From Luteimicrobium xylanilyticum (GTDB lineage Bacteria > Actinomycetota > Actinomycetes > Actinomycetales > Cellulomonadaceae), in NCBI RefSeq assembly GCF_009429125.1, contig NZ_CP045529.1, positions 992,001-1,056,000 on the forward strand: a stretch of DNA of 64,000 bases, read 5' to 3'. Made by a program: the position numbers and the translations under genes. A model generated the notes under the pieces. That model was not told where the DNA came from. It saw only the letters and a program-made list of their open reading frames with translations, and ran no database searches. Shown here one piece after another: positions 1-64,000 of this stretch (positions are counted from its first letter, which is position 1; the number at the start of each line of letters is the position of its first letter).

Positions 1-3
1 CCC

Positions 4-738
4 GTGGCAGTTCTCGCAGTCGACACGTCAGCGGCCGTCGCCGTCGCCCTGGTCGGGGAAGGCGGCGAGCGGCTCGCGTCACGCGTCGCCCGTGAGCAGC
101 GCCGGCACGCCGAGCTCCTCGCCCCGTTGGTCTCCGAGGTCCTGCACGAGGCGCAGGTCCACCGGTCCGAGCTGACGGCGGTCGTCGCGGGCACGGGTCC
201 CGCTCCGTTCACCGGCCTCCGCGTGGGCCTCGTCACGGCGCGCACGCTCGCGCTCTCCCTGGGTGTCCCGGTGTGGGGCGTGTGCAGCCTCGACGCCATC
301 GCCGCCCAGGCGGTCGGGGACCTGGGGCTCGAGCCCGACGACGAGGTGCTCGTCGCCACCGACGCCCGCCGCCGCGAGGTCTACTGGGCCCGGTACCGGG
401 TCGTCGCGCACGAGGGACCGCACGGTGTTGCCGTCGTCGAGACGGTCGCCGGCCCGGACGTGGCGCGCGCCGCGGACGTCGTGGCCGCGGGGCACGCGGA
501 CGGGGCCGTCGTCGTCGGGCAGGGTGCCGCGCTCTACCCGGAGCTGGGCGAGGCCGTCTCGGCTGCCGCGACCGACCCGGAGGCATCGGGCGACGCCCCC
601 GACGTGCCCGACCCCGTCGTGCTGGCGCGCCTCGCCCTGGCCCGGCACGCCGCGGGCGGGGAGCTGCCCACGACGCCGCTGTACCTGCGCCGTCCGGACG
701 CCCAGGTCCCGGGCGCACCGAAGCGCGCGAGCGCTTGA
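4..738 (+). CDS. tsaB: tRNA threonylcarbamoyladenosine biosynthesis protein TsaB
   Basis: This 244-residue protein is a TsaB-type member of the ASKHA (TsaD/Kae1-like) fold. It is the scaffold partner of TsaD in forming the t6A modification at A37 of ANN-decoding tRNAs. Visible markers are the N-terminal VLAVDTSAA strand and phosphate-loop region and the GTGPAPFTGLRVG segment typical of TsaB. The GTG at the very start of the window is the first in-frame start; an upstream start cannot be excluded because the sequence begins here. rimI follows 11 nt downstream, and tsaD lies about 1.4 kb further on, the usual actinobacterial neighbourhood (normally preceded by tsaE). Confidence 0.93.
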   Translation: MAVLAVDTSAAVAVALVGEGGERLASRVAREQRRHAELLAPLVSEVLHEAQVHRSELTAVVAGTGPAPFTGLRVGLVTARTLALSLGVPVWGVCSLDAIAAQAVGDLGLEPDDEVLVATDARRREVYWARYRVVAHEGPHGVAVVETVAGPDVARAADVVAAGHADGAVVVGQGAALYPELGEAVSAAATDPEASGDAPDVPDPVVLARLALARHAAGGELPTTPLYLRRPDAQVPGAPKRASA

Positions 739-749
739 GGGAGGTCACG

Positions 750-1286
750 ATGGCCGACACCCAGACCGACACAGGAGCGACGCCGCCCACCGACCCCGGC
801 GTGGTGGGGACGCGGATCCGCCCCTTGCGCGCGTCCGACCTGCGCCGGGTCGTGCAGCTCGAGGTCGAGCTCTTCGGGCGCGGCGCGTGGAGCTACGGGA
901 TATTCGCGCAGGAGCTCGCGGCCCTCGGCCGGTGGTACGTGGCCGCGGAGCCGGTGCGGATCGACGCGGCGGGATCCCAGCCGCTCGTCGGGTACGCGGG
1001 GCTGTGGTTCGACGGCGACGTCGTGCAGGTCATGACGATCGGCGTCGACGAGCGCTACCAGCACCACGGGATCGGCTCGCAGCTCCTCGAGGCGCTGATC
1101 GGGCGAGCACGCGAGCTGCACGCGGAGGCGGTGCTGCTCGAGGTGCGCGTCGACAACGAGCCCGCGCTCAACCTGTACGCGAAGTACGGCTTCGAGCAGC
1201 TCGGCATCCGCAAGCGCTACTACCAGCCCGAGGACGTCGACGCCTACACGATGCGGCTGGAGCTGGGGTCGGCGGACGCGGCCTGA
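750..1286 (+). CDS. rimI: Ribosomal-protein S18 alanine N-acetyltransferase RimI
   Basis: A 178-residue GNAT acetyltransferase. By family and context it should acetylate the N-terminus of ribosomal protein S18 or similar targets. The acetyl-CoA pyrophosphate loop reads QHHGIGSQ (about residues 104-111), and the C-terminal NxxAxxLYxKYGF motif (about 137-148) is characteristic of RimI. The ATG at 750 has GAGG just upstream and gives the usual length. A longer in-frame extension back to 273 is only an overlap artefact with tsaB. tsaB-rimI-tsaD linkage is standard; here tsaD is separated from rimI by a gene on the other strand. Confidence 0.9.
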   Translation: MADTQTDTGATPPTDPGVVGTRIRPLRASDLRRVVQLEVELFGRGAWSYGIFAQELAALGRWYVAAEPVRIDAAGSQPLVGYAGLWFDGDVVQVMTIGVDERYQHHGIGSQLLEALIGRARELHAEAVLLEVRVDNEPALNLYAKYGFEQLGIRKRYYQPEDVDAYTMRLELGSADAA

Positions 1287-1301
1287 GGCGTCGTCCGGAC
1301 G

Positions 1302-1344
1302 CGCGAAGGGCGCCCGGACCGTGCTGGTCCGGGCGCCCTTCGCG
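1302..1344. terminator. Bidirectional hairpin terminator
   Basis: A perfect 19-bp stem (left arm 1302-1320, right arm 1326-1344) with a 5-nt loop lies between the convergent rimI and nitroreductase genes. It has no strong T tract. Its position between two gene ends supports a shared terminator. Confidence 0.75.
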
Positions 1345-1358
1345 GGTTCGGTGAGGAC

Positions 1359-2009
1359 TCAGATGACCTCGGCGACGGTCTCGAAGTCGAGGCGCGCCTG
1401 GCGCGGCTTGTGCGCGCCCTCGGGGGCCGCGACACCCGCGGTGATCACGACGAGCGACTTCCAGCCCTTGTCGGCCAGCAGGTCGGCGTCGAGGCCCGCC
1501 GCGTCGAAGCCCGTCTTGGGGCCGACGGCCAGGCCCGCGGCGCGCAGCCCGAGGATGAGGTAACCGACCTGGATGAGCGACGACGTGCGGGCAAGTCCCT
1601 CACGCGCCTCGCCCATGGCCTCGAACTGCTCCTCGGCGTCCTCGCGGAACGGCGCGAGCGTCTTGAAGTGGCGGTGGAAGGCCGGGTCGGCGGCGGCGAC
1701 GATCGTGACGGGCGCGTCGAGCACGGACTGCCGGTTGCCCTCGGCCATGTGCGCGGCGAGGCGCTGCTTGCCCTCGTCCGAGCGGACGACGAGCAGGCGC
1801 ATCGGCAGCGAGTTCATCATGGTCGGCGCCCAGCGCACGAGGTCCCAGGCGGCGCGGACCTGCTCGTCCGTGACGGGTTCGTCGGCGTAGCCGTAGGTCG
1901 TGTGGGCCTCGCGGAAGAGGAGGTCCGCGGTGGCGTCGTCGATGGCGAGGGCGGCACCGAGCGCGTCGAGCTCGCGGTCGATGTCCTCGGTCGTGGTGTC
2001 GATGCTCAT
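1359..2009 (-). CDS. Nitroreductase family protein (RutE/HadB-like)
   Basis: A 216-residue FMN-dependent nitroreductase-fold oxidoreductase. The N-terminal segment containing WAPTMMNSLPMR and the C-terminal KSLVVITAGVAAPEGAHKPR resemble the malonic-semialdehyde reductase RutE/HadB subfamily. Those enzymes reduce small carbonyl or nitro substrates with NAD(P)H. No rut genes are nearby, so the substrate is unknown. The ATG at 2009 (MSIDTTTED) is chosen; the in-frame ATG at 2069 would add residues of poor similarity and run into the tsaD promoter region. It is convergent with rimI and divergent from tsaD. An imperfect GTTG/CAAC repeat lies about 10-30 nt upstream, but no regulator is adjacent. 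Confidence 0.8.
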   Translation of the reverse strand: MSIDTTTEDIDRELDALGAALAIDDATADLLFREAHTTYGYADEPVTDEQVRAAWDLVRWAPTMMNSLPMRLLVVRSDEGKQRLAAHMAEGNRQSVLDAPVTIVAAADPAFHRHFKTLAPFREDAEEQFEAMGEAREGLARTSSLIQVGYLILGLRAAGLAVGPKTGFDAAGLDADLLADKGWKSLVVITAGVAAPEGAHKPRQARLDFETVAEVI

Positions 2010-2101
2010 GACCTGCACAACAGTTGAGACGACAACCGATCTTCCCAGCGCGGACGTGACGTGTGCCACACGGCAACGACCTGCCGGTGCGCCGTCCCCA
2101 C

Positions 2102-2107
2102 TACTCT
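2102..2107 (+). promoter_or_regulatory. -10 box of a leaderless tsaD promoter
   Basis: TACTCT is followed by exactly 6 nt and the tsaD ATG, so the predicted transcript would begin at or next to the start codon. The same spacing recurs at several other genes in this window. Confidence 0.5.
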
Positions 2108-2113
2108 GGGGAC

Positions 2114-3169
2114 ATGCCTGACCAGCCCGGAGCCCCCCTCGTCCTCGGCATCGAGACGTCGTGCGACGAGACGGGTGTCGCGCTCGTGCGTGGAGGCGAG
2201 CTGCTCGTCGACGCGGTCGCGAGCTCGATGGACGAGCACGCGCGGTTCGGGGGAATCATTCCCGAGGTCGCGAGCCGCGCCCACCTCGAGGCCATGATCC
2301 CGACGATCGAGCGCGCGCTCGGCACCGCGGGCGTCGGTCTGTCCGAGGTCGACGCGATCGCCGTCACCGCCGGCCCGGGGCTCGTCGGCCCGCTCACGAT
2401 CGGGGCGAGCGCTGCGAAGGCCCTCGCGCTCGGGCTCGGCAAGCCGCTCTACGGCGTCAACCACGTGATCGGCCACGCCGCGGTCGACGCGCTCGTCGAC
2501 GGGCCGTTCCCCGAGCGGTTCATGGCGCTCGTCGTGTCGGGCGGCCACAGCTCGCTGCTCCTCGTCGACGACATCGCCACGAAGGTCACCGAGCTCGGCT
2601 CGACCCTCGACGACGCCGCCGGCGAAGCCTTCGACAAGGTCGGCCGCCTGCTCGGCCTGCCCTACCCGGGCGGCCCCCACATCGACCGGCTCGCGCGCGA
2701 GGGGAACCCCGACGCCATCCGCTTCCCCCGCGGCCTCACCGCCGCGAAGGACCAGGAGAAGCACGCCTACGACTTCTCGTTCTCCGGCCTCAAGACCGCG
2801 GTCGCGCGCTGGGTCGAGACCAAGCGCGACGCAGGCGAGGAGATCCCCCTGCCCGACGTCGCAGCCTCCTTCGCAGCCGCCGTCGCCGACGTGCTCACGG
2901 CCAAGACGATCGCGGCGTGCCACCGCCACGGGGTCGACACCCTCGTCGTCGGGGGTGGGTTCTCCGCCAACTCGCAGCTGCGCGACATGGCGGCCGAACG
3001 CTGCGCCGCCGAGGGCATCACGCTGCGCATCCCGCCGATCCGGTACTGCACCGACAACGGCGCCATGATCGCGGCGCTCGGGTCCGCCGTCGTCGCGGCC
3101 GGTGTCGCACCGTCGGACCTGGACATCGGCGTCGACTCGTCCATGCCGCTCACGACCGTCACGGTCTGA
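2114..3169 (+). CDS. tsaD: tRNA N6-adenosine threonylcarbamoyltransferase TsaD
   Basis: A 351-residue TsaD/Kae1/Gcp protein that transfers the threonylcarbamoyl group from threonylcarbamoyl-AMP to A37 of tRNA. Diagnostic features are [10 protein letters not shown] near the N-terminus, the metal-binding HxxxH (NHVIGHA, His117 and His121), VSGGHS (about 142-147) and the GGPHIDRLA and FSGLKTA segments. Length matches the family. The ATG at 2114 is favoured over in-frame upstream starts because it begins directly before the conserved region and lies 6 nt behind a TACTCT -10 box. TsaB, its partner, is encoded at the window start. Confidence 0.96.
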
Positions 3170-3384
3170 GCCCCGCTCGACGACGGCACGTGTCCGGGCC
3201 GGACATCGGGGCCGAGCATGCGGCTGTGCACCAGCCCTCGTGGCGAGCATGTGAGCACACCCCTGTTCGGCGTCGAAAAGGGGGACGCTCGCATGGTCGG
3301 CGAGCTCCGGGGTGGGTGATCGCATGGTCGACAGGGCAGGTGGTCGCTGACCGCCCCACCCGGCCACGGGCTCGGCCGGTGCGC

Positions 3385-3738
3385 TCAGAAGGTCAGGACC
3401 GTGGCGCCCTCGACCGCGAAGCGGAGGAACTCGTCGCGGGCGACCCGTAGCACGAGTCCACGGTCCCGGAGGGCGTCCTCGACGCCGTCCGCCCGCGCGG
3501 CGTTCACGCACGCCCCGACGTGCACACCGGCGGCGACCAGCTCGTCGATCTGACGGTTGAAGGTGGCGGCCCCGTCGCCGGCGTCGGAGAGGCGGCGCTG
3601 GGCGGGCCCGAAGCAGAAGACCTCGATCTCGACGCCCCGCTCGTGCGCGACCTCGAACATGCGCTGCGGGACACGACTGCCGAGCCCGATCGAGTCGTCG
3701 TCGTCGTGGAAGATGTGGATGACCGTCCGGGTCGTCAT
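3385..3738 (-). CDS. DsrE/DsrF-like family protein
   Basis: A 117-residue small alpha/beta protein with the DsrE/DsrF-like fold: an initial beta-strand (VIHIFHDDDD), a long first helix and the pattern DELVAAGVHVGACVNAARADG. Members include sulfur-relay subunits and many single-domain proteins of unknown role. One Cys (in GACVNAARA) sits where the reactive cysteine of DsrE-type proteins is often found; whether it carries sulfur here is unproven. A clear AGGAGGGCGGAG ribosome-binding sequence precedes the ATG. It lies 114 nt downstream of the YbdK-type ligase on the same strand. Confidence 0.72.
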   Translation of the reverse strand: MTTRTVIHIFHDDDDSIGLGSRVPQRMFEVAHERGVEIEVFCFGPAQRRLSDAGDGAATFNRQIDELVAAGVHVGACVNAARADGVEDALRDRGLVLRVARDEFLRFAVEGATVLTF

Positions 3739-3852
3739 GGCGCTCCGCCCTCCTGTGGGTGCACCTCGGACGCTAGGCCGACGCCGGGAACCGTCGTCGG
3801 GCCGTCCCGTCAGACGGTCGCGGCCCGGTCGACCTGCGTGCAGGGCCGAGCG

Positions 3853-4989
3853 TCAGAGCGGGCGGCCCGCGCGCATCTCCGCGACGAGCGACGCGACCAC
3901 CGCGTCGAGCTCGCCACCCGCGCGTCGGGCGACGGCGCGCTGGCGCTGGTACGACGCACCCTTGCGGAGGATCGTGCGCACCCCGTCGAGGTCGTCGGCG
4001 CAGCCGAGCCCCTCGGCCACGGGCTCGAGCTCGGTGAGCAGGCGCGAGACGGCGTCGGTCACGAGCTCCTCGTTGCCGTGCGCGTCGAGGATGATGATGG
4101 CGTCCATCCCGTAGCGGGCCGAGCGCCACTTGTTCTCCTGCACGAACCAGGGCGGCAGCGTCGGGAGCTCGGCGCCGTCGTCGAGCATGCGGGAGAACCG
4201 CTCGACGAGGCAGTGCGTGAGCGCGGCGAGCGCGCGCAGCTCGCTGATGTTCGTGACGCCGTCGAGGATCCGTGACTCGAGCGTCCCGTTGCGGGGGGAG
4301 GGGCGCAGGTCCCAGCGGACCTCGTCGAACCCGTCGATCACCCCCGTGTGCTCGAGGTCGGACGCGTAGCGCTCGAGCTCCTCCCACTCCTCGAACTGGA
4401 ACGGCAGCCCGGCGGTCGGGAGCTGCTGGAACATGAGGGCCCGGTTGGACGCGTACTTGGTGTCCTTCCCGCCCCAGAACGGCGACGACGCCGACAGCGA
4501 CTGCAGGTGCGCGAAGCACGTGAGCATCGCCCGGAGGATGGGGAGGACCTTGCGCCGGTCCTCGATCCCGACGTGCACGTGCACGCCGTAGATGAGCATC
4601 TGCCGACCCCACCACTGGGTGCGGTCGATCAGGGTGTTGTAGCGCGCCTTGTCCGTGACCTTCTGGTGCGACCACTGCGCGAACGGGTGCGTGCCCGCGC
4701 ACATGAGCTCGACGCGCAGGGGGTCGGTCACTGCGCGGATCTCCTCGATCGCGCGCTCCAGGTCGGCCGCCGCGTCGGGGACGTCCCGCCCGACCCCCGA
4801 CACCACCTCGACGGTGTTGAGCAGCAGCTCCTGCATGATGTGCGGGTGCGAGTCGCGGCCCTCGGGCCGGACGGCGTCGAGCACCGTCTGGGCGACCTGG
4901 CGCAGGTCACCGGAGTCCTTGTCCACGAGGGCGAGCTCCCACTCGATCCCCACCGTGGACCGCTCCGACTGCGCGAACGGCAGATGCAT
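3853..4989 (-). CDS. YbdK-type carboxylate-amine ligase (glutamate--cysteine ligase 2 family)
   Basis: A 378-residue member of the GCS2/YbdK family of ATP-dependent carboxylate-amine ligases. Recognisable segments are GIEWELALVD near the N-terminus, YGVHVHVGIEDR and WDLRPSPRNGTLESRI. The family ligates glutamate and an amine such as cysteine, but many members have unknown substrates. In Actinobacteria, which use mycothiol, glutathione synthesis should not be assumed. The ATG at 4989 (MHLPFAQSERST) is preferred to the GTG two codons upstream, as homologues commonly begin MxLPFxxS. It shares orientation with the DsrE-like gene downstream and the methyltransferase upstream. Confidence 0.8.
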   Translation of the reverse strand: MHLPFAQSERSTVGIEWELALVDKDSGDLRQVAQTVLDAVRPEGRDSHPHIMQELLLNTVEVVSGVGRDVPDAAADLERAIEEIRAVTDPLRVELMCAGTHPFAQWSHQKVTDKARYNTLIDRTQWWGRQMLIYGVHVHVGIEDRRKVLPILRAMLTCFAHLQSLSASSPFWGGKDTKYASNRALMFQQLPTAGLPFQFEEWEELERYASDLEHTGVIDGFDEVRWDLRPSPRNGTLESRILDGVTNISELRALAALTHCLVERFSRMLDDGAELPTLPPWFVQENKWRSARYGMDAIIILDAHGNEELVTDAVSRLLTELEPVAEGLGCADDLDGVRTILRKGASYQRQRAVARRAGGELDAVVASLVAEMRAGRPL

Positions 4990-5016
4990 GCGCACACTCT
5001 CGCACGAGGTGCCCGT

Positions 5017-6285
5017 CTACGCGCCCGTCTGCGCGTGCGGCTCGGGCTCCACGACGAGCACGCTCTGCCGGCCGGCGACGCGGGTGAGGACGAGCGTCGC
5101 CTCGCTGCTGTCGGGCGTGTTCCTCAGCCCGAGGTCGCGGCGGAGCTGCTCAGGGGTCACGGCGGTGCCCCGCTTCTTGATGGTCACCCGCCCGACGCCG
5201 TTCTCCCGCAGGTAGGCCTTGAGGCGCTTCAGGCCGAACGGCATGACGTCGAGCACCCGGTACGCCGTGGCGAGCGGCACGTCCGCGCCCGACGACGCAG
5301 CCTCGGGTCCGGCGTCCGACGTCACGTAGGCGATGGTCGGGTCGAGCAGGCGCCCGCCCAGCCCGGCAGCGACCTGGGCGACGAGGCCGGCCCGGATGAC
5401 GGCGCCGTCGGGCTCGTAGAGGTACGCGCCGACCGGACCGACGTCTGCGACGAGGTGGTCACCGGAGGCGCTGTCGGGCGCGGGGCCGCGGAGCTCGCGC
5501 GCGGCGAGCCGGCCGTCGGCGGTGGAGCGCAGCACGAGGGCGGTCCGGCCGGGACCGTCGGGCGCGAGCGGGCCGAACCAGAGCGCGGCCTCGACGACGT
5601 CCCCGTCGACCGAGACCCACTGGGTCTCCGCGTCGTCGGGCAGGCCGGCGTGCGCGATGCCCGGACCGACCTTGATGCCGAGCGCCGGGACGACGTCGCG
5701 CAGGGACCAGACGGCGTCGAGCGGGGGAGCGTACGCGGCGGGGTCGAGGACGCGCGTGCCCGTGCGCGTGCGGCGCATCGGGTCGGCGTAGACGCCGTCG
5801 ACGCCCTCGGCGGGCAGGTCGAGGGCGAGCCCGTCGGCACAGCGGACCTCGGCCTCGGGGAAGGCCCGGAGGTTGTGCGCGGCGAGGGCCGCGGTCGCGG
5901 GATCGAGGTCCGTCGCGAGGACGCGGAGCCCCACGCCCGCGAAGGCGAGCGCGTCGGCGCCGAGGCCGCAGGTGAGGTCGGCCACCCGGGTGACGCCCGC
6001 CGCGAGGTAGCGCTGCGCGTGGCGGGCGGCGACCACGAGGCGCGTGGCCTGCTCGAGGCCCTCGGGCGTGAACAGCATGCCGTCGGCGAACGGGCCGAGC
6101 TTCGCGCGTGCCTTGTCGCGTAGCCGCGTCTGCGTGAGAGCGGCCGCAGCGAGCCCGGGGTCGACGCCCCGCTCACGCAGTCCCTCCGACAGAGCGAGCG
6201 TCCGTGACTCGTCGTAGGGCGGGAGGGCCTCGAGGAGCGCGCGTCCCGCGGGAGAGGTGAGCTGGCGGGCGGTTGCGAGGTCCAC
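5017..6285 (-). CDS. Class I SAM-dependent methyltransferase with THUMP-like C-terminal domain
   Basis: A 422-residue protein. The N-terminal helical part leads into a Rossmann SAM-binding domain (VADLTCGLGADALAFA, then VLATDLDP and the DGVYADPMRRT motif), and the C-terminus (LKAYLRENGVGRVTIKKRGT) is the THUMP-like domain of a widespread actinobacterial family. The target is unknown, probably RNA, given related THUMP proteins. The GTG at 6285 (VDLATARQL) is chosen; the ORF extends to 6342 only by running through the CIRCE/groES promoter. The gene is divergent from groES, so the heat-shock operator could affect both. Confidence 0.72.
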   Translation of the reverse strand: MDLATARQLTSPAGRALLEALPPYDESRTLALSEGLRERGVDPGLAAAALTQTRLRDKARAKLGPFADGMLFTPEGLEQATRLVVAARHAQRYLAAGVTRVADLTCGLGADALAFAGVGLRVLATDLDPATAALAAHNLRAFPEAEVRCADGLALDLPAEGVDGVYADPMRRTRTGTRVLDPAAYAPPLDAVWSLRDVVPALGIKVGPGIAHAGLPDDAETQWVSVDGDVVEAALWFGPLAPDGPGRTALVLRSTADGRLAARELRGPAPDSASGDHLVADVGPVGAYLYEPDGAVIRAGLVAQVAAGLGGRLLDPTIAYVTSDAGPEAASSGADVPLATAYRVLDVMPFGLKRLKAYLRENGVGRVTIKKRGTAVTPEQLRRDLGLRNTPDSSEATLVLTRVAGRQSVLVVEPEPHAQTGA

Positions 6286-6308
6286 GTGTCGATCGTCCCA
6301 CGGGCGCG

Positions 6309-6335
6309 CTGGCACTCGCCTTGACCGAGTGCTAA
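6309..6335 (+). promoter_or_regulatory. CIRCE operator (HrcA site) upstream of groES
   Basis: The inverted repeat has left arm CTGGCACTC (6309-6317), a 9-nt spacer and right arm GAGTGCTAA (6327-6335). The right arm is a perfect CIRCE half and the left arm differs from TTAGCACTC at two positions. The spacer holds the -35 box, so HrcA binding would block the groES promoter. Confidence 0.92.
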
Positions 6336-6349
6336 CGCCCACCTAGATT
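6321..6349 (+). promoter_or_regulatory. groES promoter
   Basis: TTGACC (6321-6326) and TAGATT (6344-6349) are separated by 17 nt, an excellent housekeeping-sigma promoter overlapping the CIRCE element. The leader to the GTG start is about 130 nt. Confidence 0.8.
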
Positions 6350-6484
6350 GGGACCCGAGGTCAGCGGTACCCGCGAGGGTGTCGAGGACCGTGCGCTCCC
6401 GCTGTGCCGGCACCCGCGACGACGGCCTGCGTGCGCGCCAACCCATCGTCAGCAGGTAGTTCTCAGCGAAAGGGAGGGCCCGCT

Positions 6485-6781
6485 GTGTCGGTCCCCATCA
6501 AGCCGCTCGAGGACCGGATCGTCGTGAAGGCCGTCGAGGCCGAGACCACGACGGCGTCCGGTCTGGTCATCCCCGACACCGCGAAGGAGAAGCCCCAGGA
6601 GGGCGAGGTCCTCGCGGTGGGCCCGGGTCGCATCGACGACAACGGCAACCGTGTCCCGCTCGACGTCGCCGTCGGCGACAAGGTCCTGTACAGCAAGTAC
6701 GGCGGCACCGAGGTGAAGTACGCGGGCGAGGAGTACCTCGTGCTCTCCGCGCGCGACGTCCTCGCGGTCGTCGTCGGCTGA
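6485..6781 (+). CDS. groES: Co-chaperonin GroES
   Basis: A 98-residue chaperonin-10. It caps the GroEL cylinder in the cytoplasm. The sequence begins [14 protein letters not shown], carries the mobile loop around [17 protein letters not shown], and ends with [14 protein letters not shown]. The GTG at 6485 has a strong AAAGGGAGG ribosome-binding site about 8 nt upstream. No groEL follows: a strong terminator comes about 35 nt after the stop, so groES is monocistronic and GroEL must be encoded elsewhere. Control by HrcA at the CIRCE element is visible in the sequence. Confidence 0.97.
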
Positions 6782-6814
6782 CACCGGCCACGCTGCGGCC
6801 CGCCGGGCCGTGAC

Positions 6815-6857
6815 GCACGAGGCCCCGCACCCTTCCGGGTGCGGGGCCTCGTGCTTT
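6815..6857 (+). terminator. Rho-independent terminator of groES
   Basis: GCACGAGGCCCCGCACCC (6815-6832), a TTCC loop and the perfect complementary arm (6837-6854) are followed by TTT. The stem is 18 bp. It would also serve the convergent whiB-family gene ending at 6893. Confidence 0.88.
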
Positions 6858-6892
6858 CCCCTGCGATCTTCCGCCCGTGGACGACGCGCGGC

Positions 6893-7195
6893 TCAGCCGA
6901 CCCGGCTGAGCGCCTGACGGTCGCGCTCCGTGAGGATCGCCGTGCGCTCGTCCTCCGTCAGGCCGCCCCAGACCCCGTACGGCTCACGGACGCGCAGTGC
7001 GTGCTCGCGGCACAGCTCCATGACCGGGCAGCTCGCGCACACAGCCTTCGCGGCCTCGTCGCGCCTGCGCCTGTTCGATCCCCGCTCGCCCTCCGGGTGG
7101 AAGAACACCTCGTCACCGGTCTGGCGGCAAGCCCCCTGGTACTGCCATTCCCACAGGTCCATCACGGGGCCGGGGAGGCGGGAGATCTCAGTCAT
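6893..7195 (-). CDS. WhiB-family transcriptional regulator (WhiD/WhiB3-like)
   Basis: A 100-residue [4Fe-4S]-binding Wbl protein. The four cluster ligands are Cys23, Cys53, Cys56 and Cys62 (CxxC within AVCASCPVMELC), and the GVWGG turn that contacts sigma-A region 4 is at about 74-78. The N-terminus, SRLPGPVMDLWEWQYQGAC, and HPEGERG strongly resemble the WhiD/WhiB3 subgroup, which links redox state or differentiation to transcription in Streptomyces and Mycobacterium. The ATG at 7195 has GAAAGGA upstream. It is divergent from a MerR-family gene and convergent with groES. Confidence 0.9.
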   Translation of the reverse strand: MTEISRLPGPVMDLWEWQYQGACRQTGDEVFFHPEGERGSNRRRRDEAAKAVCASCPVMELCREHALRVREPYGVWGGLTEDERTAILTERDRQALSRVG

Positions 7196-7323
7196 GTCGT
7201 CGTCCTTTCGCTGGCGAACGATGCGGACGTGGCCCCCTGGGGATCCACGCTGTGGTGCTGTGTACCGGTTCCGGGGGCCCGGACTCCTCGTGTTCGGTTC
7301 GGCCCCGTCGTCGGTGTTCACAC

Positions 7324-7353
7324 AACCTAGCAATCGCTTCACAGATTGTTCAA
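7324..7353 (-). promoter_or_regulatory. Candidate promoter of the WhiB-family gene
   Basis: On the minus strand TTGAAC (7353-7348) and TAGGTT (7329-7324) are separated by 18 nt in a locally AT-richer patch, giving a leader of about 120 nt. It rests on a hexamer match only. Confidence 0.4.
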
Positions 7354-7469
7354 GTCCCCTCCGCAACGTTCTTGACGCGCTTCGTCTCGGGTCAAATGGC
7401 GCGGTGCTGGCGCGCTCTTGACGCGATTTGCCGGTGGCGTGGACGCCGGACCCTGAGCACAATCGAGGG

Positions 7470-8600
7470 GTGACAGGCGGCAGCACGAGCAGGCCCACGA
7501 GCGTCCCGGGTCCGGGACACGACGACGGCGACACAGAAGGCCAGACGACGGGCGGCGCCCGGGCGTCCGGTTACACGGTGGCCAGCGTGGCTCGTCGGCT
7601 CGGCGTCGCCGCGGCAACCCTGCGGACATGGGACCGGCGCTACGGCCTCGGCCCGTCCTCGCACGTCGCCGGCGCCCACCGCCGGTACACCGGCGAGGAC
7701 GTCGACCGGCTCCTGCTCATGCGCGAGCTGACCCTCGACGGCGTCGCCCCCGCCGAGGCCGCGCGCACGGCGCTCGCCGCCGGCCAGGAGGAGCTCCATG
7801 GTCGCGCGCTGGCGGCCGAGGACCTGCACGACGACCCCGAGGTCGTCGCCTCGGGACCTGCTCCGGCCGCGACGAGGCCGGTCCTGCGCGCCATCGCAGG
7901 CGGCCGGGACGCGGGCGCCGGCCGGAGCGCGAGCCGCGACGTCGACCCGCACGCGCTCGTGACCGAGATCGTGGACGCCGCGATCGCCTACGACGAGTCG
8001 CGGTGCGACGAGCTCCTGCGGATCGCGCCGGGCGGCGACCCGGCCGCCTGGTGGGCGGACGTCGTCGAGCCCGCGCGGCAGCGGCTCGTCGCCCGCGTCG
8101 TCCTGGCCGGGCCGGGGGAGGCCCCCGAGGTCCTGCTCAACAACGCGACCCTGCACGCGCTGCGCGTCTTCCAGGCCGAGTACGGCGACGAGGTGACCGA
8201 GCGGTCGGGTCCGCCCGTGTCCCACCCGTCCCGGCTCGGCCGCATCGTGCTCGTCTTCTCGGCCATCGGGGAGCCGGTCCCGGTCGTGGCGCACGCGCTG
8301 GCGGCGGCGCTCGTCGCGCACGGCGTGACCGCGCGCGTGGTCACGGGCCCGGCCGGCGCCCACCGGTCGATCGAGCTCGTCACCATGGTCAAGCCGGTCG
8401 CGGTCGTCACGGTCTCCGGGCTCACCCAGCCGCCCTGGCACCTCGTCGAGGCGATCCACGAGGCGCACCCCGGGCTCCCGATCTTCGTCGGGCTCGGGCG
8501 CGACCAGGACGAGACCGCCGTCCCGCTCGCCCACCAGGTGCACCGGGCGCGCAGCTTCCCCGGCCTGCTCCACGAGGTGCTGGCCGTCGCCGAGGGCTGA
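7470..8600 (+). CDS. MerR-family regulator with a cobalamin-binding-like C-terminal domain
   Basis: A 376-residue protein. A MerR winged helix lies at about residues 32-100 (YTVASVARRLGVAAATLRTWDRRYG). It is followed by a helical-bundle domain (including DPAAWWADVVEPARQRL) and a Rossmann-like domain beginning LGRIVLVFSAIGEPVP. The architecture is that of CarH/LitR light- or cobalamin-responsive regulators. However, I do not find the DxHxxG cobalamin lower-ligand motif, so cofactor binding is doubtful. The GTG at 7470 is the probable start. It is divergent from the WhiB-family gene and upstream of guaB. The regulated genes are unknown. Confidence 0.75.
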   Translation: MTGGSTSRPTSVPGPGHDDGDTEGQTTGGARASGYTVASVARRLGVAAATLRTWDRRYGLGPSSHVAGAHRRYTGEDVDRLLLMRELTLDGVAPAEAARTALAAGQEELHGRALAAEDLHDDPEVVASGPAPAATRPVLRAIAGGRDAGAGRSASRDVDPHALVTEIVDAAIAYDESRCDELLRIAPGGDPAAWWADVVEPARQRLVARVVLAGPGEAPEVLLNNATLHALRVFQAEYGDEVTERSGPPVSHPSRLGRIVLVFSAIGEPVPVVAHALAAALVAHGVTARVVTGPAGAHRSIELVTMVKPVAVVTVSGLTQPPWHLVEAIHEAHPGLPIFVGLGRDQDETAVPLAHQVHRARSFPGLLHEVLAVAEG

Positions 8601-8686
8601 GGTGCCGCCGGTGTGAGACGCGTCGCACCGGCCGTCGTCGGTCCCGTACGTCCGGACGGCCGGGAATGAATCGTGCCCGCAGACCG

Positions 8687-10249
<1,563 letters not shown>

Positions 10250-10264
10250 CGCGCCCGGGGCGCC

Positions 10265-10987
10265 TCAGGGCCGCCCGGGCCGTTGACCGGTGCCGCTGCT
10301 CGCGGCCTCGCGGGCGCGCCACCGCTCGAGCTCCGCGGTCCACGCGCGGTGCTGGTCGACCTGGTACGCGTGCAGGGTCGCGAGGTCCATCGCCCCGAGC
10401 TGCGGGAACGCGGCGACCATGGCGGCGAGCAGGTCGAGCGTCGCGACGACGTCGGCGTCCGCGGCGTGCAGGCCTGCGGCCTCGGGGCCGTCCAGGTCCA
10501 GGACGCCGTAGGCCGCGCACAGTGCGCCGAGCGTCCGGCCGCCCCGGCGGAGCGGGACGAGCGCGCGGTCGAGGACGAGTGGGTCGACGACGGCCGGGAC
10601 CGGCCCGCCGAGGCGCTCCGGCAGCGTGCGCAGCCCGTGCCGCGCCAGCTCCGCGTCCAGGAGGGCGAGGTCGAAGCCCGCGTTGAACGCGACCACGGGT
10701 ACCCCTTCGGCCAGGGCCTCGTGCAGGACCGCGGCGATCTCCTCGAGCGCCTCGCGCGGCGGGCGTCCGTAGGTGCGTGCCTGCTCGGTCGAGATGCGGT
10801 GGATCGCGGCTGCGCCGTCGGGGATCTCGATGCCGGGGTCGACGAGCCAGGTGCGCACGGTGGTCTCGACGCCGGGCGTGCGGTGGACGAGGGCCGCCGA
10901 CACGATCCGGTCCGCCGCCGGGTCGACGCCGGTCGTCTCGGTGTCGAAGCCGAGGAGCGGTGCTGTCGTCCACGTGGCCGTGCTCAT
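10265..10987 (-). CDS. DEDDh 3'-5' exonuclease (DNA polymerase III epsilon-like)
   Basis: A 240-residue exonuclease of the DnaQ superfamily. The motifs are complete: FDTETTG (ExoI), NAGFDLALLDAE (ExoII) and HAADADV (ExoIII with the His/Asp pair of the DEDDh subtype). It lacks the catalytic-polymerase or helicase domains seen in larger relatives, so it may be a stand-alone proofreading or DNA-repair nuclease. The ATG at 10987 gives a normal domain start; the longer ORF reaching 11992 is shadow sequence over guaB3. It is convergent with guaB (15 nt between stops) and divergent from guaB3. Confidence 0.85.
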   Translation of the reverse strand: MSTATWTTAPLLGFDTETTGVDPAADRIVSAALVHRTPGVETTVRTWLVDPGIEIPDGAAAIHRISTEQARTYGRPPREALEEIAAVLHEALAEGVPVVAFNAGFDLALLDAELARHGLRTLPERLGGPVPAVVDPLVLDRALVPLRRGGRTLGALCAAYGVLDLDGPEAAGLHAADADVVATLDLLAAMVAAFPQLGAMDLATLHAYQVDQHRAWTAELERWRAREAASSGTGQRPGRP

Positions 10988-11056
10988 GGCGCCAGGATCG
11001 CATCCGCCGCCCACAGGGAGGCGGCGGCCGTCCGGAGCGGCGCCGGACCGGCCCCC

Positions 11057-11062
11057 TAGACT
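11057..11062 (+). promoter_or_regulatory. -10 box of a leaderless guaB3 promoter
   Basis: TAGACT followed by 6 nt and the GTG start, exactly as at guaB and guaA. Confidence 0.6.
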
Positions 11063-11068
11063 GGACCG

Positions 11069-12193
11069 GTGAGCAACGAGATCGAGATCGGCCGTGGCAA
11101 GCGCGGGCGCCGTGCCTACTCCTTCGACGACATCGCCGTGGTCCCCTCCCGGCGGACCCGCGACCCCGAGGACGTCTCGGTCGGCTGGCAGATCGACGCC
11201 TACCACTTCGACCTTCCGATCATGGCGGCCCCCATGGACTCGGTGATGAGCCCCGAGACGGCGGTGGCGCTCGGCAACGCGGGCGGCCTCGGCGTCCTCG
11301 ACCTCGAGGGCCTGTGGACCCGGTACGAGGACCCGCGTCCGCTGCTCGAGGAGATCGCGACCCTGCCCGCGGAGCAGGCCACGAGCCGCATGCAGGAGAT
11401 CTACGCGGCCCCGATCCTCCCCGACCTGGTGACGCAGCGGCTCAAGGAGATCCGGGCCGCGGGCGTCACGGTCGCGGGTGCGTTGTCGCCGCAGCGCACG
11501 CAGGAGCTGTCCCAGACCGTCGTCGACGCCGGCGTCGACCTGTTCGTCATCCGGGGCACGACGGTGTCGGCCGAGCACGTGTCGTCCAACGCCGAGCCGC
11601 TCAACCTCAAGCGGTTCATCTACGAGCTCGACGTGCCCGTGATCGTGGGCGGCGCGTCCACCTACACCGCGGCGCTGCACCTCATGCGGACCGGTGCGGC
11701 GGGCGTGCTCGTGGGCTTCGGCGGCGGCGCCGCCCACACGACCCGGGTCTCGCTCGGCATCCACGCGCCCATGGCGACCGCGGTGGCGGACGTCGCGGCC
11801 GCGCGCCGCGACTACCTCGACGAGTCGGGCGGCCGGTACGTGCACGTCATCGCCGACGGCGGCGTCGGGCGGTCGGGCGACCTCGTCAAGGCGGTCGCGT
11901 GCGGCGCGGACGCGGTCATGATCGGCGCCGCGCTGGCCCGCGCCCAGGAGGCTCCCGGCGCCGGCTGGCACTGGGGCTCCGAGGCGCACCACGCGCAGCT
12001 CCCGCGCGGCGAGCGCGTGCGCGTCGGCACCGCGGGGACGCTCGAGGAGATCCTCTTCGGCCCGGGGCGCCAGGCCGACGGCACGCTCAACCTCGTGGGT
12101 GCGCTGCGCCGCGCGATGGCGACGACGGGCTACTCGGACCTCAAGGAGTTCCAGCGCGTCGAGGTCGTCGTCTCTCCCTACCAGCCACGCTGA
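11069..12193 (+). CDS. guaB3: GuaB3-family IMP dehydrogenase-related protein
   Basis: A 374-residue TIM-barrel protein of the GuaB3 family that accompanies GuaB in Actinobacteria. It starts with EIGRGKRGRRAYSFDDIAVVPSRRTR and has no CBS domains. At the position of the GuaB catalytic loop (GPGSICTT) it reads GFGGGAAHTTR, so the nucleophilic cysteine is absent. This argues for a changed or non-classical activity. The C-terminal LVGALRRAMATTGYSDLKEFQ is typical of the family. The start is a GTG behind a TAGACT box. The GNAT gene follows 14 nt later and may be cotranscribed. Confidence 0.9.
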   Translation: MSNEIEIGRGKRGRRAYSFDDIAVVPSRRTRDPEDVSVGWQIDAYHFDLPIMAAPMDSVMSPETAVALGNAGGLGVLDLEGLWTRYEDPRPLLEEIATLPAEQATSRMQEIYAAPILPDLVTQRLKEIRAAGVTVAGALSPQRTQELSQTVVDAGVDLFVIRGTTVSAEHVSSNAEPLNLKRFIYELDVPVIVGGASTYTAALHLMRTGAAGVLVGFGGGAAHTTRVSLGIHAPMATAVADVAAARRDYLDESGGRYVHVIADGGVGRSGDLVKAVACGADAVMIGAALARAQEAPGAGWHWGSEAHHAQLPRGERVRVGTAGTLEEILFGPGRQADGTLNLVGALRRAMATTGYSDLKEFQRVEVVVSPYQPR

Positions 12194-12207
12194 CCCGGAG
12201 GCCGCTC

Positions 12208-12741
12208 ATGACCCCCACGCCCGCCGGCTCGGGCCCGTCCGGGACGCGTGACGGCGTCGGGCTGCGGCTGCCCGCGCCCGTGCTGCGCCTCGCCGAGGCC
12301 ACCGACGACGACGTCGCGCCCCTCGTCGCGCTCTGGACCGCCTGCGGACTGACGCGGCCGTGGAACGACCCCGAGCGGGACCTCGAGGACGCGCGCGCGA
12401 CCGCGACGTCGACCGTCCTCGTGGGGCGTGTGGGCCCGGTGGCCGCGGCCGGTGCCGGAACGGTCGTGAGCAGCGCCGTCGCCGGCTACGACGGGCACCG
12501 GGGCTGGCTGTACTACGTCGCGGTGGACCCCGCGTGGCAGGGGCGGGGGTTCGGGCGGGAGACCGTCGTCGCGGCCGAGGCGTGGCTCGCGGCGCAGGGC
12601 GCGCCCAAGGTCCAGCTCATGGTGCGGCACACGAACACGGCTGCCGTGGGGTTCTACGAGGCACTCGGCTACACGGACCAGGAGGCCACCGTCCTGGGCC
12701 GGCGTTTCCCCGCCGCGCAGGGCGGCCCGGAGGTCGGTTGA
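12208..12741 (+). CDS. GNAT-family acetyltransferase (YpeA-like)
   Basis: A 177-residue GNAT protein. The acetyl-CoA binding segment is VDPAWQGRGFGRETV, followed by KVQLMVRHTNTAAVGFYEALGY. This arrangement is typical of the YpeA-like subgroup, whose substrates are largely unknown. The ATG at 12208 has CCCGGAGG about 6 nt upstream. It follows guaB3 by 14 nt in the same direction and probably shares its transcript. Confidence 0.78.
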   Translation: MTPTPAGSGPSGTRDGVGLRLPAPVLRLAEATDDDVAPLVALWTACGLTRPWNDPERDLEDARATATSTVLVGRVGPVAAAGAGTVVSSAVAGYDGHRGWLYYVAVDPAWQGRGFGRETVVAAEAWLAAQGAPKVQLMVRHTNTAAVGFYEALGYTDQEATVLGRRFPAAQGGPEVG

Positions 12742-12778
12742 GCATCCCCGGCGCCTAGGACGCGCGGTACGGGACGCG

Positions 12779-12784
12779 TAGCCT
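12779..12784 (+). promoter_or_regulatory. -10 box of a leaderless aldehyde dehydrogenase promoter
   Basis: TAGCCT, 6 nt, then the ATG at 12791. Confidence 0.45.
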
Positions 12785-12790
12785 GGGCGC

Positions 12791-14410
12791 ATGGCAGACA
12801 GCACGGACGACGTCAGCGTCGACGGCCTCCTCGACCCCGACAGCCCCACCGCGACGTACGCCCTCGAGCCCGGCGTCGTGGCACCCCTCCTGGACCGTCT
12901 CGCGAGCTCGCGCGGGGCCGGCGAGCACCGGACCGTCGCGCCGTTCACGGGCGCGCCGCTCGTCGCGGTGCCGCTCTCGTCCGAGCAGGACGTCGCCGAC
13001 GCCGTCGAGCGGGCGCGCGAGGCCCAGCGCGCCTGGGCCGAGGTGCCGGTCGCGGAGCGTGAGAAGGTCCTGCTCCGGCTGCACGACGTCGTCCTCGACC
13101 GTCAGTCCGAGGTCCTGGACCTGCTCCAGCTCGAGAACGGCAAGTCACGGACGAGCGCGTTCGACGAGGTCATGGACGTCGCCCAGGTCGCGCGGCACTA
13201 CGGCGTGCGGGCGCACCGCTACCTCCGCACGCGGCGCGTGCCCGGCATGATCCCCGGGCTCACGAGCACGCGGGTCCTGCGCCACCCGGTCGGCGTCGTC
13301 GGTGTCATCGCCCCCTGGAACTACCCCCTCACGCTCACGCTCTCGGACATCCTCCCGGCGCTCGTCGCGGGTGACGCGGCCGTCGTGAAGCCCGACCTGC
13401 AGACGCCTCTGACCATGCTCTGGGCGGCCGAGGCCCTCGAGGACGCGGGCCTGCCGGCGGGCGTCGTGCAGGTCGTGTACGGCGGGCCCGAGGTCGGCCG
13501 CGCGCTCACCGCGTCCGTCGACCACATCGTCTTCACCGGCTCGACGGCGGTCGGTCGGACGGTAGCCGCGCAGGCGGGCGAGCGCCTCATCGGCGCGACG
13601 CTCGAGCTCGGCGGCAAGAACCCGCTGTACGTCGCGGCGGACGCGGACGTCGCGTCGGCGGCGCGCGGCGTCGTGCGGGCGTGCTTCGCGAACACGGGCC
13701 AGCTCTGCATGTCGATCGAGCGGCTGATCCTGCACGAGGACGTCGCGGACGAGTTCCTCGACGAGTTCGTCCCCCTCGTCCGCGACCTCACGATGGGGCC
13801 GGGGCTCGACTACCGGCACCAGGTCGGCTCGCTCACGTCGCAGGCGCAGCTCGACCGGGTCGTCGCGCACGTCGACGACGCGATCGCCCGCGGAGCGAGC
13901 GTCCTCGCCGGGGGCGTGCACCGTGCGGACCTCGGCCCGTACTTCTATGCCCCGACGGTCCTCGACGGCGTGCCCGACGACGCCGCGTGCGCTCGCGAGG
14001 AGACGTTCGGGCCGGTGGTCTCGGTCCGGCGGGTGGCCTCGGACGACGAGGCGGTCGACGCCATGAACGACACCGAGTTCGGGCTCAACGCGAGCATCTG
14101 GACGGGTGACACGTCGCACGGCCGCCGCCTCGCGGCCCGGGTGCAGGCGGGGTCGGTCAACGTGAACGACGGCTACGCGGCCGCATGGGGCTCGGTCTCG
14201 GCGCCTCTCGGCGGGTTCAAGGCGTCCGGGCTGGGCCGGCGGCACGGGCGCGAGGGCATCGAGGCCGTGACCGAGGTGCAGACCGTCGCGGTCGAGCGCG
14301 GCGTCGCGCGCGGGCTGAGCTTCGACTCGCTGCACGGGCGGCCGGGGGAGCAGTGGACGGGCCTGATGACGAGGGCCTTCCGGGCGATGAAGGCCACGCG
14401 CCTGCCGTAG
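12791..14410 (+). CDS. Succinate-semialdehyde dehydrogenase-like aldehyde dehydrogenase
   Basis: A 539-residue NAD(P)-dependent aldehyde dehydrogenase. The Rossmann region has APWNYPLTLT and VFTGSTAVGRTV. The general base lies in LELGGKNPL, and the nucleophile is the Cys in NTGQLCMS. The overall pattern, including the AR-x-YGVRAHRYL segment and the long C-terminus, matches the actinobacterial succinic-semialdehyde dehydrogenase (GabD2-type) group, which oxidises succinate semialdehyde to succinate. No GABA genes are adjacent, so the substrate is inferred only. A strong terminator follows before the fructose operon. Confidence 0.85.
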   Translation: MADSTDDVSVDGLLDPDSPTATYALEPGVVAPLLDRLASSRGAGEHRTVAPFTGAPLVAVPLSSEQDVADAVERAREAQRAWAEVPVAEREKVLLRLHDVVLDRQSEVLDLLQLENGKSRTSAFDEVMDVAQVARHYGVRAHRYLRTRRVPGMIPGLTSTRVLRHPVGVVGVIAPWNYPLTLTLSDILPALVAGDAAVVKPDLQTPLTMLWAAEALEDAGLPAGVVQVVYGGPEVGRALTASVDHIVFTGSTAVGRTVAAQAGERLIGATLELGGKNPLYVAADADVASAARGVVRACFANTGQLCMSIERLILHEDVADEFLDEFVPLVRDLTMGPGLDYRHQVGSLTSQAQLDRVVAHVDDAIARGASVLAGGVHRADLGPYFYAPTVLDGVPDDAACAREETFGPVVSVRRVASDDEAVDAMNDTEFGLNASIWTGDTSHGRRLAARVQAGSVNVNDGYAAAWGSVSAPLGGFKASGLGRRHGREGIEAVTEVQTVAVERGVARGLSFDSLHGRPGEQWTGLMTRAFRAMKATRLP

Positions 14411-14434
14411 CCGTCACCCGGACGCTCCTCGACG

Positions 14435-14489
14435 AAGGGCGGGCAAACCACCGCGAACGTGAACCGTTCGGGTGGGCTGCCCGCCCTTT
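14435..14489 (+). terminator. Terminator after the aldehyde dehydrogenase gene
   Basis: AAGGGCGGGCA (14435-14445) pairs with TGCCCGCCCTT (14478-14488). A second partial stem (CCACCGCGAACG against CGTTCGGGTGG) lies inside, and the outer arm ends in TTT. Confidence 0.78.
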
Positions 14490-14503
14490 GTGCTGCCCGG
14501 GCC

Positions 14504-14532
14504 TTGCCTTCCAACAGAAACGGGTCTATACA
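14504..14532 (+). promoter_or_regulatory. Promoter of the fructose PTS operon
   Basis: TTGCCT (14504-14509) and TATACA (14527-14532) are 17 nt apart, one of the strongest promoters in the window. The A-rich leader (14533-14590) has loosely repeated AACAGA/AACACAGA words that could be operators for the adjacent DeoR regulator; this is a guess. Confidence 0.72.
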
Positions 14533-14596
14533 AAGAAGAACACAGATCCGAACGGGGGCCGCGCGGCTCCCGTCCGAGAACCAGGACGGAGCCGTC

Positions 14597-15358
14597 GTGT
14601 ACGCACCGGAGCGACACCAGAGCATCCTCGAGACCGCCCGCGCGCAGGGCCGCGTGGAGGTCGCCGCCCTCGCTGCCGCGCTGGACGTGACGCCCGAGAC
14701 GGTCCGCCGCGACCTGTCCGTGCTCGAGCGCCAGGGCCTGCTGCGCCGCGTCCACGGCGGCGCGATCCCCGTCGAACGCCTCGGCGTCGAGCCGGGCGTC
14801 GCCGTCAGGGAGGGCCTGCTCGCAGCCGAGAAGGCGCGGATCGCCAAGCTCGCCCTCGAGGAGGTCCCGGAGGACGGCGCGATCCTCATCGATGCCGGGA
14901 CCACGACCGTGCGGCTCGCGGAGATGCTCCCGACCGACCGCCCCCTCTCCGTCGTCACGCACTCGCTGCCCGTCGCGACCGTCCTCGCGGGCCGGCCCAA
15001 CGTCACGCTCCACCTGGTCGGCGGGACGGTCCGGGGGCGCACCCTCGCCGCCGTCGGACCGTGGGCGCAGCGCGAGCTCGCCGAGATCCAGGTCGACGTG
15101 GCGTTCCTCGGGACGAACGGGCTGACGCCCGAGCGTGGGCTCACCACGCCGGACCTCGCCGAGGCCGCCGTCAAGCGTGCGCTCGTCGCGTGCGCCCGCA
15201 AGGTCGTGGTCCTCGCCGACCACACCAAGCTCGGGCGCGACGACTTCGCGCACGTCGTCGGGCTCGAGGCCGTCCACGTCGTCGTGACCGACTCGGGGGC
15301 CGACCCGGACCTCGCCCGGGCCGTCGTCGAGGCGGGGCCCGTGGTGGTGCTCGCATGA
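14597..15358 (+). CDS. fruR: DeoR/GlpR-family transcriptional regulator of the fructose operon
   Basis: A 253-residue DeoR-family regulator. The helix-turn-helix is at about residues 18-55 (AALAAALDVTPETVRRDLSVLE, then RRVHGGA). The effector domain has the ISOCOT fold typical of DeoR sensors, with DAGTTTVRLAEML and FLGTNGLTPERGLTTPDLAEAAVK. The GTG at 14597 has AGGACGGA upstream. It is the first gene of an operon with fruK (4-nt overlap) and the fructose EII genes. It therefore most likely senses a phosphorylated fructose intermediate and represses its own operon. Confidence 0.88.
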   Translation: MYAPERHQSILETARAQGRVEVAALAAALDVTPETVRRDLSVLERQGLLRRVHGGAIPVERLGVEPGVAVREGLLAAEKARIAKLALEEVPEDGAILIDAGTTTVRLAEMLPTDRPLSVVTHSLPVATVLAGRPNVTLHLVGGTVRGRTLAAVGPWAQRELAEIQVDVAFLGTNGLTPERGLTTPDLAEAAVKRALVACARKVVVLADHTKLGRDDFAHVVGLEAVHVVVTDSGADPDLARAVVEAGPVVVLA

Positions 15359-16332
15359 TCGTCACCGTCACGCCCAACCCGAGCCTCGACCGCACGTACG
15401 AGCTCGACACGCTCGCGCGCGGCGAGGTGAACCGCGCGGCCCGGGTCCGTCTCGACGCGGGCGGCAAGGGCATCAACGTCAGTCGAGCCCTCGTGGCCGG
15501 TGGGGCGGACACCGTCGCGGTCTTCCCGTCGGGCGGGTCCGACGGCGCGCGCATCGTCGCGACCCTCGCCGCCGACGGCGTCGCCTCCGTGCCGGTCGAG
15601 ATCGCCGGCAGCACCCGGTCGAACGTCACGCTCGCCGAGGGCGACGGCACCACGACCAAGGTGAACGCCCCGGGGCCCCGGCTCACGACCGACGACGTCA
15701 CCCGGCTGCTCGCTGCCGTGGCCGACACGCTCGACGCAGGAGAGCGGCGGGACGGCGGGCCCCGCGTCGTCGTCGGGGCCGGCTCCCTGCCCGACGGCGC
15801 CGCGGACGACTTCTACGTGAGGCTGGCGCAGGTGGGCCGCGCGCACGGCGCGCGTGTCGTCGTCGACACCTCGGACGCGCCGCTCGGTGCGGTGGCCCGC
15901 GCGGGCTGCGCGGACCTGCTCAAGCCCAACGACGACGAGCTCGCCGACCTGGTCGGCAGGCAGCTGCGGACCGTCGGCGACGTCGTGGCCGCTGCCCGCG
16001 AGGTGCTCGCCGCCGGGACCGAGCGTGCGACCCCGGGCCCGGAGGGGCGCGAGGTGTTCGTCTCGCTCGGCGCGCACGGCGCCCTGCTCGTGACCGCCCG
16101 GCGGACCTGGTGGGCCGGAGGCGCGCCGCTCGTCCCCGCGTCCACCGTCGGCGCGGGCGACGTCACCCTGGCCGCGTACCTGCGCACGGGTGACCTGCCC
16201 ACGGCCGTCGCGGCCGGCCGCGCCGCCGTCCTGCTGCCCGGGAGCGCCGTGCCGACCCCCGACCTGATCCACCTCGACGACGTCCGTGTCGTCGAGGAGC
16301 CTGACCCGACCGTCGCACTGAAGGAGCTGTGA
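15355..16332 (+). CDS. fruK: 1-phosphofructokinase
   Basis: A 325-residue PfkB-family sugar kinase. It phosphorylates fructose-1-phosphate, the product of the fructose PTS, to fructose-1,6-bisphosphate. The signatures are TVTPNPSLDRTY at the start, GGKGINVSRAL, LKPNDDELADL and the catalytic TVGAGDVTLAAYL. The ATG overlaps the fruR stop by 4 nt (ATGA), implying translational coupling. The EIIA gene begins 1 nt after its stop. Confidence 0.93.
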   Translation: MIVTVTPNPSLDRTYELDTLARGEVNRAARVRLDAGGKGINVSRALVAGGADTVAVFPSGGSDGARIVATLAADGVASVPVEIAGSTRSNVTLAEGDGTTTKVNAPGPRLTTDDVTRLLAAVADTLDAGERRDGGPRVVVGAGSLPDGAADDFYVRLAQVGRAHGARVVVDTSDAPLGAVARAGCADLLKPNDDELADLVGRQLRTVGDVVAAAREVLAAGTERATPGPEGREVFVSLGAHGALLVTARRTWWAGGAPLVPASTVGAGDVTLAAYLRTGDLPTAVAAGRAAVLLPGSAVPTPDLIHLDDVRVVEEPDPTVALKEL

Positions 16333-16333
16333 C

Positions 16334-16795
16334 ATGTCAACCGCAACCCCGCTGATCACCCCCGAGCTCGTGGCGCTCGACGTCGAGACCACGGATCGCG
16401 ACGCCGCGACCCGTGCCCTCGTCGGCCTGCTCGCAGACGCCGGCCGCGTGACCGACGCCGACGGCTTCCTCGCCGACGTCAAGGCCCGCGAGGCCCAGAT
16501 GGCGACCGGCATGCCCGGCCAGGTCGGCCTGCCGCACGCTCGTTCGGAGCACGTCACGGTCCCGAGCCTCGCCGTCGGGCGCGTCCCCGCCGGCGCGGAC
16601 TGGGGCGGGCCCGACGGCCCGGCCACGCTCGTCTTCCTGATCGCCGCCCCGGCGGGCGGCGACGCCGACCACCTGAAGATCCTCGCGGCGCTCGCGCGCC
16701 GGCTCATCCACCCCGAGTTCCGCGACGCGATCCGGACCGCGCCCGACGCGCAGACCGTCGCCGACGTCGTCACCCGAGAGGTGGTCGTGTCATGA
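16334..16795 (+). CDS. PTS fructose transporter subunit IIA
   Basis: A 153-residue fructose-type EIIA domain (PTS EIIA type 2). The phosphorylated histidine lies in QVGLPHARSEHV (about residue 68). It relays phosphate from HPr to the EIIB domain of the next gene. In many bacteria the IIA domain is fused to IIBC; here it is a separate polypeptide. Its stop overlaps the IIBC start by 4 nt. Confidence 0.92.
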   Translation: MSTATPLITPELVALDVETTDRDAATRALVGLLADAGRVTDADGFLADVKAREAQMATGMPGQVGLPHARSEHVTVPSLAVGRVPAGADWGGPDGPATLVFLIAAPAGGDADHLKILAALARRLIHPEFRDAIRTAPDAQTVADVVTREVVVS

Positions 16796-18348
16796 AGTTC
16801 GTCGCCGTCACCTCGTGCCCCACGGGGATCGCCCACACGTACATGGCTGCCGAGGCCCTCGAGCAGGCCGGCCGCGCCGCCGGGCACGAGGTCCACGTCG
16901 AGACGCAGGGCTCGATCGGCACCGACGCCCTGGACCCGCAGCTCATCGCCGAGGCGGACGGCGTGATCTTCGCCGCGGACCTCGAGGTCAAGGACAAGGA
17001 CCGGTTCGCCGGGAAGCCGTTCGTCGACGTCGGCGTCAAGAGGGCCGTGCACGACGCGCCCGGGGTGGTCGCCGACGCCGTCGCCGCGGTCGAGGCGGGC
17101 CCGACGGCGGCCACGGTCGCCGGGTCCGCGGCCACGGCGGACGCCGCACCGGAGCGCGCCGCGTCCGGCGGCCCGGGTGTCGGCTCACGGATCCGGCAGT
17201 ACCTCATGACCGGCGTCTCGCACATGCTGCCGTTCGTCTCGGCGGGCGGGATCCTCATCGCGATCGGCTTCCTCATCTCGACCGTGGCGTGGCCGTCGAA
17301 CGGCGCGATCGAGGTGACGAAGGTCGTCGACGGCACCAACGCGACCGCGTTCCTCGACTGGGTCACGCACTCGTTCTCGTGGGGGTCGGGCCAGGACTGG
17401 GCGGTCCTGCTGTTCTGGGTCGGCAAGTGGGCCTTCGCGTTCCTCGTGCCCGCGCTGTCCGGGTACATCGCGTACGGCATCGCCGACCGGCCCGGCATCG
17501 CGCCCGGGTTCGTCGGCGGCTTCGCGGCGGTGACCGTCGGCGCGGGGTTCCTGGGAGGCATCCTCACGGGCTTCCTCGCGGGCTTCACCGCGCTGTGGAT
17601 CTCGCGCTGGAAGGTCCCCAAGGGTGTGCGGGGCGTCATGCCCGTCGTCGTGATCCCGCTGCTCTCGGTGGGTGTGGTCGGGGTCGTGACGACGCTGATC
17701 ATCGGCCCGCCCATGCGGTGGATCAACGACGGCCTGACCGACTGGCTCAACTCGCTGAGCGGGGGCAGCGCGGTGCTGCTCGGGGCGGTGCTCGGGCTCA
17801 TGATGTGCTTCGACCTCGGAGGTCCGGTGAACAAGGTCGCGTACGTGTTCGCGACGACGGGGCTCGTCAACGCGACGTCGAACGCCGACGGGCCGGCCAA
17901 GATCATGAGTGCCGTGATGGTCGCCGGCATGGTGCCGCCGCTCGCGGTCGCCCTGTCGACGGTCGTCCGCCGCCACCTGTGGACACCGCAGGAGCGGGAT
18001 GCGGGCAAGTCGTGCTGGCTGCTCGGCCTGTCGTTCATCACCGAGGGCTCGATCCCGTTCGCAGCGGCCGACCCCCTGCGGATGATCCCGTCCTTCATGG
18101 CGGGTGGCGCGGTCGCGGGCGCGCTCACGATGGCGTTCGGGTCGGGGCAGCTCGCCCCGCACGGCGGCATCTGGGTGATCGCGCTGATCGGCAAGCCGCT
18201 GCTGTTCCTGCTGGCGCTGGCGGTGGGGACGGTGGTCTCGGCGGTGGTCCTGACCGCGTTCAAGACCGCCCGGGAGCGCCGGTTCGCGACCCCTGGCGAG
18301 GTGGCCGCGACGTCGGAGCCGGGGACTCCGTCGGCGGCGGCGGTCTGA
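16792..18348 (+). CDS. fruA: PTS fructose transporter subunit IIBC
   Basis: A 518-residue membrane permease. The N-terminal EIIB domain carries the phosphocysteine in VTSCPTGIAHTYMAAEAL (Cys9). A Pro/Ala-rich linker is followed by the IIC domain with about eight to ten membrane segments, GYIAYGIADRPGIAPGFVGG, DLGGPVNKVAYVF and the conserved FITEGSIPFAAADP motif. It imports fructose as fructose-1-phosphate, used by FruK. It is the last gene of the fruR-fruK-EIIA-fruA operon. A hairpin then separates it from ptsI. Confidence 0.94.
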   Translation: MKFVAVTSCPTGIAHTYMAAEALEQAGRAAGHEVHVETQGSIGTDALDPQLIAEADGVIFAADLEVKDKDRFAGKPFVDVGVKRAVHDAPGVVADAVAAVEAGPTAATVAGSAATADAAPERAASGGPGVGSRIRQYLMTGVSHMLPFVSAGGILIAIGFLISTVAWPSNGAIEVTKVVDGTNATAFLDWVTHSFSWGSGQDWAVLLFWVGKWAFAFLVPALSGYIAYGIADRPGIAPGFVGGFAAVTVGAGFLGGILTGFLAGFTALWISRWKVPKGVRGVMPVVVIPLLSVGVVGVVTTLIIGPPMRWINDGLTDWLNSLSGGSAVLLGAVLGLMMCFDLGGPVNKVAYVFATTGLVNATSNADGPAKIMSAVMVAGMVPPLAVALSTVVRRHLWTPQERDAGKSCWLLGLSFITEGSIPFAAADPLRMIPSFMAGGAVAGALTMAFGSGQLAPHGGIWVIALIGKPLLFLLALAVGTVVSAVVLTAFKTARERRFATPGEVAATSEPGTPSAAAV

Positions 18349-18365
18349 CGGGCTTCCGGCCGCGC

Positions 18366-18399
18366 GGGGCGCCCGGCACGGACGTGCCGTGGCCGCCCC
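18366..18399 (+). terminator. Hairpin between fruA and ptsI
   Basis: GGGGCG and CGCCCC arms enclose an inner CGGCACG/CGTGCCG stem. There is no T tract. It may terminate the fructose operon just before the ptsI promoter. Confidence 0.45.
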
Positions 18400-18426
18400 G
18401 TGCGGCTAGAGTCGGAGCAGTACATC

Positions 18427-18438
18427 TGGTCTAGACCA
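18427..18438 (+). promoter_or_regulatory. DasR/NagR-type dre operator upstream of ptsI
   Basis: TGGTCTAGACCA is a perfect 12-bp palindrome identical to the core of the DasR-responsive element bound by GntR-family GlcNAc regulators. A TAGAGT -10 box (18407-18412) lies just upstream, so the operator covers the start of transcription, and ptsI begins 57 nt downstream. In Streptomyces, DasR controls ptsI through the same type of site. Confidence 0.88.
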
Positions 18439-18494
18439 CATGGCCCCTGGCATAGCCCTCGGGACCGACCCTTCGACGACGAGGACGCAGAACC

Positions 18495-20216
18495 ATGAGC
18501 CACGACGCGACCACCGCCACCACGCCCGGACCGGGCACCGTGCTCCACGGCGTCGGGGTCGGCAGGGCCGGGGTGGTGGGCCCGGTCGTCCAGGTCGCGG
18601 GCGCGCCCGCGGTGCCCGCGGACGAGCCGGGAACGGCCCCGGACCAGGTCGAAGCGGTCCAGGAGCGGGTCGCCGCGGCGTTCGACGCGGTCGCGGCGGG
18701 GCTGCGGGCGCAGGCCGACGCCGCGTCCGGGCCGGCCGTGGACGTGCTCGGCGCCACCGCCCAGATGGCCGACGACAAGGCGCTGCGCAAGCAGACCGCG
18801 GCCGGGATCGCGGGCGGCTCCGGCCCGGTGTCCGCGCTCGACAAGGCCGTCGACGGGTTCGCGACGATGTTCGAGCAGGCCGGCGGCTACCTCGCCGAGC
18901 GTGTCACCGACCTGCGCTCCGTGCGCGACCGGGTCGTCGCACACGTTCTCGGGGTCCCCGAGCCGGGCGTCCCGACGCTGACCCAGCCGTCCGTCGTCGT
19001 CGGCAAGGACCTCGCGCCCGCCGACACCGCCACGCTCGACGTGAGCCACGTGCTCGCGATCGTCACCGAGCTCGGTGGACCGACCTCGCACACCGCGATC
19101 ATCGCGGGGCAGCTCGGCATCCCGTGCCTCGTCCGCGTGGCCGGGGCGACGGGGCTCGCGGACGGCACGGTGGTCGCGGTCGACGCCGCCGCGGGCACGG
19201 TCGAGGTCGACCCCGCACCCGAGGTCGCGGACGCGTTCGCGCAGCGCGCCGAGGTCGCCGCCCACCTCGCGGAGGACCACGCGCCGGGTGCGACCGCCGA
19301 CGGCCACCGCGTCCTCCTGCTCGCCAACATCGGCACGGCCGAGGACGCCGAGCGCGCCGCCGCGCAGGCCGTGGAGGGCTCGGGGCTGTTCCGCACCGAG
19401 GTCCTGTTCCTCGAGCGCGAGACCGCGCCCACGCGCGAGGAGCAGGCCGCGACGTACGCCCGCGCGCTCCGGGCGTTCGGGGACCGCAAGGTCGTCATCC
19501 GCACGCTCGACGCGGGCGCCGACAAGCCGCTCAAGTTCGCGACCCAGCCCGACGAGGAGAACCCTGCGCTCGGGGTGCGTGGGTACCGGCTCGTCCGCAC
19601 GGTCCCCGACGTGGTGACCACCCAGCTCGAGGCGCTCGGCGACGCGCGCCGCGAGACCGGGCTCGAGCCCTGGGTCATGGCGCCGATGATCGCCACGCCG
19701 GGGGAGGCACACGACTTCGCGGCTGCCGCCCGCGCGCAGGGCATCACCAAGGTCGGCGTCATGGTCGAGATCCCCGCCGCCGCGCTGCGGGCCGACGCGA
19801 TCCTCGCCGAGGTCGACTTCGTGTCCATCGGGTCCAACGACCTCGCCCAGTACACGATGGCGACCGACCGGCTGCGCGGCGAGCTCGCCGACCTCATCGA
19901 CCTGTGGCAGCCCGCCGTCCTCGACCTCGTCGCCGCGACCGCGGCCGCCGGGCAGCGCGCCGGCAAGGACGTCGGGGTCTGCGGCGAGTCCGCCTCCGAC
20001 CCGCTCATGGCGGTCGTCCTGACCGGCCTCGGGATTACGAGCCTGTCCATGGCGCCCGTCGCCGTGCCCGCGGTCCGCTACGCGGTCAAGGCGCACACGC
20101 TCGAGCAGGCGCGCGCCGTCGGGCAGGCGGCCCTCGCCGCCGACGACGCCCCCGGCGCTCGCGCGGCGGCCCTCGCCGCCCTGGCCCCGGGCGTGGCGGA
20201 CGCGCTCGGCATCTGA
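18495..20216 (+). CDS. ptsI: Phosphoenolpyruvate--protein phosphotransferase (PTS enzyme I)
   Basis: A 573-residue EI. It autophosphorylates with PEP on His199 (GGPTSHTAIIAGQLGIPC) and passes phosphate to HPr. The C-terminal PEP-binding barrel has LFRTEVLFLER, TLDAGADKPLKF, the GSNDLAQYTMATDR motif and GVCGESASDP with the catalytic Cys. Length and order match the family. It lies next to the fructose EII operon but has its own dre-controlled promoter. No ptsH is in the window, so HPr is encoded elsewhere. Its stop lies 1 nt from the stop of convergent ackA. Confidence 0.96.
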   Translation: MSHDATTATTPGPGTVLHGVGVGRAGVVGPVVQVAGAPAVPADEPGTAPDQVEAVQERVAAAFDAVAAGLRAQADAASGPAVDVLGATAQMADDKALRKQTAAGIAGGSGPVSALDKAVDGFATMFEQAGGYLAERVTDLRSVRDRVVAHVLGVPEPGVPTLTQPSVVVGKDLAPADTATLDVSHVLAIVTELGGPTSHTAIIAGQLGIPCLVRVAGATGLADGTVVAVDAAAGTVEVDPAPEVADAFAQRAEVAAHLAEDHAPGATADGHRVLLLANIGTAEDAERAAAQAVEGSGLFRTEVLFLERETAPTREEQAATYARALRAFGDRKVVIRTLDAGADKPLKFATQPDEENPALGVRGYRLVRTVPDVVTTQLEALGDARRETGLEPWVMAPMIATPGEAHDFAAAARAQGITKVGVMVEIPAAALRADAILAEVDFVSIGSNDLAQYTMATDRLRGELADLIDLWQPAVLDLVAATAAAGQRAGKDVGVCGESASDPLMAVVLTGLGITSLSMAPVAVPAVRYAVKAHTLEQARAVGQAALAADDAPGARAAALAALAPGVADALGI

Positions 20217-20217
20217 G

Positions 20218-21486
20218 TCAGGCCGCGAGACCGTCCACGACCTCGATGCACTGGCGGGCGATGGCGAGCTCCTCGTTGGTCGGCACGACCATGACGAGCG
20301 TGCTCGTCCACGGCGGCGAGATGATCCGCGGCTCCGACGACGACGGCGCGGTGTTGCGCTCCGGGTCGACCGCGAGCCCCAGCGGCTCGAGGCCGTCCAG
20401 GACCTCGGCGCGCACCGCGGCGTCGTTCTCGCCGACGCCCGCCGTGAACGCGAGGACGTCGACCCGCCCGAGCACCGCGTGGTACGCCCCGATGTACTTG
20501 CGGAGCCGGTGCTCGTAGACGTCGAGCGCGAGCCGGGCGGCCTGCGCGGCCTCCGGGTCGTCGCCGTCGGCCAGGGCGCGGACCGCCCGGAAGTCGTTCT
20601 CGCCCGCAAGGCCCTTGACGCCCGACCGCTTGTTGAACAGGTCGTCGATCTCGTCGACGCTCATGCCGGCGTTGCGCGACAGGTGGAACACCACGGCGGG
20701 GTCGATGTCACCCGTCCGGGTCCCCATCACGAGACCCTCGAGCGGGGTCAGGCCCATCGACGTCTCGACCGGCACGCCACCCGCGACCGCGGACGCCGAC
20801 GCCCCGTTGCCCAGGTGCAGGACGATCTGGTTGAGGTCCTGGACCCGGCGCCCGAGCACGCGCGCCACCTTGCCGGCGACGTACTGGTGGCTCGTCCCGT
20901 GGAAACCGTAGCGCCGCACCCCGTACTCCTCGGCGACGCCCCGCTCGAGCGCGTACGTGTACGCGTGCTCGGGGAGCGCCTGGAAGAACGCGGTGTCGAA
21001 CACCGCGACGTGCGGCACGTCGCCCATGAGGTCGCGCGCCACCTCGATGCCCGTCGCGTTCGCCGGGTTGTGCAGCGGGGCGAGAGGGGACAGGTCGCGG
21101 ATCTTCGCGACGACGTCGTCGTCGATCAGGACCGGCTGGGAGAACACCGAGCCGCCGTGGACCACGCGGTGCCCGACGGCGTGCACGCCCGCCTTCTCGA
21201 GGTCCGGGCCGAGCTCGGCGAACAGCCCGAGCGCGAGTCGCAACGCCTCGCCGTGGTCGGCGACCTTCTCCTCGCGCCTCGTCGTGTTGCCCCCGAAGAC
21301 GTGCTTCACCGGGCTCGACGACTCGCCGATCCGCTCGACGACCCCCGACGCGATCGCCTCCCCGCCCACCGGGTTCACGAGCTGGTACTTGAGCGAGCTC
21401 GACCCCGAGTTCAGCACCAGGACGGACCCGTGCGCGCCGTACGCGGAGTACGGGTTGGGGCGTTCGGACTCGGGCAGGATGCTCAT
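20218..21486 (-). CDS. ackA: Acetate kinase
   Basis: A 422-residue acetate kinase (acetyl-phosphate + ADP to acetate + ATP). The signatures are VLVLNSGSSSLKYQL, VGHRVVHGG, the FDTAFFQALPE segment, RRYGFHGTSHQYV and HLGNGASASAV. An N-terminal extension of about 20 residues precedes the core. Its start overlaps the pta stop by 4 nt. Together with xfp it forms an ATP-yielding phosphoketolase-to-acetate route. Confidence 0.96.
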   Translation of the reverse strand: MSILPESERPNPYSAYGAHGSVLVLNSGSSSLKYQLVNPVGGEAIASGVVERIGESSSPVKHVFGGNTTRREEKVADHGEALRLALGLFAELGPDLEKAGVHAVGHRVVHGGSVFSQPVLIDDDVVAKIRDLSPLAPLHNPANATGIEVARDLMGDVPHVAVFDTAFFQALPEHAYTYALERGVAEEYGVRRYGFHGTSHQYVAGKVARVLGRRVQDLNQIVLHLGNGASASAVAGGVPVETSMGLTPLEGLVMGTRTGDIDPAVVFHLSRNAGMSVDEIDDLFNKRSGVKGLAGENDFRAVRALADGDDPEAAQAARLALDVYEHRLRKYIGAYHAVLGRVDVLAFTAGVGENDAAVRAEVLDGLEPLGLAVDPERNTAPSSSEPRIISPPWTSTLVMVVPTNEELAIARQCIEVVDGLAA

Positions 21487-23636
21487 GCTTCTCCTTCTCC
21501 GGCGGCCCCGGCCTGGGCCTGGATCGCGGTGATCGCGACCGTGTTGACGATGTCGTGGACGAGCGCCCCGCGCGACAGGTCGTTGACCGGCTTCGCGAGG
21601 CCCTGGAGCACCGGGCCGATCGCGACCGCGCCCGCCGAGCGCTGCACGGCCTTGTACGTGTTGTTGCCCGTGTTGAGGTCCGGGAAGACGAACACCGTCG
21701 CCTTGCCCGCCACGTCGGAGCCGGGCATCTTCGACGCCGCGACCGAGGCGTCGACCGCCGCGTCGTACTGGATCGGACCGGCCACCGACAGGTCGGGCCG
21801 GCGCTCACGGACCAGCGCCGTGGCGTCCCGGACCTTCTCGACGTCGGCGCCGTAGCCGGACTCGCCCGTCGAGTACGACAGCATCGCGATCCGGGGCGCG
21901 ACGCCGAACTGCGCGGCCGTGGCCGCGGACGAGATCGCGATGTCCGCGAGCTGCGTCGACGACGGGTCGGGGATGACGGCGCAGTCGCCGTACACGAGCA
22001 CGCGGTCCTCGAGGCACATGAGGAACACCGACGACACGACCGAGACGCCGGGCGCCGTCTTGATGATCTCGAACGACGGCTTGATCGTGTGGGCGGTGGT
22101 GTGGGCCGCACCCGACACCATGCCGTCCGCGAGACCCAGGTGGACCATCATCGTCCCGAAGTACGAGACGTCCGTGACGATCTCCCGGGCGCGCTCGACG
22201 GTCATGCCCTTGTGCGCGCGCAGCTGCGTGTACTCCTCGGCGAAGCGCTCGACGAGCTCCGGGTCGTGCGGCGACAGGACGTGCGCGCCGTCGAGCCGCA
22301 GACCCAGCTCGGCGGCCCGGGCCCGGACGGGGGACTCGTCCCCGAGGATCGTCAGCTCGGCGACGTCGCGCTGCAGCAGGGTCGACGCCGCGCGCAGGAT
22401 CCGGTCGTCGTCGCCCTCGGGCAGGACCACGTGCTTGCGGTCGGCGCGGGCACGGGCCAGGAGCTCGTACTCGAACATGAGCGGCGTCACGACGTCCGAC
22501 GGCGGCACGTCCAGGGCCGCGGCGAGGCCCGTCTGCGCTGAGGAGGGCGAGGCACCCGCGGTCGCGCGGTCGAACAGGGCGAGCGCCGTGTCGACCTTGA
22601 CGGGGGCGTCGAGGCTGACCCGCCCGCGGGTGCGCGAGGCACGGCTCGCGGTCTCGATCGTGTCGAGGTGCGTCGTGAGGATCGGCAGGCTCGGGGCGAG
22701 GTCGTCGAGCAGGCGCGCGATCGACTCCGGAGGCTCCAGGCCGCCCGTGAGGACCATCGCGGCGAGCGACGGGTACGACGGCGCGGCGTGCGCCGCGAGC
22801 AGCCCGATCAGCACCTCCGAGCGGTCGCCCGCCGTGACGACGACGGCCCCGTCGGTCAGGTGGTCGAGCAGGTGCTCGAGCGTCATCGCCCCGACGAGCA
22901 CGCCCATCGCCTCGCGCGCGAGGAGCTCGTCGTCGCCCAGCAGGAGCGTGCCCTCGACGGACTCGCGCAGACCCTCGACCGTCGGCGCGGACAGCGACGG
23001 CTCCTCGGGGATCGTCCACACCGGCAGGGGAGACGTGGGGGCCTCCGGCACGTCGAGGCCGCCCAGCGCCGCACCGACCGCCTCGAGGTCGTCCGGCCGG
23101 CACCGGTTCGCGACGACGCCGAACGGCCGCGCGTGGAACGCCCGCAGCTCGGCGAGGCTCACCTCGGCGAGCTGGCGGACGTCGTCGGGCGTGCGATCGA
23201 AGCCCGAGATCACGAGGAGGACGGGGGCCCCGAGGTTCGCGGCGACCCGCGCGTTGAAGGACAGCTCGGTGGGACCGGCGACGTCGGTGTAGTCGCTGCC
23301 GAGGACGAGGACCGCGTCGCACGCGAGCGCCACGTCGTGGAACTTCGCGACGATCTGGGAGAGCGAGGTCTCGGGGTCGTCGTGGACCTCGTCGTAGGTG
23401 ACGCCGACGCACTGCTCGTAGGTGAGGTCGACGCTGTCACGAGCGAGCAGCAGCTCGAGCACGTAGTCGCGGCCCGCGTGCGGGTTGGCGTCGGCGCTGC
23501 GCGCCACGGGCCGGAAGACGCCCACCCGGGGGAAGCGTCGCTGGAGCAGCTCCAGGACGCCCAGCGCGACGGTGGACTTGCCGGTCTCGCCCTCGGGGGA
23601 GGTGATGTACACGCTGCGGGTGGACTCGCTCACGGA
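21483..23636 (-). CDS. pta: Phosphate acetyltransferase
   Basis: About 717 residues. This is the long, three-domain Pta: an N-terminal P-loop (DRTGG-like) domain beginning SVYITSPEGETGKSTVALGVLELL, a DRTGG domain, and the C-terminal catalytic PTA_PTB domain (HVVLPEGDDDRILRA, GLADGMVSGAAHTTA, FVFPDLNTGNN). It interconverts acetyl-phosphate and acetyl-CoA. I favour the GTG at 23636, two codons before the conserved core and preceded by GGAATG; ATGs at 23651 or 23681 in the same frame are possible. The downstream ackA overlaps by 4 nt. Confidence 0.94.
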   Translation of the reverse strand, partial: SVSESTRSVYITSPEGETGKSTVALGVLELLQRRFPRVGVFRPVARSADANPHAGRDYVLELLLARDSVDLTYEQCVGVTYDEVHDDPETSLSQIVAKFHDVALACDAVLVLGSDYTDVAGPTELSFNARVAANLGAPVLLVISGFDRTPDDVRQLAEVSLAELRAFHARPFGVVANRCRPDDLEAVGAALGGLDVPEAPTSPLPVWTIPEEPSLSAPTVEGLRESVEGTLLLGDDELLAREAMGVLVGAMTLEHLLDHLTDGAVVVTAGDRSEVLIGLLAAHAAPSYPSLAAMVLTGGLEPPESIARLLDDLAPSLPILTTHLDTIETASRASRTRGRVSLDAPVKVDTALALFDRATAGASPSSAQTGLAAALDVPPSDVVTPLMFEYELLARARADRKHVVLPEGDDDRILRAASTLLQRDVAELTILGDESPVRARAAELGLRLDGAHVLSPHDPELVERFAEEYTQLRAHKGMTVERAREIVTDVSYFGTMMVHLGLADGMVSGAAHTTAHTIKPSFEIIKTAPGVSVVSSVFLMCLEDRVLVYGDCAVIPDPSSTQLADIAISSAATAAQFGVAPRIAMLSYSTGESGYGADVEKVRDATALVRERRPDLSVAGPIQYDAAVDASVAASKMPGSDVAGKATVFVFPDLNTGNNTYKAVQRSAGAVAIGPVLQGLAKPVNDLSRGALVHDIVNTVAITAIQAQAGAAGEGEA

Positions 23637-23707
23637 CTCATTCCATCGCATCGCCGCACGACCTGCAGTGTCGTGCGCCACGGCGTGAGCGACGTCTCCT
23701 CGAGCGA

Positions 23708-23762
23708 GCGGGCCCGGCGCCGGGCAAGCAGCTCACGACCGCCTGCACGGCGCCGGGCCCGC
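23708..23762 (-). terminator. Inverted repeat between xfp and pta (attenuator or terminator)
   Basis: A perfect 15-bp inverted repeat (GCGGGCCCGGCGCCG at 23708-23722 and its complement at 23748-23762) with a 25-nt loop begins 19 nt after the xfp stop. It lacks a T tract. Because pta-ackA continue on the same strand it may reduce, rather than end, transcription, or stabilise the upstream mRNA. Confidence 0.5.
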
Positions 23763-23781
23763 ACGCCCGGCGTCCGAGGGA

Positions 23782-26247
23782 CTACTCGTTGTCGCCGCCC
23801 GTCCCGATGGTCGCGTCGACCTGGCCCGTGTCGGCGAGGTCCTGCGCGTCGGGCCACACCCAGTCCCGCACCTCGGGCAGGTCGTCGCCGTGCTCGCGCG
23901 TGTACTGGCGGGCCTCGAGGCGCCTGTCCTGCATCTCCTGGCGCAGCCCCGCGTACCGGGACGCGAGGCCGGGCACGCGGTCGATCACGTCGATGACCAG
24001 GTGGAACCGGTCGAGGTCGTTGAGCATGACCATGTCGAACGGCGTCGTCGTGGTGCCCTCCTCCTTGTACCCGCGCACGTGCAGGTTCGCGTGGCCCGTG
24101 CGGCGGTACGTGAGGCGGTGGATGAGCCACGGGTAGCCGTGGTAGGCGAAGATCACGGGCTTGTCGCGCGTGAACAGCGTGTCGTAGTCCTTGTCGGACA
24201 GTCCGTGCGGGTGCTCCTTCTCGTCCTGCAGCCGCATGAGGTCGACGACGTTCACCACCCGCACCTTGAGGTCCGGGATGCGGCGCTTGAGGATGTCGGC
24301 CGCGGCCAGCACCTCGAGCGTGGGCACGTCGCCCGCGCAGCCCAGGACGACGTCGGGCTCGACGCCCTCGGTCTCCGTCCCGGCCCAGTCCCAGATCCCG
24401 AGCCCGCGCGTGCAGTGCGCGACCGCCTGCTCCATGGTGAGGAACTGGGGAGCCGGCTGCTTGCCCGCCACCACGACGTTGACGTACTGCCGGCTGCGCA
24501 GGCAGTGGTCGTACGTCGACAGGAGGGTGTTGGCGTCCGGCGGCAGGTACACCCGCACGACCTCGGCCTTCTTGTTCACGACGTGGTCGATGAAGCCGGG
24601 GTCCTGGTGGCTGAAGCCGTTGTGGTCCTGGCGCCACACGTGGCTCGACAGCAGGTAGTTGAGGCTCGCGACCGGCCGCCGCCACGGGATGTGGTTGGTG
24701 ACCTTGAGCCACTTCGCGTGCTGGTTGAACATCGAGTCGATGATGTGGATGAAGGCCTCGTAGCTGGTGAACAGGCCGTGCCGCCCGGTGAGCAGGTAGC
24801 CCTCGAGCCAGCCCTGGCACTGGTGCTCGGAGAGCTGCTCCATCACGCGCCCGACGCGCACCAGGTGCTCGTCGACCTCGGGGGAGAAGTACTCGGCGTT
24901 CCACTGCTTGCCGGTCACGTCGTAGACGGCCTGGAGCCGGTTCGACGCGGTCTCGTCCGGACCGAAGATCCGGAAGTTGTCCGGGTTGCGCCGGATCACC
25001 TCGGTGAGGAACTCGCCGAGGATGCGCGGCGCCTCGACCATGCCGGACCCCGGCTTCGGCACGTCGACCGCGAAGTCACGGAAGTCCGGCAGCCGCAGGT
25101 CGCGGAGCAGGATGCCGCCGTTCGCGTGCGGGTTCGCGCTCATCCGCAGGTCGCCCGCGGGCGCGAGCGCGCGGATGTCGCCGTCGATCGCGCCGTCGTC
25201 GTCGAACAGCTCCTCCGCGCGGTACGACTTCAGCCAGTCCTCGAGGACCTTGAGGTGCTCGGGCGTGTCGCGCGCGTTGGCGAGCGGCACCTGGTGGGCG
25301 CGCCACGACCCGACGGTCTTCTTGCCGTCGATGTACTCGGGTCCCGTCCATCCCTTGGGGGTGCGGAAGACGATCATCGGCCAGGCGGGCCGCGGCAGGT
25401 CCTCGCCCTGCTCGGCGGCTGCGGCCTTGATGTCCGCGATCTCGTCGAGCACCGCGTCGAGCTCGCCGGCGAACCGCCGGTGGATCGACTCGAAGGACTC
25501 GTCGCTCTCGTCGGGCACCTCGAACCAGTGCACCTTGTGCCCGTACCCCGTCAGGAGCGAGGTGAGCTCGTCCTGGCCGATCCGGTCGAGGATCGTGGGG
25601 TTCGCGATCTTGTAGCCGTTGAGGTGCAGGATCGGGAGCACGACGCCGTCGTGCGACGGGTTGAGCAGCTTGTTGGAGTGCCAGCTCGTGGCGAGCGGGC
25701 CGGTCTCGGCCTCGCCGTCGCCGACGACGGCCGCGACCAGCAGGTCCGGGTTGTCGAACGCCGCGCCGTACGCGTGCGAGAGGGCGTAGCCCAGCTCGCC
25801 GCCCTCGTGGATCGACCCCGGGGTCTCCGGGGCCACGTGAGAGGGGATGCCGCCCGGGAACGAGAACTGGCGGAACAGCTTGCGCAGACCCTCCTCGTCC
25901 TCGGTGATGTCGGAGTACAGCTCCGAGTAGGTGCCGTCGAGGTACGTGCTCGCGACGAGCCCAGGGCCGCCGTGGCCGGGGCCGGCGACGTAGATCGTCG
26001 ACTGCGCCCGCTCCGCGATCGCGCGGTTGAGGTGCGCGTAGAGGAAGTTCAGGCCCGGGGTCGTGCCCCAGTGGCCCAGCAGGCGCGGCTTCACGTCGTC
26101 GCGGGTGAGCGGGCGTCGCAGGAGCGGGTTGTCCAGCAGGTAGATCTGGCCGACCGACATGTAGTTGGCGGCGCGCCACCACCGGTCGATCCGAGCGACC
26201 GTCTCGTCGCTCACCGCGTTGTCCGGAAGGGCCGTCCAGGAGGACAT
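23782..26247 (-). CDS. xfp: Xylulose-5-phosphate/fructose-6-phosphate phosphoketolase
   Basis: An 821-residue thiamine-diphosphate enzyme. It cleaves xylulose-5-phosphate and/or fructose-6-phosphate with phosphate to acetyl-phosphate plus a triose or tetrose phosphate. Signature segments are [39 protein letters not shown], the ThDP motif [18 protein letters not shown] and [11 protein letters not shown]. The ATG at 26247 (MSSWTALPD) has GAGGAG 9 nt upstream. Downstream pta and ackA use the acetyl-phosphate. Strict use of F6P cannot be decided from sequence by eye. Confidence 0.95.
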
Positions 26248-26394
26248 CGATACACACTCCTCAGGGCTGTGCTGATGGTGCCCCCATTCCATCGCACGAG
26301 GTCACTCGTCGCGCGTCGGACGAAGGTGATCAACGCGACGGCGACCGTGGCCCCCACCGGCTCAGGACGGTCGGGTGCTCCCAGGCTGCCCGGC

Positions 26395-26400
26395 TACCGT
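26395..26400 (+). promoter_or_regulatory. -10 box of a leaderless SURF1-like gene promoter
   Basis: TACCGT is followed by 6 nt and the GTG at 26407. Confidence 0.4.
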
Positions 26401-26406
26401 GGACCC

Positions 26407-27408
26407 GTGGTCTCCCCGGCACCCCCGACGACGCCGACCTCCTCCGGTCCCGGCGCGCCGACTCCCGTGCCCGCGCGCCCGGGGAAGCCGCCGCGCGTCG
26501 TCGGGCCGGTCACCTGGGGGCGGGTCGCCCGTCGTCCGCGGATGATCGGGCTCCTCGCGGTCCTGCTCGCCTTCGCCGCCCTGTGCGGAAGCCTGGGGGC
26601 ATGGCAGCTCGACCGCGCGTACGCGCGCGGTGCGGCTGCGCAGGAGAAGGAGCTCGACGCGAAGCTCGCGGCGGAGGAGGCCCGCGGGCCGGACGGCCTC
26701 GGCACCGTGCTCGCCCCGCAGACCACCTTCACCGGGAAGCTCGTCGGCGACCTGGTCTGGGTCGATGGCAGCTACGAGGCGAACGGTCAGGTCCTCGTTC
26801 CCGGTCGTGCGCTCGACGGCCGCACCGGTTACCTCGTGCTCACGCCGCTCCGGGTGTCCGACGACGGCACGTCCGGCGCGTCGTGGAAGAACCTGTCGGG
26901 CGGTGCGCCCGTGGTGCCGGTGGTGCGCGGCTGGGTGGCGACGCCCGCGCAGGCGCCCGCTGCGCCGTCGGGCACGGTGCGCGTGAACGGCTACCTGCAG
27001 GCCTCGGAGGCGACCGACACCACCGGACGCACGCTGCCCGACGGGCAGGTCGACTCGGTGTCGTCCGCGCAGCTCGCGAACCGCTGGGGCGGCCCGATCT
27101 ACAGCGGGTACGTGGTGCTGCGCGACTCGGACCCGGTCGCCGACCCGGCGATCGCCGTGCTCCCGCGGCCCCGGGTGGAGGGCTCGGGGGACGTGAACCT
27201 GCAGAGCCTGTCGTACGCGTTCCAGTGGTGGCTCTTCGCGGTGTTCGCCGTGTTCGTGTGGTGGAGGATCGTCCGCGACCAGCGTGACCACGAGAACGCC
27301 GCCCTCGCCGGGACCACGCCCACGCCCGCCGACCCGGCGGCCGACGGCCGGACACCCAAGGTACGGCGCGGCGACGACGGCATCGCGGGGCTCCCGGCGC
27401 GGCGCTGA
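26407..27408 (+). CDS. SURF1 family protein
   Basis: A 333-residue membrane protein of the SURF1/Shy1 family, which helps assemble haem-copper (aa3) cytochrome oxidase. A Pro-rich cytoplasmic N-terminus precedes TM1 (MIGLLAVLLAFAALCGSLGAWQLDR, with the family GxWQxxR motif). An extracytoplasmic domain contains GWVATPAQAPAAPSGTVRVNGYLQ, and TM2 (WWLFAVFAVFVWWRI) is near the C-terminus. The GTG at 26407 is chosen from a leaderless promoter match; translation could start elsewhere in the weakly conserved N-terminus. It is divergent from xfp. No oxidase genes are in the window. Confidence 0.82.
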   Translation: MVSPAPPTTPTSSGPGAPTPVPARPGKPPRVVGPVTWGRVARRPRMIGLLAVLLAFAALCGSLGAWQLDRAYARGAAAQEKELDAKLAAEEARGPDGLGTVLAPQTTFTGKLVGDLVWVDGSYEANGQVLVPGRALDGRTGYLVLTPLRVSDDGTSGASWKNLSGGAPVVPVVRGWVATPAQAPAAPSGTVRVNGYLQASEATDTTGRTLPDGQVDSVSSAQLANRWGGPIYSGYVVLRDSDPVADPAIAVLPRPRVEGSGDVNLQSLSYAFQWWLFAVFAVFVWWRIVRDQRDHENAALAGTTPTPADPAADGRTPKVRRGDDGIAGLPARR

Positions 27409-27427
27409 CATCCCGGCCGGGCGCCGC

Positions 27428-27477
27428 TGTCAGCGAGATGTCAGCGACGACGAGACCGTGTCAGCGCCGTGTCAACG
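27428..27477 (+). repeat. Phased direct repeats upstream of the DHA2 exporter
   Basis: TGTCAGCG occurs at 27428, 27439 and 27459, and TGTCAACG at 27470, giving spacings of 11, 20 and 11 nt. Pairs 11 nt apart lie on the same DNA face, as in operators of OmpR/PhoP-type response regulators. The cluster ends 21 nt before the exporter's ATG. Confidence 0.6.
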
Positions 27478-27498
27478 GCCCCGACGAACATCGTCTGC

Positions 27499-29004
27499 AT
27501 GACCACGACCGACCTCACGCCGCGACCCACGTCGCGCACCTACTCGTCCCTCCGGGCCGCCTGGATCCCGATGGCGGCGCTCTGCCTGGCCTTCTTCGTC
27601 GAGATGGTCGACAACACGCTCATGTCGATCGCCCTCCCGACGATCGGCCGCGACCTCGGCAGCAGCACCACGGCGCTGCAGTGGGTCAGCGGCGCCTACG
27701 CGCTCACGTTCGGCGGGCTCCTCCTCACGGCCGGCTCGATCGCCGACCGGTTCGGGCGCCGTCGCGTGCTGCTCACCGGCCTCGCCGCGTTCGGGATCAT
27801 CAGCCTGGGTGCCGCCCTCGTGTCCACGAGCGGGGAGCTCATCACCCTGCGCGCCCTGCTGGGCCTGGCCGCGGCGGCGATGGCGCCCGTGACGAACTCG
27901 CTGGTGTTCCGTCTCTTCGACGACAAGGCGCTCCGGATGCGCGCCATCACGGTGATGATGGTCGTCGGCATGTCGGGGTTCATCCTCGGCCCGCTGCTCG
28001 GCGGGACCGCGCTGGCGCACGTCTCCTGGCAGTGGCTGCTCCTCGTCAACTTCCCGATCGCGCTGATCGCCTGGGTCGGCGTCCGGCTCGGGGTCGCCGC
28101 CGACGCCAAGGACGGTCTGACCGACGACAAGCTCGACCTGCCCGGTGCCGGGCTCAGCATCGCGACGATCGGGCTCGCGTGCTACGCCCTCACCAGCGGC
28201 GTCCAGCACGGGTGGCTCTCCGCGATCACGCTCGGCTGCGTCGTCGGCGCCGTCCTGGCCGCCCTGTTGTTCGTCCGCCACGAGCGCCGCAGCGCGGCGC
28301 CGATGCTCGACCTCAAGCTCTTCTCGAACGGCACCGTGCGTGGCGCCTCGATCGCACAGATCGGGACCGCCGTCGCGATGGCGGGCGTCATGTTCGGCCT
28401 GATCCTGCACTTCCAGTACGCCTGGGGCTGGAGCCCCGTGAAGGCCGGCCTGGCGAACCTGCCGATGATCCTGACGATGCTCGGCGCGACCCCCCTCTCG
28501 GAGTGGCTCGTCACCCGGTTCGGGCACCGGGTCGCCTGCCTCGTCGGCTCCGGCTTCCTCGCCGCGGGCGTCGGCGGGCTCGCGTGGGGCGTCGAGCACG
28601 GCTACGTCGCGATCGCCGTCGCGATGGTCGTGATGACTATCGGCCTGCGCACCGTCATGACGGTGTGCGCCGTGGCCCTGGTGGACGAGATGCCCGCCAA
28701 CCGCACGTCGATGGGCACCGCGCTCAACGACACCGCCCAGGAGGTCGGGACGAGCGTCGGCACCGCGGTCGTCGGGACGCTCATCGCGACCCTGGTCGCG
28801 AGCCAGCTCCCCGCCGGCACGTGGAGCAACGAGCTGGTCGCCTCGTTCTTCCACGGTGAGCGGGTCACCTACGTCGTGCTCGCCGTCGTGGTCGGCATCC
28901 TGGCGGCGTTCGGCGCCTCGACGCTGACGAACTCTCGTTCGACCGAGGAGCACACCGAGGGCGAGGAGCCCGCCGAGCCCGAGCGCGAGACCGTCCCCGC
29001 CTGA
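27499..29004 (+). CDS. MFS transporter, DHA2 (14-TMS drug:H+ antiporter) family
   Basis: A 501-residue exporter. The signature motif A (GGLLLTAGSIADRFGRRRVLL), motif C in TM5 (GFILGPLLGG) and about 14 hydrophobic segments identify a DHA2-family multidrug or metabolite antiporter. The N-terminal AFFVEMVDNTLMSIALPTIGRDLG contains the family D1 motif. The ATG at 27499 is chosen; the GTG at 27469 falls inside the direct-repeat cluster. The charged C-terminus (HTEGEEPAEPERE) is cytoplasmic. No regulator is adjacent, but the repeats suggest induced expression. It is convergent with the methyltransferase gene. Confidence 0.88.
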   Translation: MTTTDLTPRPTSRTYSSLRAAWIPMAALCLAFFVEMVDNTLMSIALPTIGRDLGSSTTALQWVSGAYALTFGGLLLTAGSIADRFGRRRVLLTGLAAFGIISLGAALVSTSGELITLRALLGLAAAAMAPVTNSLVFRLFDDKALRMRAITVMMVVGMSGFILGPLLGGTALAHVSWQWLLLVNFPIALIAWVGVRLGVAADAKDGLTDDKLDLPGAGLSIATIGLACYALTSGVQHGWLSAITLGCVVGAVLAALLFVRHERRSAAPMLDLKLFSNGTVRGASIAQIGTAVAMAGVMFGLILHFQYAWGWSPVKAGLANLPMILTMLGATPLSEWLVTRFGHRVACLVGSGFLAAGVGGLAWGVEHGYVAIAVAMVVMTIGLRTVMTVCAVALVDEMPANRTSMGTALNDTAQEVGTSVGTAVVGTLIATLVASQLPAGTWSNELVASFFHGERVTYVVLAVVVGILAAFGASTLTNSRSTEEHTEGEEPAEPERETVPA

Positions 29005-29020
29005 TCCGCGCGGCGCGACC

Positions 29021-30196
29021 TCAGCGTGGCTTGCGGGCCACGACGAGGTCGCGCTGGATCGCCTGGTCGACGCGGTGCTCGAACCCCTGCCAGGGGCCGG
29101 GCGCCGCGTCGTCGCTTCGTTCGCCGAGCACCTCGAGGCCGGCCGTGGTGAGCGCGTCGACGAGGTCGCGACGTGGCGCGACCTTGACGTTCCACGAGAT
29201 CCCGACGGCGCCGCCCCGGCGCAGCAGGCGGACCCACCCGGGCAGGGCCTTCGTGAGGAGCGGCACGGGGGAGCGCGTCAGGTCGTCGCGGGCGGTCGAC
29301 CGGCCGTCGCGGCCGCGCGTGCCCGACGCGCGGTTGCCGTGCTGGACGCCGTACGGGGCGTCGGTGACGATCGCGTCGAAGTGCCCGGCGGGGAAGAGCT
29401 CCGCGGCGCGGACCGTGTCCGCGTTGACGAGCTCGACGCCGATCGTGTCGCCGGCGCGGTACTCCTGGGGTGTCGCGCCGACCGTGGCGGTGAACCGCCG
29501 CCCCAGGTTCTTCCCGTCCCGACGCAGCGTGCCGAGGTCGGCGGTGTGCTTGAGCCGGTGGTTCTTGAGCCACGTGCGCAGGAAGACCGCGTACGCCTCG
29601 ACGTCCTTGGCGTCGACGTCGATCCCCGCGGCGTCCCAGCCGCGCACCAGCGCCTGGTTGAGCGTCGTGCCGCGGCCCGCCATCGGGTCGAGGACCCGCA
29701 GGCGGCGCCGGGCGCCGTCGGGCCGGACGGTCCACGGGCCGGCGAGGTCCCGTGGCCGGTCGGTGGCCGCGACGGTGACGTTCACGAGCAGGCGCGTGAA
29801 GTCCTCGTTGGTCTTGCCGGCGTACCTCTGCACGGTCAGCAGGTCCGAGTCGAACAGCTCGACCGCGGCCCGCGTCACGGGCCGGAGCGCCACGCCGCCC
29901 CCGGCGCCCGGTTCACCGTCGACGGCGAACAGCGCGTACGCCGACGACAGCGCCGACACGAGGCCGAGGTCGGTCTCCCGGACGCGGTCCGCGTCCGGCC
30001 CGGCGGGGTCGTCGAGCGTGAACGTCACGTACGGCAGCCCGCCGAGCGTCGTCGTGCCGAGGTCGGTGACCCGCCCGTCGAACGCGCGCTCCGCGAGGAC
30101 GCTCAGCTCCGCGAGAGCGAGCCGGGGCGCGGCCTGCGCGTAGACGCGGTTGTGCGACGGCGAGACGAGGAACGCGTACCGGGTCACGTGCGCCAT
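29021..30196 (-). CDS. TRM11-like SAM-dependent RNA/DNA methyltransferase
   Basis: A 391-residue protein. The N-terminal region of about 150 residues is THUMP-like. It is followed by a Rossmann methylase domain with motif I VLDPMAGRGTTLNQAL and motif IV TDAPYGVQH (a D-x-PY variant of the amino-methylase NPPY/DPPY motif). The family resembles Trm11/Trm-G10 tRNA guanosine methyltransferases, but annotation as a site-specific DNA methylase is also common. The ATG at 30196 begins MAHVTRYAFLVSP; the longer ORF to 30343 runs into the HEPN gene. It lies 7 nt downstream of the broken HEPN gene on the same strand and may be cotranscribed with it. Confidence 0.75.
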   Translation of the reverse strand: MAHVTRYAFLVSPSHNRVYAQAAPRLALAELSVLAERAFDGRVTDLGTTTLGGLPYVTFTLDDPAGPDADRVRETDLGLVSALSSAYALFAVDGEPGAGGGVALRPVTRAAVELFDSDLLTVQRYAGKTNEDFTRLLVNVTVAATDRPRDLAGPWTVRPDGARRRLRVLDPMAGRGTTLNQALVRGWDAAGIDVDAKDVEAYAVFLRTWLKNHRLKHTADLGTLRRDGKNLGRRFTATVGATPQEYRAGDTIGVELVNADTVRAAELFPAGHFDAIVTDAPYGVQHGNRASGTRGRDGRSTARDDLTRSPVPLLTKALPGWVRLLRRGGAVGISWNVKVAPRRDLVDALTTAGLEVLGERSDDAAPGPWQGFEHRVDQAIQRDLVVARKPR

Positions 30197-30203
30197 TGTC
30201 GCG

Positions 30204-30580
30204 TCAGCGCTGGTGGCTGTCGATGGCGTCCGTGAGCCGCCCGGCGTGCCGGAGAATCGAAGCGACGCGTTCGCTCGACAGGAACGTGGTTCCGTGGTGA
30301 GCGTTCCTCTTGTCGCGCAGGACCGCACGGAGGTCACTCGCAAGTCGGTCGCAGCTCGGGATCGTGTTCACCAGGTCAGCGGCCTGGCCGTGGTCCTGGC
30401 CTTGCGCGCAGAAGCCGAGCCTCGCCCCTCCGATGGCGTCCGCGGCCGCGATCGCCCCAGAGCTGCGAGACTGGCGGCGACATGTCGTTCGGCGGGGTCC
30501 TCGGCATCAGCGACGAGTGCTGCGACTTCGAGGTACTTGCGCACGCTGGCCGCCCGTACGAGCACGTCCGCGCGGGTCAT
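30204..30580 (-). pseudogene. HEPN-domain protein, frameshifted
   Basis: Reading from the ATG at 30580, the first 43 residues (MTRADVLVRAASVRKYLEVA, then DPAERHVAASLAALG) look like a HEPN-family helical protein. The frame is then lost at a C4 run (30455-30458; G4 on the coding strand). Adding one base restores a continuous reading to a stop at 30204: AIAAADAIGGARLGFC, then DKRNAHHGTTFLSSERVASIL. The restored part contains R-x5-H (RDKRNAH), compatible with the HEPN RNase motif. The upstream partner is a nucleotidyltransferase, the usual MNT/HEPN pairing. A sequencing error cannot be told from a real mutation here. Confidence 0.6.
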
Positions 30581-30609
30581 CGGGCGTGTCCGGCCGGCGC
30601 CTCGAGGGG

Positions 30610-31257
30610 TCACGGGCGAACCGGCAAGCCCTCGAGCGGCGGACCCACCAGCACGCGGGCGTCGCGTCGCGGCGCCTCGATGAGCGGGTCGTCGGCCTGA
30701 GCTGCAGCGCCGAGCGACGCCGACGTGTGGAGGAGCACCCGGACAGGCCCGCCGGTCCAGGCCCGAGCCGATGTCTCGAGCGCGTCGACGAACCTCGCCG
30801 CGCGGTCGTCGTCCTGGGGTACGACCACCAGCAGGTCGAGATCGGAATCAAGCCCGGCATCACCACGCGCGACCGATCCGAAGACCGCGACACTGAGGTC
30901 ACCCCCCCCGGGTAGTGGCGCTCGGCCAGACGTTCGACGCGCTCGCGGAGCTCGCCCTGCGGATCGAGTCTCTCGAACGCGGCTGCGAGGGGGGTGGAGG
31001 AGATGCTCCCGGTTGAGCGAGAAGAGCCGCGAGCCGCCGACTGTCCGACCGGTGACGAGCCCGTGACGCTGCAGGCGTTCGAGCGCGTACCGCACACCGC
31101 CGTAGGTCCCGGAGCCCGTCACGCGGTGGGTCTCCTGCCCGGTGAGAACGGAGCCCGCCCGCCACAGGGCGCGCAGCACCGGAGGCTCGAGGGTGTTGCC
31201 CCACGCTCGCTCGGGATGTGCCCAGTCCGCCCTCACAGATCTTGAAGGTGGTGTCAT
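30610..31257 (-). CDS. Winged-helix/minimal nucleotidyltransferase (MNT-like), with an internal out-of-frame segment
   Basis: A 215-residue ORF. An N-terminal winged helix (about residues 22-85, LRALWRAGSVLTGQE, then YALERLQRHGLVTGR) is followed by a nucleotidyltransferase core VAVFGSVARGDAGLDSDLDLLV (GS-x9-DxD). The stretch between them (coded by about 30910-30988) reads as Arg/Pro-rich nonsense, whereas the alternative frame reads LAAAFERLDPQGELRERVERL, a plausible linker helix. The switch points are a G6 run (30989-30994) and a C8 run (30902-30909). Two compensating homopolymer indels therefore seem likely. It is partner to the HEPN gene 29 nt downstream; such pairs are often toxin-antitoxin modules. 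Confidence 0.65.
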   Translation of the reverse strand: MTPPSRSVRADWAHPERAWGNTLEPPVLRALWRAGSVLTGQETHRVTGSGTYGGVRYALERLQRHGLVTGRTVGGSRLFSLNREHLLHPPRSRVRETRSAGRAPRARRTSGRAPLPGGGDLSVAVFGSVARGDAGLDSDLDLLVVVPQDDDRAARFVDALETSARAWTGGPVRVLLHTSASLGAAAQADDPLIEAPRRDARVLVGPPLEGLPVRP

Positions 31258-31280
31258 GATCCTGACACCACCTTCAAGAT
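31239..31280. repeat. Perfect 18-bp inverted repeat over the MNT-like start codon
   Basis: ATCTTGAAGGTGGTGTCA (31239-31256) and its exact complement (31263-31280) flank a 6-nt spacer. The start codon of the nucleotidyltransferase gene (31257-31255) sits inside. It has no T tract and is AT-richer than its surroundings, so an autoregulatory operator fits better than a terminator for the ABC operon ending at 31312. Confidence 0.8.
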
Positions 31281-31311
31281 GTTGACGAGCTTCTCGATGC
31301 CGTGCAGGCCG

Positions 31312-33054
31312 CTATTCGTGCTGCCAGGAGTGCCACAGCCTCGCGTAGTCCCCGCCCGCCGCGACGAGCTCGTCGTGCGGCCCGATCTCGGTGATCCGGC
31401 CGCCGTCGACGACGGCCACGCGGTCGGCGTCGTGCGCGGTATGGAGCCGGTGCGCGATCGCGACCACGGTCCGGCCCTCGAGCACGCCGTTGAGCGAGCG
31501 CTCGAGGTGCCGGGCAGCGCGGGGGTCGAGCAGGGACGTCGCCTCGTCGAGCACGAGCGTGTGCGGGTCGAGCAGGACGAGCCGGGCGAGCGCGATCTGC
31601 TGCGCCTGCGCCGCAGTGAGCGTGTGCCCGCCGGAGCCGACCTCGGTCGCGAGCCCGTCGGGCAGCGCCTCGGCCCAGGAGCGGGCGTCGACCGCCTCGA
31701 GGGCGTCGAGGAGCTGCTCGTCGGTGGCGTCCGTGTCCGCGAGCCGCAGGTTGTCGGCGACCGTCCCGACGAACACGTGGTGCTCCTGGGTGACGAGCGC
31801 GACGTGCCGACGCAGGTCCTCGAGCGGCAGCTCGACGAGCGGCACGCCGCCGACGGTCACCGACCCGCCCGTGGGCGGGTGGATCCCCGCGAGCATGCGG
31901 CCGAGCGTCGACTTGCCGGCGCCCGACGGCCCGACGATCGCGAGGCGCTCGCCGACGCGCAGGTCGAGGTCGACGTCGTGCAGCACGTCGTGGCCCTCGC
32001 GGTACGCGTACCGGACCTTGCTCCCGACGACGTGCTCGTCGGCGGGGACGGCGGTGCCGGCCTCGCGGTCCTGGTCGACGAGCCGGACGCCGATCACGCG
32101 GGACAGGGAGACGCCGGCGACCTGCAGCTCGTCGAGCCAGAAGATGAGGTCGAACACGGGCCCGCCGAGCTGCATGCCGAACGCCATGACGCTCGTGACC
32201 GCACCGACGGACGTGTGGCCCTGCGAGAGCAGCCAGCCGCCCCACAGCAGGACGGCCACGGGAGCGAACGAGAACCCGGCATCGACGGACGGGATGAGCA
32301 CGCTGCGCAGCCGCAGCGTGTACCGCTCGGCCTCGAAGGCCTCGCGGAGGTTGCGGTCGACGCGGCGTCGCATGCGGGCACCCAGGTGGAGCGCGTCGGT
32401 GGTGCGCGCCCCCTCGACGGCCTCGGTGATGGTCCCGTTGACGGTCGCGTAGGCGGCGGACTCACGCAGGTATCCGGGCGTCGCGCGCCTCAGGTACCAG
32501 CGGGTGGCGACGACGATCGCCGGTACCCCGACGAGGAGCCCGACGGACACGAGCGGCGCGACGAGGAACGACGCGACGAGCGTGAGGACGATCGTCACGA
32601 CGCACACCATGATGCGCGGCACCCCGAAGCGGACCGCGTGCTGCAGGCGGTTCACGTCGTTGGTCGTCCGGGCGACGAGGTCCCCGGTCCCCGCACGCTC
32701 GACGGTCGACAGCGGCAGCCGGGTCACCGTGTCCATGAACTCCTCGCGGAGCTCGGCGAAGACCTGCTCGCCGAGCACCATCGAGGCCTGCTGGGCGAAG
32801 CGGGTGACGACGGCCTGGAGCAGCACCGCGCCGAGGAGCACGGCGACCATGCGGTCGACCGCGGTGTCCGTGGTGCCGCCCGTGACGTCGTTCACGATGC
32901 GCCCGAGCAGCCACGGTCCGACGAGCCCGGCGACCGCGGCGACGGTGTGCAGCACGACGACGCGGGTGAGCGCGCCGCGGTGGTCCCGGAGCAGCGCGAC
33001 GGTCGCGCGGCGGGTGTCGGCGCCGTCCGCGATGGGCAGGACGGTGGCGGTCAT
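31312..33054 (-). CDS. ABC exporter half-transporter B (canonical Walker A, degenerate signature)
   Basis: A 580-residue type IV ABC exporter half: an N-terminal six-helix membrane domain and a C-terminal ATPase. Walker A is canonical (GPSGAGKST, about residue 385), as is Walker B (TLVLDEATS), and the switch His is present (AIAHRLH). The signature motif, however, reads LTAAQ (about residue 479) instead of LSGGQ. The neighbouring half has the reverse pattern, so the two should form a heterodimer with one active ATP site. The ATG overlaps the partner's stop by 4 nt. The substrate is unknown. Confidence 0.9.
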   Translation of the reverse strand: MTATVLPIADGADTRRATVALLRDHRGALTRVVVLHTVAAVAGLVGPWLLGRIVNDVTGGTTDTAVDRMVAVLLGAVLLQAVVTRFAQQASMVLGEQVFAELREEFMDTVTRLPLSTVERAGTGDLVARTTNDVNRLQHAVRFGVPRIMVCVVTIVLTLVASFLVAPLVSVGLLVGVPAIVVATRWYLRRATPGYLRESAAYATVNGTITEAVEGARTTDALHLGARMRRRVDRNLREAFEAERYTLRLRSVLIPSVDAGFSFAPVAVLLWGGWLLSQGHTSVGAVTSVMAFGMQLGGPVFDLIFWLDELQVAGVSLSRVIGVRLVDQDREAGTAVPADEHVVGSKVRYAYREGHDVLHDVDLDLRVGERLAIVGPSGAGKSTLGRMLAGIHPPTGGSVTVGGVPLVELPLEDLRRHVALVTQEHHVFVGTVADNLRLADTDATDEQLLDALEAVDARSWAEALPDGLATEVGSGGHTLTAAQAQQIALARLVLLDPHTLVLDEATSLLDPRAARHLERSLNGVLEGRTVVAIAHRLHTAHDADRVAVVDGGRITEIGPHDELVAAGGDYARLWHSWQHE

Positions 33055-34844
33055 CGGGTTCCTCCGGTGGTCTGCAGGCGGGCGGGCTCGCCCGGCTCCT
33101 GGTCGTCGTCGCCCATCCCGCGGCCGACGACGGCGCGGTAGCGGACGGCGGCGGCGTCGGTGCGTCCGAGCAGGTCGGCGTGGGTGCCGTGCGTGGTGAC
33201 GAGGCCGTCCTCGAGGAGCACGACCTCGTCGACGTGGTCGAGGACGAGGGGGCTCGCCGTCACGACGAGGGTGGTGCGGCCGCGGCGGACCCCGGCGACG
33301 CGCTCGGCGATCCGGGCCTCGGTGTGCGCGTCGACGGCGCTCGTCGGCTCCACGAGCACGAGGATCTCGGGGTCGGTGAGCAGGGCGCGCGCGAGCGCGA
33401 CGCGCTGGCGCTGGCCGCCGGACAGCGACCGGCCCTTCTCGGGCAGCTCGCCGGTCAGGCCGCCGGGTACCGAGTCGAGGACGTCCTGCGCGTCGGCGAC
33501 GAGCACGGCGCCCAGGAGGTCCTCCTCGGTGGCGCGGCCGCGCGCGTCGAGCTCCTCGCCGAGGATCCCCGAGAACAGGTGCGTGGTCGCCTCGGACACG
33601 ACGATCCGGTGCCGCAGCGCGTCCTTGTCGAGCTCGGTGAGCCGGACGCCGCCGAGCCGGACCGGGGTGTCGGCCTCGTCGTCGTCGTCGAACCGGCCGA
33701 GACGCGTGGCGACGCGCGCCGCCTCGTCCGGGTCGGCGCTGACGAGCCCGACGACGCGCCCCGGCTCGAGGCGCAGCCCGCTGGCCTCGTCGACGAGCTC
33801 CGCACCGGCGACGGGCTCCTCGACGGGCGCCACGCCGTCGGCGGCCTCGGCCGCGGAACGGGTGCCGAGCACGGCCTGGACCTTGCCCGCGGCGATCAGG
33901 CCGCGCGTGGTCATCTGCAGCATCTGGGTGGCGAGCTGGAGCGGCCACGAGAGGAACGCGGCGTAGGCGTAGAAGGTCACCAGCTCGCCGGGAGTGATCT
34001 CGCCGGCGACGGCAGCGTGCGCGCCGAGCCACAGCACGAGCGCCACCAGCAGCCCGGGCAGGAGCACCTGGAGGCCGTCGAACACGGACTGGACGGTCGC
34101 GACGCGCACGCCCTCGCGGCGCACCTTCTGCGACTGCTCGGCATAGCGGCCCGAGAACACCTCCTCGCCCCCGATCCCGCGCAGGATGCGCAGGCCGGAG
34201 ACGGTGTCCGCGCCGAGCGCGGTGAGGTGGCCCTGCGCCTCGCGCTGCGCCGTCTGGCGCGACTGCAGCGGCTTGACGAGGAGCGCCATGATCCCCGCCA
34301 CGACCGGCAGCCCGACCACGACGACGAGCCCCAGCCTGAGCGACTGCGTGCACATGACGACGGCGACGGTCACGTAGGCGAGCACGCCTCCGACGAACCG
34401 CCCGGCCATGGCGAACACGTCGCCGATGCGCAGCGCGTCGTTGGCGACGGCGGACACGACCTCGCCGGTCGGGAGCTTCTGGGTGATGCGGTGCCCGGTG
34501 CGCGACGCCTTGTAGCCGACGAGCTGCGAGAACGAGAACGAGGCGCGCAGCCAGTTCTGGACGTCGAAGCGGTGGCTGAAGAGGCCGCTGACCACGATGA
34601 CGGCACCGTTGACCGCCATGATCAGGCACCACCGCAGCAGGTCGACGCCGAACCCGTGGGTCAGCCCGTCGTCGATGCCGTGGCCGATGAACAGTGGCGT
34701 CAGGGCCTGGGACACCATGGTCACGGCACCCGCGACGAGCGAGCCGAGCAGGATGCCGCGCTGACGCCACGCCTGCCACCACAGGGCGCGGGCGGGCGAT
34801 CCGAGCGGGGGTGTGCCCGGGTCGGGAAGGGGGAGGGTTCGCAC
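33051..34844 (-). CDS. ABC exporter half-transporter A (canonical signature, degenerate Walker A/B)
   Basis: A 597-residue exporter half with an N-terminal membrane domain. In its ATPase domain the Walker A position reads LVSADPDEAARVA, lacking the GxxGxGK[ST] loop entirely. Walker B reads ILVLVEPTS, with Val in place of the Mg-coordinating Asp, and the H-loop reads VVTASPLVLD without His. The signature LSGGQRQRVALA (about residue 474) is intact. It therefore supplies the signature for its partner's nucleotide site but cannot form a normal site itself. The GTG at 34844 lies 6 nt after a TAATGT -10 box. It is the first gene of the two-gene operon. Confidence 0.9.
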   Translation of the reverse strand: MRTLPLPDPGTPPLGSPARALWWQAWRQRGILLGSLVAGAVTMVSQALTPLFIGHGIDDGLTHGFGVDLLRWCLIMAVNGAVIVVSGLFSHRFDVQNWLRASFSFSQLVGYKASRTGHRITQKLPTGEVVSAVANDALRIGDVFAMAGRFVGGVLAYVTVAVVMCTQSLRLGLVVVVGLPVVAGIMALLVKPLQSRQTAQREAQGHLTALGADTVSGLRILRGIGGEEVFSGRYAEQSQKVRREGVRVATVQSVFDGLQVLLPGLLVALVLWLGAHAAVAGEITPGELVTFYAYAAFLSWPLQLATQMLQMTTRGLIAAGKVQAVLGTRSAAEAADGVAPVEEPVAGAELVDEASGLRLEPGRVVGLVSADPDEAARVATRLGRFDDDDEADTPVRLGGVRLTELDKDALRHRIVVSEATTHLFSGILGEELDARGRATEEDLLGAVLVADAQDVLDSVPGGLTGELPEKGRSLSGGQRQRVALARALLTDPEILVLVEPTSAVDAHTEARIAERVAGVRRGRTTLVVTASPLVLDHVDEVVLLEDGLVTTHGTHADLLGRTDAAAVRYRAVVGRGMGDDDQEPGEPARLQTTGGTR

Positions 34845-34850
34845 CTCGTA

Positions 34851-34856
34851 ACATTA
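34851..34856 (-). promoter_or_regulatory. -10 box of a leaderless ABC exporter promoter
   Basis: On the minus strand TAATGT is followed by 6 nt and the GTG start at 34844. Confidence 0.5.
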
Positions 34857-34951
34857 GGTCGGGCCGCCCACGCGACCCCATGGTTTTTCCCACAGCGCAC
34901 GTCCAGCCGCGCACCCTCGTGCGTGACGCGAAGCCCGAGGCAGGCAACCGC

Positions 34952-35359
34952 ATGACCACCCCCGCGACCCCCGTCGGCAAGAACGCCACCGACCCGTCGG
35001 CCGACGCCGCCCGCACCGCGATCCGCAAGGCGCGAGGCGCGCTCGCGCGGTACCGCGTGATGGCCATCGTGACCGGTGTCATGCTCCTGCTGCTCTGCGT
35101 CGAGCTGATCCTCAACTACGTCGTGAAGGTGTCCTGGGAGGACGCCATCCGCTGGATCCCCTTCGCGCACGGCTGGATCTACGTGGTCTACCTGGTGACC
35201 GTCGTCGACCTGTGGTCCAAGATGCGCTGGAAGTTCGGGCGCCTCGTGACGCAGGTCCTCGCGGGCGTGATCCCGGTCATGAGCTTCGTGGTCGAGAAGA
35301 ACGTGCACCGCGACGCCGAGGCCAAGCTGCAGGCGCTCGCGGACCAGTACGGGGTCTGA
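34952..35359 (+). CDS. DUF3817 family membrane protein
   Basis: A 135-residue protein with a short cytoplasmic N-terminus rich in Thr/Ala/Asp and three hydrophobic segments (about residues 34-58, 75-92 and 103-120). The motif FAHGWIYVVYLVTVVDL is characteristic of DUF3817, an actinobacterial integral membrane family of unknown function often found near guaA. The ATG at 34952 is chosen. It is divergent from the ABC exporter. Confidence 0.82.
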   Translation: MTTPATPVGKNATDPSADAARTAIRKARGALARYRVMAIVTGVMLLLLCVELILNYVVKVSWEDAIRWIPFAHGWIYVVYLVTVVDLWSKMRWKFGRLVTQVLAGVIPVMSFVVEKNVHRDAEAKLQALADQYGV

Positions 35360-35444
35360 CGCCTCGCTCGACGAGCGAACGCTCCCGACCGCCCCCATGA
35401 TGGGCGACGTCCTAGGGGGACAATCCGTACATCGGGAGTGCAAC

Positions 35445-35729
35445 GTGGTCACGATCACCCTCAGCGGGATCATCTACGCAATCGTCGTCGGCCTCATCAT
35501 CGGGGCCCTGGGCAGGCTGTTCGCCCGCGGGCGGCAGAACGTCTCCATCCTCGCGACCATCCTGATCGGCATGGTCGCGGCGTTCCTCGGCACGCTGATC
35601 GCCGGCTGGCTGCACGTGCGGCACACTGAGGGCATCGACTGGATCCAGCTCATCATCCAGGTCGCCCTCGCGACGCTGTTCGTCTCGCTCTACGCGGGTC
35701 GCGGCGGACGGCGCCGGGCGCGCATCTGA
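35445..35729 (+). CDS. GlsB/YeaQ/YmgE family (transglycosylase-associated) membrane protein
   Basis: A 94-residue protein with three hydrophobic segments and the Gly-rich pattern IYAIVVGLIIGALGRLFARG, then ILIGMVAAFLGTLIAGWL, diagnostic of this small stress-associated membrane family. The biochemical role is unknown; members rise in stress and stationary phase. The GTG at 35445 with CGGGAG upstream is preferred to the longer reading from 35397. The C-terminus is Arg-rich (GGRRRARI). Confidence 0.85.
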   Translation: MVTITLSGIIYAIVVGLIIGALGRLFARGRQNVSILATILIGMVAAFLGTLIAGWLHVRHTEGIDWIQLIIQVALATLFVSLYAGRGGRRRARI

Positions 35730-35748
35730 CCCAGCACGGACGGGGCGC

Positions 35749-36909
35749 ATGACACCGGAGAACCACCTGACGACCGCGGAGGTCGCACGCTATGCCCGGC
35801 AGCTCGCGCTGCCGGGCATCGGCGTCGAAGGGCAGGAGCGGCTGCGCGACGCGCGCGTGCTCGTCGTGGGCGCGGGGGGCCTCGGCAGCCCCGTCCTGCT
35901 CTACCTGGCCGCGGCCGGCGTCGGGACGATCGGCATCGTCGACGACGACGTCGTCGACACCTCGAACCTGCACCGCCAGGTGATCCACGGCGACGCGCAG
36001 GTGGGACGCCCCAAGGTCGGGTCCGCCCGCGACGCCGTCGCCCGCGTCAACCCGCACGTCCACGTCGAGATGCACGACGTCCGGCTCGACGCGGCGAACG
36101 CCCTCGACCTGCTCGCCCGGTACGACGTCGTCGTCGACGGGACCGACTCGTTCGAGGCCCGCTACCTCGTGTCCGACGCCGCCGAGCTCGTCGGCGTGCC
36201 CGTCGTCTGGGGCGCGATCCACCAGTACTCGGGGCAGGTCGCCGTGTTCAGCGCGCGCGACCTCGGCGACGACCCCGGCGTGACCTACCGGGACGTCTTC
36301 CCCGAGCCTCCGCCGCCCGGGACCGTGCCCGACTGTGCGACCGCCGGGGTGTTCGGCGTCGTCTGCGGCACCGTCGGAACCGCGATGGCGACCGAGGTGG
36401 TCAAGCTCGTGACCGGCGTCGGACGGACCCTGCTCGGGCGGCTCGCGGTCTACGACGCGCTCGACGGCGAGTGGCGCTACCTCACCGTCCGCGCCGACCC
36501 GGCCCGCGAGCCCGTCTCCGCGCTCGCCCAGCCCGAGCCCGTCGCGTGCGCCGTGCCGGCCCCGGCCACCGCGCCCGACCGCATGGACGCCGACGAGCTC
36601 GCCGACCGGCTCGGCCGCGGCGACGTCGTCGTGCTCGACGTCCGCGAGGACTGGGAGCTCGCGACCGAGCCCTTCGAGCCGGGGGCCGACGCCGACGTCC
36701 GGCGCCTGCCGTTCGGCCGCGTGCTCGCCGGCGACGCGGACGCGGCGCTCGCGGACCTCCCGCGGGACGCCGTCGTGGCGGTGCTCTGCAAGGCGGGGCC
36801 GCGCGCGGAGCGTGTCACCGAGGCAGCCCGCGCGTCGGGCGTCGACGCACGCGTCGTCGACGGCGGGATGCTCGCCTGGCGTGCGCGCGACGCAGCCGTC
36901 GCGCCGTAG
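35749..36909 (+). CDS. ThiF/MoeB-type adenylyltransferase fused to a rhodanese domain (MoeZ-like)
   Basis: A 386-residue two-domain protein. Residues 1 to about 265 form the E1-like adenylyltransferase: RYARQLALPGIG, the nucleotide loop VVGAGGLGSPV, and DGTDSFEARYLV. It activates the C-terminal Gly-Gly of a sulfur carrier such as ThiS or MoaD. Residues from about 280 form a rhodanese with the active cysteine in AVLCKAGPRAE. The paired CxxC zinc motifs of MoeB/ThiF are not evident. The nearby thiO-thiS-thiG cluster makes ThiS a likely substrate, but MoaD or CysO-type carriers remain possible. Confidence 0.85.
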   Translation: MTPENHLTTAEVARYARQLALPGIGVEGQERLRDARVLVVGAGGLGSPVLLYLAAAGVGTIGIVDDDVVDTSNLHRQVIHGDAQVGRPKVGSARDAVARVNPHVHVEMHDVRLDAANALDLLARYDVVVDGTDSFEARYLVSDAAELVGVPVVWGAIHQYSGQVAVFSARDLGDDPGVTYRDVFPEPPPPGTVPDCATAGVFGVVCGTVGTAMATEVVKLVTGVGRTLLGRLAVYDALDGEWRYLTVRADPAREPVSALAQPEPVACAVPAPATAPDRMDADELADRLGRGDVVVLDVREDWELATEPFEPGADADVRRLPFGRVLAGDADAALADLPRDAVVAVLCKAGPRAERVTEAARASGVDARVVDGGMLAWRARDAAVAP

Positions 36910-36913
36910 CCGC

Positions 36914-37738
36914 TCAGAGCCGCGCGTACTTCGCGCGCGCGAAGAAGTAGACGCCGTACGCGATCAGGCCGACCGCCACGACCGCCAGCAGGACGACGCC
37001 CGCCGGCAGCGCGACCAGCGACTTCAGCGCCGAGTCCAGACCGCCGGACTTCGACGCGTCGGCCGTGAGCGCGGCCGCCCCGGTGAGCACCGCGACGACG
37101 CCCAGCGCCACGCCCTTGGCCACGTACCCGGTGCGCCCGAGCACCATGACGACGCTGCCCAGCGACCCGGCCGGGACGCGGATGTCGTCGCGGAACTTCG
37201 CCTTCACGCCCTTGACCACGAAGTAGGTCGCGACCCCCAGCACGACGAGCGCGACGACGAACAGCAGGACGCGACCACCAGGCGCGTCGAGCAGCCGCGC
37301 GCTCCAGGTCCGGGTCGTGCCCTTGCTGCTCGACCGGTGGCTGTGCACCACCCCGAACGCCGTCGCCGCGACGGCGAGGTAGGCGATCCCCGTGGCGAGC
37401 TTCTTCCCGCGCTTGGCCCACGCGTCGCGGTCCGTCCCGCGCAGGAGCGCGCCCTCGAGGAGCAGGAACAGCCCGAGGAGCACCAGGGCGACGAGCACGA
37501 CCCACAGGAGCAGCGGTCCTCCGGGTTCGTCCTGGAGGGTCGCGAGCGCACCCGCGGGGTCCGCGGAGCCGCTGCCGCCGAAGGCGACCCGCAGGGCGAC
37601 GACGCCGAGCAGGATGTGCACGAGCCCCGCCGCGGCGAAGCCGATCCGGGCACCGGCACGCAGGGCGGCGCTGTCGCGGACGGAGGAGGCGGCGCCCCGG
37701 GCCGCGCGGGCGGGGGAGGTCGTCGTGGAGGTCGGCAT
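36914..37738 (-). CDS. DUF1206 domain-containing membrane protein
   Basis: A 274-residue protein with six hydrophobic segments arranged as three two-helix repeats. Each repeat has the G-x-x-A-x-G-x-V-H/Y pattern (ARIGFAAAGLVHILLG; ATGIAYLAVAATAFGVVH; GRTGYVAKGVALGVVAV). This is the tandem DUF1206 architecture, of unknown function. It is convergent with the MoeZ-like gene (4 nt apart) and lies 44 nt upstream of the end of thiG on the same strand. Confidence 0.82.
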   Translation of the reverse strand: MPTSTTTSPARAARGAASSVRDSAALRAGARIGFAAAGLVHILLGVVALRVAFGGSGSADPAGALATLQDEPGGPLLLWVVLVALVLLGLFLLLEGALLRGTDRDAWAKRGKKLATGIAYLAVAATAFGVVHSHRSSSKGTTRTWSARLLDAPGGRVLLFVVALVVLGVATYFVVKGVKAKFRDDIRVPAGSLGSVVMVLGRTGYVAKGVALGVVAVLTGAAALTADASKSGGLDSALKSLVALPAGVVLLAVVAVGLIAYGVYFFARAKYARL

Positions 37739-37782
37739 CGGGTCACCGTAGCGGTCCCGGCGCGGTTGTGCCGTCTCGGGAG

Positions 37783-38796
<1,014 letters not shown>

Positions 38797-38800
<4 letters not shown>

Positions 38801-40038
38801 GCGGTCCTCCGGTGGTCGGGGGCGGTGAGGCGGGCCGGGTCGGTGGCGGCGAGCGCCCGGTCGAGGGAGTCGCCCGGCAGGCCGGGCGTGGCGGCACCGA
38901 GGGCCTGCACGAGCGCGACGCCGGTGAACGGCGCGAGCAGGACGCCGTTGCGCCCGTGACCGGTCGCGAGCCACAGCCCGGGCAGCCCGGACGGCCCGAC
39001 GAGCGGGCGCCCGTCCGGCGTGGTCGGCCGGGCCCGCTGCGTGACCTCAGCGAGCGTGGTCTCGTCGAGGCCGGGGACGAGGGCGCGGGCGTCGCGCAGG
39101 AGGGCGAAGGTTCCGCCCGTGCGGGGGCGCCGCGCGTCGGCGGTCTCCTCGCTCGTCGCCCCGACGACGATCTCGCGCGTCCCGTCCGGCCGCGGCGCGC
39201 GCGGCACCACGTACACGGCCCGGCCCTGCACCTGGCCGCGGATCGTCCGGGCGAGCGGGAGGTCGGGCCCGGCGGCGAGGCGGAGCGTCTGCCCCACGAC
39301 GTCGCGCACCGGGACGGCGGGCGCGCCCGCGTCCGCGGCGAGGGTCCGCGACGGGGTGCCGGCGGCGAGGACGGTGAGGCCCGCGAGGTGCACGTGCCCG
39401 GCGTCGTCGACGGCCCCGACGACGCGCGCGCCCTCGCGCACGAGCCGCGCCGCGGACGTGGGAACCCGCCGGACGTGCGCTGCGCGCGCGGCCTCGAGGA
39501 GCGCGCGATGCGTGGCGCGGGGGTCGGCGCGATGGTCGTCGGGCGCGAGCGCCGCGCCGGCGACGGGCCCGAGTCCGGGCTCCTCGCGCCGCGCGTCGGC
39601 GACCGTGAGCGCGACGGAGCGCAGCCCGGTGGCGGCGTGCTGGTCGAGGCGACGGAGCAGGTCGGCGCGGTCCCCGGCGTCGTACGCGAGCAGCAGCGCA
39701 CCGGTGGCCTCGAAGCCGGGGTCCCGGCCGGACGACGCCCGCAGCTCCGCCGCGAAACCCGGCCAGAGCGCCGCCCCGGCGAGGTGCAGCGCGGTCGCGG
39801 CGGCGTCGTCGGGCTCGGCCTCGCCCACGGGAGCGAGCATGCCCGCGGCCGCGTGGGTGGCGCCGTCGCCTGGGGACGGGTCGAGGACAGTGACGCGAGC
39901 GCCCGCGCGGGTGGCGTACCAGGCGCACGCGAGGCCCACGATCCCGCCTCCGACCACGAGGACGTCGGGGATGTGCGAGCGCGGGACGAGGACGCCCGAC
40001 GCCGGCGTAACGGTCGACGGGGCGGTCGCAGAGGTCAC
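38797..40038 (-). CDS. thiO: Glycine oxidase ThiO
   Basis: A 413-residue FAD-dependent amine oxidase (DAO family) that oxidises glycine to the imine used by ThiG. The dinucleotide-binding motif is [22 protein letters not shown] (about residues 26-47), followed by [15 protein letters not shown] and a C-terminal [17 protein letters not shown]. The GTG at 40038 lies about 12 nt after the TPP riboswitch. It is the first gene of the thiO-thiS-thiG operon. Confidence 0.92.
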
Positions 40039-40048
40039 GGGTGGAGGC

Positions 40049-40160
40049 TCCCTTCGCTGGCATGACCCAGATCAGGTTCGACGGTCGACGCCTCCGCCGG
40101 CGTCCTCTCAGCCCCGGCCCCGGACGGCGTCGACGTTCCGACGACCGGGCGGGAGGGGCT
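40049..40160 (-). promoter_or_regulatory. TPP riboswitch (THI element) controlling thiO-thiS-thiG
   Basis: Reading the minus strand, the conserved CTGAGAG of the pyrimidine-sensing half is followed by a variable hairpin and then GAACCTGATCTGG, CATGCCAGCG and AAGGGAG of the pyrophosphate half. P1 can form between CCTCCC near 40155 and GGGAG near 40050. The aptamer ends about 12 nt from the thiO start, suggesting control of translation initiation. Confidence 0.95.
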
Positions 40161-40178
40161 CCCGTGCACGCGTCACAC

Positions 40179-40184
40179 TACACT
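40179..40184 (+). promoter_or_regulatory. -10 box of the thiE promoter
   Basis: TACACT lies 8 nt before the thiE ATG, so the transcript would be leaderless or nearly so. It also means thiE escapes the TPP riboswitch on the opposite strand. Confidence 0.5.
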
Positions 40185-40192
40185 CGCGCCGC

Positions 40193-40852
40193 ATGGCCGA
40201 CTCCTCCTCACCCGCACGTCGGACGGTCGCCGACGCCCGCCTCTACCTGTGCACCGACGCGCGGCCCGGCGGCCGGGACCTCCGTGAGCTCGAAGGGTTC
40301 CTCGACGCCGCGCTGCGCGGGGGAGTGGACGTCGTCCAGCTCCGCGACCGGTCGATCGACACGCGTGAGGAGCTCGAGCTGTGCGGGCTCGTCGCCGACG
40401 TCGCCGCGCGGCACGGCGCCCTGTGGGCCGTCAACGACCGGGCCGACGTCGCGCAGCTCACCGGCGCCCCGGTGCTGCACACCGGGCAGGACGACCTGCC
40501 CGTCGCAGCCGCCCGCTCGCTCGTCGGGCCGGGTGTCGTGCTGGGTCGCTCCACGCACGACGACGCCCAGGCCGCCGCCGCGGACGTCGACCCCGACGTG
40601 GACTACTTCTGCGTCGGGCCTGTCTGGGCGACGCCGACCAAGCCCGGACGGCCGGGAGTCGGCCTCGAGCTCGTCCGCCGGGTCGCGGCGTCGCGGCCCA
40701 CCACGCCCTGGTTCGCGATCGGAGGCGTCGACGCGGACACGGTCGCCGAGGTCGTGGACGCCGGGGCGACGCGGGTCGTCGTCGTCCGCGCGATCACCGG
40801 CGCCGACGACCCGGAGGCCGCCGCACGCACCCTGCGGGCTGCCCTGGGATGA
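40193..40852 (+). CDS. thiE: Thiamine-phosphate synthase ThiE
   Basis: A 219-residue TIM-barrel enzyme that joins HMP-pyrophosphate and thiazole-phosphate to thiamine phosphate. Motifs are [50 protein letters not shown] and [11 protein letters not shown]. The ATG at 40193 gives the usual length. It is divergent from thiO, separated by the riboswitch region, and is followed by guaA. Confidence 0.94.
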
Positions 40853-40898
40853 CGCCGCGGCGCGGCGGACGCCCGGTCAGGCCGACGGCCGGTCCCCG

Positions 40899-40904
40899 TA
40901 GACT
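40899..40904 (+). promoter_or_regulatory. -10 box of a leaderless guaA promoter
   Basis: TAGACT followed by 6 nt and the GTG start, identical in hexamer and spacing to guaB and guaB3. Confidence 0.6.
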
Positions 40905-40910
40905 TGGGGG

Positions 40911-42530
40911 GTGACCGAAGCCTCTGCCGCCCCGCTCGCCACCCCCACCGCCGAGGCCGCCGGGCCCGCGACGCCGCGCCCCGTCCTCGTCGTCGACTTC
41001 GGCGCCCAGTACGCGCAGCTCATCGCGCGCCGCGTGCGCGAGGCCAAGGTCTACTCCGAGATCGTCCCGCACACGTGGTCCGTCGAGCAGATGCTCGCCA
41101 AGGACCCGGCCGCGATCATCCTCTCCGGCGGACCGTCCTCCGTGTACGCGCAGGGAGCCCCGTTCGTCGACCCGGCCCTGTTCGAGGCCGGCGTCCCCGT
41201 CATGGGCATCTGCTACGGGTTCCAGGCGATGGCCCAGGCGCTCGGCGGCGAGGTCGCCCAGACCGGCCGGCGTGAGTACGGCGGCACCGAGGTCGAGGTC
41301 TGCGAGGCCGGCGTCCTGCTCTCCGGGACCCCGGACCACCAGACCACCTGGATGAGCCACGGCGACGCCGTGCACCGCGCGCCCGAGGGCTTCGAGGTGC
41401 TCGCCACGTCGTCCGGATCGCCCGTCGCCGCCTTCGAGGACAAGGGCCGCCGCCTGTTCGGCGTCCAGTGGCACCCCGAGGTCAAGCACTCCGCGCACGG
41501 CCAGACCGTCCTCGAGCACTTCCTGTACGACGGCGCCGGCCTCAGCCCCGACTGGACGGCGAGCAACGTGGTCGCGGACCAGGTCGCGGCGATCCGGTCC
41601 CAGGTCGGGGACGCCCGGGTCATCTGCGGGCTGTCCGGCGGCGTCGACTCGTCCGTCGCCGCGGCGCTCGTCCAGAAGGCCGTCGGCGACCAGCTCACCT
41701 GCGTGTTCGTCGACCACGGGCTCCTGCGCGAGGGCGAGGTCGAGCAGGTCGAGCGCGACTTCGTCGACGCGACCGGCGTCAACCTCGTGATCCGCGACGA
41801 GAAGGAGCGCTTCCTCACCGCGCTCGCCGGGCACACCGACCCCGAGACGAAGCGCAAGATCATCGGCCGCGAGTTCATCCGCGCGTTCGAGGACGCCGCG
41901 CGCGAGATCGTCGAGGCGGCGGGCGACGACGGCGGCGAGGTGAAGTTCCTCGTCCAGGGCACCCTCTACCCCGACGTCGTCGAGTCCGGCGGCGGCGAGG
42001 GCGCGGCCAACATCAAGTCCCACCACAACGTCGGCGGACTGCCCGACGACCTCCAGTTCGAGCTCGTCGAGCCCCTCCGCACCCTCTTCAAGGACGAGGT
42101 CCGTGCCGTCGGGCTCGAGCTCGGCGTCCCCGAGGTCATCGTCTGGCGTCAGCCGTTCCCCGGCCCCGGCCTCGGGATCCGGATCATCGGCGAGGTCACC
42201 GCCGAGCGTCTCGACACCCTGCGCGCCGCCGACGCCATCGCCCGCGAAGAGCTCACTAAGGCCGGCCTCGACCGTGAGATCTGGCAGTGCCCCGTCGTGC
42301 TCCTCGCCGACGTCCGCTCCGTCGGCGTCCAGGGCGACGGCCGCACCTACGGGCACCCCGTCGTCCTTCGGCCCGTGTCGTCCGAGGACGCCATGACCGC
42401 CGACTGGACGCGCCTGCCCTACGACGTGCTCTCCACCATCTCGACCCGCATCACCAACGAGGTCGCCGACGTCAACCGCGTCACCCTCGACGTCACCAGC
42501 AAGCCGCCGGCGACCATCGAGTGGGAGTGA
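40911..42530 (+). CDS. guaA: GMP synthase (glutamine-hydrolysing)
   Basis: A 539-residue GMP synthase: XMP + glutamine + ATP to GMP. The N-terminal class I amidotransferase has [21 protein letters not shown], the catalytic Cys in [10 protein letters not shown], and the His/Glu pair in VQWHPEV. The synthetase domain begins [16 protein letters not shown] (PP-loop), and the C-terminal dimerisation domain has [13 protein letters not shown], ending KPPATIEWE. The GTG at 40911 follows a TAGACT -10 box by 6 nt. With guaB and guaB3 it makes a set of guanine-nucleotide genes under look-alike promoters. Confidence 0.97.
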
Positions 42531-42645
42531 GCGGGTCGGCCCCTGACCCCGTGCCGAACACGGGCTTTGCGCCCGTCCCTGTCAGCTGACGGACGCGGGT
42601 CCCGTGGTCGGCGGGCGAGGAGCCGTTCTCGTCGGCTCGTCGTAG

Positions 42646-42659
42646 TGGAAGCGCTCCCA
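42646..42659. promoter_or_regulatory. CebR-like palindrome without an adjacent start codon
   Basis: TGGAAGCGCTCCCA matches the 14-bp CebR (LacI-family) cellulose-utilisation operator TGGGAGCGCTCCCA at 13 of 14 positions. It lies in the 271-nt gap between the converging ends of guaA and a membrane-protein gene, where no promoter is expected. The rest of this gap shows no gene that I can support. Confidence 0.4.
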
Positions 42660-42801
42660 TGCTCGTGGAAGTCCGGGACGTCGTTGTCTCGGACTGCACG
42701 CCCGCAGAACGTACGGCATGTGCCGCAGGTCACACGAGCGAGCGACGCCACGGTAGGCCGTCGCCGCTCGCCGGGTCAAACCGATCCTGGCCGCACGGGG
42801 G

Positions 42802-43299
42802 TCAGGTGCGGTCGCGGCGCCGGACGCCCGTGATGATCGAGCCCAGGACGAGCGCGACGCCTGCGCCGCCGAGGATGGCGATCGCGACCGTGCCTCCGTC
42901 GATGTGCGCGCCCCCGGCCGCGGCGAGGACGAGGACCCCGCACGCGGCGACCACGAGACCCCACACGACGGTCCCGACGCGGACCGGGCGGCGCCGGCCG
43001 CGCGCCGGCTCGGGCGCGCTCGTCTCAGGCGTCGCGACCGACGGGGCCACGGGGGGCGCCACGAACGCCGGCTCCGATGCGGTGCCCGACGGCGCCCCCT
43101 CCGGTGCGCCCAGACCCCACAGCGCGTCGACACCCTGCGGTTCCGCCGCGGTCGGCAGGACACGCGTCGCGCCGTCCTGGGCGTCCGGCGTCGGGAGGTC
43201 GTCGGGGGCGGCGGTCACGCCCGGCGGAACGACGAGGTCGAGGCGCTGGGTGTCGTCGTCGTCGCGCTCCGGCTCGTTGCCGGACTCGTTGATGCTCAT
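42802..43299 (-). CDS. Hypothetical membrane protein downstream of a PspC protein
   Basis: A 165-residue protein. The first about 100 residues are acidic and Pro/Ala-rich (low complexity, cytoplasmic). Two hydrophobic segments follow (VGTVVWGLVVAACGVLVLAAAG and GTVAIAILGGAGVALVLGSII) and then a basic tail, GVRRRDRT. I do not recognise the family. The ATG overlaps the stop of the upstream PspC gene by 1 nt and has a strong GAGGAGAAG site, so it is translationally coupled to that gene and probably works with it. Confidence 0.7.
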   Translation of the reverse strand: MSINESGNEPERDDDDTQRLDLVVPPGVTAAPDDLPTPDAQDGATRVLPTAAEPQGVDALWGLGAPEGAPSGTASEPAFVAPPVAPSVATPETSAPEPARGRRRPVRVGTVVWGLVVAACGVLVLAAAGGAHIDGGTVAIAILGGAGVALVLGSIITGVRRRDRT

Positions 43300-44711
43300 C
43301 ACTTCTCCTCGATGGTGATGGTGCCCGCGGCGCCGGTGACGTCCAGGACGAGCTGGGGTGTGCCGCCCCCGGCGACCGCCGGCGTCTCGAACGTGTCGGA
43401 GCCCGTGCGGATGTTGTGGCTCGACCGGTGCTGGTCGTCGTCCCCGACCTGCCAGGACACGTCACCCGCCCACAGACGCACCGTGGCGCGGACCTCTGCG
43501 CCCCGTGGCACCTGGATCACCGTGTCGCCGGCGCCCACGTGCACGGGGACCGTGACCGGCTCCGCGCCGGCCGACGGCAGTGGCAGCGAAGCGAGGTCGA
43601 GCGTGAGGTTCCCGACGGAGTACGTGTACCCGTCCTCTGCGGTGGCGACGTCGGTCGCGACCACCGTGGTGTCCGGTGCGATCGCCCGGACGTCGCCGTC
43701 GAACGCGCCGGTGTGGTCCAGCGACGCCACCGGCAGCGCGACGACGCCCAGCAGGATCGCGAGCGTGGTCAGGCCGCCCGCGCCACGTCCCCGGAGGCCG
43801 GCGACCACCGTGCCGAGGCCCAGGAGGACGAGTGACACCCCGCCCCACACGAGCCAGGGGGAGTCGACGTGGCCTCCGCGGTCCAGGCCGAACACCACCG
43901 CGCCCGCGACCAGGCACAGCCCGACGACGGCGCTCGCGACCGCACCCGACCGCCCACTGTCACGGGAGTCGCGCTGCTTCGCGTCGCCGTGGTGCTTGGT
44001 GGCGACCGGCGACGGGTCCGGAGGCACGGGCGTCGTGGGGTACGGACCCGTGGCCGGCGCCGTGAAGGCCGTGGTCGGCGTGCTGGACGTCGCGGCCGCG
44101 TGGACGTCGCCCGACGGCACCGGCACGTAGGGGCTGCCCGGGTACGACCGCCCCTGGGGCTGCTGCGGCGGTGCGCCCGGGGTGCCATTCTTGCTGCGCG
44201 ACCCGACGACCGCGGCCACGACGACCGCGACGCCCGCGAACAGGCACAGCCAGAAGATGCCGGCGACCCAGTCGTCACCGTGCCACCAGCTCCACGCGCC
44301 GAGGCGCCAGTTCACCCCGAGGATGAACGCGACGATCGGGCCGACCATCTCACCGCGGAACTGCCCTTGGACCGCGTCGCGCAGGAGGCTGCGGTCGTCG
44401 CGGTCGTCGGGCAGGAGCGCCCAGCCGATCGCGTAGAGGATCAGGCCGACGCCACCGACGAGGCAGAGGACGAACCACAGGCCGCGCACGATCAGGGGAT
44501 CGACGCCCAGCCGCCGGGCGACTCCGCCGGCCGTGCCGGAGAGCCAGCGCTCGTCGGTGCGCCGCAGCCCGAGGCGGTCGATCCACTCGAAGAACGATTC
44601 GGTGCTGTTCCGTGGTCCGCCCGCGGGCGGCGTGCCGCCCGGCGGGGGAACCTGCCCCGGCGTCGCGCCCCCGGGCTCTCCGCCCGTCGGGGTGCCAGTC
44701 GTCGTGTCCAT
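43299..44711 (-). CDS. PspC domain-containing protein with a C-terminal LiaF-like region
   Basis: A 470-residue membrane protein. A Gly/Pro-rich N-terminus leads into a PspC domain (about residues 50-110: RWLSGTAGGVARRLGVDPLIVRGLWFVLCLVGGVGLILYAIGW). More membrane helices, a long Pro/Thr-rich loop, further helices and a C-terminal beta-rich region (GDTVIQVPRGAEVRATVRLWAGDV) follow, like the LiaF/DUF2154 sensor domain. It is divergent from a PspC-type sensor kinase, an arrangement resembling envelope-stress modules of the Lia type. The ATG at 44711 starts MDTTTGTPTGGEPGG. Confidence 0.78.
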   Translation of the reverse strand: MDTTTGTPTGGEPGGATPGQVPPPGGTPPAGGPRNSTESFFEWIDRLGLRRTDERWLSGTAGGVARRLGVDPLIVRGLWFVLCLVGGVGLILYAIGWALLPDDRDDRSLLRDAVQGQFRGEMVGPIVAFILGVNWRLGAWSWWHGDDWVAGIFWLCLFAGVAVVVAAVVGSRSKNGTPGAPPQQPQGRSYPGSPYVPVPSGDVHAAATSSTPTTAFTAPATGPYPTTPVPPDPSPVATKHHGDAKQRDSRDSGRSGAVASAVVGLCLVAGAVVFGLDRGGHVDSPWLVWGGVSLVLLGLGTVVAGLRGRGAGGLTTLAILLGVVALPVASLDHTGAFDGDVRAIAPDTTVVATDVATAEDGYTYSVGNLTLDLASLPLPSAGAEPVTVPVHVGAGDTVIQVPRGAEVRATVRLWAGDVSWQVGDDDQHRSSHNIRTGSDTFETPAVAGGGTPQLVLDVTGAAGTITIEEK

Positions 44712-44856
44712 GGCTCCATCGTCGTCGGGCGAGGGTGCGACGGACCATGCGGTGGAGCCCTGATCCGACCCTGACCGGGGGGCGGGGGAGCGGGGCCGAC
44801 CCCTGATTTCGGGCCCGGGGCCATCCCCGGACCCCCGCGCGCACCGCCTCCCGTGC

Positions 44857-44862
44857 CACGAT
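44857..44862 (+). promoter_or_regulatory. Possible -10 box of the sensor-kinase gene
   Basis: CACGAT is followed by 6 nt and the ATG at 44869. The gene at 50138 has the same hexamer and spacing. The first base differs from the usual T, so this is weaker than the other cases. Confidence 0.3.
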
Positions 44863-44868
44863 CGGGAC

Positions 44869-46191
44869 ATGACCTCTCCGACCGGACCGCCGCCTGCGCC
44901 GTCGCCGGCGGCCCCGTCGGGCGCCCGTGCCGCCCCGGCCGACGGGACGCGCCCCCCGCTGCTGCGCCCGGAGTCCGGACGGCGCGTCGGCGGGGTCTGC
45001 GCGGGGGTCGCGGCGCACGTCGGCATCCCCGTGCGCACGGTGCGGCTCGCGATGATCCTCGCGGGCCTGTCGGGCGTCGGGATCGTGCTCTACGTGTTCT
45101 GGTGGATCACCATCCCGGTCGGGGACCCGCACGTCGCGGCCGAGCAGTCGCGACCCGCCGAGCTGCAACGCCTCGCGCGGCGCCTGCGGAGCGAGCGGCG
45201 CACCTTCCCGGTCCGCGACGTGCTCGCCGGGGCGATCCTCCTGGCGGCGGCCGGCGTCCTGGTGGGCGAGCGGCTCGGCTGGCACCTCGACGCCGGCTGG
45301 GCGCTCCCGGTCCTCGTGCTCCTCGCGGGCCTCGCGCTCGCGTGGAGCCAGCTCGACGCGGCTCAGCGTGGCCGCATGCTCTCGCAGGCCGGCGGCCGCA
45401 CGCCCGGCTCGGTCCTCCGCCTCGGCGGCGGGCTCCTGCTCGTGCTCGTCGGGGTGCTGCTGCTGGTGGGGCGGACGTCGTCGACGGCTGACATGGCGCG
45501 CGCATGGGTCGCGGCTGTCGCCGTGCTCGCGGGAGCGGCGCTCGTGCTCGCGCCGTGGTGGCTCCGGCTCGCCCGCGCCCTGGGGGACGAGCGCGCCGCC
45601 CGTGCTCGCGAGGCGGAGCGGGCCGACATCGCCGCCCACCTGCACGACTCCGTGCTCCAGACGCTGGCCCTGATCCGCGCCTCGGCCGACGACGCCGACC
45701 AGGTGGCCCGGCTGGCGCGCGCCCAGGAGCGCGAGCTGCGCGAGTGGTTGTACACGGACCGTGCCGTCAGTGGTACATCGCTCGCCGCGGACGTCCGTGA
45801 GCTCGTCGGGCAGGTCGAGGACGCGCACGGCGTGCCCGTCGAGGTGGTCGTCGTGGGGGACTGCGCGCCCGACGACGGCACGTCCGCCCTGCTCCGTGCG
45901 GCCCGCGAGGCGCTGCTCAACGCGGTCCGCCACGGCGCGCCGCCGGTCTCGCTCTACCTCGAGGTCAGCGACCGTGCGGTCGAGGTGTTCGTCCGTGACC
46001 GCGGCGACGGCTTCGACCTCGACGACGTCCCGCACGACCGCTTCGGTGTGCGGGAGTCGATCGTGGGCCGGGTCCAGCGGCGAGGCGGGCGCGCCGTCGT
46101 CGAGAGTGGGCCAGGCTGGGGCACCGAGGTGCATCTCGAGATGCCCCGTGCACCCGAGCATCACGACGCGAACGAGGAGACGACCGCGTGA
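44869..46191 (+). CDS. PspC domain-fused sensor histidine kinase (NarL/LiaS type)
   Basis: A 440-residue membrane kinase. An N-terminal PspC domain (about residues 30-85, GRRVGGVCAGVAAHVGIPVRTVRLAMIL) is followed by several more membrane helices. The phosphoacceptor lies in ERADIAAHLHDSVLQTLALI (HisKA_3-type HxD box), and the HATPase domain has EALLNAVRHGAPP, RDRGDGFDLDDV and GWGTEVHLEMP. The PspC input domain suggests sensing of membrane or cell-envelope stress. The response regulator start overlaps the stop by 4 nt, making a coupled pair. Confidence 0.9.
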   Translation: MTSPTGPPPAPSPAAPSGARAAPADGTRPPLLRPESGRRVGGVCAGVAAHVGIPVRTVRLAMILAGLSGVGIVLYVFWWITIPVGDPHVAAEQSRPAELQRLARRLRSERRTFPVRDVLAGAILLAAAGVLVGERLGWHLDAGWALPVLVLLAGLALAWSQLDAAQRGRMLSQAGGRTPGSVLRLGGGLLLVLVGVLLLVGRTSSTADMARAWVAAVAVLAGAALVLAPWWLRLARALGDERAARAREAERADIAAHLHDSVLQTLALIRASADDADQVARLARAQERELREWLYTDRAVSGTSLAADVRELVGQVEDAHGVPVEVVVVGDCAPDDGTSALLRAAREALLNAVRHGAPPVSLYLEVSDRAVEVFVRDRGDGFDLDDVPHDRFGVRESIVGRVQRRGGRAVVESGPGWGTEVHLEMPRAPEHHDANEETTA

Positions 46192-46865
46192 CCAGCACCG
46201 ACACCCCCATGGCCGAGCCCGTCGACGTGCTGATCGTCGACGACCACCTCATGTTCCGCGCCGGCGTGCGCGCCAGCCTCGACGACCGGGTCCGGGTCGT
46301 CGGGGAGGCCGCCGACGTCGACGCGGCGGTCGAGGCGGCACACGCGTTGCGACCGGCGGTCGTGCTTCTCGACGTGCACCTGCCGGGCGGTCTCGGGGGC
46401 GGCGGCGCGGAGGTGGCCCGCCGGTGCGCGGACCTCGCACCCGGCACGCGGTTCCTCGCGCTGTCGGTGTCGGACGCCGCCGAGGACGTCGTCGCCGTGA
46501 TCCGCGCGGGCGCTCGCGGCTACGTCACGAAGGCGATCACGGGGCCCGAGCTGTCGGGCGCCGTACAGCGCGTCGCGGCCGGCGACGCGGTCTTCTCGCC
46601 CCGGCTCGCGGGCTTCGTCCTCGACGCGTTCGGCACGGGCATGGGCGACGTCGCGATCGCCGACGACGAGCTCGACCGGCTCTCGGCCCGTGAGCAGGAG
46701 GTCATGCGTCTCATCGCCCGGGGGTACACGTACCGCGAGGTGGCGAGCAAGCTGTTCATCTCCGTCAAGACGGTCGAGACGCACGTCTCCGCCGTGCTGC
46801 GCAAGCTTCAGCTCTCCTCGCGCCACGAGCTGACGCGGTGGGCGGCGGCGCGGCGCATCCTCTGA
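46188..46865 (+). CDS. LuxR/NarL-family response regulator
   Basis: A 225-residue response regulator. The receiver domain starts VDVLIVDDHLMFRAGVRASL, with the phosphorylated Asp in AVVLLDVHLPGG and the Lys in GYVTKAITGPEL. The C-terminal LuxR-type helix-turn-helix is LSAREQEVMRLIARGYTYREVASKLFISVKTVETHVSAVLRKLQ. The GTG at 46188 overlaps the kinase stop. Likely targets are the adjacent divergent PspC operon and the membrane-protein genes downstream; no clear palindromic operator was identified. Confidence 0.92.
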   Translation: MTSTDTPMAEPVDVLIVDDHLMFRAGVRASLDDRVRVVGEAADVDAAVEAAHALRPAVVLLDVHLPGGLGGGGAEVARRCADLAPGTRFLALSVSDAAEDVVAVIRAGARGYVTKAITGPELSGAVQRVAAGDAVFSPRLAGFVLDAFGTGMGDVAIADDELDRLSAREQEVMRLIARGYTYREVASKLFISVKTVETHVSAVLRKLQLSSRHELTRWAAARRIL

Positions 46866-47029
46866 CCGGCGTCCGGCGTCCCGGCCGAGCGGCTCGAGAT
46901 TCCGTTACATCTGTCCGCATCGTGGAGACCGCGTGTTCAGCGGCGAGACGTCCGCTCTACGTTGATTCGTGGGGATGGTCCGACACCTGCCCTGGTACGT
47001 GAGCGACTCACCGATGAGGAGAACCACCC

Positions 47030-47563
47030 ATGTCCAGCAGTGCTTCCGTCCGACCCGCGCGCCGCGCGCGCGGGCTCGGCGTCTTCGCCGTCGTCGTGGG
47101 GATCGTGATGATCCTGGCCGGTGGAGCCACGTACGGCGCCGTCACTCTGCAGCTCCGTGACGAGAACGTCACCGTCTCCGACAGTGCGCCCGTCCTCTCG
47201 GGAGCCCGGGTCCAGGACCCGGTCACCGCATACGCGCAGGCCGCCGCCATCGACCGGGACGCGCTGCGCACGACCGGCGGCAAGACGTACGCCCAGCTCG
47301 ACCGCGACGACCCGGTACGCAGCACCGCGATGACGGCGTCGTTCCTGCGCGCGTCGCTCCTCACATCCGTCGTCGCCTTCGGGGTGGCGGTCCTCGTGGC
47401 GGCCTCCGGCCTGGTGTTCCTGCTCCTCGGCGCGGCGGTGCTGCGGCTCGGCAAGAACGACGCGGCCGTCGTCGAGGCGGTCCCGGCCGTCGTCGCGGGC
47501 GTGCTCGCGGACACGACGACGTGGCCGCCGTCCGGCGGAGAGCCCGTGCCGGCGCCGGCCTGA
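47030..47563 (+). CDS. Membrane protein, tandem paralogue 1
   Basis: A 177-residue protein with an N-terminal hydrophobic segment (GVFAVVVGIVMILAGGATYGAV), an extracytoplasmic region of about 65 residues (LRDENVTVSDSAPVLSGARVQDPVTAYAQAAAI) and a second membrane segment (LLTSVVAFGVAVLVAASGLVFLLLGAAVL). It is a close paralogue of the next gene over the first about 150 residues. I do not recognise a characterised family. The ATG has GATGAGGAG upstream. It follows the response regulator by 164 nt and has its own leader, whose sequence is also duplicated. Confidence 0.75.
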   Translation: MSSSASVRPARRARGLGVFAVVVGIVMILAGGATYGAVTLQLRDENVTVSDSAPVLSGARVQDPVTAYAQAAAIDRDALRTTGGKTYAQLDRDDPVRSTAMTASFLRASLLTSVVAFGVAVLVAASGLVFLLLGAAVLRLGKNDAAVVEAVPAVVAGVLADTTTWPPSGGEPVPAPA

Positions 47564-47699
47564 CCGCGCCGATCGTTCCGACGCACCGCGCTACGCCGCC
47601 GCGCGACCCCTCGTGGGCCGGTCTACTTTGGTGTCAGGGCTGGTCAGACGCCCGCCCCGTACTGGCACGTGAGTGACCCACCACACGAGGGGAACGGAA

Positions 47700-48545
47700 A
47701 TGTCCAGCAGCGTCACCGTCCGGCCTGTGCGCGGAGTGCGCGGGATCGGGCTCTTCGCGATCATCGTCGGGATCATCATGATCCTCGCCGGCGGCACGAC
47801 GTACGGGATGGTCACGTCCCAGCTGCGCGACGAGAACATCACCGTGTCCGACGACGCCCAGTTCCTGGGCGGCAAGCGCGTCCAGGACCCCCTGACCGCG
47901 TACGCCCAGGCCGAGGTCATCAACAAGCACGCGCTCAAGGCGACGGACGGGCAGACGTACGCGCAGCTCCCGCAGGACGACCCGCGCCGTACGACGGTCA
48001 TGAACGCGTCGTTCCTGCGGGCGTCGCTCTTCACGTCGGTCGTCGCGTTCGGCGTCGCGATCCTCGTCTTCGCGCTGGGCATCCTGTTCCTCCTCGTCGG
48101 TATCGCGCTGAGGCGTCTGGCCAAGGGGGACGTGACCGTCCTCGACGTCGTCCCGGCGAGCCAGGCGGCGTCGACCGGGCCGGCCGCCCCTGTGGCCCCC
48201 GCCGCGGCGCCGGTGGCGCCCGCTCGACCTGCGGCGCCGCCCGCTCGACCCGCGGCGCCTGTCGAGCCGCCCGAGCGCACGTCGTCACGTCACGCGGCCC
48301 CGGCGGAGGACGTCACGCCGGCCGCGGCACAGCGGCAGGCCACGCCCGTCGTCGACCGCACGGAGCCCGAGGCACCGACCGCGGTCGACGACACCGCCGC
48401 CCGGCCACCGTCGCAGGCGGGCCCGGCGCACACCCAGGACGGTGCCGCGCGCGCCGAGGACGATGCCGCGCGCACCGACGAGGGCGCTGCGCGCCCCGAG
48501 GACGGGACGACGGACGACGGTCGGTCGGGCGAGCCCCGCGCCTGA
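47700..48545 (+). CDS. Membrane protein, tandem paralogue 2 with a Pro/Ala-rich C-terminal tail
   Basis: A 281-residue protein. Residues 1-150 parallel the upstream gene segment by segment (IGLFAIIVGIIMILAGGTTYGMV; LRDENITVSDDAQFLGGKRVQDPLTAYAQAEVI; LFTSVVAFGVAILVFALGILFLLVGIAL). A cytoplasmic tail of about 130 residues is rich in Pro, Ala and acidic residues, with repeated ARxEDxAAR-type units near the end. The ATG at 47700 (MSSSVTVRPV) matches the paralogue's start. Function is unknown; proximity to the PspC two-component system suggests an envelope role. Confidence 0.75.
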   Translation: MSSSVTVRPVRGVRGIGLFAIIVGIIMILAGGTTYGMVTSQLRDENITVSDDAQFLGGKRVQDPLTAYAQAEVINKHALKATDGQTYAQLPQDDPRRTTVMNASFLRASLFTSVVAFGVAILVFALGILFLLVGIALRRLAKGDVTVLDVVPASQAASTGPAAPVAPAAAPVAPARPAAPPARPAAPVEPPERTSSRHAAPAEDVTPAAAQRQATPVVDRTEPEAPTAVDDTAARPPSQAGPAHTQDGAARAEDDAARTDEGAARPEDGTTDDGRSGEPRA

Positions 48546-48552
48546 CCGTCGC

Positions 48553-48601
48553 CGAACAAGCGGTCCCGTCGCCGAGCGAGCGGGCGCGGACCGCTTGTTC
48601 G
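48553..48601 (+). terminator. Terminator after the tandem membrane proteins
   Basis: CGAACAAGCGGTCC (48553-48566) pairs perfectly with GGACCGCTTGTTCG (48588-48601), a 14-bp stem with a 21-nt loop, placed 8 nt after the stop codon. No T tract is present. Confidence 0.6.
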
Positions 48602-48632
48602 ACGGGCCCGCGCGCGCCCTAGGGTGGGCCAC

Positions 48633-49319
48633 GTGACGACGACCCCCACCCTCGTGGGCTGCTCCCACGGCACCGCGAACCGGGCCGGCCAGCTCGCGAT
48701 CCGCAGCATCCTCGACGACGTGCGCGGCGCCCGGCCCGGGCTCTCGGTGCTCGAGACGTACGTCGACGTGCAGCACCCCCAGGTCGGGGAGGTCCTCGGC
48801 ACCGTTCCCGCGGGCAGCCTGGTGGTCGTGGTGCCGCTGCTGCTGTCGGCGGGCTTCCACGTCTACGTCGACATCGCCGAGGCGGCGGACGCGCGTCCCG
48901 ACACCGTCGCTGCGGACGCGCTCGGGCCCGACGACCGGCTCGTCGCCCTGCTGCGCCGCCGCGCGGTGGAGGCGGGCGCACAGCCCGGGGACGCCGTCGT
49001 CGTCGCGGCCGCAGGCTCGAGCGACGCGCGCGCCGTCGCGGACGTGGAGGCCGTCGTCGAGGTGTTCGCGAGGGCCTGGGACGGGCCGGTGACCGTGGGG
49101 TACGGCTCGATGGCACGCCCGACGGTCGCGGAGGCGGTGGCGGCCGCGCGCGCGGCCGGGGCCCCGCGCGTCGTCGTCGCGTCCTATCTCCTGGCCCCCG
49201 GCTGGTTCCACGACCAGCTCGCGCACGCGGGAGCCGACGCGGTGTCGGCGCCGCTCGCACCCGACCCTGCGCTGGCTCGGGTCGTGCTCGACCGCTTCGA
49301 CGCCGTCTCGTCCCTGTGA
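48633..49319 (+). CDS. CbiX/SirB-like sirohydrochlorin chelatase
   Basis: A 228-residue protein of the class II chelatase (CbiX/SirB) family, which inserts Co2+ or Fe2+ into sirohydrochlorin. It has two tandem repeats. The first starts PTLVGCSHGTANRAGQ, with the metal-binding His, and has VVVVPLLLSAGFHVYVDI; the second contains VVVASYLLAPGWFHDQLAHAGAD, with a further His. The sulfite reductase at 55622 needs siroheme and the CysG-like protein at 51160 lacks a dedicated chelatase domain, so ferrochelation is its likely role. The GTG at 48633 lies 7 nt after TAGGGT. The MOSC gene overlaps its stop by 4 nt. Confidence 0.85.
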   Translation: MTTTPTLVGCSHGTANRAGQLAIRSILDDVRGARPGLSVLETYVDVQHPQVGEVLGTVPAGSLVVVVPLLLSAGFHVYVDIAEAADARPDTVAADALGPDDRLVALLRRRAVEAGAQPGDAVVVAAAGSSDARAVADVEAVVEVFARAWDGPVTVGYGSMARPTVAEAVAAARAAGAPRVVVASYLLAPGWFHDQLAHAGADAVSAPLAPDPALARVVLDRFDAVSSL

Positions 49320-50092
49320 CCTTGCGAGCGGCGAGCACCGTGGACGACGCGCCCGGTCTCGACGTCCGGAGCGTCGGCTTCACACCGGTCAAGGGCACCC
49401 GCCACCTGCCCCGACCCGACGCGTCGTTCGATGTCGACGGGCCGGTGGGCGACCGGCTCTACTGCCTCGTCGACACCGCGCGGCGGCGCGTGCTCAAGAC
49501 CGTGCAGACCCCCTCGCTGCTCGCGGTCGTGGCGGACCTCGACGGCCCGTCGCTGGCGCTGACGACACCGGACGGGGTGACGGTGCGCGCCGTTCCTGAG
49601 CCCACCGGCGAGGCGTTCGTCTGCGACTACTGGGGCCGGCCCGTCACGCTGTCCCTGCTCGCCGGGCCCCACGCCGGGCTGCTGTCGCGGTGGCTCGGCC
49701 GACCGGTGCGGCTCGCTCTGGCGCCGCGCGGGGGCGTGGTCTACGGCGCTCCGGTGACGATCGTGGCCACCGCCTCGCTGCGCGACCTGGGCGACCGGGC
49801 CGGCCATCCCGATCTGGTCGCCGAGGCGTCCCGGTTCCGCGCGACGTTCGTCGTGGAGACGGAGACTCCCTACGTCGAGGAGACCTGGTCGGGCCACGAG
49901 GTGGTCGCGAACGGCGTCCGGCTGAGGGTCGGGGCGCCCGTTCCCCGGTGCGCCGTGGTCGACCTCGAGCCGTGCACCGGACGTCGCGGCAGCGGGCTCC
50001 TCAAGGCGCTCGCCGGGTACCGTCCGCGCAACGACGCCGGTGAGCCGTACCTCGGCGTCTACGCCGAGGTCGTGGCGGCCCCGACGCGCTGA
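49316..50092 (+). CDS. MOSC domain-containing protein
   Basis: A 258-residue protein: an N-terminal MOSC beta-barrel (VRSVGFTPVKGTRHL) and a C-terminal MOSC domain with RFRATFVVETETPYVEETWSGHEV and PVPRCAVVDLEPCTGRRGSGLLKAL. The cysteine in PRCAVV is at the usual position for molybdenum-cofactor or sulfur-carrier binding in the MOSC/mARC superfamily. The enzymatic role is unknown. The start overlaps the chelatase stop by 4 nt, so the two are cotranscribed. This suggests a link to sulfur or metal-cofactor metabolism. Confidence 0.82.
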   Translation: MTLRAASTVDDAPGLDVRSVGFTPVKGTRHLPRPDASFDVDGPVGDRLYCLVDTARRRVLKTVQTPSLLAVVADLDGPSLALTTPDGVTVRAVPEPTGEAFVCDYWGRPVTLSLLAGPHAGLLSRWLGRPVRLALAPRGGVVYGAPVTIVATASLRDLGDRAGHPDLVAEASRFRATFVVETETPYVEETWSGHEVVANGVRLRVGAPVPRCAVVDLEPCTGRRGSGLLKALAGYRPRNDAGEPYLGVYAEVVAAPTR

Positions 50093-50137
50093 CCGCGTGG
50101 GCGTGCGTCCGCCCGGGGGCCGGGCCACGATCAGGGG

Positions 50138-50668
50138 GTGACCTCGGATCCCACGCCGCAGCTCGCGACGCTCGACCCGCCGCGCGCCGTCGACGAAGGG
50201 CCCCGGCCCGTCCTCGCGCGACGGATCGGGACGGTCGGGCTCCTGCTCGTCGTCGTGGCGGGTGCGCTCAACCTCTTCGGGCTCTGGACGTCGACGACCA
50301 CCCGCAGCGAGGACGGCTGGAGCGTGAGCGTCCACTACGCCCGGATCGCGCGCGCCGGCCTGGACGCGCCGTGGACGGTCACCGTGCACCACCCGGGCGG
50401 TTTCGGCAAGGACGTCGAGCTGCGCGTGACCTCGGCGTACTTCGACATCTTCGAGAGCCAGGGCCTCGACCCCGAGCCGAGCGACGAGACGTCCGACGGC
50501 ACCGACGACACCTGGACGTTCGAGGCGCCCGAGGGCGACACGTTCGCGGTCTCGTTCGACGCGTACGTCCAGCCCTCGAGCCACCGGGGCGCGTCCGGGC
50601 GGGTCGCCGTCCTCGTCGACGGGCGCGAGGTCGCGTCCACGCCGTTCCGCACTACGCTGCTGCCCTGA
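50138..50668 (+). CDS. Hypothetical membrane-anchored protein paired with a DUF421 gene
   Basis: A 176-residue protein. A cytoplasmic N-terminus of about 27 residues, one membrane segment (RIGTVGLLLVVVAGALNLFGLW) and an extracytoplasmic beta-rich domain follow one another. The domain contains WSVSVHYARIARAGLDAPWTVTVHHPGGFGKDVELRVTSAYFDIFE. I do not recognise the family. The GTG start lies 6 nt after CACGAT. It is 15 nt upstream of a DUF421 gene, and the pair is likely an operon. Confidence 0.7.
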   Translation: MTSDPTPQLATLDPPRAVDEGPRPVLARRIGTVGLLLVVVAGALNLFGLWTSTTTRSEDGWSVSVHYARIARAGLDAPWTVTVHHPGGFGKDVELRVTSAYFDIFESQGLDPEPSDETSDGTDDTWTFEAPEGDTFAVSFDAYVQPSSHRGASGRVAVLVDGREVASTPFRTTLLP

Positions 50669-50683
50669 ACGCCGAGGAGAGCC

Positions 50684-51163
50684 ATGGAGATCGTCGTCCG
50701 CGCCCTGGTCATGTTCTGCTTCCTGTGGTTCATCACGCGCGTGGTGGGGCGTTCGACGCTCGGCGAGCTGAGCACGTTCCAGCTCGTCCTGTTCGTGACG
50801 ATGGGCGACCTCGTGCAGCAGGGGGTCACGCAGCAGGACTACTCGGTCACGGCCGCCGTCCTCGCCGTCGGGACATTCGCCGTCCTCACGATCCTGCTCA
50901 CCTGGATCGGGGTCCGGTTCCCGCGCACGCGCACCGTCGTGCACGGCACGCCCGTCGTCGTCGTGGCCGACGGCGAGCCCGCCTACGAGGTGATGAAGCG
51001 CGAGCGCGTGTCGCTCGACGACCTGCTCGACGCCGCCCGCCAGCACGGGGTGGAGCACGTGCGGGACATCCGCATCGCGGTGCTCGAGGCGAACGGGCAG
51101 ATGTCGTTCTTCACGCGTGACGAGGAGCGCGAGCAGAAGCCCGCGGACCGGCCCGAGGACTAG
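50684..51163 (+). CDS. DUF421/YetF-like membrane protein
   Basis: A 159-residue protein with three N-terminal hydrophobic segments and a C-terminal soluble DUF421 domain. The pattern FLWFITRVVGRSTLGELSTFQLVLFVTMGDLVQQG and the cytoplasmic VVVADGEPAYEVMKRERVSLDDLLDAARQHGVEHVRDIRIAVLEANGQMSFF are typical of YetF/YrbG-like proteins of unknown function. The ATG has GAGGAGAG upstream. Its 3' end overlaps the end of the convergent siroheme synthase gene by 4 nt. Confidence 0.85.
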   Translation: MEIVVRALVMFCFLWFITRVVGRSTLGELSTFQLVLFVTMGDLVQQGVTQQDYSVTAAVLAVGTFAVLTILLTWIGVRFPRTRTVVHGTPVVVVADGEPAYEVMKRERVSLDDLLDAARQHGVEHVRDIRIAVLEANGQMSFFTRDEEREQKPADRPED

Positions 51164-52398
51164 CGGCGGTCGCGCCAGGCGGGGCTCAAGGTGACGACGT
51201 CCCCCACGACGACGACGGCCGGCGGCCGCACCTCGGCTTCCTCGACGGTCCGCGCGAGCGTTCCGAGGGTCGCGACGGTCGTGCGGAATCGGGGGCCGTA
51301 GCCGTCCTCGACGACGGCGACCGGCGTGTCGGGTGAGCGGCCGTGCGCGACGAGGGCGTCCGCCGTGGCGGCGAGGTGCGACACGCCCATCAGGAGGACG
51401 AGGGTGTGGTCGGGCGCGGCCGGGACGGCGCCGACGGACTCGTGGCCCGTGAGCACGGTGAAGCCCCGGGCGAGTCCGCGGTGGGTGACGGGGATCCCGG
51501 CGGCCGCCGGCACGGCGACCGCGCTCGTCACGCCGGGCACGACCTCGACGGGCACGTCCGCGGCGCGACACGCCTCGGCCTCCTCGCCGCCCCGCCCGAA
51601 GACGTAGGGGTCGCCGCCCTTGAGCCGGACGACCCGATTCCCGGCGAGCGCACGGTCGACGAGGACGCGGTTGATCTCGTCCTGGGGGACCGGGTGGTGC
51701 CCGCTGGTCTTGCCCACGTCGACGACCTCGACGTCGTCCACCAGGTCGGCCAGCACGCCGCGCGGCGCGAGCCGGTCGACGACGACGACGTCCGCCTGGG
51801 CGAGGAGGTGCCGTCCGCGGGTGGTGAGGAGTCCGTCGTCGCCTGGGCCGCCGCCGACGAGCGCGACGGAGCCCGTCCCGGGAGTGCCCGGGCGGGTGGC
51901 CCGCAGCGGCAGCTCGCCGGTGTCGAGCGCGACCGCGACGGCGTCGCGGACCGCCCGTGCCCGGCCCGGGTCCCCGCCGGCGTTGACGGCGACGGTAACC
52001 TCGGCGCCGTCGTCGAGGGTCGTCCGTGCGACGGCGGGGGTCCAGGCGGTAGCGAGCCCTGCGTCGGCGGCGGTCACGCACCAGGTGCCCTGGGCCTCGG
52101 CGTCGCCTGCGACCGCAGCGTCGACGGCCGGGTCCCCGGTCGCGACGTGCACCAGCCACGCCCCCGCCAGGTCGCCGGGACGGTACGCGCGCCGTTCCCA
52201 GCCCAGGTGTCCGGCGTCGGCGTGCCCGGCGACCTCGTCGACGGCGTCGGGCGCGACGACGAGCACGTCGGCACCCGCCTGGAGGAGAGCCCGGACCCGG
52301 CGCGCGGCCACCGGTCCCGCCCCGACGACGACGACCCGGCGCCCCTGTACCCGCAGTCCCAGCGGGTACAGCGGCGCGCCCGGGGCAGCGTCGGTCAC
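51160..52398 (-). CDS. cysG: Siroheme synthase CysG-like (precorrin-2 dehydrogenase + uroporphyrinogen-III methyltransferase)
   Basis: A 412-residue bifunctional protein. The N-terminal domain (about residues 1-170) has the NAD-binding loop VVVVGAGPVAARRVRALL of precorrin-2 dehydrogenase. The C-terminal SUMT domain begins VALVGGGPGDDGLLTTRG and has VRLKGGDPYVFGRGGEEAEA and VVPGVTSAVAVPAAAGIPVTHRG. It makes sirohydrochlorin from uroporphyrinogen III. It follows cysN by 16 nt as the last gene of the sulfate-assimilation operon. The separate CbiX/SirB-like gene at 48633 could complete siroheme by inserting iron. Confidence 0.92.
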   Translation of the reverse strand: MTDAAPGAPLYPLGLRVQGRRVVVVGAGPVAARRVRALLQAGADVLVVAPDAVDEVAGHADAGHLGWERRAYRPGDLAGAWLVHVATGDPAVDAAVAGDAEAQGTWCVTAADAGLATAWTPAVARTTLDDGAEVTVAVNAGGDPGRARAVRDAVAVALDTGELPLRATRPGTPGTGSVALVGGGPGDDGLLTTRGRHLLAQADVVVVDRLAPRGVLADLVDDVEVVDVGKTSGHHPVPQDEINRVLVDRALAGNRVVRLKGGDPYVFGRGGEEAEACRAADVPVEVVPGVTSAVAVPAAAGIPVTHRGLARGFTVLTGHESVGAVPAAPDHTLVLLMGVSHLAATADALVAHGRSPDTPVAVVEDGYGPRFRTTVATLGTLARTVEEAEVRPPAVVVVGDVVTLSPAWRDRR

Positions 52399-52414
52399 TG
52401 TGCCGTCACTCCGC

Positions 52415-53794
52415 TCAGATCGCGTACTGGACGGGGCGCTGCTCCGGGTGGCGGGTCGCGGCGAGCGCGTCCCCGACCATCCCGGCCGCGAGCGTGCCGC
52501 CGTCGTGCGCGTCGATCAGCAGGAACGCGCCCGTCCGGCGCGAGGTGAGGTACTCCTCGGCCGCGATCGGCGACGCGAGCCGCAGGGTGACGCGCCCGAT
52601 GTCGTTGAGGTCGAGCTGCTCCGCGGGCGTGAGCTCGGCGGAGTCCAGGTCGAGCCGCCCGACGACGTCGCGGACGATCGCCTGCACGGTGCGCGTCGTG
52701 TGCTTGAGCAGCACGCGGTCGCCCGGGCGCAGCGGCCGGTCCGACAGCCACGCGACGGTGCCCTCGACGTCCTGGGTGAGCTCGGGCGCGTCCGCGGCGG
52801 AGGCGATCAGGTCGCCGCGCGTGACGTCGATCTCGTCGGCGAGGCGCAGGGTGACCGACTGGGGCGCGTACGCCTCGGCCACGCCCGCGAACGGGTCGAC
52901 CGCGTCGTGCAGGGTGTCGGCCGTGTCGATGCCCGTGACGCGCGTGCGTCGTCCGGACGGCAGCACCACGACCTCGTCCCCGACCCGGACGACGCCCGCC
53001 GCGACCTGGCCGGCGTAGCCGCGGTAGTCGCGGAAGCGCTCGTCGGGTGCCGCACCCTGCGGGCGCAGCACGACCTGCACGGGCAGGCGGAACGCCTCGG
53101 TGTCCGGGTCATCGCCGGTCGGCAGGTCCTCGAGGAGCTCGAGGAGGGTCGGCCCGTCGTACCAGGGTGTGCCCTCGCCGCGGTCGACGACGTTGTCGCC
53201 GACCAGCGCGGATACAGGGATCGTGTGGATGTCGGCGACGCCGAGGGACGCGGCAACGGCCGCGACCTCGCGCTCGATCTCCAGGTAGCGCTCCTGCGAG
53301 TAGTCGACGAGGTCGATCTTGTTCACGGCCACGACGACGTGCGGCACGCGCAGCAGGCTCACGACGGCCAGGTGGCGGCGCGTCTGCTCGAGCAGCCCCT
53401 TGCGGGCGTCGATGAGCAGCACGACGGCGTCGGCCGTGGACGCGCCCGTGACCGTGTTGCGCGTGTACTGGACGTGCCCGGGGCAGTCCGCGAGCACGAA
53501 GGAGCGGCGTGCCGTCGCGAAGTAGCGGTACGCGACGTCGATCGTGATGCCCTGCTCGCGCTCGGCGCGCAGGCCGTCGGTGAGGAGCGCCAGGTCGGTG
53601 GTCTCCAGGCCGCGGTCCCGCGAGACGCGCTCGACGGCGTCGAGCTGGTCGGCGAGGACGGACTTGGAGTCGAACAGGAGGCGCCCGACCAGCGTGGACT
53701 TCCCGTCGTCGACCGAGCCGGCCGTGGCGAGACGCAGCAGGCTGCCGGTGGGGAGCGTCGGCGCGGCCGGTGCCGGGAGTGTGGGGGTGCTCAT
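52415..53794 (-). CDS. cysN: Sulfate adenylyltransferase subunit 1 (CysN)
   Basis: A 459-residue GTPase subunit of ATP sulfurylase. The GTP-binding motifs are AGSVDDGKSTLVGRLLFD (G1), DCPGHVQYTRN (G3) and VNKIDLVD (G4). The EF-Tu-like beta-barrel domains follow (GYAGQVAAGVVRVGDEVVVLP). GTP hydrolysis drives CysD to form APS from sulfate and ATP. No APS-kinase (CysC) extension is fused. The ATG at 53794 shares one base with the cysD stop (TGATG), so the genes are coupled. In-frame sequence upstream to 54241 is an artefact over cysD. Confidence 0.95.
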   Translation of the reverse strand: MSTPTLPAPAAPTLPTGSLLRLATAGSVDDGKSTLVGRLLFDSKSVLADQLDAVERVSRDRGLETTDLALLTDGLRAEREQGITIDVAYRYFATARRSFVLADCPGHVQYTRNTVTGASTADAVVLLIDARKGLLEQTRRHLAVVSLLRVPHVVVAVNKIDLVDYSQERYLEIEREVAAVAASLGVADIHTIPVSALVGDNVVDRGEGTPWYDGPTLLELLEDLPTGDDPDTEAFRLPVQVVLRPQGAAPDERFRDYRGYAGQVAAGVVRVGDEVVVLPSGRRTRVTGIDTADTLHDAVDPFAGVAEAYAPQSVTLRLADEIDVTRGDLIASAADAPELTQDVEGTVAWLSDRPLRPGDRVLLKHTTRTVQAIVRDVVGRLDLDSAELTPAEQLDLNDIGRVTLRLASPIAAEEYLTSRRTGAFLLIDAHDGGTLAAGMVGDALAATRHPEQRPVQYAI

Positions 53795-54780
53795 CAGAAG
53801 TAGCCCTCCTTCTTGCGGTCCTCCATGGCGGCCTCGGAGATCCGGTCGTCCGCGCGGGTGGCCCCGCGCTCGGTGATGCGGGTGGCCGCTACCTCGGCGA
53901 TGACGGCGTCGACGTCGCGCGCGTCGGACTCGACGGAGCCCGTGCACGACATGTCGCCGACGGTCCGGTAGCGGACGGTCTCGGTGCGCACGCTCGCGGC
54001 CTCGGCGTCGTTCCGGGGCTGCGAGTACGGGCCGACGGCGAGCAGCATGCCGTCGCGGTCGAACACCTCGCGCTCGTGCGCGTAGTACAGCTCGGGGAGC
54101 GCGATGTCCTCTGCGGCGATGTACCGCCAGACGTCGAGCTCGGTCCAGTTCGACAGCGGGAAGACCCGGACGTGCTCGCCCGGCCGGTGCCGCCCGTTGT
54201 ACAGGTTCCAGAGCTCGGGGCGCTGGTTGCGCGGGTCCCACTGTCCGAACTCGTCGCGCAGGGAGAACACACGCTCCTTGGCGCGGGCCTTCTCCTCGTC
54301 GCGCCGTCCGCCGCCGAACACGGCGTCGAACCGGTGCCCCGTGATCGCGTCGAGCAGCGGCTGGGTCTGCAGCGGGTTGCGGGTGCCGTCGGCGCGCTCG
54401 CGCAGCCGGCCGTCGTCGAGGTAGTCCTGGACGCTCGCGACCTCGAGCCGCAGGCGCAGCCGCTCGACGGTCGCGTCGCGGAACGCGAGCACCTCGGGGA
54501 AGTTGTGCCCGGTGTCCACGTGCAGGACGGGGAACGGCACGGGGGCCGGCCAGAACGCCTTGGCCGCGAGGTGCAGCATCACGACGGAGTCCTTGCCGCC
54601 TGAGAAGAGCATCACGGGACGCTCGAACTCAGCGACGACCTCGCGGATGATGTGGATCGCCTCGGACTCGAGCGCCTCGAGCTGGGTGAGACGGTGCTTG
54701 TCGCCGGTCGTGGCGCCGTCGGGAGCAGCAGCGTCGGGCGCGGCGGCGACGGTGTCGTCGAGGGTGTCGGTGAGTGTCAT
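53794..54780 (-). CDS. cysD: Sulfate adenylyltransferase subunit 2 (CysD)
   Basis: A 328-residue PP-loop ATPase subunit of ATP sulfurylase. The PP-loop is VMLFSGGKDSVVMLHLAAKAF. Other conserved parts are VLHVDTGHNFPEV, FDAVFGGGRRDEEKARAKERVFS, WDPRNQRPELWNLYN and VFPLSNWTELDVWRYI. The ATG at 54780 overlaps the cysH stop by 4 nt, and the stop shares a base with the cysN start. An Ala/Asp-rich N-terminus of about 25 residues precedes the domain. Confidence 0.95.
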   Translation of the reverse strand: MTLTDTLDDTVAAAPDAAAPDGATTGDKHRLTQLEALESEAIHIIREVVAEFERPVMLFSGGKDSVVMLHLAAKAFWPAPVPFPVLHVDTGHNFPEVLAFRDATVERLRLRLEVASVQDYLDDGRLRERADGTRNPLQTQPLLDAITGHRFDAVFGGGRRDEEKARAKERVFSLRDEFGQWDPRNQRPELWNLYNGRHRPGEHVRVFPLSNWTELDVWRYIAAEDIALPELYYAHEREVFDRDGMLLAVGPYSQPRNDAEAASVRTETVRYRTVGDMSCTGSVESDARDVDAVIAEVAATRITERGATRADDRISEAAMEDRKKEGYF

Positions 54781-55625
54781 ACGTGCAGTCCGCATTCCGT
54801 CTTGTCGAGGCCGGCCCAGCGGCCTGCGCGAGGGTCTTCTCCGGGGGCGACGCGCCGCGTGCAGGGCGCGCAGCCGATCGACGGGTAGCCGTCGTTCAGG
54901 AGCGGGTTGAGGATGACGCCGTGCTTCGTGGCGTAGGCGAGCAGCTCGTCGAACGTCCAGGCCGCCAGGGGGTTGATCTTGACCAGCCCGTTCTTCTCGT
55001 CCCAGGCCACGAGGGGGGTGGCAGACCGCGTCGGTGCCTCCTCGCGGCGCACGCCCGTGACCCACACCTCGTACCCGGCGAGCCGGTCGTGCAGCGGCTC
55101 GACCTTGCGGAGCTGGCAGCACAGGCCCGGGTCGCGGGACCACAGGTCCTTGCCGTGCGCGGCGTCCTGCTCGGCGACGGTCTGCCGGGGCGTGATGTCG
55201 ACGATCGTCACGTCCATCCCCGTCTCGACGGCGTCGCGCGTCCCGTAGGTCTCGGCGAAGTGGTAGCCGGTGTCGAGGAACAGGACGTCGACCCACGGCT
55301 TGATCGCCGCGACGACGTGCGGCAGCACGGCGTCGGCCATCGAGCAGGCGACGGCGACCGAGTCCCCGAACTCGCGCGCCGCCCAGGCGACGACCTCCTC
55401 GGCCGTGGCCTCGCGCGTCGCGTCGGGCGACGCGCCCGGCCAGCCCGGCCCGTGCAGCTCGGCCTGGCCGCGCCGGACGATCTCCCTGAGCGCGGCTGCC
55501 GAGCGCTTCGGCCGAGCCTGCGCGGCGCGGCGCTCGGCGTCGGCCGCCTTCGCGGCGTCGCGGGCGCGGGTCCGCTCCCGGGCTGCGGCGCGCAGGGCGG
55601 CCAGCGGGTCGGTCTGCGTGCTCAC
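54777..55625 (-). CDS. cysH: Adenylylsulfate (APS) reductase, CysH type
   Basis: A 282-residue thiol-dependent reductase. Its PP-loop-like region has VAVACSMADAVLPHV and DVLFLDTGYHFAET. The four [4Fe-4S] ligands are the Cys169-Cys170 pair (LCCQLRK) and Cys252/Cys255 (GCAPCTR), and the catalytic cysteine is in the C-terminal ECGLHV (Cys279). The cluster cysteines mark it as a reductase of APS rather than PAPS, consistent with the lack of APS kinase here. The GTG at 55625 overlaps the sulfite reductase stop by 4 nt. An N-terminal basic/Ala-rich helix is present. Confidence 0.94.
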   Translation of the reverse strand: MSTQTDPLAALRAAARERTRARDAAKAADAERRAAQARPKRSAAALREIVRRGQAELHGPGWPGASPDATREATAEEVVAWAAREFGDSVAVACSMADAVLPHVVAAIKPWVDVLFLDTGYHFAETYGTRDAVETGMDVTIVDITPRQTVAEQDAAHGKDLWSRDPGLCCQLRKVEPLHDRLAGYEVWVTGVRREEAPTRSATPLVAWDEKNGLVKINPLAAWTFDELLAYATKHGVILNPLLNDGYPSIGCAPCTRRVAPGEDPRAGRWAGLDKTECGLHV

Positions 55626-57331
55626 TGGAGCGCCTCCTCGTCCGCGCGGTGCGCCCACTGGGCGAAGGTCTCGCCGTCCTGGCGCTCGTCTCCGTAGCGG
55701 CGCACGACCCGCTCGACGTAGTCGGCGACCTCGCTCGCGGGGACCTTGAGCCCCCGCACGGTGCGTCCGAGGCCGCCTGCGTCCTGGCCTGTCCCGGCGA
55801 GCCCGCCGCCCAGGTGGACCTGGAACCCGGGCATCTGCTCGCCGTCGACCGTGATGATCTGGCCCTTGAGGCCGATGTCGGCCGTCTGGATGCGGGCGCA
55901 GGAGTTCGGGCAGCCGTTGACGTTGAGGCCGATCGGCTGGTCCGCGAGCCAGGTCAGGTCCGCGAGCCGGGTCTCGAGCTCGGCGATGACGTCGGTCGCG
56001 GTGTCCTTGGTGTCGACGATCGCGAGCTTGCAGAACTCGAGGCCGGTGCACGCGATCGTCGAGCGCCGGAACGGGCTCGGCTTTGCCGTCAGGCCGAGGG
56101 GCTCGAGCCCGGCGACGAACGCGTCGACCTGGGCGGCGGGGACACCCAGCGCGACGACCTTCTGCTGCGCGGTGAGGCGGACGCCTCGCGCGCCGGTGGC
56201 CTCGACGAGGTCGGCCAGGCCGGTCAGCGTGCCTCCGCCGATCCGTCCCACCGTGGGGGCGGCGCCGACGTAGCAGTCGCCGTCCTTCTGCAGGTGGACG
56301 CCGACGTGGTCGCCGCGTCCGGACGCCGGGGCCGGTGCCGGGCCGTCGGCGAGCCGATAGCCGAGGTACTCGGTCTCGAGCACCTCGCGGAACTTCTCCG
56401 TGCCCCAGTCCGCCAGCAGGAACTTCAGTCGCGCCTTGTTGCGCAGCCGCCGGTAGCCGTAGTCCCGGAAGACCTGGATCACGCCGTACCAGACGTCAGC
56501 CGCCTGCTCTTGGGTGACGAAGGTCCCGAGGCGCTCGGCGAGCCTGGGCGCGGTGGACAGCCCGCCGCCGATCCACAGGTCGTAGCCGGGACCGAGCTCA
56601 GGGTGGACGACGCCCACCAGCGAGATGTCGTTGATCTCGTGCGCGACGTCGAGGCTCGGGTGGCCCGTGATCGCGGTCTTGAACTTGCGTGGCAGGTTGG
56701 TGAGCTCGGGGTCGCCGATGTAGCGCCGCTTGATCTCGAGGATCGCGGGGGTCGGGTCGATGATCTCGTCGGCCGCGATCCCGGCGACCGGGCTGCCGAG
56801 GAACCCGCGCGGGGTGTCGCCGCACGCCGTCGTCGTCTCGAGGCCGACCGTGGCGAGCCGGCGCCAGATCTCGGGGACGCTCTCGATCGCGATCCAGTGG
56901 TACTGGATGTTCTGGCGGTCGGTGACGTCGGCGGTGCCGCGGCCGAAGTCGGCCGAGATGCCACCGAGGACGCGCAGGGCGTCGGCGGACAGGAGCTGTC
57001 CGTCGGAGCGGACACGGAGCATGAAGTAGCGGTCTTCGAGCTCCTCGGGCTCCAGCGTGGCGGTCTTGCCCCCGTCGATCCCCGGCTTGCGCTGCGTGTA
57101 GAGGCCCCACCAGCGGAAACGTCCGTGCAGGTCGTCGCCGGCGATGGAGTCGAAGCCCTGGACCGCGTAGATCTCCTCGATCCGGGCGCGGACGTTGAGA
57201 CCGTTGTCGGCGGCCTTGAGCTCCTCGTTGGAGTTGAGCGGGGTCGGACCGTCGACCTTCCACTGGCCGTTCGGCCGGTTGTTGCGGGACGGTCGGACGG
57301 CCGATGTCGCGGGGGCGGACGTCGTGGTCAT
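55622..57331 (-). CDS. Siroheme/[4Fe-4S] assimilatory sulfite reductase (SirA/NirA type)
   Basis: A 569-residue ferredoxin-type sulfite or nitrite reductase. The cluster and siroheme ligands are Cys428 and Cys434 (CTGLEFC) and Cys474 and Cys478 (GCPNSC). Tyr78 and Cys170 have the same 92-residue separation as the covalent Tyr-Cys pair of mycobacterial sulfite reductase, supporting sulfite rather than nitrite. Operon position before cysH, cysD, cysN and cysG agrees. The ATG at 57331 (MTTTSAPATS) has AAGGAG upstream. That site may be hidden in a hairpin governed by the poly-cysteine leader ORF. Confidence 0.92.
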   Translation of the reverse strand: MTTTSAPATSAVRPSRNNRPNGQWKVDGPTPLNSNEELKAADNGLNVRARIEEIYAVQGFDSIAGDDLHGRFRWWGLYTQRKPGIDGGKTATLEPEELEDRYFMLRVRSDGQLLSADALRVLGGISADFGRGTADVTDRQNIQYHWIAIESVPEIWRRLATVGLETTTACGDTPRGFLGSPVAGIAADEIIDPTPAILEIKRRYIGDPELTNLPRKFKTAITGHPSLDVAHEINDISLVGVVHPELGPGYDLWIGGGLSTAPRLAERLGTFVTQEQAADVWYGVIQVFRDYGYRRLRNKARLKFLLADWGTEKFREVLETEYLGYRLADGPAPAPASGRGDHVGVHLQKDGDCYVGAAPTVGRIGGGTLTGLADLVEATGARGVRLTAQQKVVALGVPAAQVDAFVAGLEPLGLTAKPSPFRRSTIACTGLEFCKLAIVDTKDTATDVIAELETRLADLTWLADQPIGLNVNGCPNSCARIQTADIGLKGQIITVDGEQMPGFQVHLGGGLAGTGQDAGGLGRTVRGLKVPASEVADYVERVVRRYGDERQDGETFAQWAHRADEEALQ

Positions 57332-57333
57332 CG

Positions 57334-57396
57334 GGCTCCTTGGGGCTGCGAGCACGCGCGGAGCGTGAGCCTCAGCCGGCAGGACCGGGGGGAGCC
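57334..57396 (-). promoter_or_regulatory. Possible Shine-Dalgarno-sequestering pairing before the sulfite reductase gene
   Basis: On the minus strand GGCTCC (57396-57391) is the perfect complement of GGAGCC (57339-57334), which contains the ribosome-binding AGGAG of the sulfite reductase gene. Pairing would hide the site; the upstream leader ORF ends 71 nt before the first arm. Only six base pairs are certain by eye. Confidence 0.4.
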
Positions 57397-57466
57397 GAGG
57401 ACCGCTGTCGCGCGCCCTCGCTCGGGGGATGGTGCCGCTGGGGCGGCAGGACCGAGTTCGGGCTGG

Positions 57467-57568
57467 TCAACAACAACACGGGGCGACGGGGCACATGCCC
57501 AGGCGCGTGCCCGCGCACGCCACGGCAGCCGGCGTCGCCGGTGCGAGGGGGCGTGCGGATGCGGTCAT
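57467..57568 (-). CDS. Small poly-cysteine leader peptide upstream of the sulfate operon
   Basis: A 33-residue ORF reading MTASARPLAPATPAAV, then ACAGTRLGM and CPVAPCCC before the stop. It has five cysteines, three of them consecutive at the very end (TGT TGT TGT TGA). It lies 135 nt upstream of the sulfite reductase ATG, on the same strand. TAGCGT lies 8 nt before its ATG, implying a leaderless message. Small ORFs ending in poly-Cys upstream of cysteine-biosynthesis genes act as cysteine-responsive attenuators in mycobacteria. The same logic is inferred here: slow Cys decoding would open the downstream ribosome-binding site. A shorter start (MCPVAPCCC) is possible. Confidence 0.72.
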   Translation of the reverse strand: MTASARPLAPATPAAVACAGTRLGMCPVAPCCC

Positions 57569-57576
57569 GGTGCTAG

Positions 57577-57582
57577 ACGCTA
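57577..57582 (-). promoter_or_regulatory. -10 box for the leader ORF and sulfate operon
   Basis: TAGCGT on the minus strand, 8 nt before the leader ORF's ATG. No convincing -35 is seen. The remaining 57583-57850 up to the divergent gene shows no further gene that I can support. Confidence 0.45.
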
Positions 57583-57850
57583 GCCGTCCGGGGGGACGAT
57601 GCCTAGCCGCTGTCCGGATGGTGGAACGGGGTCTCGGGATCCGGTCCGTCTGGCGCGCGCTCCCGGGTGAAACGTGACGTGCCATCGCGATTTGGTCGAA
57701 TCGTTTGGAGTGTCTGGTGGCGTGAACCCCCTCCGAGGTGTCACCGTAGGGGCACGTCGAGCAGCCGGCGGGACGAAATACGAGGCGTCCTTGTCGATGG
57801 TGACGTGAGCGGGGCCCGCCGAGGACGGCGGCAGGAAGAGGGGCAACTTC

Positions 57851-59122
57851 ATGACTGACATGCCGCGGCACACGCCCGCGACACGACACACGACCGACCA
57901 CGGGGAGATCCGGGCCTGGGCCTCGGCGCACGGGGCCCTGCCCGCGGTGGCGTACGCCGGCTGGCGCGGCAGGCGCGCGGAGCCGACCTTCGCGCTGCCC
58001 GGCGACGGGGTCGGACTGACGCTCGTCGACTGGCCTGCGTGGTTCCGGCTGTTCGACCGGTCGTCGCAGGTGTTCAGCTATCGACTCGAAGCCGCCGAGC
58101 CCGTGGCCGTGGGTGATGTCGCCCCGACCCGTCCGGCCCGTGAGGCGGTCCAAGAGGAGCGCCCTGCCGTGGGACCCGTGCGACGGTTCACGCGCGCGGT
58201 CGTCACCGGGGGTGCGGGCTTCGTCGGCAGCCACGTCTGCGAGGCCCTGCTGGCGCAGGACGTCGAGGTGCTCTGCGTCGACGACTTCTCGACCGGTGCC
58301 GAGCGCAACCTCGCCGGGCTCGCCTCCGAGACGCGGTTCGGGGTCGAAGAGGTCGACGTCCGTCGGCTCATGACCGAGCGAGGCGAGCGGATCTTCGCGG
58401 GCGCGGATCTCGTCGTCCACCTCGCGTCGGCCGCCTCGACCGTCGACTCCGCCCGCCGCCCTGTCGAGACGCTCGAGGCCGGCGCCGTCGGGACGCGGAA
58501 CGTGCTCGCCGCCGCCCAGGCCGTCGGTGCGCGCTTCGTCCTGGGGTCGTCCTCGGCGCTCGACACCGACCCCGAGTTCGCCTACCGCTTGCGCTCGCAG
58601 TGGGCCGAACCGGAGGGAACGCCGCCGCAGTCGGTCTACGTCGAGGCCAAGCGGTTCGCCGAGGCGCAGACGGGCACCTGGCACGCGTCGCGCGGGCTCG
58701 ACGGCGGCGTCGTCCGCATGCACAACCTCTACGGGCCGCGGATGCGGACCGACGACGGACGGATGATCCCGACGTTCGTCGGGCAGGCGCGACGGGGCGA
58801 GCGGCTCACGGTCCCGGGCGACGGTGGGCGCCGCCGCCAGGTGTGCTTCGTCGACGACGTCGTCACCGGGCTCCTCGACTACGCGGCCAGCGCCCGCCAC
58901 GACCCCGTGACCGTCGGCGGTGGCGCACGGCTGAGCGTCCAGCGGGTCGCGGAGGACGTCGGCTCGGTGCTCGGTCTCGACACCCGGATCGAGCACGTGG
59001 CGCCGTCGCCCGACGACGTCGACGCCCTCGTGCCCGGTCTCGCCGTCGGGCAGCTCGTCGCGCCTGCCGTCACGACGCCGTGGGTGGAGGGGCTGACGCG
59101 CACCGTCGCGGCGCTGAACTGA
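57851..59122 (+). CDS. NAD-dependent epimerase/dehydratase with a fused N-terminal module
   Basis: A 423-residue fusion. Residues 15-80 (DHGEIRAWASAHGALPAV, ending WFRLFDRSSQVFSYRLE) resemble small stand-alone actinobacterial proteins that begin DHDEIRxW and are of unknown function. From about residue 113 an extended short-chain dehydrogenase follows: VVTGGAGFVGSHV, DLVVHLASAAS, the catalytic YVEAK (YxxxK) and NLYGPRM, like UDP-glucuronate decarboxylase or UDP-galactose epimerase relatives. The sugar nucleotide is unknown. The ATG at 57851 has GGAAGAGGGG upstream. It is divergent from the sulfate operon. Confidence 0.8.
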   Translation: MTDMPRHTPATRHTTDHGEIRAWASAHGALPAVAYAGWRGRRAEPTFALPGDGVGLTLVDWPAWFRLFDRSSQVFSYRLEAAEPVAVGDVAPTRPAREAVQEERPAVGPVRRFTRAVVTGGAGFVGSHVCEALLAQDVEVLCVDDFSTGAERNLAGLASETRFGVEEVDVRRLMTERGERIFAGADLVVHLASAASTVDSARRPVETLEAGAVGTRNVLAAAQAVGARFVLGSSSALDTDPEFAYRLRSQWAEPEGTPPQSVYVEAKRFAEAQTGTWHASRGLDGGVVRMHNLYGPRMRTDDGRMIPTFVGQARRGERLTVPGDGGRRRQVCFVDDVVTGLLDYAASARHDPVTVGGGARLSVQRVAEDVGSVLGLDTRIEHVAPSPDDVDALVPGLAVGQLVAPAVTTPWVEGLTRTVAALN

Positions 59123-59172
59123 CGTGGCGCATCCCACGTCGCGCCCGTTTCACGACACCCGTGTCAGAAAGA

Positions 59173-59178
59173 TACGAT
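59173..59178 (+). promoter_or_regulatory. -10 box of a small membrane protein gene
   Basis: TACGAT lies 7 nt before the ATG at 59186, so the mRNA would be leaderless or nearly so. Confidence 0.45.
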
Positions 59179-59185
59179 CACGCTC

Positions 59186-59539
59186 ATGAAGGTCCTCTTC
59201 GACATCTTCCTGATCCTCCACTTCGTCGGCTGGGCGATCGTCCTCGGGGGGTACCTCACGAGCATGCGCAAGCCCGGCCTGCCCGTGGGCGTGTTCCACG
59301 GCGCAGCCACCGCCGCCGTCGCCGGCATCGTCATGATGGGCATCTACGAGTCCAACAAGGACCTCCTCGGTTACCACCTGTCCGAGGCGGCGCTCGGCGT
59401 GAAGCTCGTGTTCGCGCTGATCGTCGCGGTCCTCGCCTTCGTCGCGCAGCGCAAGAAGGAGCAGACGCCCGCGTGGGTCAAGCACGGCGTCGGCGTGCTC
59501 GTGCTCGTCAACATCGTGATCGCGGTCTTCTGGCTCTGA
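59186..59539 (+). CDS. Small four-helix membrane protein, unknown function
   Basis: A 117-residue protein with four hydrophobic segments: FDIFLILHFVGWAIVLGGYL, GAATAAVAGIVMMGI, LGVKLVFALIVAVLAFVA and GVGVLVLVNIVIAVFWL. The conserved-looking His in the first helix (LHFVGWA) and in FHGAA recalls small actinobacterial integral membrane proteins, sometimes with haem-like His patterns, but I cannot name the family. It ends before a hairpin terminator shared with helR. Confidence 0.75.
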   Translation: MKVLFDIFLILHFVGWAIVLGGYLTSMRKPGLPVGVFHGAATAAVAGIVMMGIYESNKDLLGYHLSEAALGVKLVFALIVAVLAFVAQRKKEQTPAWVKHGVGVLVLVNIVIAVFWL

Positions 59540-59569
59540 GCCCCCGAACCGACACACGTCCCCCCGGCC

Positions 59570-59596
59570 GGCCGCCCGTCCTCGTGACGGGCGGCC
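59570..59596. terminator. Hairpin between convergent genes
   Basis: GGCCGCCCGTC (59570-59580) pairs perfectly with GACGGGCGGCC (59586-59596) around a 5-nt loop. It lies between the stops of the membrane-protein gene and helR. Confidence 0.75.
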
Positions 59597-59604
59597 GTCG
59601 TCGT

Positions 59605-61797
59605 TCACGGCTCCAGCACGACGAGCTGCTGCGTGGCCCGGGTCATCGCGACGTAGCGGTCGACGGCAGCCGTGACCGCGCCCTCGCCGGCGCCGAAGCC
59701 GTCGGGGTCCACCAGGACCACGAGGTCGAACTCGAGGCCCTTCGCAGTGACGGGGTCGAGCCACTGCACCCGCTCCCGGTCGGGCTCGCGGGAGCCCCGC
59801 CGCTCGCGGTCGGGCGCCACCCCGACGACGCACGCCACGCCGTCGTGCGCGGCGAGCCAGCCGTCGAGGACGTCGTCGAGCTCCGTGGTCCGGCCGCGGG
59901 CGACGGGGAGCCCGCTCGACCGCACCGACGTCGGGACGTTGGCGTCGGGGATCGCGGCACGGATCACGGGTTCGGCCTCCTCCATGACCTCCGACGGCGT
60001 CCGGTAGTTGATGCCGAGCCCGGCGATCCGGGCCCCGGAGATCCCGGCGCCCGCGAGCCGGTCCTGCCAGGACTGCGTGAAGCCCTGCCGTGCCTGCGCG
60101 CGGTCGCCGACGATCGTGAGGCTGCGCGACGGACACCGCGCGAGGAGCAGCTGCCACTCGGCGTCCGTGAGCTCCTGTGCCTCGTCGACGACGACGTGCG
60201 CGAAGGGCCCCGCGAGCCGGTCGGCGTCGGCCCGGGGCGCGCCGTCGGCGGCGCCGAGCGCGTCGCGCAGGTCGGCACCGCGCAGCATGCCCATGACCTG
60301 CATCTCGGAGCCGTCGGTCTCGATCAGGTCCGCCACGACGTCGTCCATCCGGGCCGCTGCAGCGTCGGCCTCGGCGCGCTCGCGGCGCCGTCGACGCGAC
60401 GCGGCGGGGTCGCCCAGCCGCTGCCGGGCCGCGTCGAGGAAGGGCAGGTCGGCCGTGGTCCACGCCTGCGGCTCGCGGCGCTGCAACGCCCGGACCTCGT
60501 CCGACGACAGCCACGGCGCGCACAGCCGCAGGAACGCGGGCACGGACCACAGGTCGCCGACGACGTCCGCCGCGTCGAGCAGCGGCCACGCCTCACCGAG
60601 CGCGTCCCGGAGCTCGGCGTCCCGCTCGAGCGCGCGACGCACCTGTTCGCGCGGCGCCTCGTCGTCGTGCTTGTCGACGAGGATCGCGACGAGCGCGTCC
60701 CAGACCTCGTCGCGGCCGTCGTTGTGCGGCGTGCCGGGCTCGGGCGCGGCGAAGGCGTCCGCCCAGTCGTCGGCCGTGAGGCGCACGTCGGCCCACGGCG
60801 TCGACACGGTGCGCCCGCGCGTCGGCGGCTCCTCGTAGAACCGGATCCCGGTCTCGACGGCCCGCACCAGGTCGGCCGACGCCTTGAGCCGCGCCACGTC
60901 GGAGTCGGTCTCGACGCCGGCGCGCGCACCCTCGGGCACGAGGTCGCGCAGGGTCGCGAGCTGCACGCCGTCCTCCCCGAGGCTCGGCAGGACGTCCGCC
61001 ACGTAGTCGAGGTACGGCTGGTGCGGCCCGACGACGAGCACCCCACCGCGCCGCGCGTCCACCAGCGGCTCCGCGTACAGGAGGTAGGCGGCGCGGTGCA
61101 GCGCGACCACCGTCTTCCCGGTGCCGGGTCCGCCGTCGACGACGAGCGCGCCGCGAGCCCCGGCCCGGATGACGGCGTCCTGGTCGGCGGCGAGCGTCCC
61201 GAGCACGTCGCGCATACGCGCCGACCGCGCGCCGCCGAGGCTCGCGACGAAGGCGGACCGGTCGTCGAGCGAGGCGGTGCTCAGCGGGCCGGGGACGCCG
61301 TCGAGGCCGTGCGTCGCGAAGACCTCGTCCCAGTAGTCGGTGATCTGTCCGGCGGTCCAGCGGTACCGGCGCCGGCTCGCGAGACCCATCGGGTCGGCGA
61401 GCGTCGCGCCGAAGAACGGCTCGGCCGCGGGGGAACGCCAGTCCACGAGGAGCCGGCGGCCGTCGTCGTCGGTCAGCCCGAGCCGCCCGACGTACACGGG
61501 CTCAGGGTCGCCTGCGAGGACCATCCGGCCGAGGCACAGGTCGACGCCGAACCGGCGTAGCGTGCGCAGGCGCGCGGTCAGGCGGTGGACCTCCTGGTCG
61601 CGGTCGAGGGCCTGCTGGCCGGCGCCCGCGGGTGCGCGCCGCGCGGCGTCGAGACGGGCGTCGACGCCGGCGACGGTTTGCTCGAGGCAGGCGGCGACGT
61701 CGGCGAGGTGCTGCGCGTCGTGCGCGACGAGCGCCGGATCGGCCTTGGCGGCGAGGTGGTGGGGGAGGGCGAACAGGTCCGTGGAGGGGTGGGTCAC
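59605..61797 (-). CDS. helR: RNA polymerase recycling motor ATPase HelR
   Basis: A 730-residue UvrD-like P-loop protein of the actinobacterial HelD/HelR type. An N-terminal coiled-coil arm (about residues 20-80) precedes Walker A GGPGTGKT (222-229), the HVVVDEAQEL box, GDRAQARQGF and the C-terminal RYVAMTRATQQLVVLEP. These proteins bind RNA polymerase, eject it from stalled complexes and, for HelR, displace rifamycin and give resistance. A rifamycin-associated element lies about 66 nt upstream, strongly supporting the HelR rather than generic helicase assignment. The GTG at 61797 begins VTHPSTDLFALP. Confidence 0.9.
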   Translation of the reverse strand: MTHPSTDLFALPHHLAAKADPALVAHDAQHLADVAACLEQTVAGVDARLDAARRAPAGAGQQALDRDQEVHRLTARLRTLRRFGVDLCLGRMVLAGDPEPVYVGRLGLTDDDGRRLLVDWRSPAAEPFFGATLADPMGLASRRRYRWTAGQITDYWDEVFATHGLDGVPGPLSTASLDDRSAFVASLGGARSARMRDVLGTLAADQDAVIRAGARGALVVDGGPGTGKTVVALHRAAYLLYAEPLVDARRGGVLVVGPHQPYLDYVADVLPSLGEDGVQLATLRDLVPEGARAGVETDSDVARLKASADLVRAVETGIRFYEEPPTRGRTVSTPWADVRLTADDWADAFAAPEPGTPHNDGRDEVWDALVAILVDKHDDEAPREQVRRALERDAELRDALGEAWPLLDAADVVGDLWSVPAFLRLCAPWLSSDEVRALQRREPQAWTTADLPFLDAARQRLGDPAASRRRRRERAEADAAAARMDDVVADLIETDGSEMQVMGMLRGADLRDALGAADGAPRADADRLAGPFAHVVVDEAQELTDAEWQLLLARCPSRSLTIVGDRAQARQGFTQSWQDRLAGAGISGARIAGLGINYRTPSEVMEEAEPVIRAAIPDANVPTSVRSSGLPVARGRTTELDDVLDGWLAAHDGVACVVGVAPDRERRGSREPDRERVQWLDPVTAKGLEFDLVVLVDPDGFGAGEGAVTAAVDRYVAMTRATQQLVVLEP

Positions 61798-61862
61798 GTC
61801 TCGGCTTCCGCTCGGGGGGTCGCGGCCGGCCGGGCCGCGGCCTGCGATTCTCCGCCGCCACC

Positions 61863-61884
61863 GGGGTCTTGCCGCAAGAGCCCC
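61863..61884. promoter_or_regulatory. Rifamycin-associated element (RAE) between helR and a GNAT gene
   Basis: The arms GGGGTCTTG (61863-61871) and CAAGAGCCCC (61875-61884) are separated by CCG. On the minus strand the core reads CTTGCGGCAAG flanked by G4 and C4, matching the RAE consensus found upstream of rifamycin-inducible resistance genes. It lies between two divergent genes and contains TTG-type -35 hexamers in both directions. Confidence 0.85.
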
Positions 61885-61897
61885 CCTGCGCTATACG
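61869..61897 (+). promoter_or_regulatory. Promoter of the GNAT gene, -35 inside the RAE
   Basis: TTGCCG (61869-61874, within the RAE) and TATACG (61892-61897) are separated by exactly 17 nt. Transcription would start near 61904, reading into the GNAT gene. Confidence 0.7.
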
Positions 61898-61944
61898 TTG
61901 AAAATGGAGGGGTGAGCGTCGACCCGCGGCAGGATGGCCCGTCC

Positions 61945-62712
61945 ATGACGACGTCGACCGTGACGACGGCGGACTGCGAACGGGTCCAGAGCGATTGGTT
62001 CCGGCTCCGAGCGACCGCGCTCGGCGGCACGGTCAGCGACGACGACGGCTTCGTGTGGACCGACGGTCCCGACGGCCTCAACCTCCTCTTCCCACGGACC
62101 CTCACGCCGGCGGCGGTGCGCCACGGCCTCGACCGTGCGCGCGCCGTCGGGCGGACGTCGGTCGGGGCGTGGCTCGGGCCGGAGGTCGACCCGACGGCGT
62201 TGGCCGAGGCGGGGTTCGAGCGCGGCTGGTCGCCGTGGTGGATGGTCGCGGACGTCGACGAGGTCGTCGGAGCCGCTCCGGGGCCCGACCCGCGCGTCGC
62301 GCTCGAGGAGGACACCGACGACTACGGGGGCGAGCACGCCGCGTACCGCGACCAGCTCGCGCTCGCCCGGCTGCGCCCGCGGGTCGCCTGGTACGCGGCG
62401 GCGCACGTCGGCCCCGACCACCGGTTCGCCGGGCGCGCGTGGTCGTTCCTCGACGGCGGCCTCGCGGGCGTGTTCGACATGGCGGTCTGGTCGCCGTTTC
62501 GCCGGCGCGGGCTCGGGACGGCGCTGCTCGGCGCGGTCTGTGCGGCTGCGCGCGACGCGGGGGCGACGCACGCCGTCCTCAACGCGACCCCCGAGGGCAG
62601 GCTGCTGTACGAGACGTGCGGGTTCCGGAGGATCGGCACGGGCGCGACGTGGTGGTGGCGTGCGCCCGCCGGGCCGGCGGGGGAGGGCCCGGGCGTGGGC
62701 GGCGACGCCTAG
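61945..62712 (+). CDS. GNAT-family acetyltransferase divergent from helR
   Basis: A 255-residue protein. The N-terminal half (DCERVQSDWFRLRATALGG, GVAWLGPEV-like segment, WSPWWMVADV) is a degenerate GNAT-like domain. The C-terminal half is a recognisable GNAT fold with GVFDMAVWSPFRRRGLGTALLGAVCAAARDAG (acetyl-CoA loop) and LNATPEGRLLYETCGFRRIG. The ATG at 61945 has AGGA upstream; a GTG at 61912 in frame is an alternative. Its promoter uses the rifamycin-associated element shared with helR, so rifamycin-inducible expression is predicted. The substrate is unknown. The pcrA-like gene starts 14 nt downstream. Confidence 0.75.
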   Translation: MTTSTVTTADCERVQSDWFRLRATALGGTVSDDDGFVWTDGPDGLNLLFPRTLTPAAVRHGLDRARAVGRTSVGAWLGPEVDPTALAEAGFERGWSPWWMVADVDEVVGAAPGPDPRVALEEDTDDYGGEHAAYRDQLALARLRPRVAWYAAAHVGPDHRFAGRAWSFLDGGLAGVFDMAVWSPFRRRGLGTALLGAVCAAARDAGATHAVLNATPEGRLLYETCGFRRIGTGATWWWRAPAGPAGEGPGVGGDA

Positions 62713-62725
62713 GCTTGGCTCCGAG

Positions 62726-64000
62726 ATGAACCCGCTCTTCGAGAACCTTCCCCTGCCCGGCCTCAGCACCTTCGGCGCGACCACGACCGGGCTCTCCGGC
62801 GTCCCGGACGAGACGCGCCTGCCCTCCGGAGGCGCCTCCGCGTGCCCGCTGCCCGACGACGAGGCCCAGCCCTCGTACGCGACCCCGCCCCGCGCGTCGG
62901 GCGGGGGAGCGGCCGGTGGCCGACGGGACCCGGAGGTCCTGCTCGAGGGGCTCAACCCGCAGCAGCGCGAGGCCGTCGTGCACGAGGGCGGGCAGCTCCT
63001 CATCGTCGCCGGCGCGGGATCGGGCAAGACGCGCGTGCTCACGCACCGCATCGCGTACGCCCTCGCGACCGGGCGTGCGACGCCCGGCGAGGTCCTCGCC
63101 ATCACCTTCACCAACAAGGCTGCCGCGGAGATGCGGGAGCGCGTCGCGGCGCTCGTCGGGCCGGTCGCCCGGCGCATGTGGGTCTCGACGTTCCACTCCG
63201 CGTGCGTGCGCATCCTGCGGGCCGAGCACGACCACCTCGGCCTCAAGTCGACGTTCTCGATCTACGACGCCGCCGACAGCCAGCGCCTCGTCACGCTCGT
63301 GTGCCGCGAGCTGGACCTCGACGTCAAGAAGTACCCGCCGCGCTCGCTCGCCAACAAGATCTCCGACCTCAAGAACGAGCTGGTCGACCCCGAGACGTAC
63401 CGGACGACGTCGGGGGCCTCGAGCGACAGTGCGAACCAGTTCGACGCGGTCCTCGCCGATGTGTACGTGCGGTACCAGCAGCGGCTCCAGCAGGCGCACG
63501 CCCTCGACTTCGACGACCTCATCATGACGACGGTCAACCTGCTGCAGGCGTTCCCGGCGGTTGCCGAGCACTACCGCCGCCGGTTCCGGCACATCCTCGT
63601 CGACGAGTACCAGGACACGAACCACGCCCAGTACGTGCTCGTGCGCGAGCTCGCCGGCGTCGGCGCCGAGGAGACCGAGGCGGTCGAAGGAGACGACCGG
63701 GAGCAGCATCACGCGGCCCCCGTCCCGCCCGCCGAGCTCACCGTCGTCGGCGACGCCGACCAGTCCATCTACGCGTTCCGCGGCGCCACGATCCGCAACA
63801 TCCTCGAGTTCGAGGCCGACTACCCGGACGCGCGGACCATCCTGCTCGAGCAGAACTACCGGTCCACCCAGACCATCCTGTCCGCGGCCAACGCGGTGAT
63901 CGCGCGCAACCCCGACCGCAAGCCCAAGCGGCTGTGGACCGACTCGGGCGCCGGGACCCAGATCATCGGCTACGTCGCGGACAACGAGCACGAGGAAGCC
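62726..64000 (+). CDS. ATP-dependent DNA helicase UvrD/PcrA, 5' part (cut by window end)
   Basis: A continuous reading frame of 425 codons from the ATG at 62726 to the window edge, so the C-terminal half is missing from view. After a Pro/Ser-rich N-terminus of about 75 residues come LNPQQREAVVHEGG (Q motif), Walker A VAGAGSGKTRVL, TFTNKAAAEMRERV, STFHSACVRILR, the DEYQDTN Walker B box, GDADQSIYAFRGA and LEQNYRST. These are superfamily 1A helicase motifs Q to IV of PcrA/UvrD, which acts in repair and in removing stalled RNA polymerase or RecA. A TAGGCT -10 box (62710-62715) overlaps the stop codon of the preceding gene. Confidence 0.93.
   Translation, partial: MNPLFENLPLPGLSTFGATTTGLSGVPDETRLPSGGASACPLPDDEAQPSYATPPRASGGGAAGGRRDPEVLLEGLNPQQREAVVHEGGQLLIVAGAGSGKTRVLTHRIAYALATGRATPGEVLAITFTNKAAAEMRERVAALVGPVARRMWVSTFHSACVRILRAEHDHLGLKSTFSIYDAADSQRLVTLVCRELDLDVKKYPPRSLANKISDLKNELVDPETYRTTSGASSDSANQFDAVLADVYVRYQQRLQQAHALDFDDLIMTTVNLLQAFPAVAEHYRRRFRHILVDEYQDTNHAQYVLVRELAGVGAEETEAVEGDDREQHHAAPVPPAELTVVGDADQSIYAFRGATIRNILEFEADYPDARTILLEQNYRSTQTILSAANAVIARNPDRKPKRLWTDSGAGTQIIGYVADNEHEEA

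Follow-up and report, generated by a model that had tools for sequence, protein, structure and literature searches.

Rifamycin-associated elements (RAEs) lie upstream of helR, rox, arr, rph and rgt in Actinobacteria, and published accounts of how they sense rifamycins usually suppose an unknown transcription factor (PMC12802891, PMC10719064). In B. subtilis, an antisense promoter interferes with the sense promoter of helD until rifampicin stalls RNA polymerase on it (PMC12802891), and at bidirectional promoters of E. coli raising transcription in one direction tends to lower it in the other (PMC12825309). Here we analyse a RAE found within a stretch of 64,000 nucleotides from Luteimicrobium xylanilyticum (contig NZ_CP045529.1, positions 992,001 to 1,056,000; hereafter the window), where it lies between helR and a divergent gene for a GNAT acetyltransferase. 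Comparison with other RAE loci makes it likely that the RAE is a two-way promoter whose outward arm (pointing away from the resistance gene) often ends in a hairpin, and that the GNAT gene of Luteimicrobium is a passenger on this arm.

A RAE lies between helR and a divergent GNAT gene

The helR–GNAT intergenic region contains the palindrome GGGTCTTGCCGCAAGAGCC, centred on 61873. An earlier reading of the window, made from the letters alone (the sequence-only reading), had proposed an RAE-type palindrome here, and the present analysis agrees, placing it at 61864-61882 (Table 1). On the minus strand the palindrome differs from GGGGCTTGCGGCAAGCCCC at three positions, a level of similarity for which 0.04 chance matches are expected per window, and it has one mismatch to a two-fold degenerate consensus. 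A scan of the 4.2-Mb genome identified it as the sole site within one mismatch of this degenerate consensus. It is a genuine RAE both in its form, a 19-bp palindrome with a CTTGCSGCAAG core, and in its setting upstream of helR, where it overlaps the helR -35 and where the -35 and -10 elements are positioned as in 40 aligned loci. A near-match at 7117-7135 of the window (three mismatches to the consensus) was considered as a second RAE and set aside; both -10 elements are absent and it looks like a chance occurrence.

Gene calls throughout were made with a simple codon model. The helR product scored 1152.5 bits against NCBIfam NF041254 (curated cut-off 750), with nearly the whole model covered. 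The gene divergent from helR matched Pfam Acetyltransf_7 above the gathering score (E 6e-8), and its predicted structure has a GNAT fold. Its start codon is most likely the ATG at 61945, since Luteimicrobium album has the same leader, CGCGG(C)AGGATGG..CGTCCATG, with a reading frame that continues from this point.

Table 1. Features of the helR–RAE–GNAT–pcrA region, in coordinates of the window.
Feature	Position	Strand	Basis
RAE palindrome, shared -35 region of two divergent promoters	61864..61882		sequence comparison
Outward -35, TTGCCG	61869..61874	+	inside palindrome; position kept across 113 loci
Outward -10, TACGTT, toward GNAT	61894..61899	+	TANNNT at +21..+26 from centre; 107/113 RAEs
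Predicted outward transcription start, +33	61906	+	inferred; conserved G; hairpins at other loci begin +31 to +34
Possible ribosome-binding site, AGGATGG	61931..61937	+	common to L. album
GNAT acetyltransferase gene, 255 aa, two-domain (tandem-like) GNAT fold predicted	61945..62712	+	Pfam, predicted structure
helR -35, TTGCGG	61872..61877	-	overlaps outward -35
helR -10, GAGAAT	61847..61852	-	A and T invariant in 40/40 loci
helR, RNA polymerase protection ATPase	59605..61797	-	NCBIfam NF041254
Probable own -10 of pcrA, TAGGCT	62710..62715	+	overlaps GNAT stop codon
pcrA start (UvrD/PcrA helicase)	62726..64000	+	extends past window end

Promoter-like hexamers flank RAEs on both sides

The RAE served as the anchor for an alignment of 40 helR loci from the order, among them that of the window; one further helR locus had no recognisable RAE. 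With the loci read in the direction of helR, all 40 had A at position +22 and T at position +26 relative to the centre, giving a helR -10 of the form (C/G)ANNNT. Because the mirror positions on the opposite flank give TANNNT in the aligned RAEs (36, 37 and 38 of 40), the outward hexamer of the window was assigned as TACGTT (61894-61899) with a 19-bp spacer. The sequence-only reading had named the same outward -35, TTGCCG at 61869-61874 within the palindrome, and this is upheld. It had paired this element with TATACG, which does lie 17 nt from TTGCCG; however, the conserved hexamer begins two bases further on, and in the frame of TATACG the sixth base is T in just 1 of 73 loci. The 5′ end that it had put at 61904 is instead predicted at about 61906. 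The outward flank of the window is the usual RAE sequence, with nothing special to it.

A second set was drawn from 247 genomes of the class, in which RAEs were chosen by the core GGNCTTGCSGCAAGNCC alone to avoid circularity; 73 were read, and a reversed control pattern of the core was rare in the same genomes. TANNNT stood at exactly offset 21 on one side in 71 of the 73 core-selected RAEs; each of the remaining offsets between 8 and 44 had it in at most 2. NANNNT was present on both sides in at least 68 of 73, a lower bound as two loci end near the RAE. Phage-borne RAEs were discounted: in viral contigs with the RAE core only the core matched, and both -10 flanks were found in 0 of 42.

When loci were divided by their outward neighbour, TANNNT was present in 55/60 with a convergent gene, in 27/28 with a divergent gene within 250 nt and in 19/19 with a divergent gene further off. 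Since the hexamer is retained even where no gene follows, the outward promoter is not specific to GNAT. The earlier proposal that the RAE provides the -35 of a promoter aimed at GNAT holds as a link in the sequence; its further claim, that GNAT is a new rifamycin-responsive function, is not supported, since the outward promoter is general to RAEs, with or without a downstream gene. By comparison across loci the promoter toward GNAT appears to be real, its putative -10 being assigned from conservation. The symmetry of the flanks could partly reflect an extended binding site for a regulator.

The outward flank often encodes a hairpin

The outward hairpin is a pattern established by both sequence and covariation. 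A stem beginning within +31 to +36 was detected in 44 of 111 loci, compared with 4.5% of shuffled sequences, and peaked at +33, the expected start site; within the class set a hairpin was detected on the outward side in 29/71 loci and on the sense side in 0/73; and the stems formed 6.74 of 7 pairs with their own partner, against at most 5.51 in 500 partner swaps, all figures that are strong without being exact probabilities because the loci are related by descent and are not independent. The hairpins start 5-8 nt past the outward -10, as a transcript would. At a looser threshold they were rarer where a divergent gene is close (8/28 versus 48/83, Fisher p 0.009). Enrichment in T along the T-rich tract is modest, averaging 3.5 T in 8 nt, and more than half of the loci lack a clear hairpin. 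None is clear in the window or in L. album, where the GNAT gene occupies that stretch.

A role as terminator of the upstream gene was rejected as the sole reason for the hairpin, the position of which is fixed to the RAE; hairpins are also present in 13 of 19 loci where the nearest outward gene is divergent and more than 250 nt away.

Two promoters may share one -35 region

We propose that the single palindrome would provide the -35 for two back-to-back promoters, with each -10 at an equal distance set by the 19-bp spacer. On the side of the resistance gene the putative -10 is weakened (CANNNT as a rule, GAGAAT here), and on the outward side it would conform to the consensus TANNNT. At many RAEs the first bases of the outward RNA are predicted to open a hairpin, which is often followed by T-rich DNA, and the RNA would probably stop at about 30 nt if the predicted start site and termination are correct. 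In the two Luteimicrobium species a GNAT leader appears in place of the hairpin stretch and GNAT is probably transcribed from the outward arm; it need not have any part against rifamycin. RNA polymerase could occupy the shared -35 in only one direction at a time, so that transcription of helR and of GNAT should compete. Given this arrangement and the behaviour of the E. coli bidirectional promoters, transcription of GNAT may fall or stay flat when helR is induced.

The outward promoter might additionally act as a sensor, holding back a sense promoter up to the point at which rifampicin causes polymerase to stall on the outward one, as the antisense promoter of B. subtilis helD does (PMC12802891). 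This would be an addition to the two-way promoter rather than a strict alternative, and we consider it possible but doubtful. The outward -10 is nearer to consensus than the sense -10 and is nearly universal, and the outward start would be faced by a sense P1 such as that reported in M. smegmatis, which lies about 20 bp upstream of the RAE. Against this, the RAE promoters point apart and not toward each other, overlapping the promoters abolished induction in B. subtilis, and no conserved sense P1 was seen in the alignment of 40 helR loci. Similarly tentative, and rather unlikely as a whole, is the idea that all RAEs work as two-way switches whose outward promoter, often with a self-terminating hairpin RNA, helps the cell to sense RNA polymerase bound by rifamycin without the need for a dedicated regulator protein, and that Luteimicrobium co-opted the outward arm for GNAT.

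A different account would deny the outward -10 any promoter function, the flanks forming an extended symmetric site for a dimeric regulator and GNAT being transcribed from elsewhere. The symmetric spacing around the palindrome fits a dimeric protein, and an unknown regulator is supposed in published accounts (PMC12802891, PMC10719064). However, the two flanks differ in a promoter-like manner (TANNNT versus CANNNT), and the hairpins keep the distance of a transcript from the outward -10 and are absent from the sense side, observations that make this account improbable and favour the two-way promoter.

Resistance genes lie on the side of the weaker -10

In 69 loci the resistance gene was located on the side with the weaker CANNNT, representing HelR (33), Rox-type monooxygenase (16), Rgt (7), Rph (5), Arr (5) and DrrA-type ABC protein (3), with each family named from one representative. 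Beyond these were two further Rgt loci with TANNNT on both sides (L152 and L167, with an Rgt-type glycosyltransferase beside each RAE) and two loci with no assigned class. At L185, a RAE with both -10 elements, the sense-side gene (called at 86 aa) matches no known target class. At three 4-kb RAE-centred loci (L176, L178 and L180; three genomes, one family) the sense side carries a DrrA-type ABC transporter ATPase, which may be an efflux component of the rifamycin regulon. The same module is present on named plasmids of Streptomyces clavuligerus (HelR), Nonomuraea gerenzanensis (HelR), Rhodococcus ruber (rox) and Streptomyces sp. MMBL 11-1 (rph).

No common family was found among the outward neighbours of RAEs. 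A gene adjoining a RAE is not thereby a resistance gene; a target can be told from a bystander by the side that it occupies, CANNNT for the one and TANNNT for the other.

The GNAT gene is probably a passenger

GNATs inactivate some antibiotics, and in two species this one stands directly on the outward RAE promoter. It could on these grounds have a function within the rifamycin regulon, being induced together with helR and acetylating the drug, RNA polymerase or HelR. The distribution of the gene argues otherwise. It was found beside a RAE only in the window genome and L. album; a third Luteimicrobium genome has the RAE, helR and a hairpin-like fold (MFE prediction) and lacks GNAT. Nine relatives at 53-65% identity, from five genomes of another genus of the same family, Streptantibioticus, Streptomyces, Microbacterium and a Catenulispora MAG, had neither a RAE nor helR in the DNA retrieved around them (5-10 kb each; the Streptomyces contig begins just before the gene, leaving the upstream side uncovered), and no relative was found at the other 111 RAE loci. 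The conserved link to RAE or helR expected of a rifamycin-inactivating enzyme was therefore not seen, and the shared -35 predicts competition, not co-induction. Membership of the regulon is thus very unlikely, and here too the earlier claim of a new rifamycin-responsive function finds no support. The sequence-only reading had also pointed to relatives that keep both genes as the place where loss of the RAE–GNAT link would count against it. This was not cleanly observed, in that the third genus member keeps RAE and helR without GNAT; the relatives that keep GNAT without a RAE are the stronger counter-evidence.

Because its relatives showed no RAE or helR nearby and the third Luteimicrobium lacks GNAT, the gene is probably a lineage-specific, recent passenger on the outward arm, as judged from the two genomes with RAE–GNAT. 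Its predicted structure has two domains (mean pLDDT 86) and is closest to tandem GNATs (PDB 2wpw, 7q3a and 7b3a PamZ; also 4ius), with which it shares a fold of two GNAT-like halves but an identity of only ~13-17%. Because these proteins vary in function, the structure points to no substrate.

In L. album, helR (L233, 2671-4176) was called only from about residue 200; the assembly is 81% complete, and a frameshift or sequencing error is possible. Downstream of GNAT, the stop codon overlaps the conserved -10-like TAGGCT of pcrA. The sequence GACGCCTAGGCT precedes pcrA also in the genus member without GNAT, where pcrA keeps its own -10, making a RAE-dependent GNAT-pcrA operon unlikely.

Comparison with known systems

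Bacterial bidirectional promoters (PMC12825309) resemble the RAE in that RNA polymerase can bind a single sequence in either of two mutually exclusive orientations. They share a -10, with starts mostly 10-23 bp apart, whereas the RAE has a separate -10 on either side of a shared -35 and predicted starts about 66 bp apart. The dual promoters of B. subtilis helD and pps (PMC12802891) likewise set a stronger antisense promoter beside the weaker promoter of a rifampicin-protection gene; theirs converge, whereas the two conserved RAE promoters diverge and share their -35.

With the RAEs described upstream of resistance genes in Actinobacteria, the loci compared here have in common the 19-bp palindrome, its overlap with the -35 and the target genes. 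The published accounts covered here describe the palindrome and sense promoters, and an outward promoter and 5′ hairpin go unmentioned in them; no description of the outward promoter was found in the open literature, the original RAE papers lying outside the scope of the search. Relative to the accounts covered, what is most likely new is the two-way orientation of the rifamycin switch, together with the RNA hairpin in which its outward arm often ends. A conserved outward promoter with a 5′ hairpin, present across several resistance families, offers a concrete, mutable part with which to approach the question of sensing.
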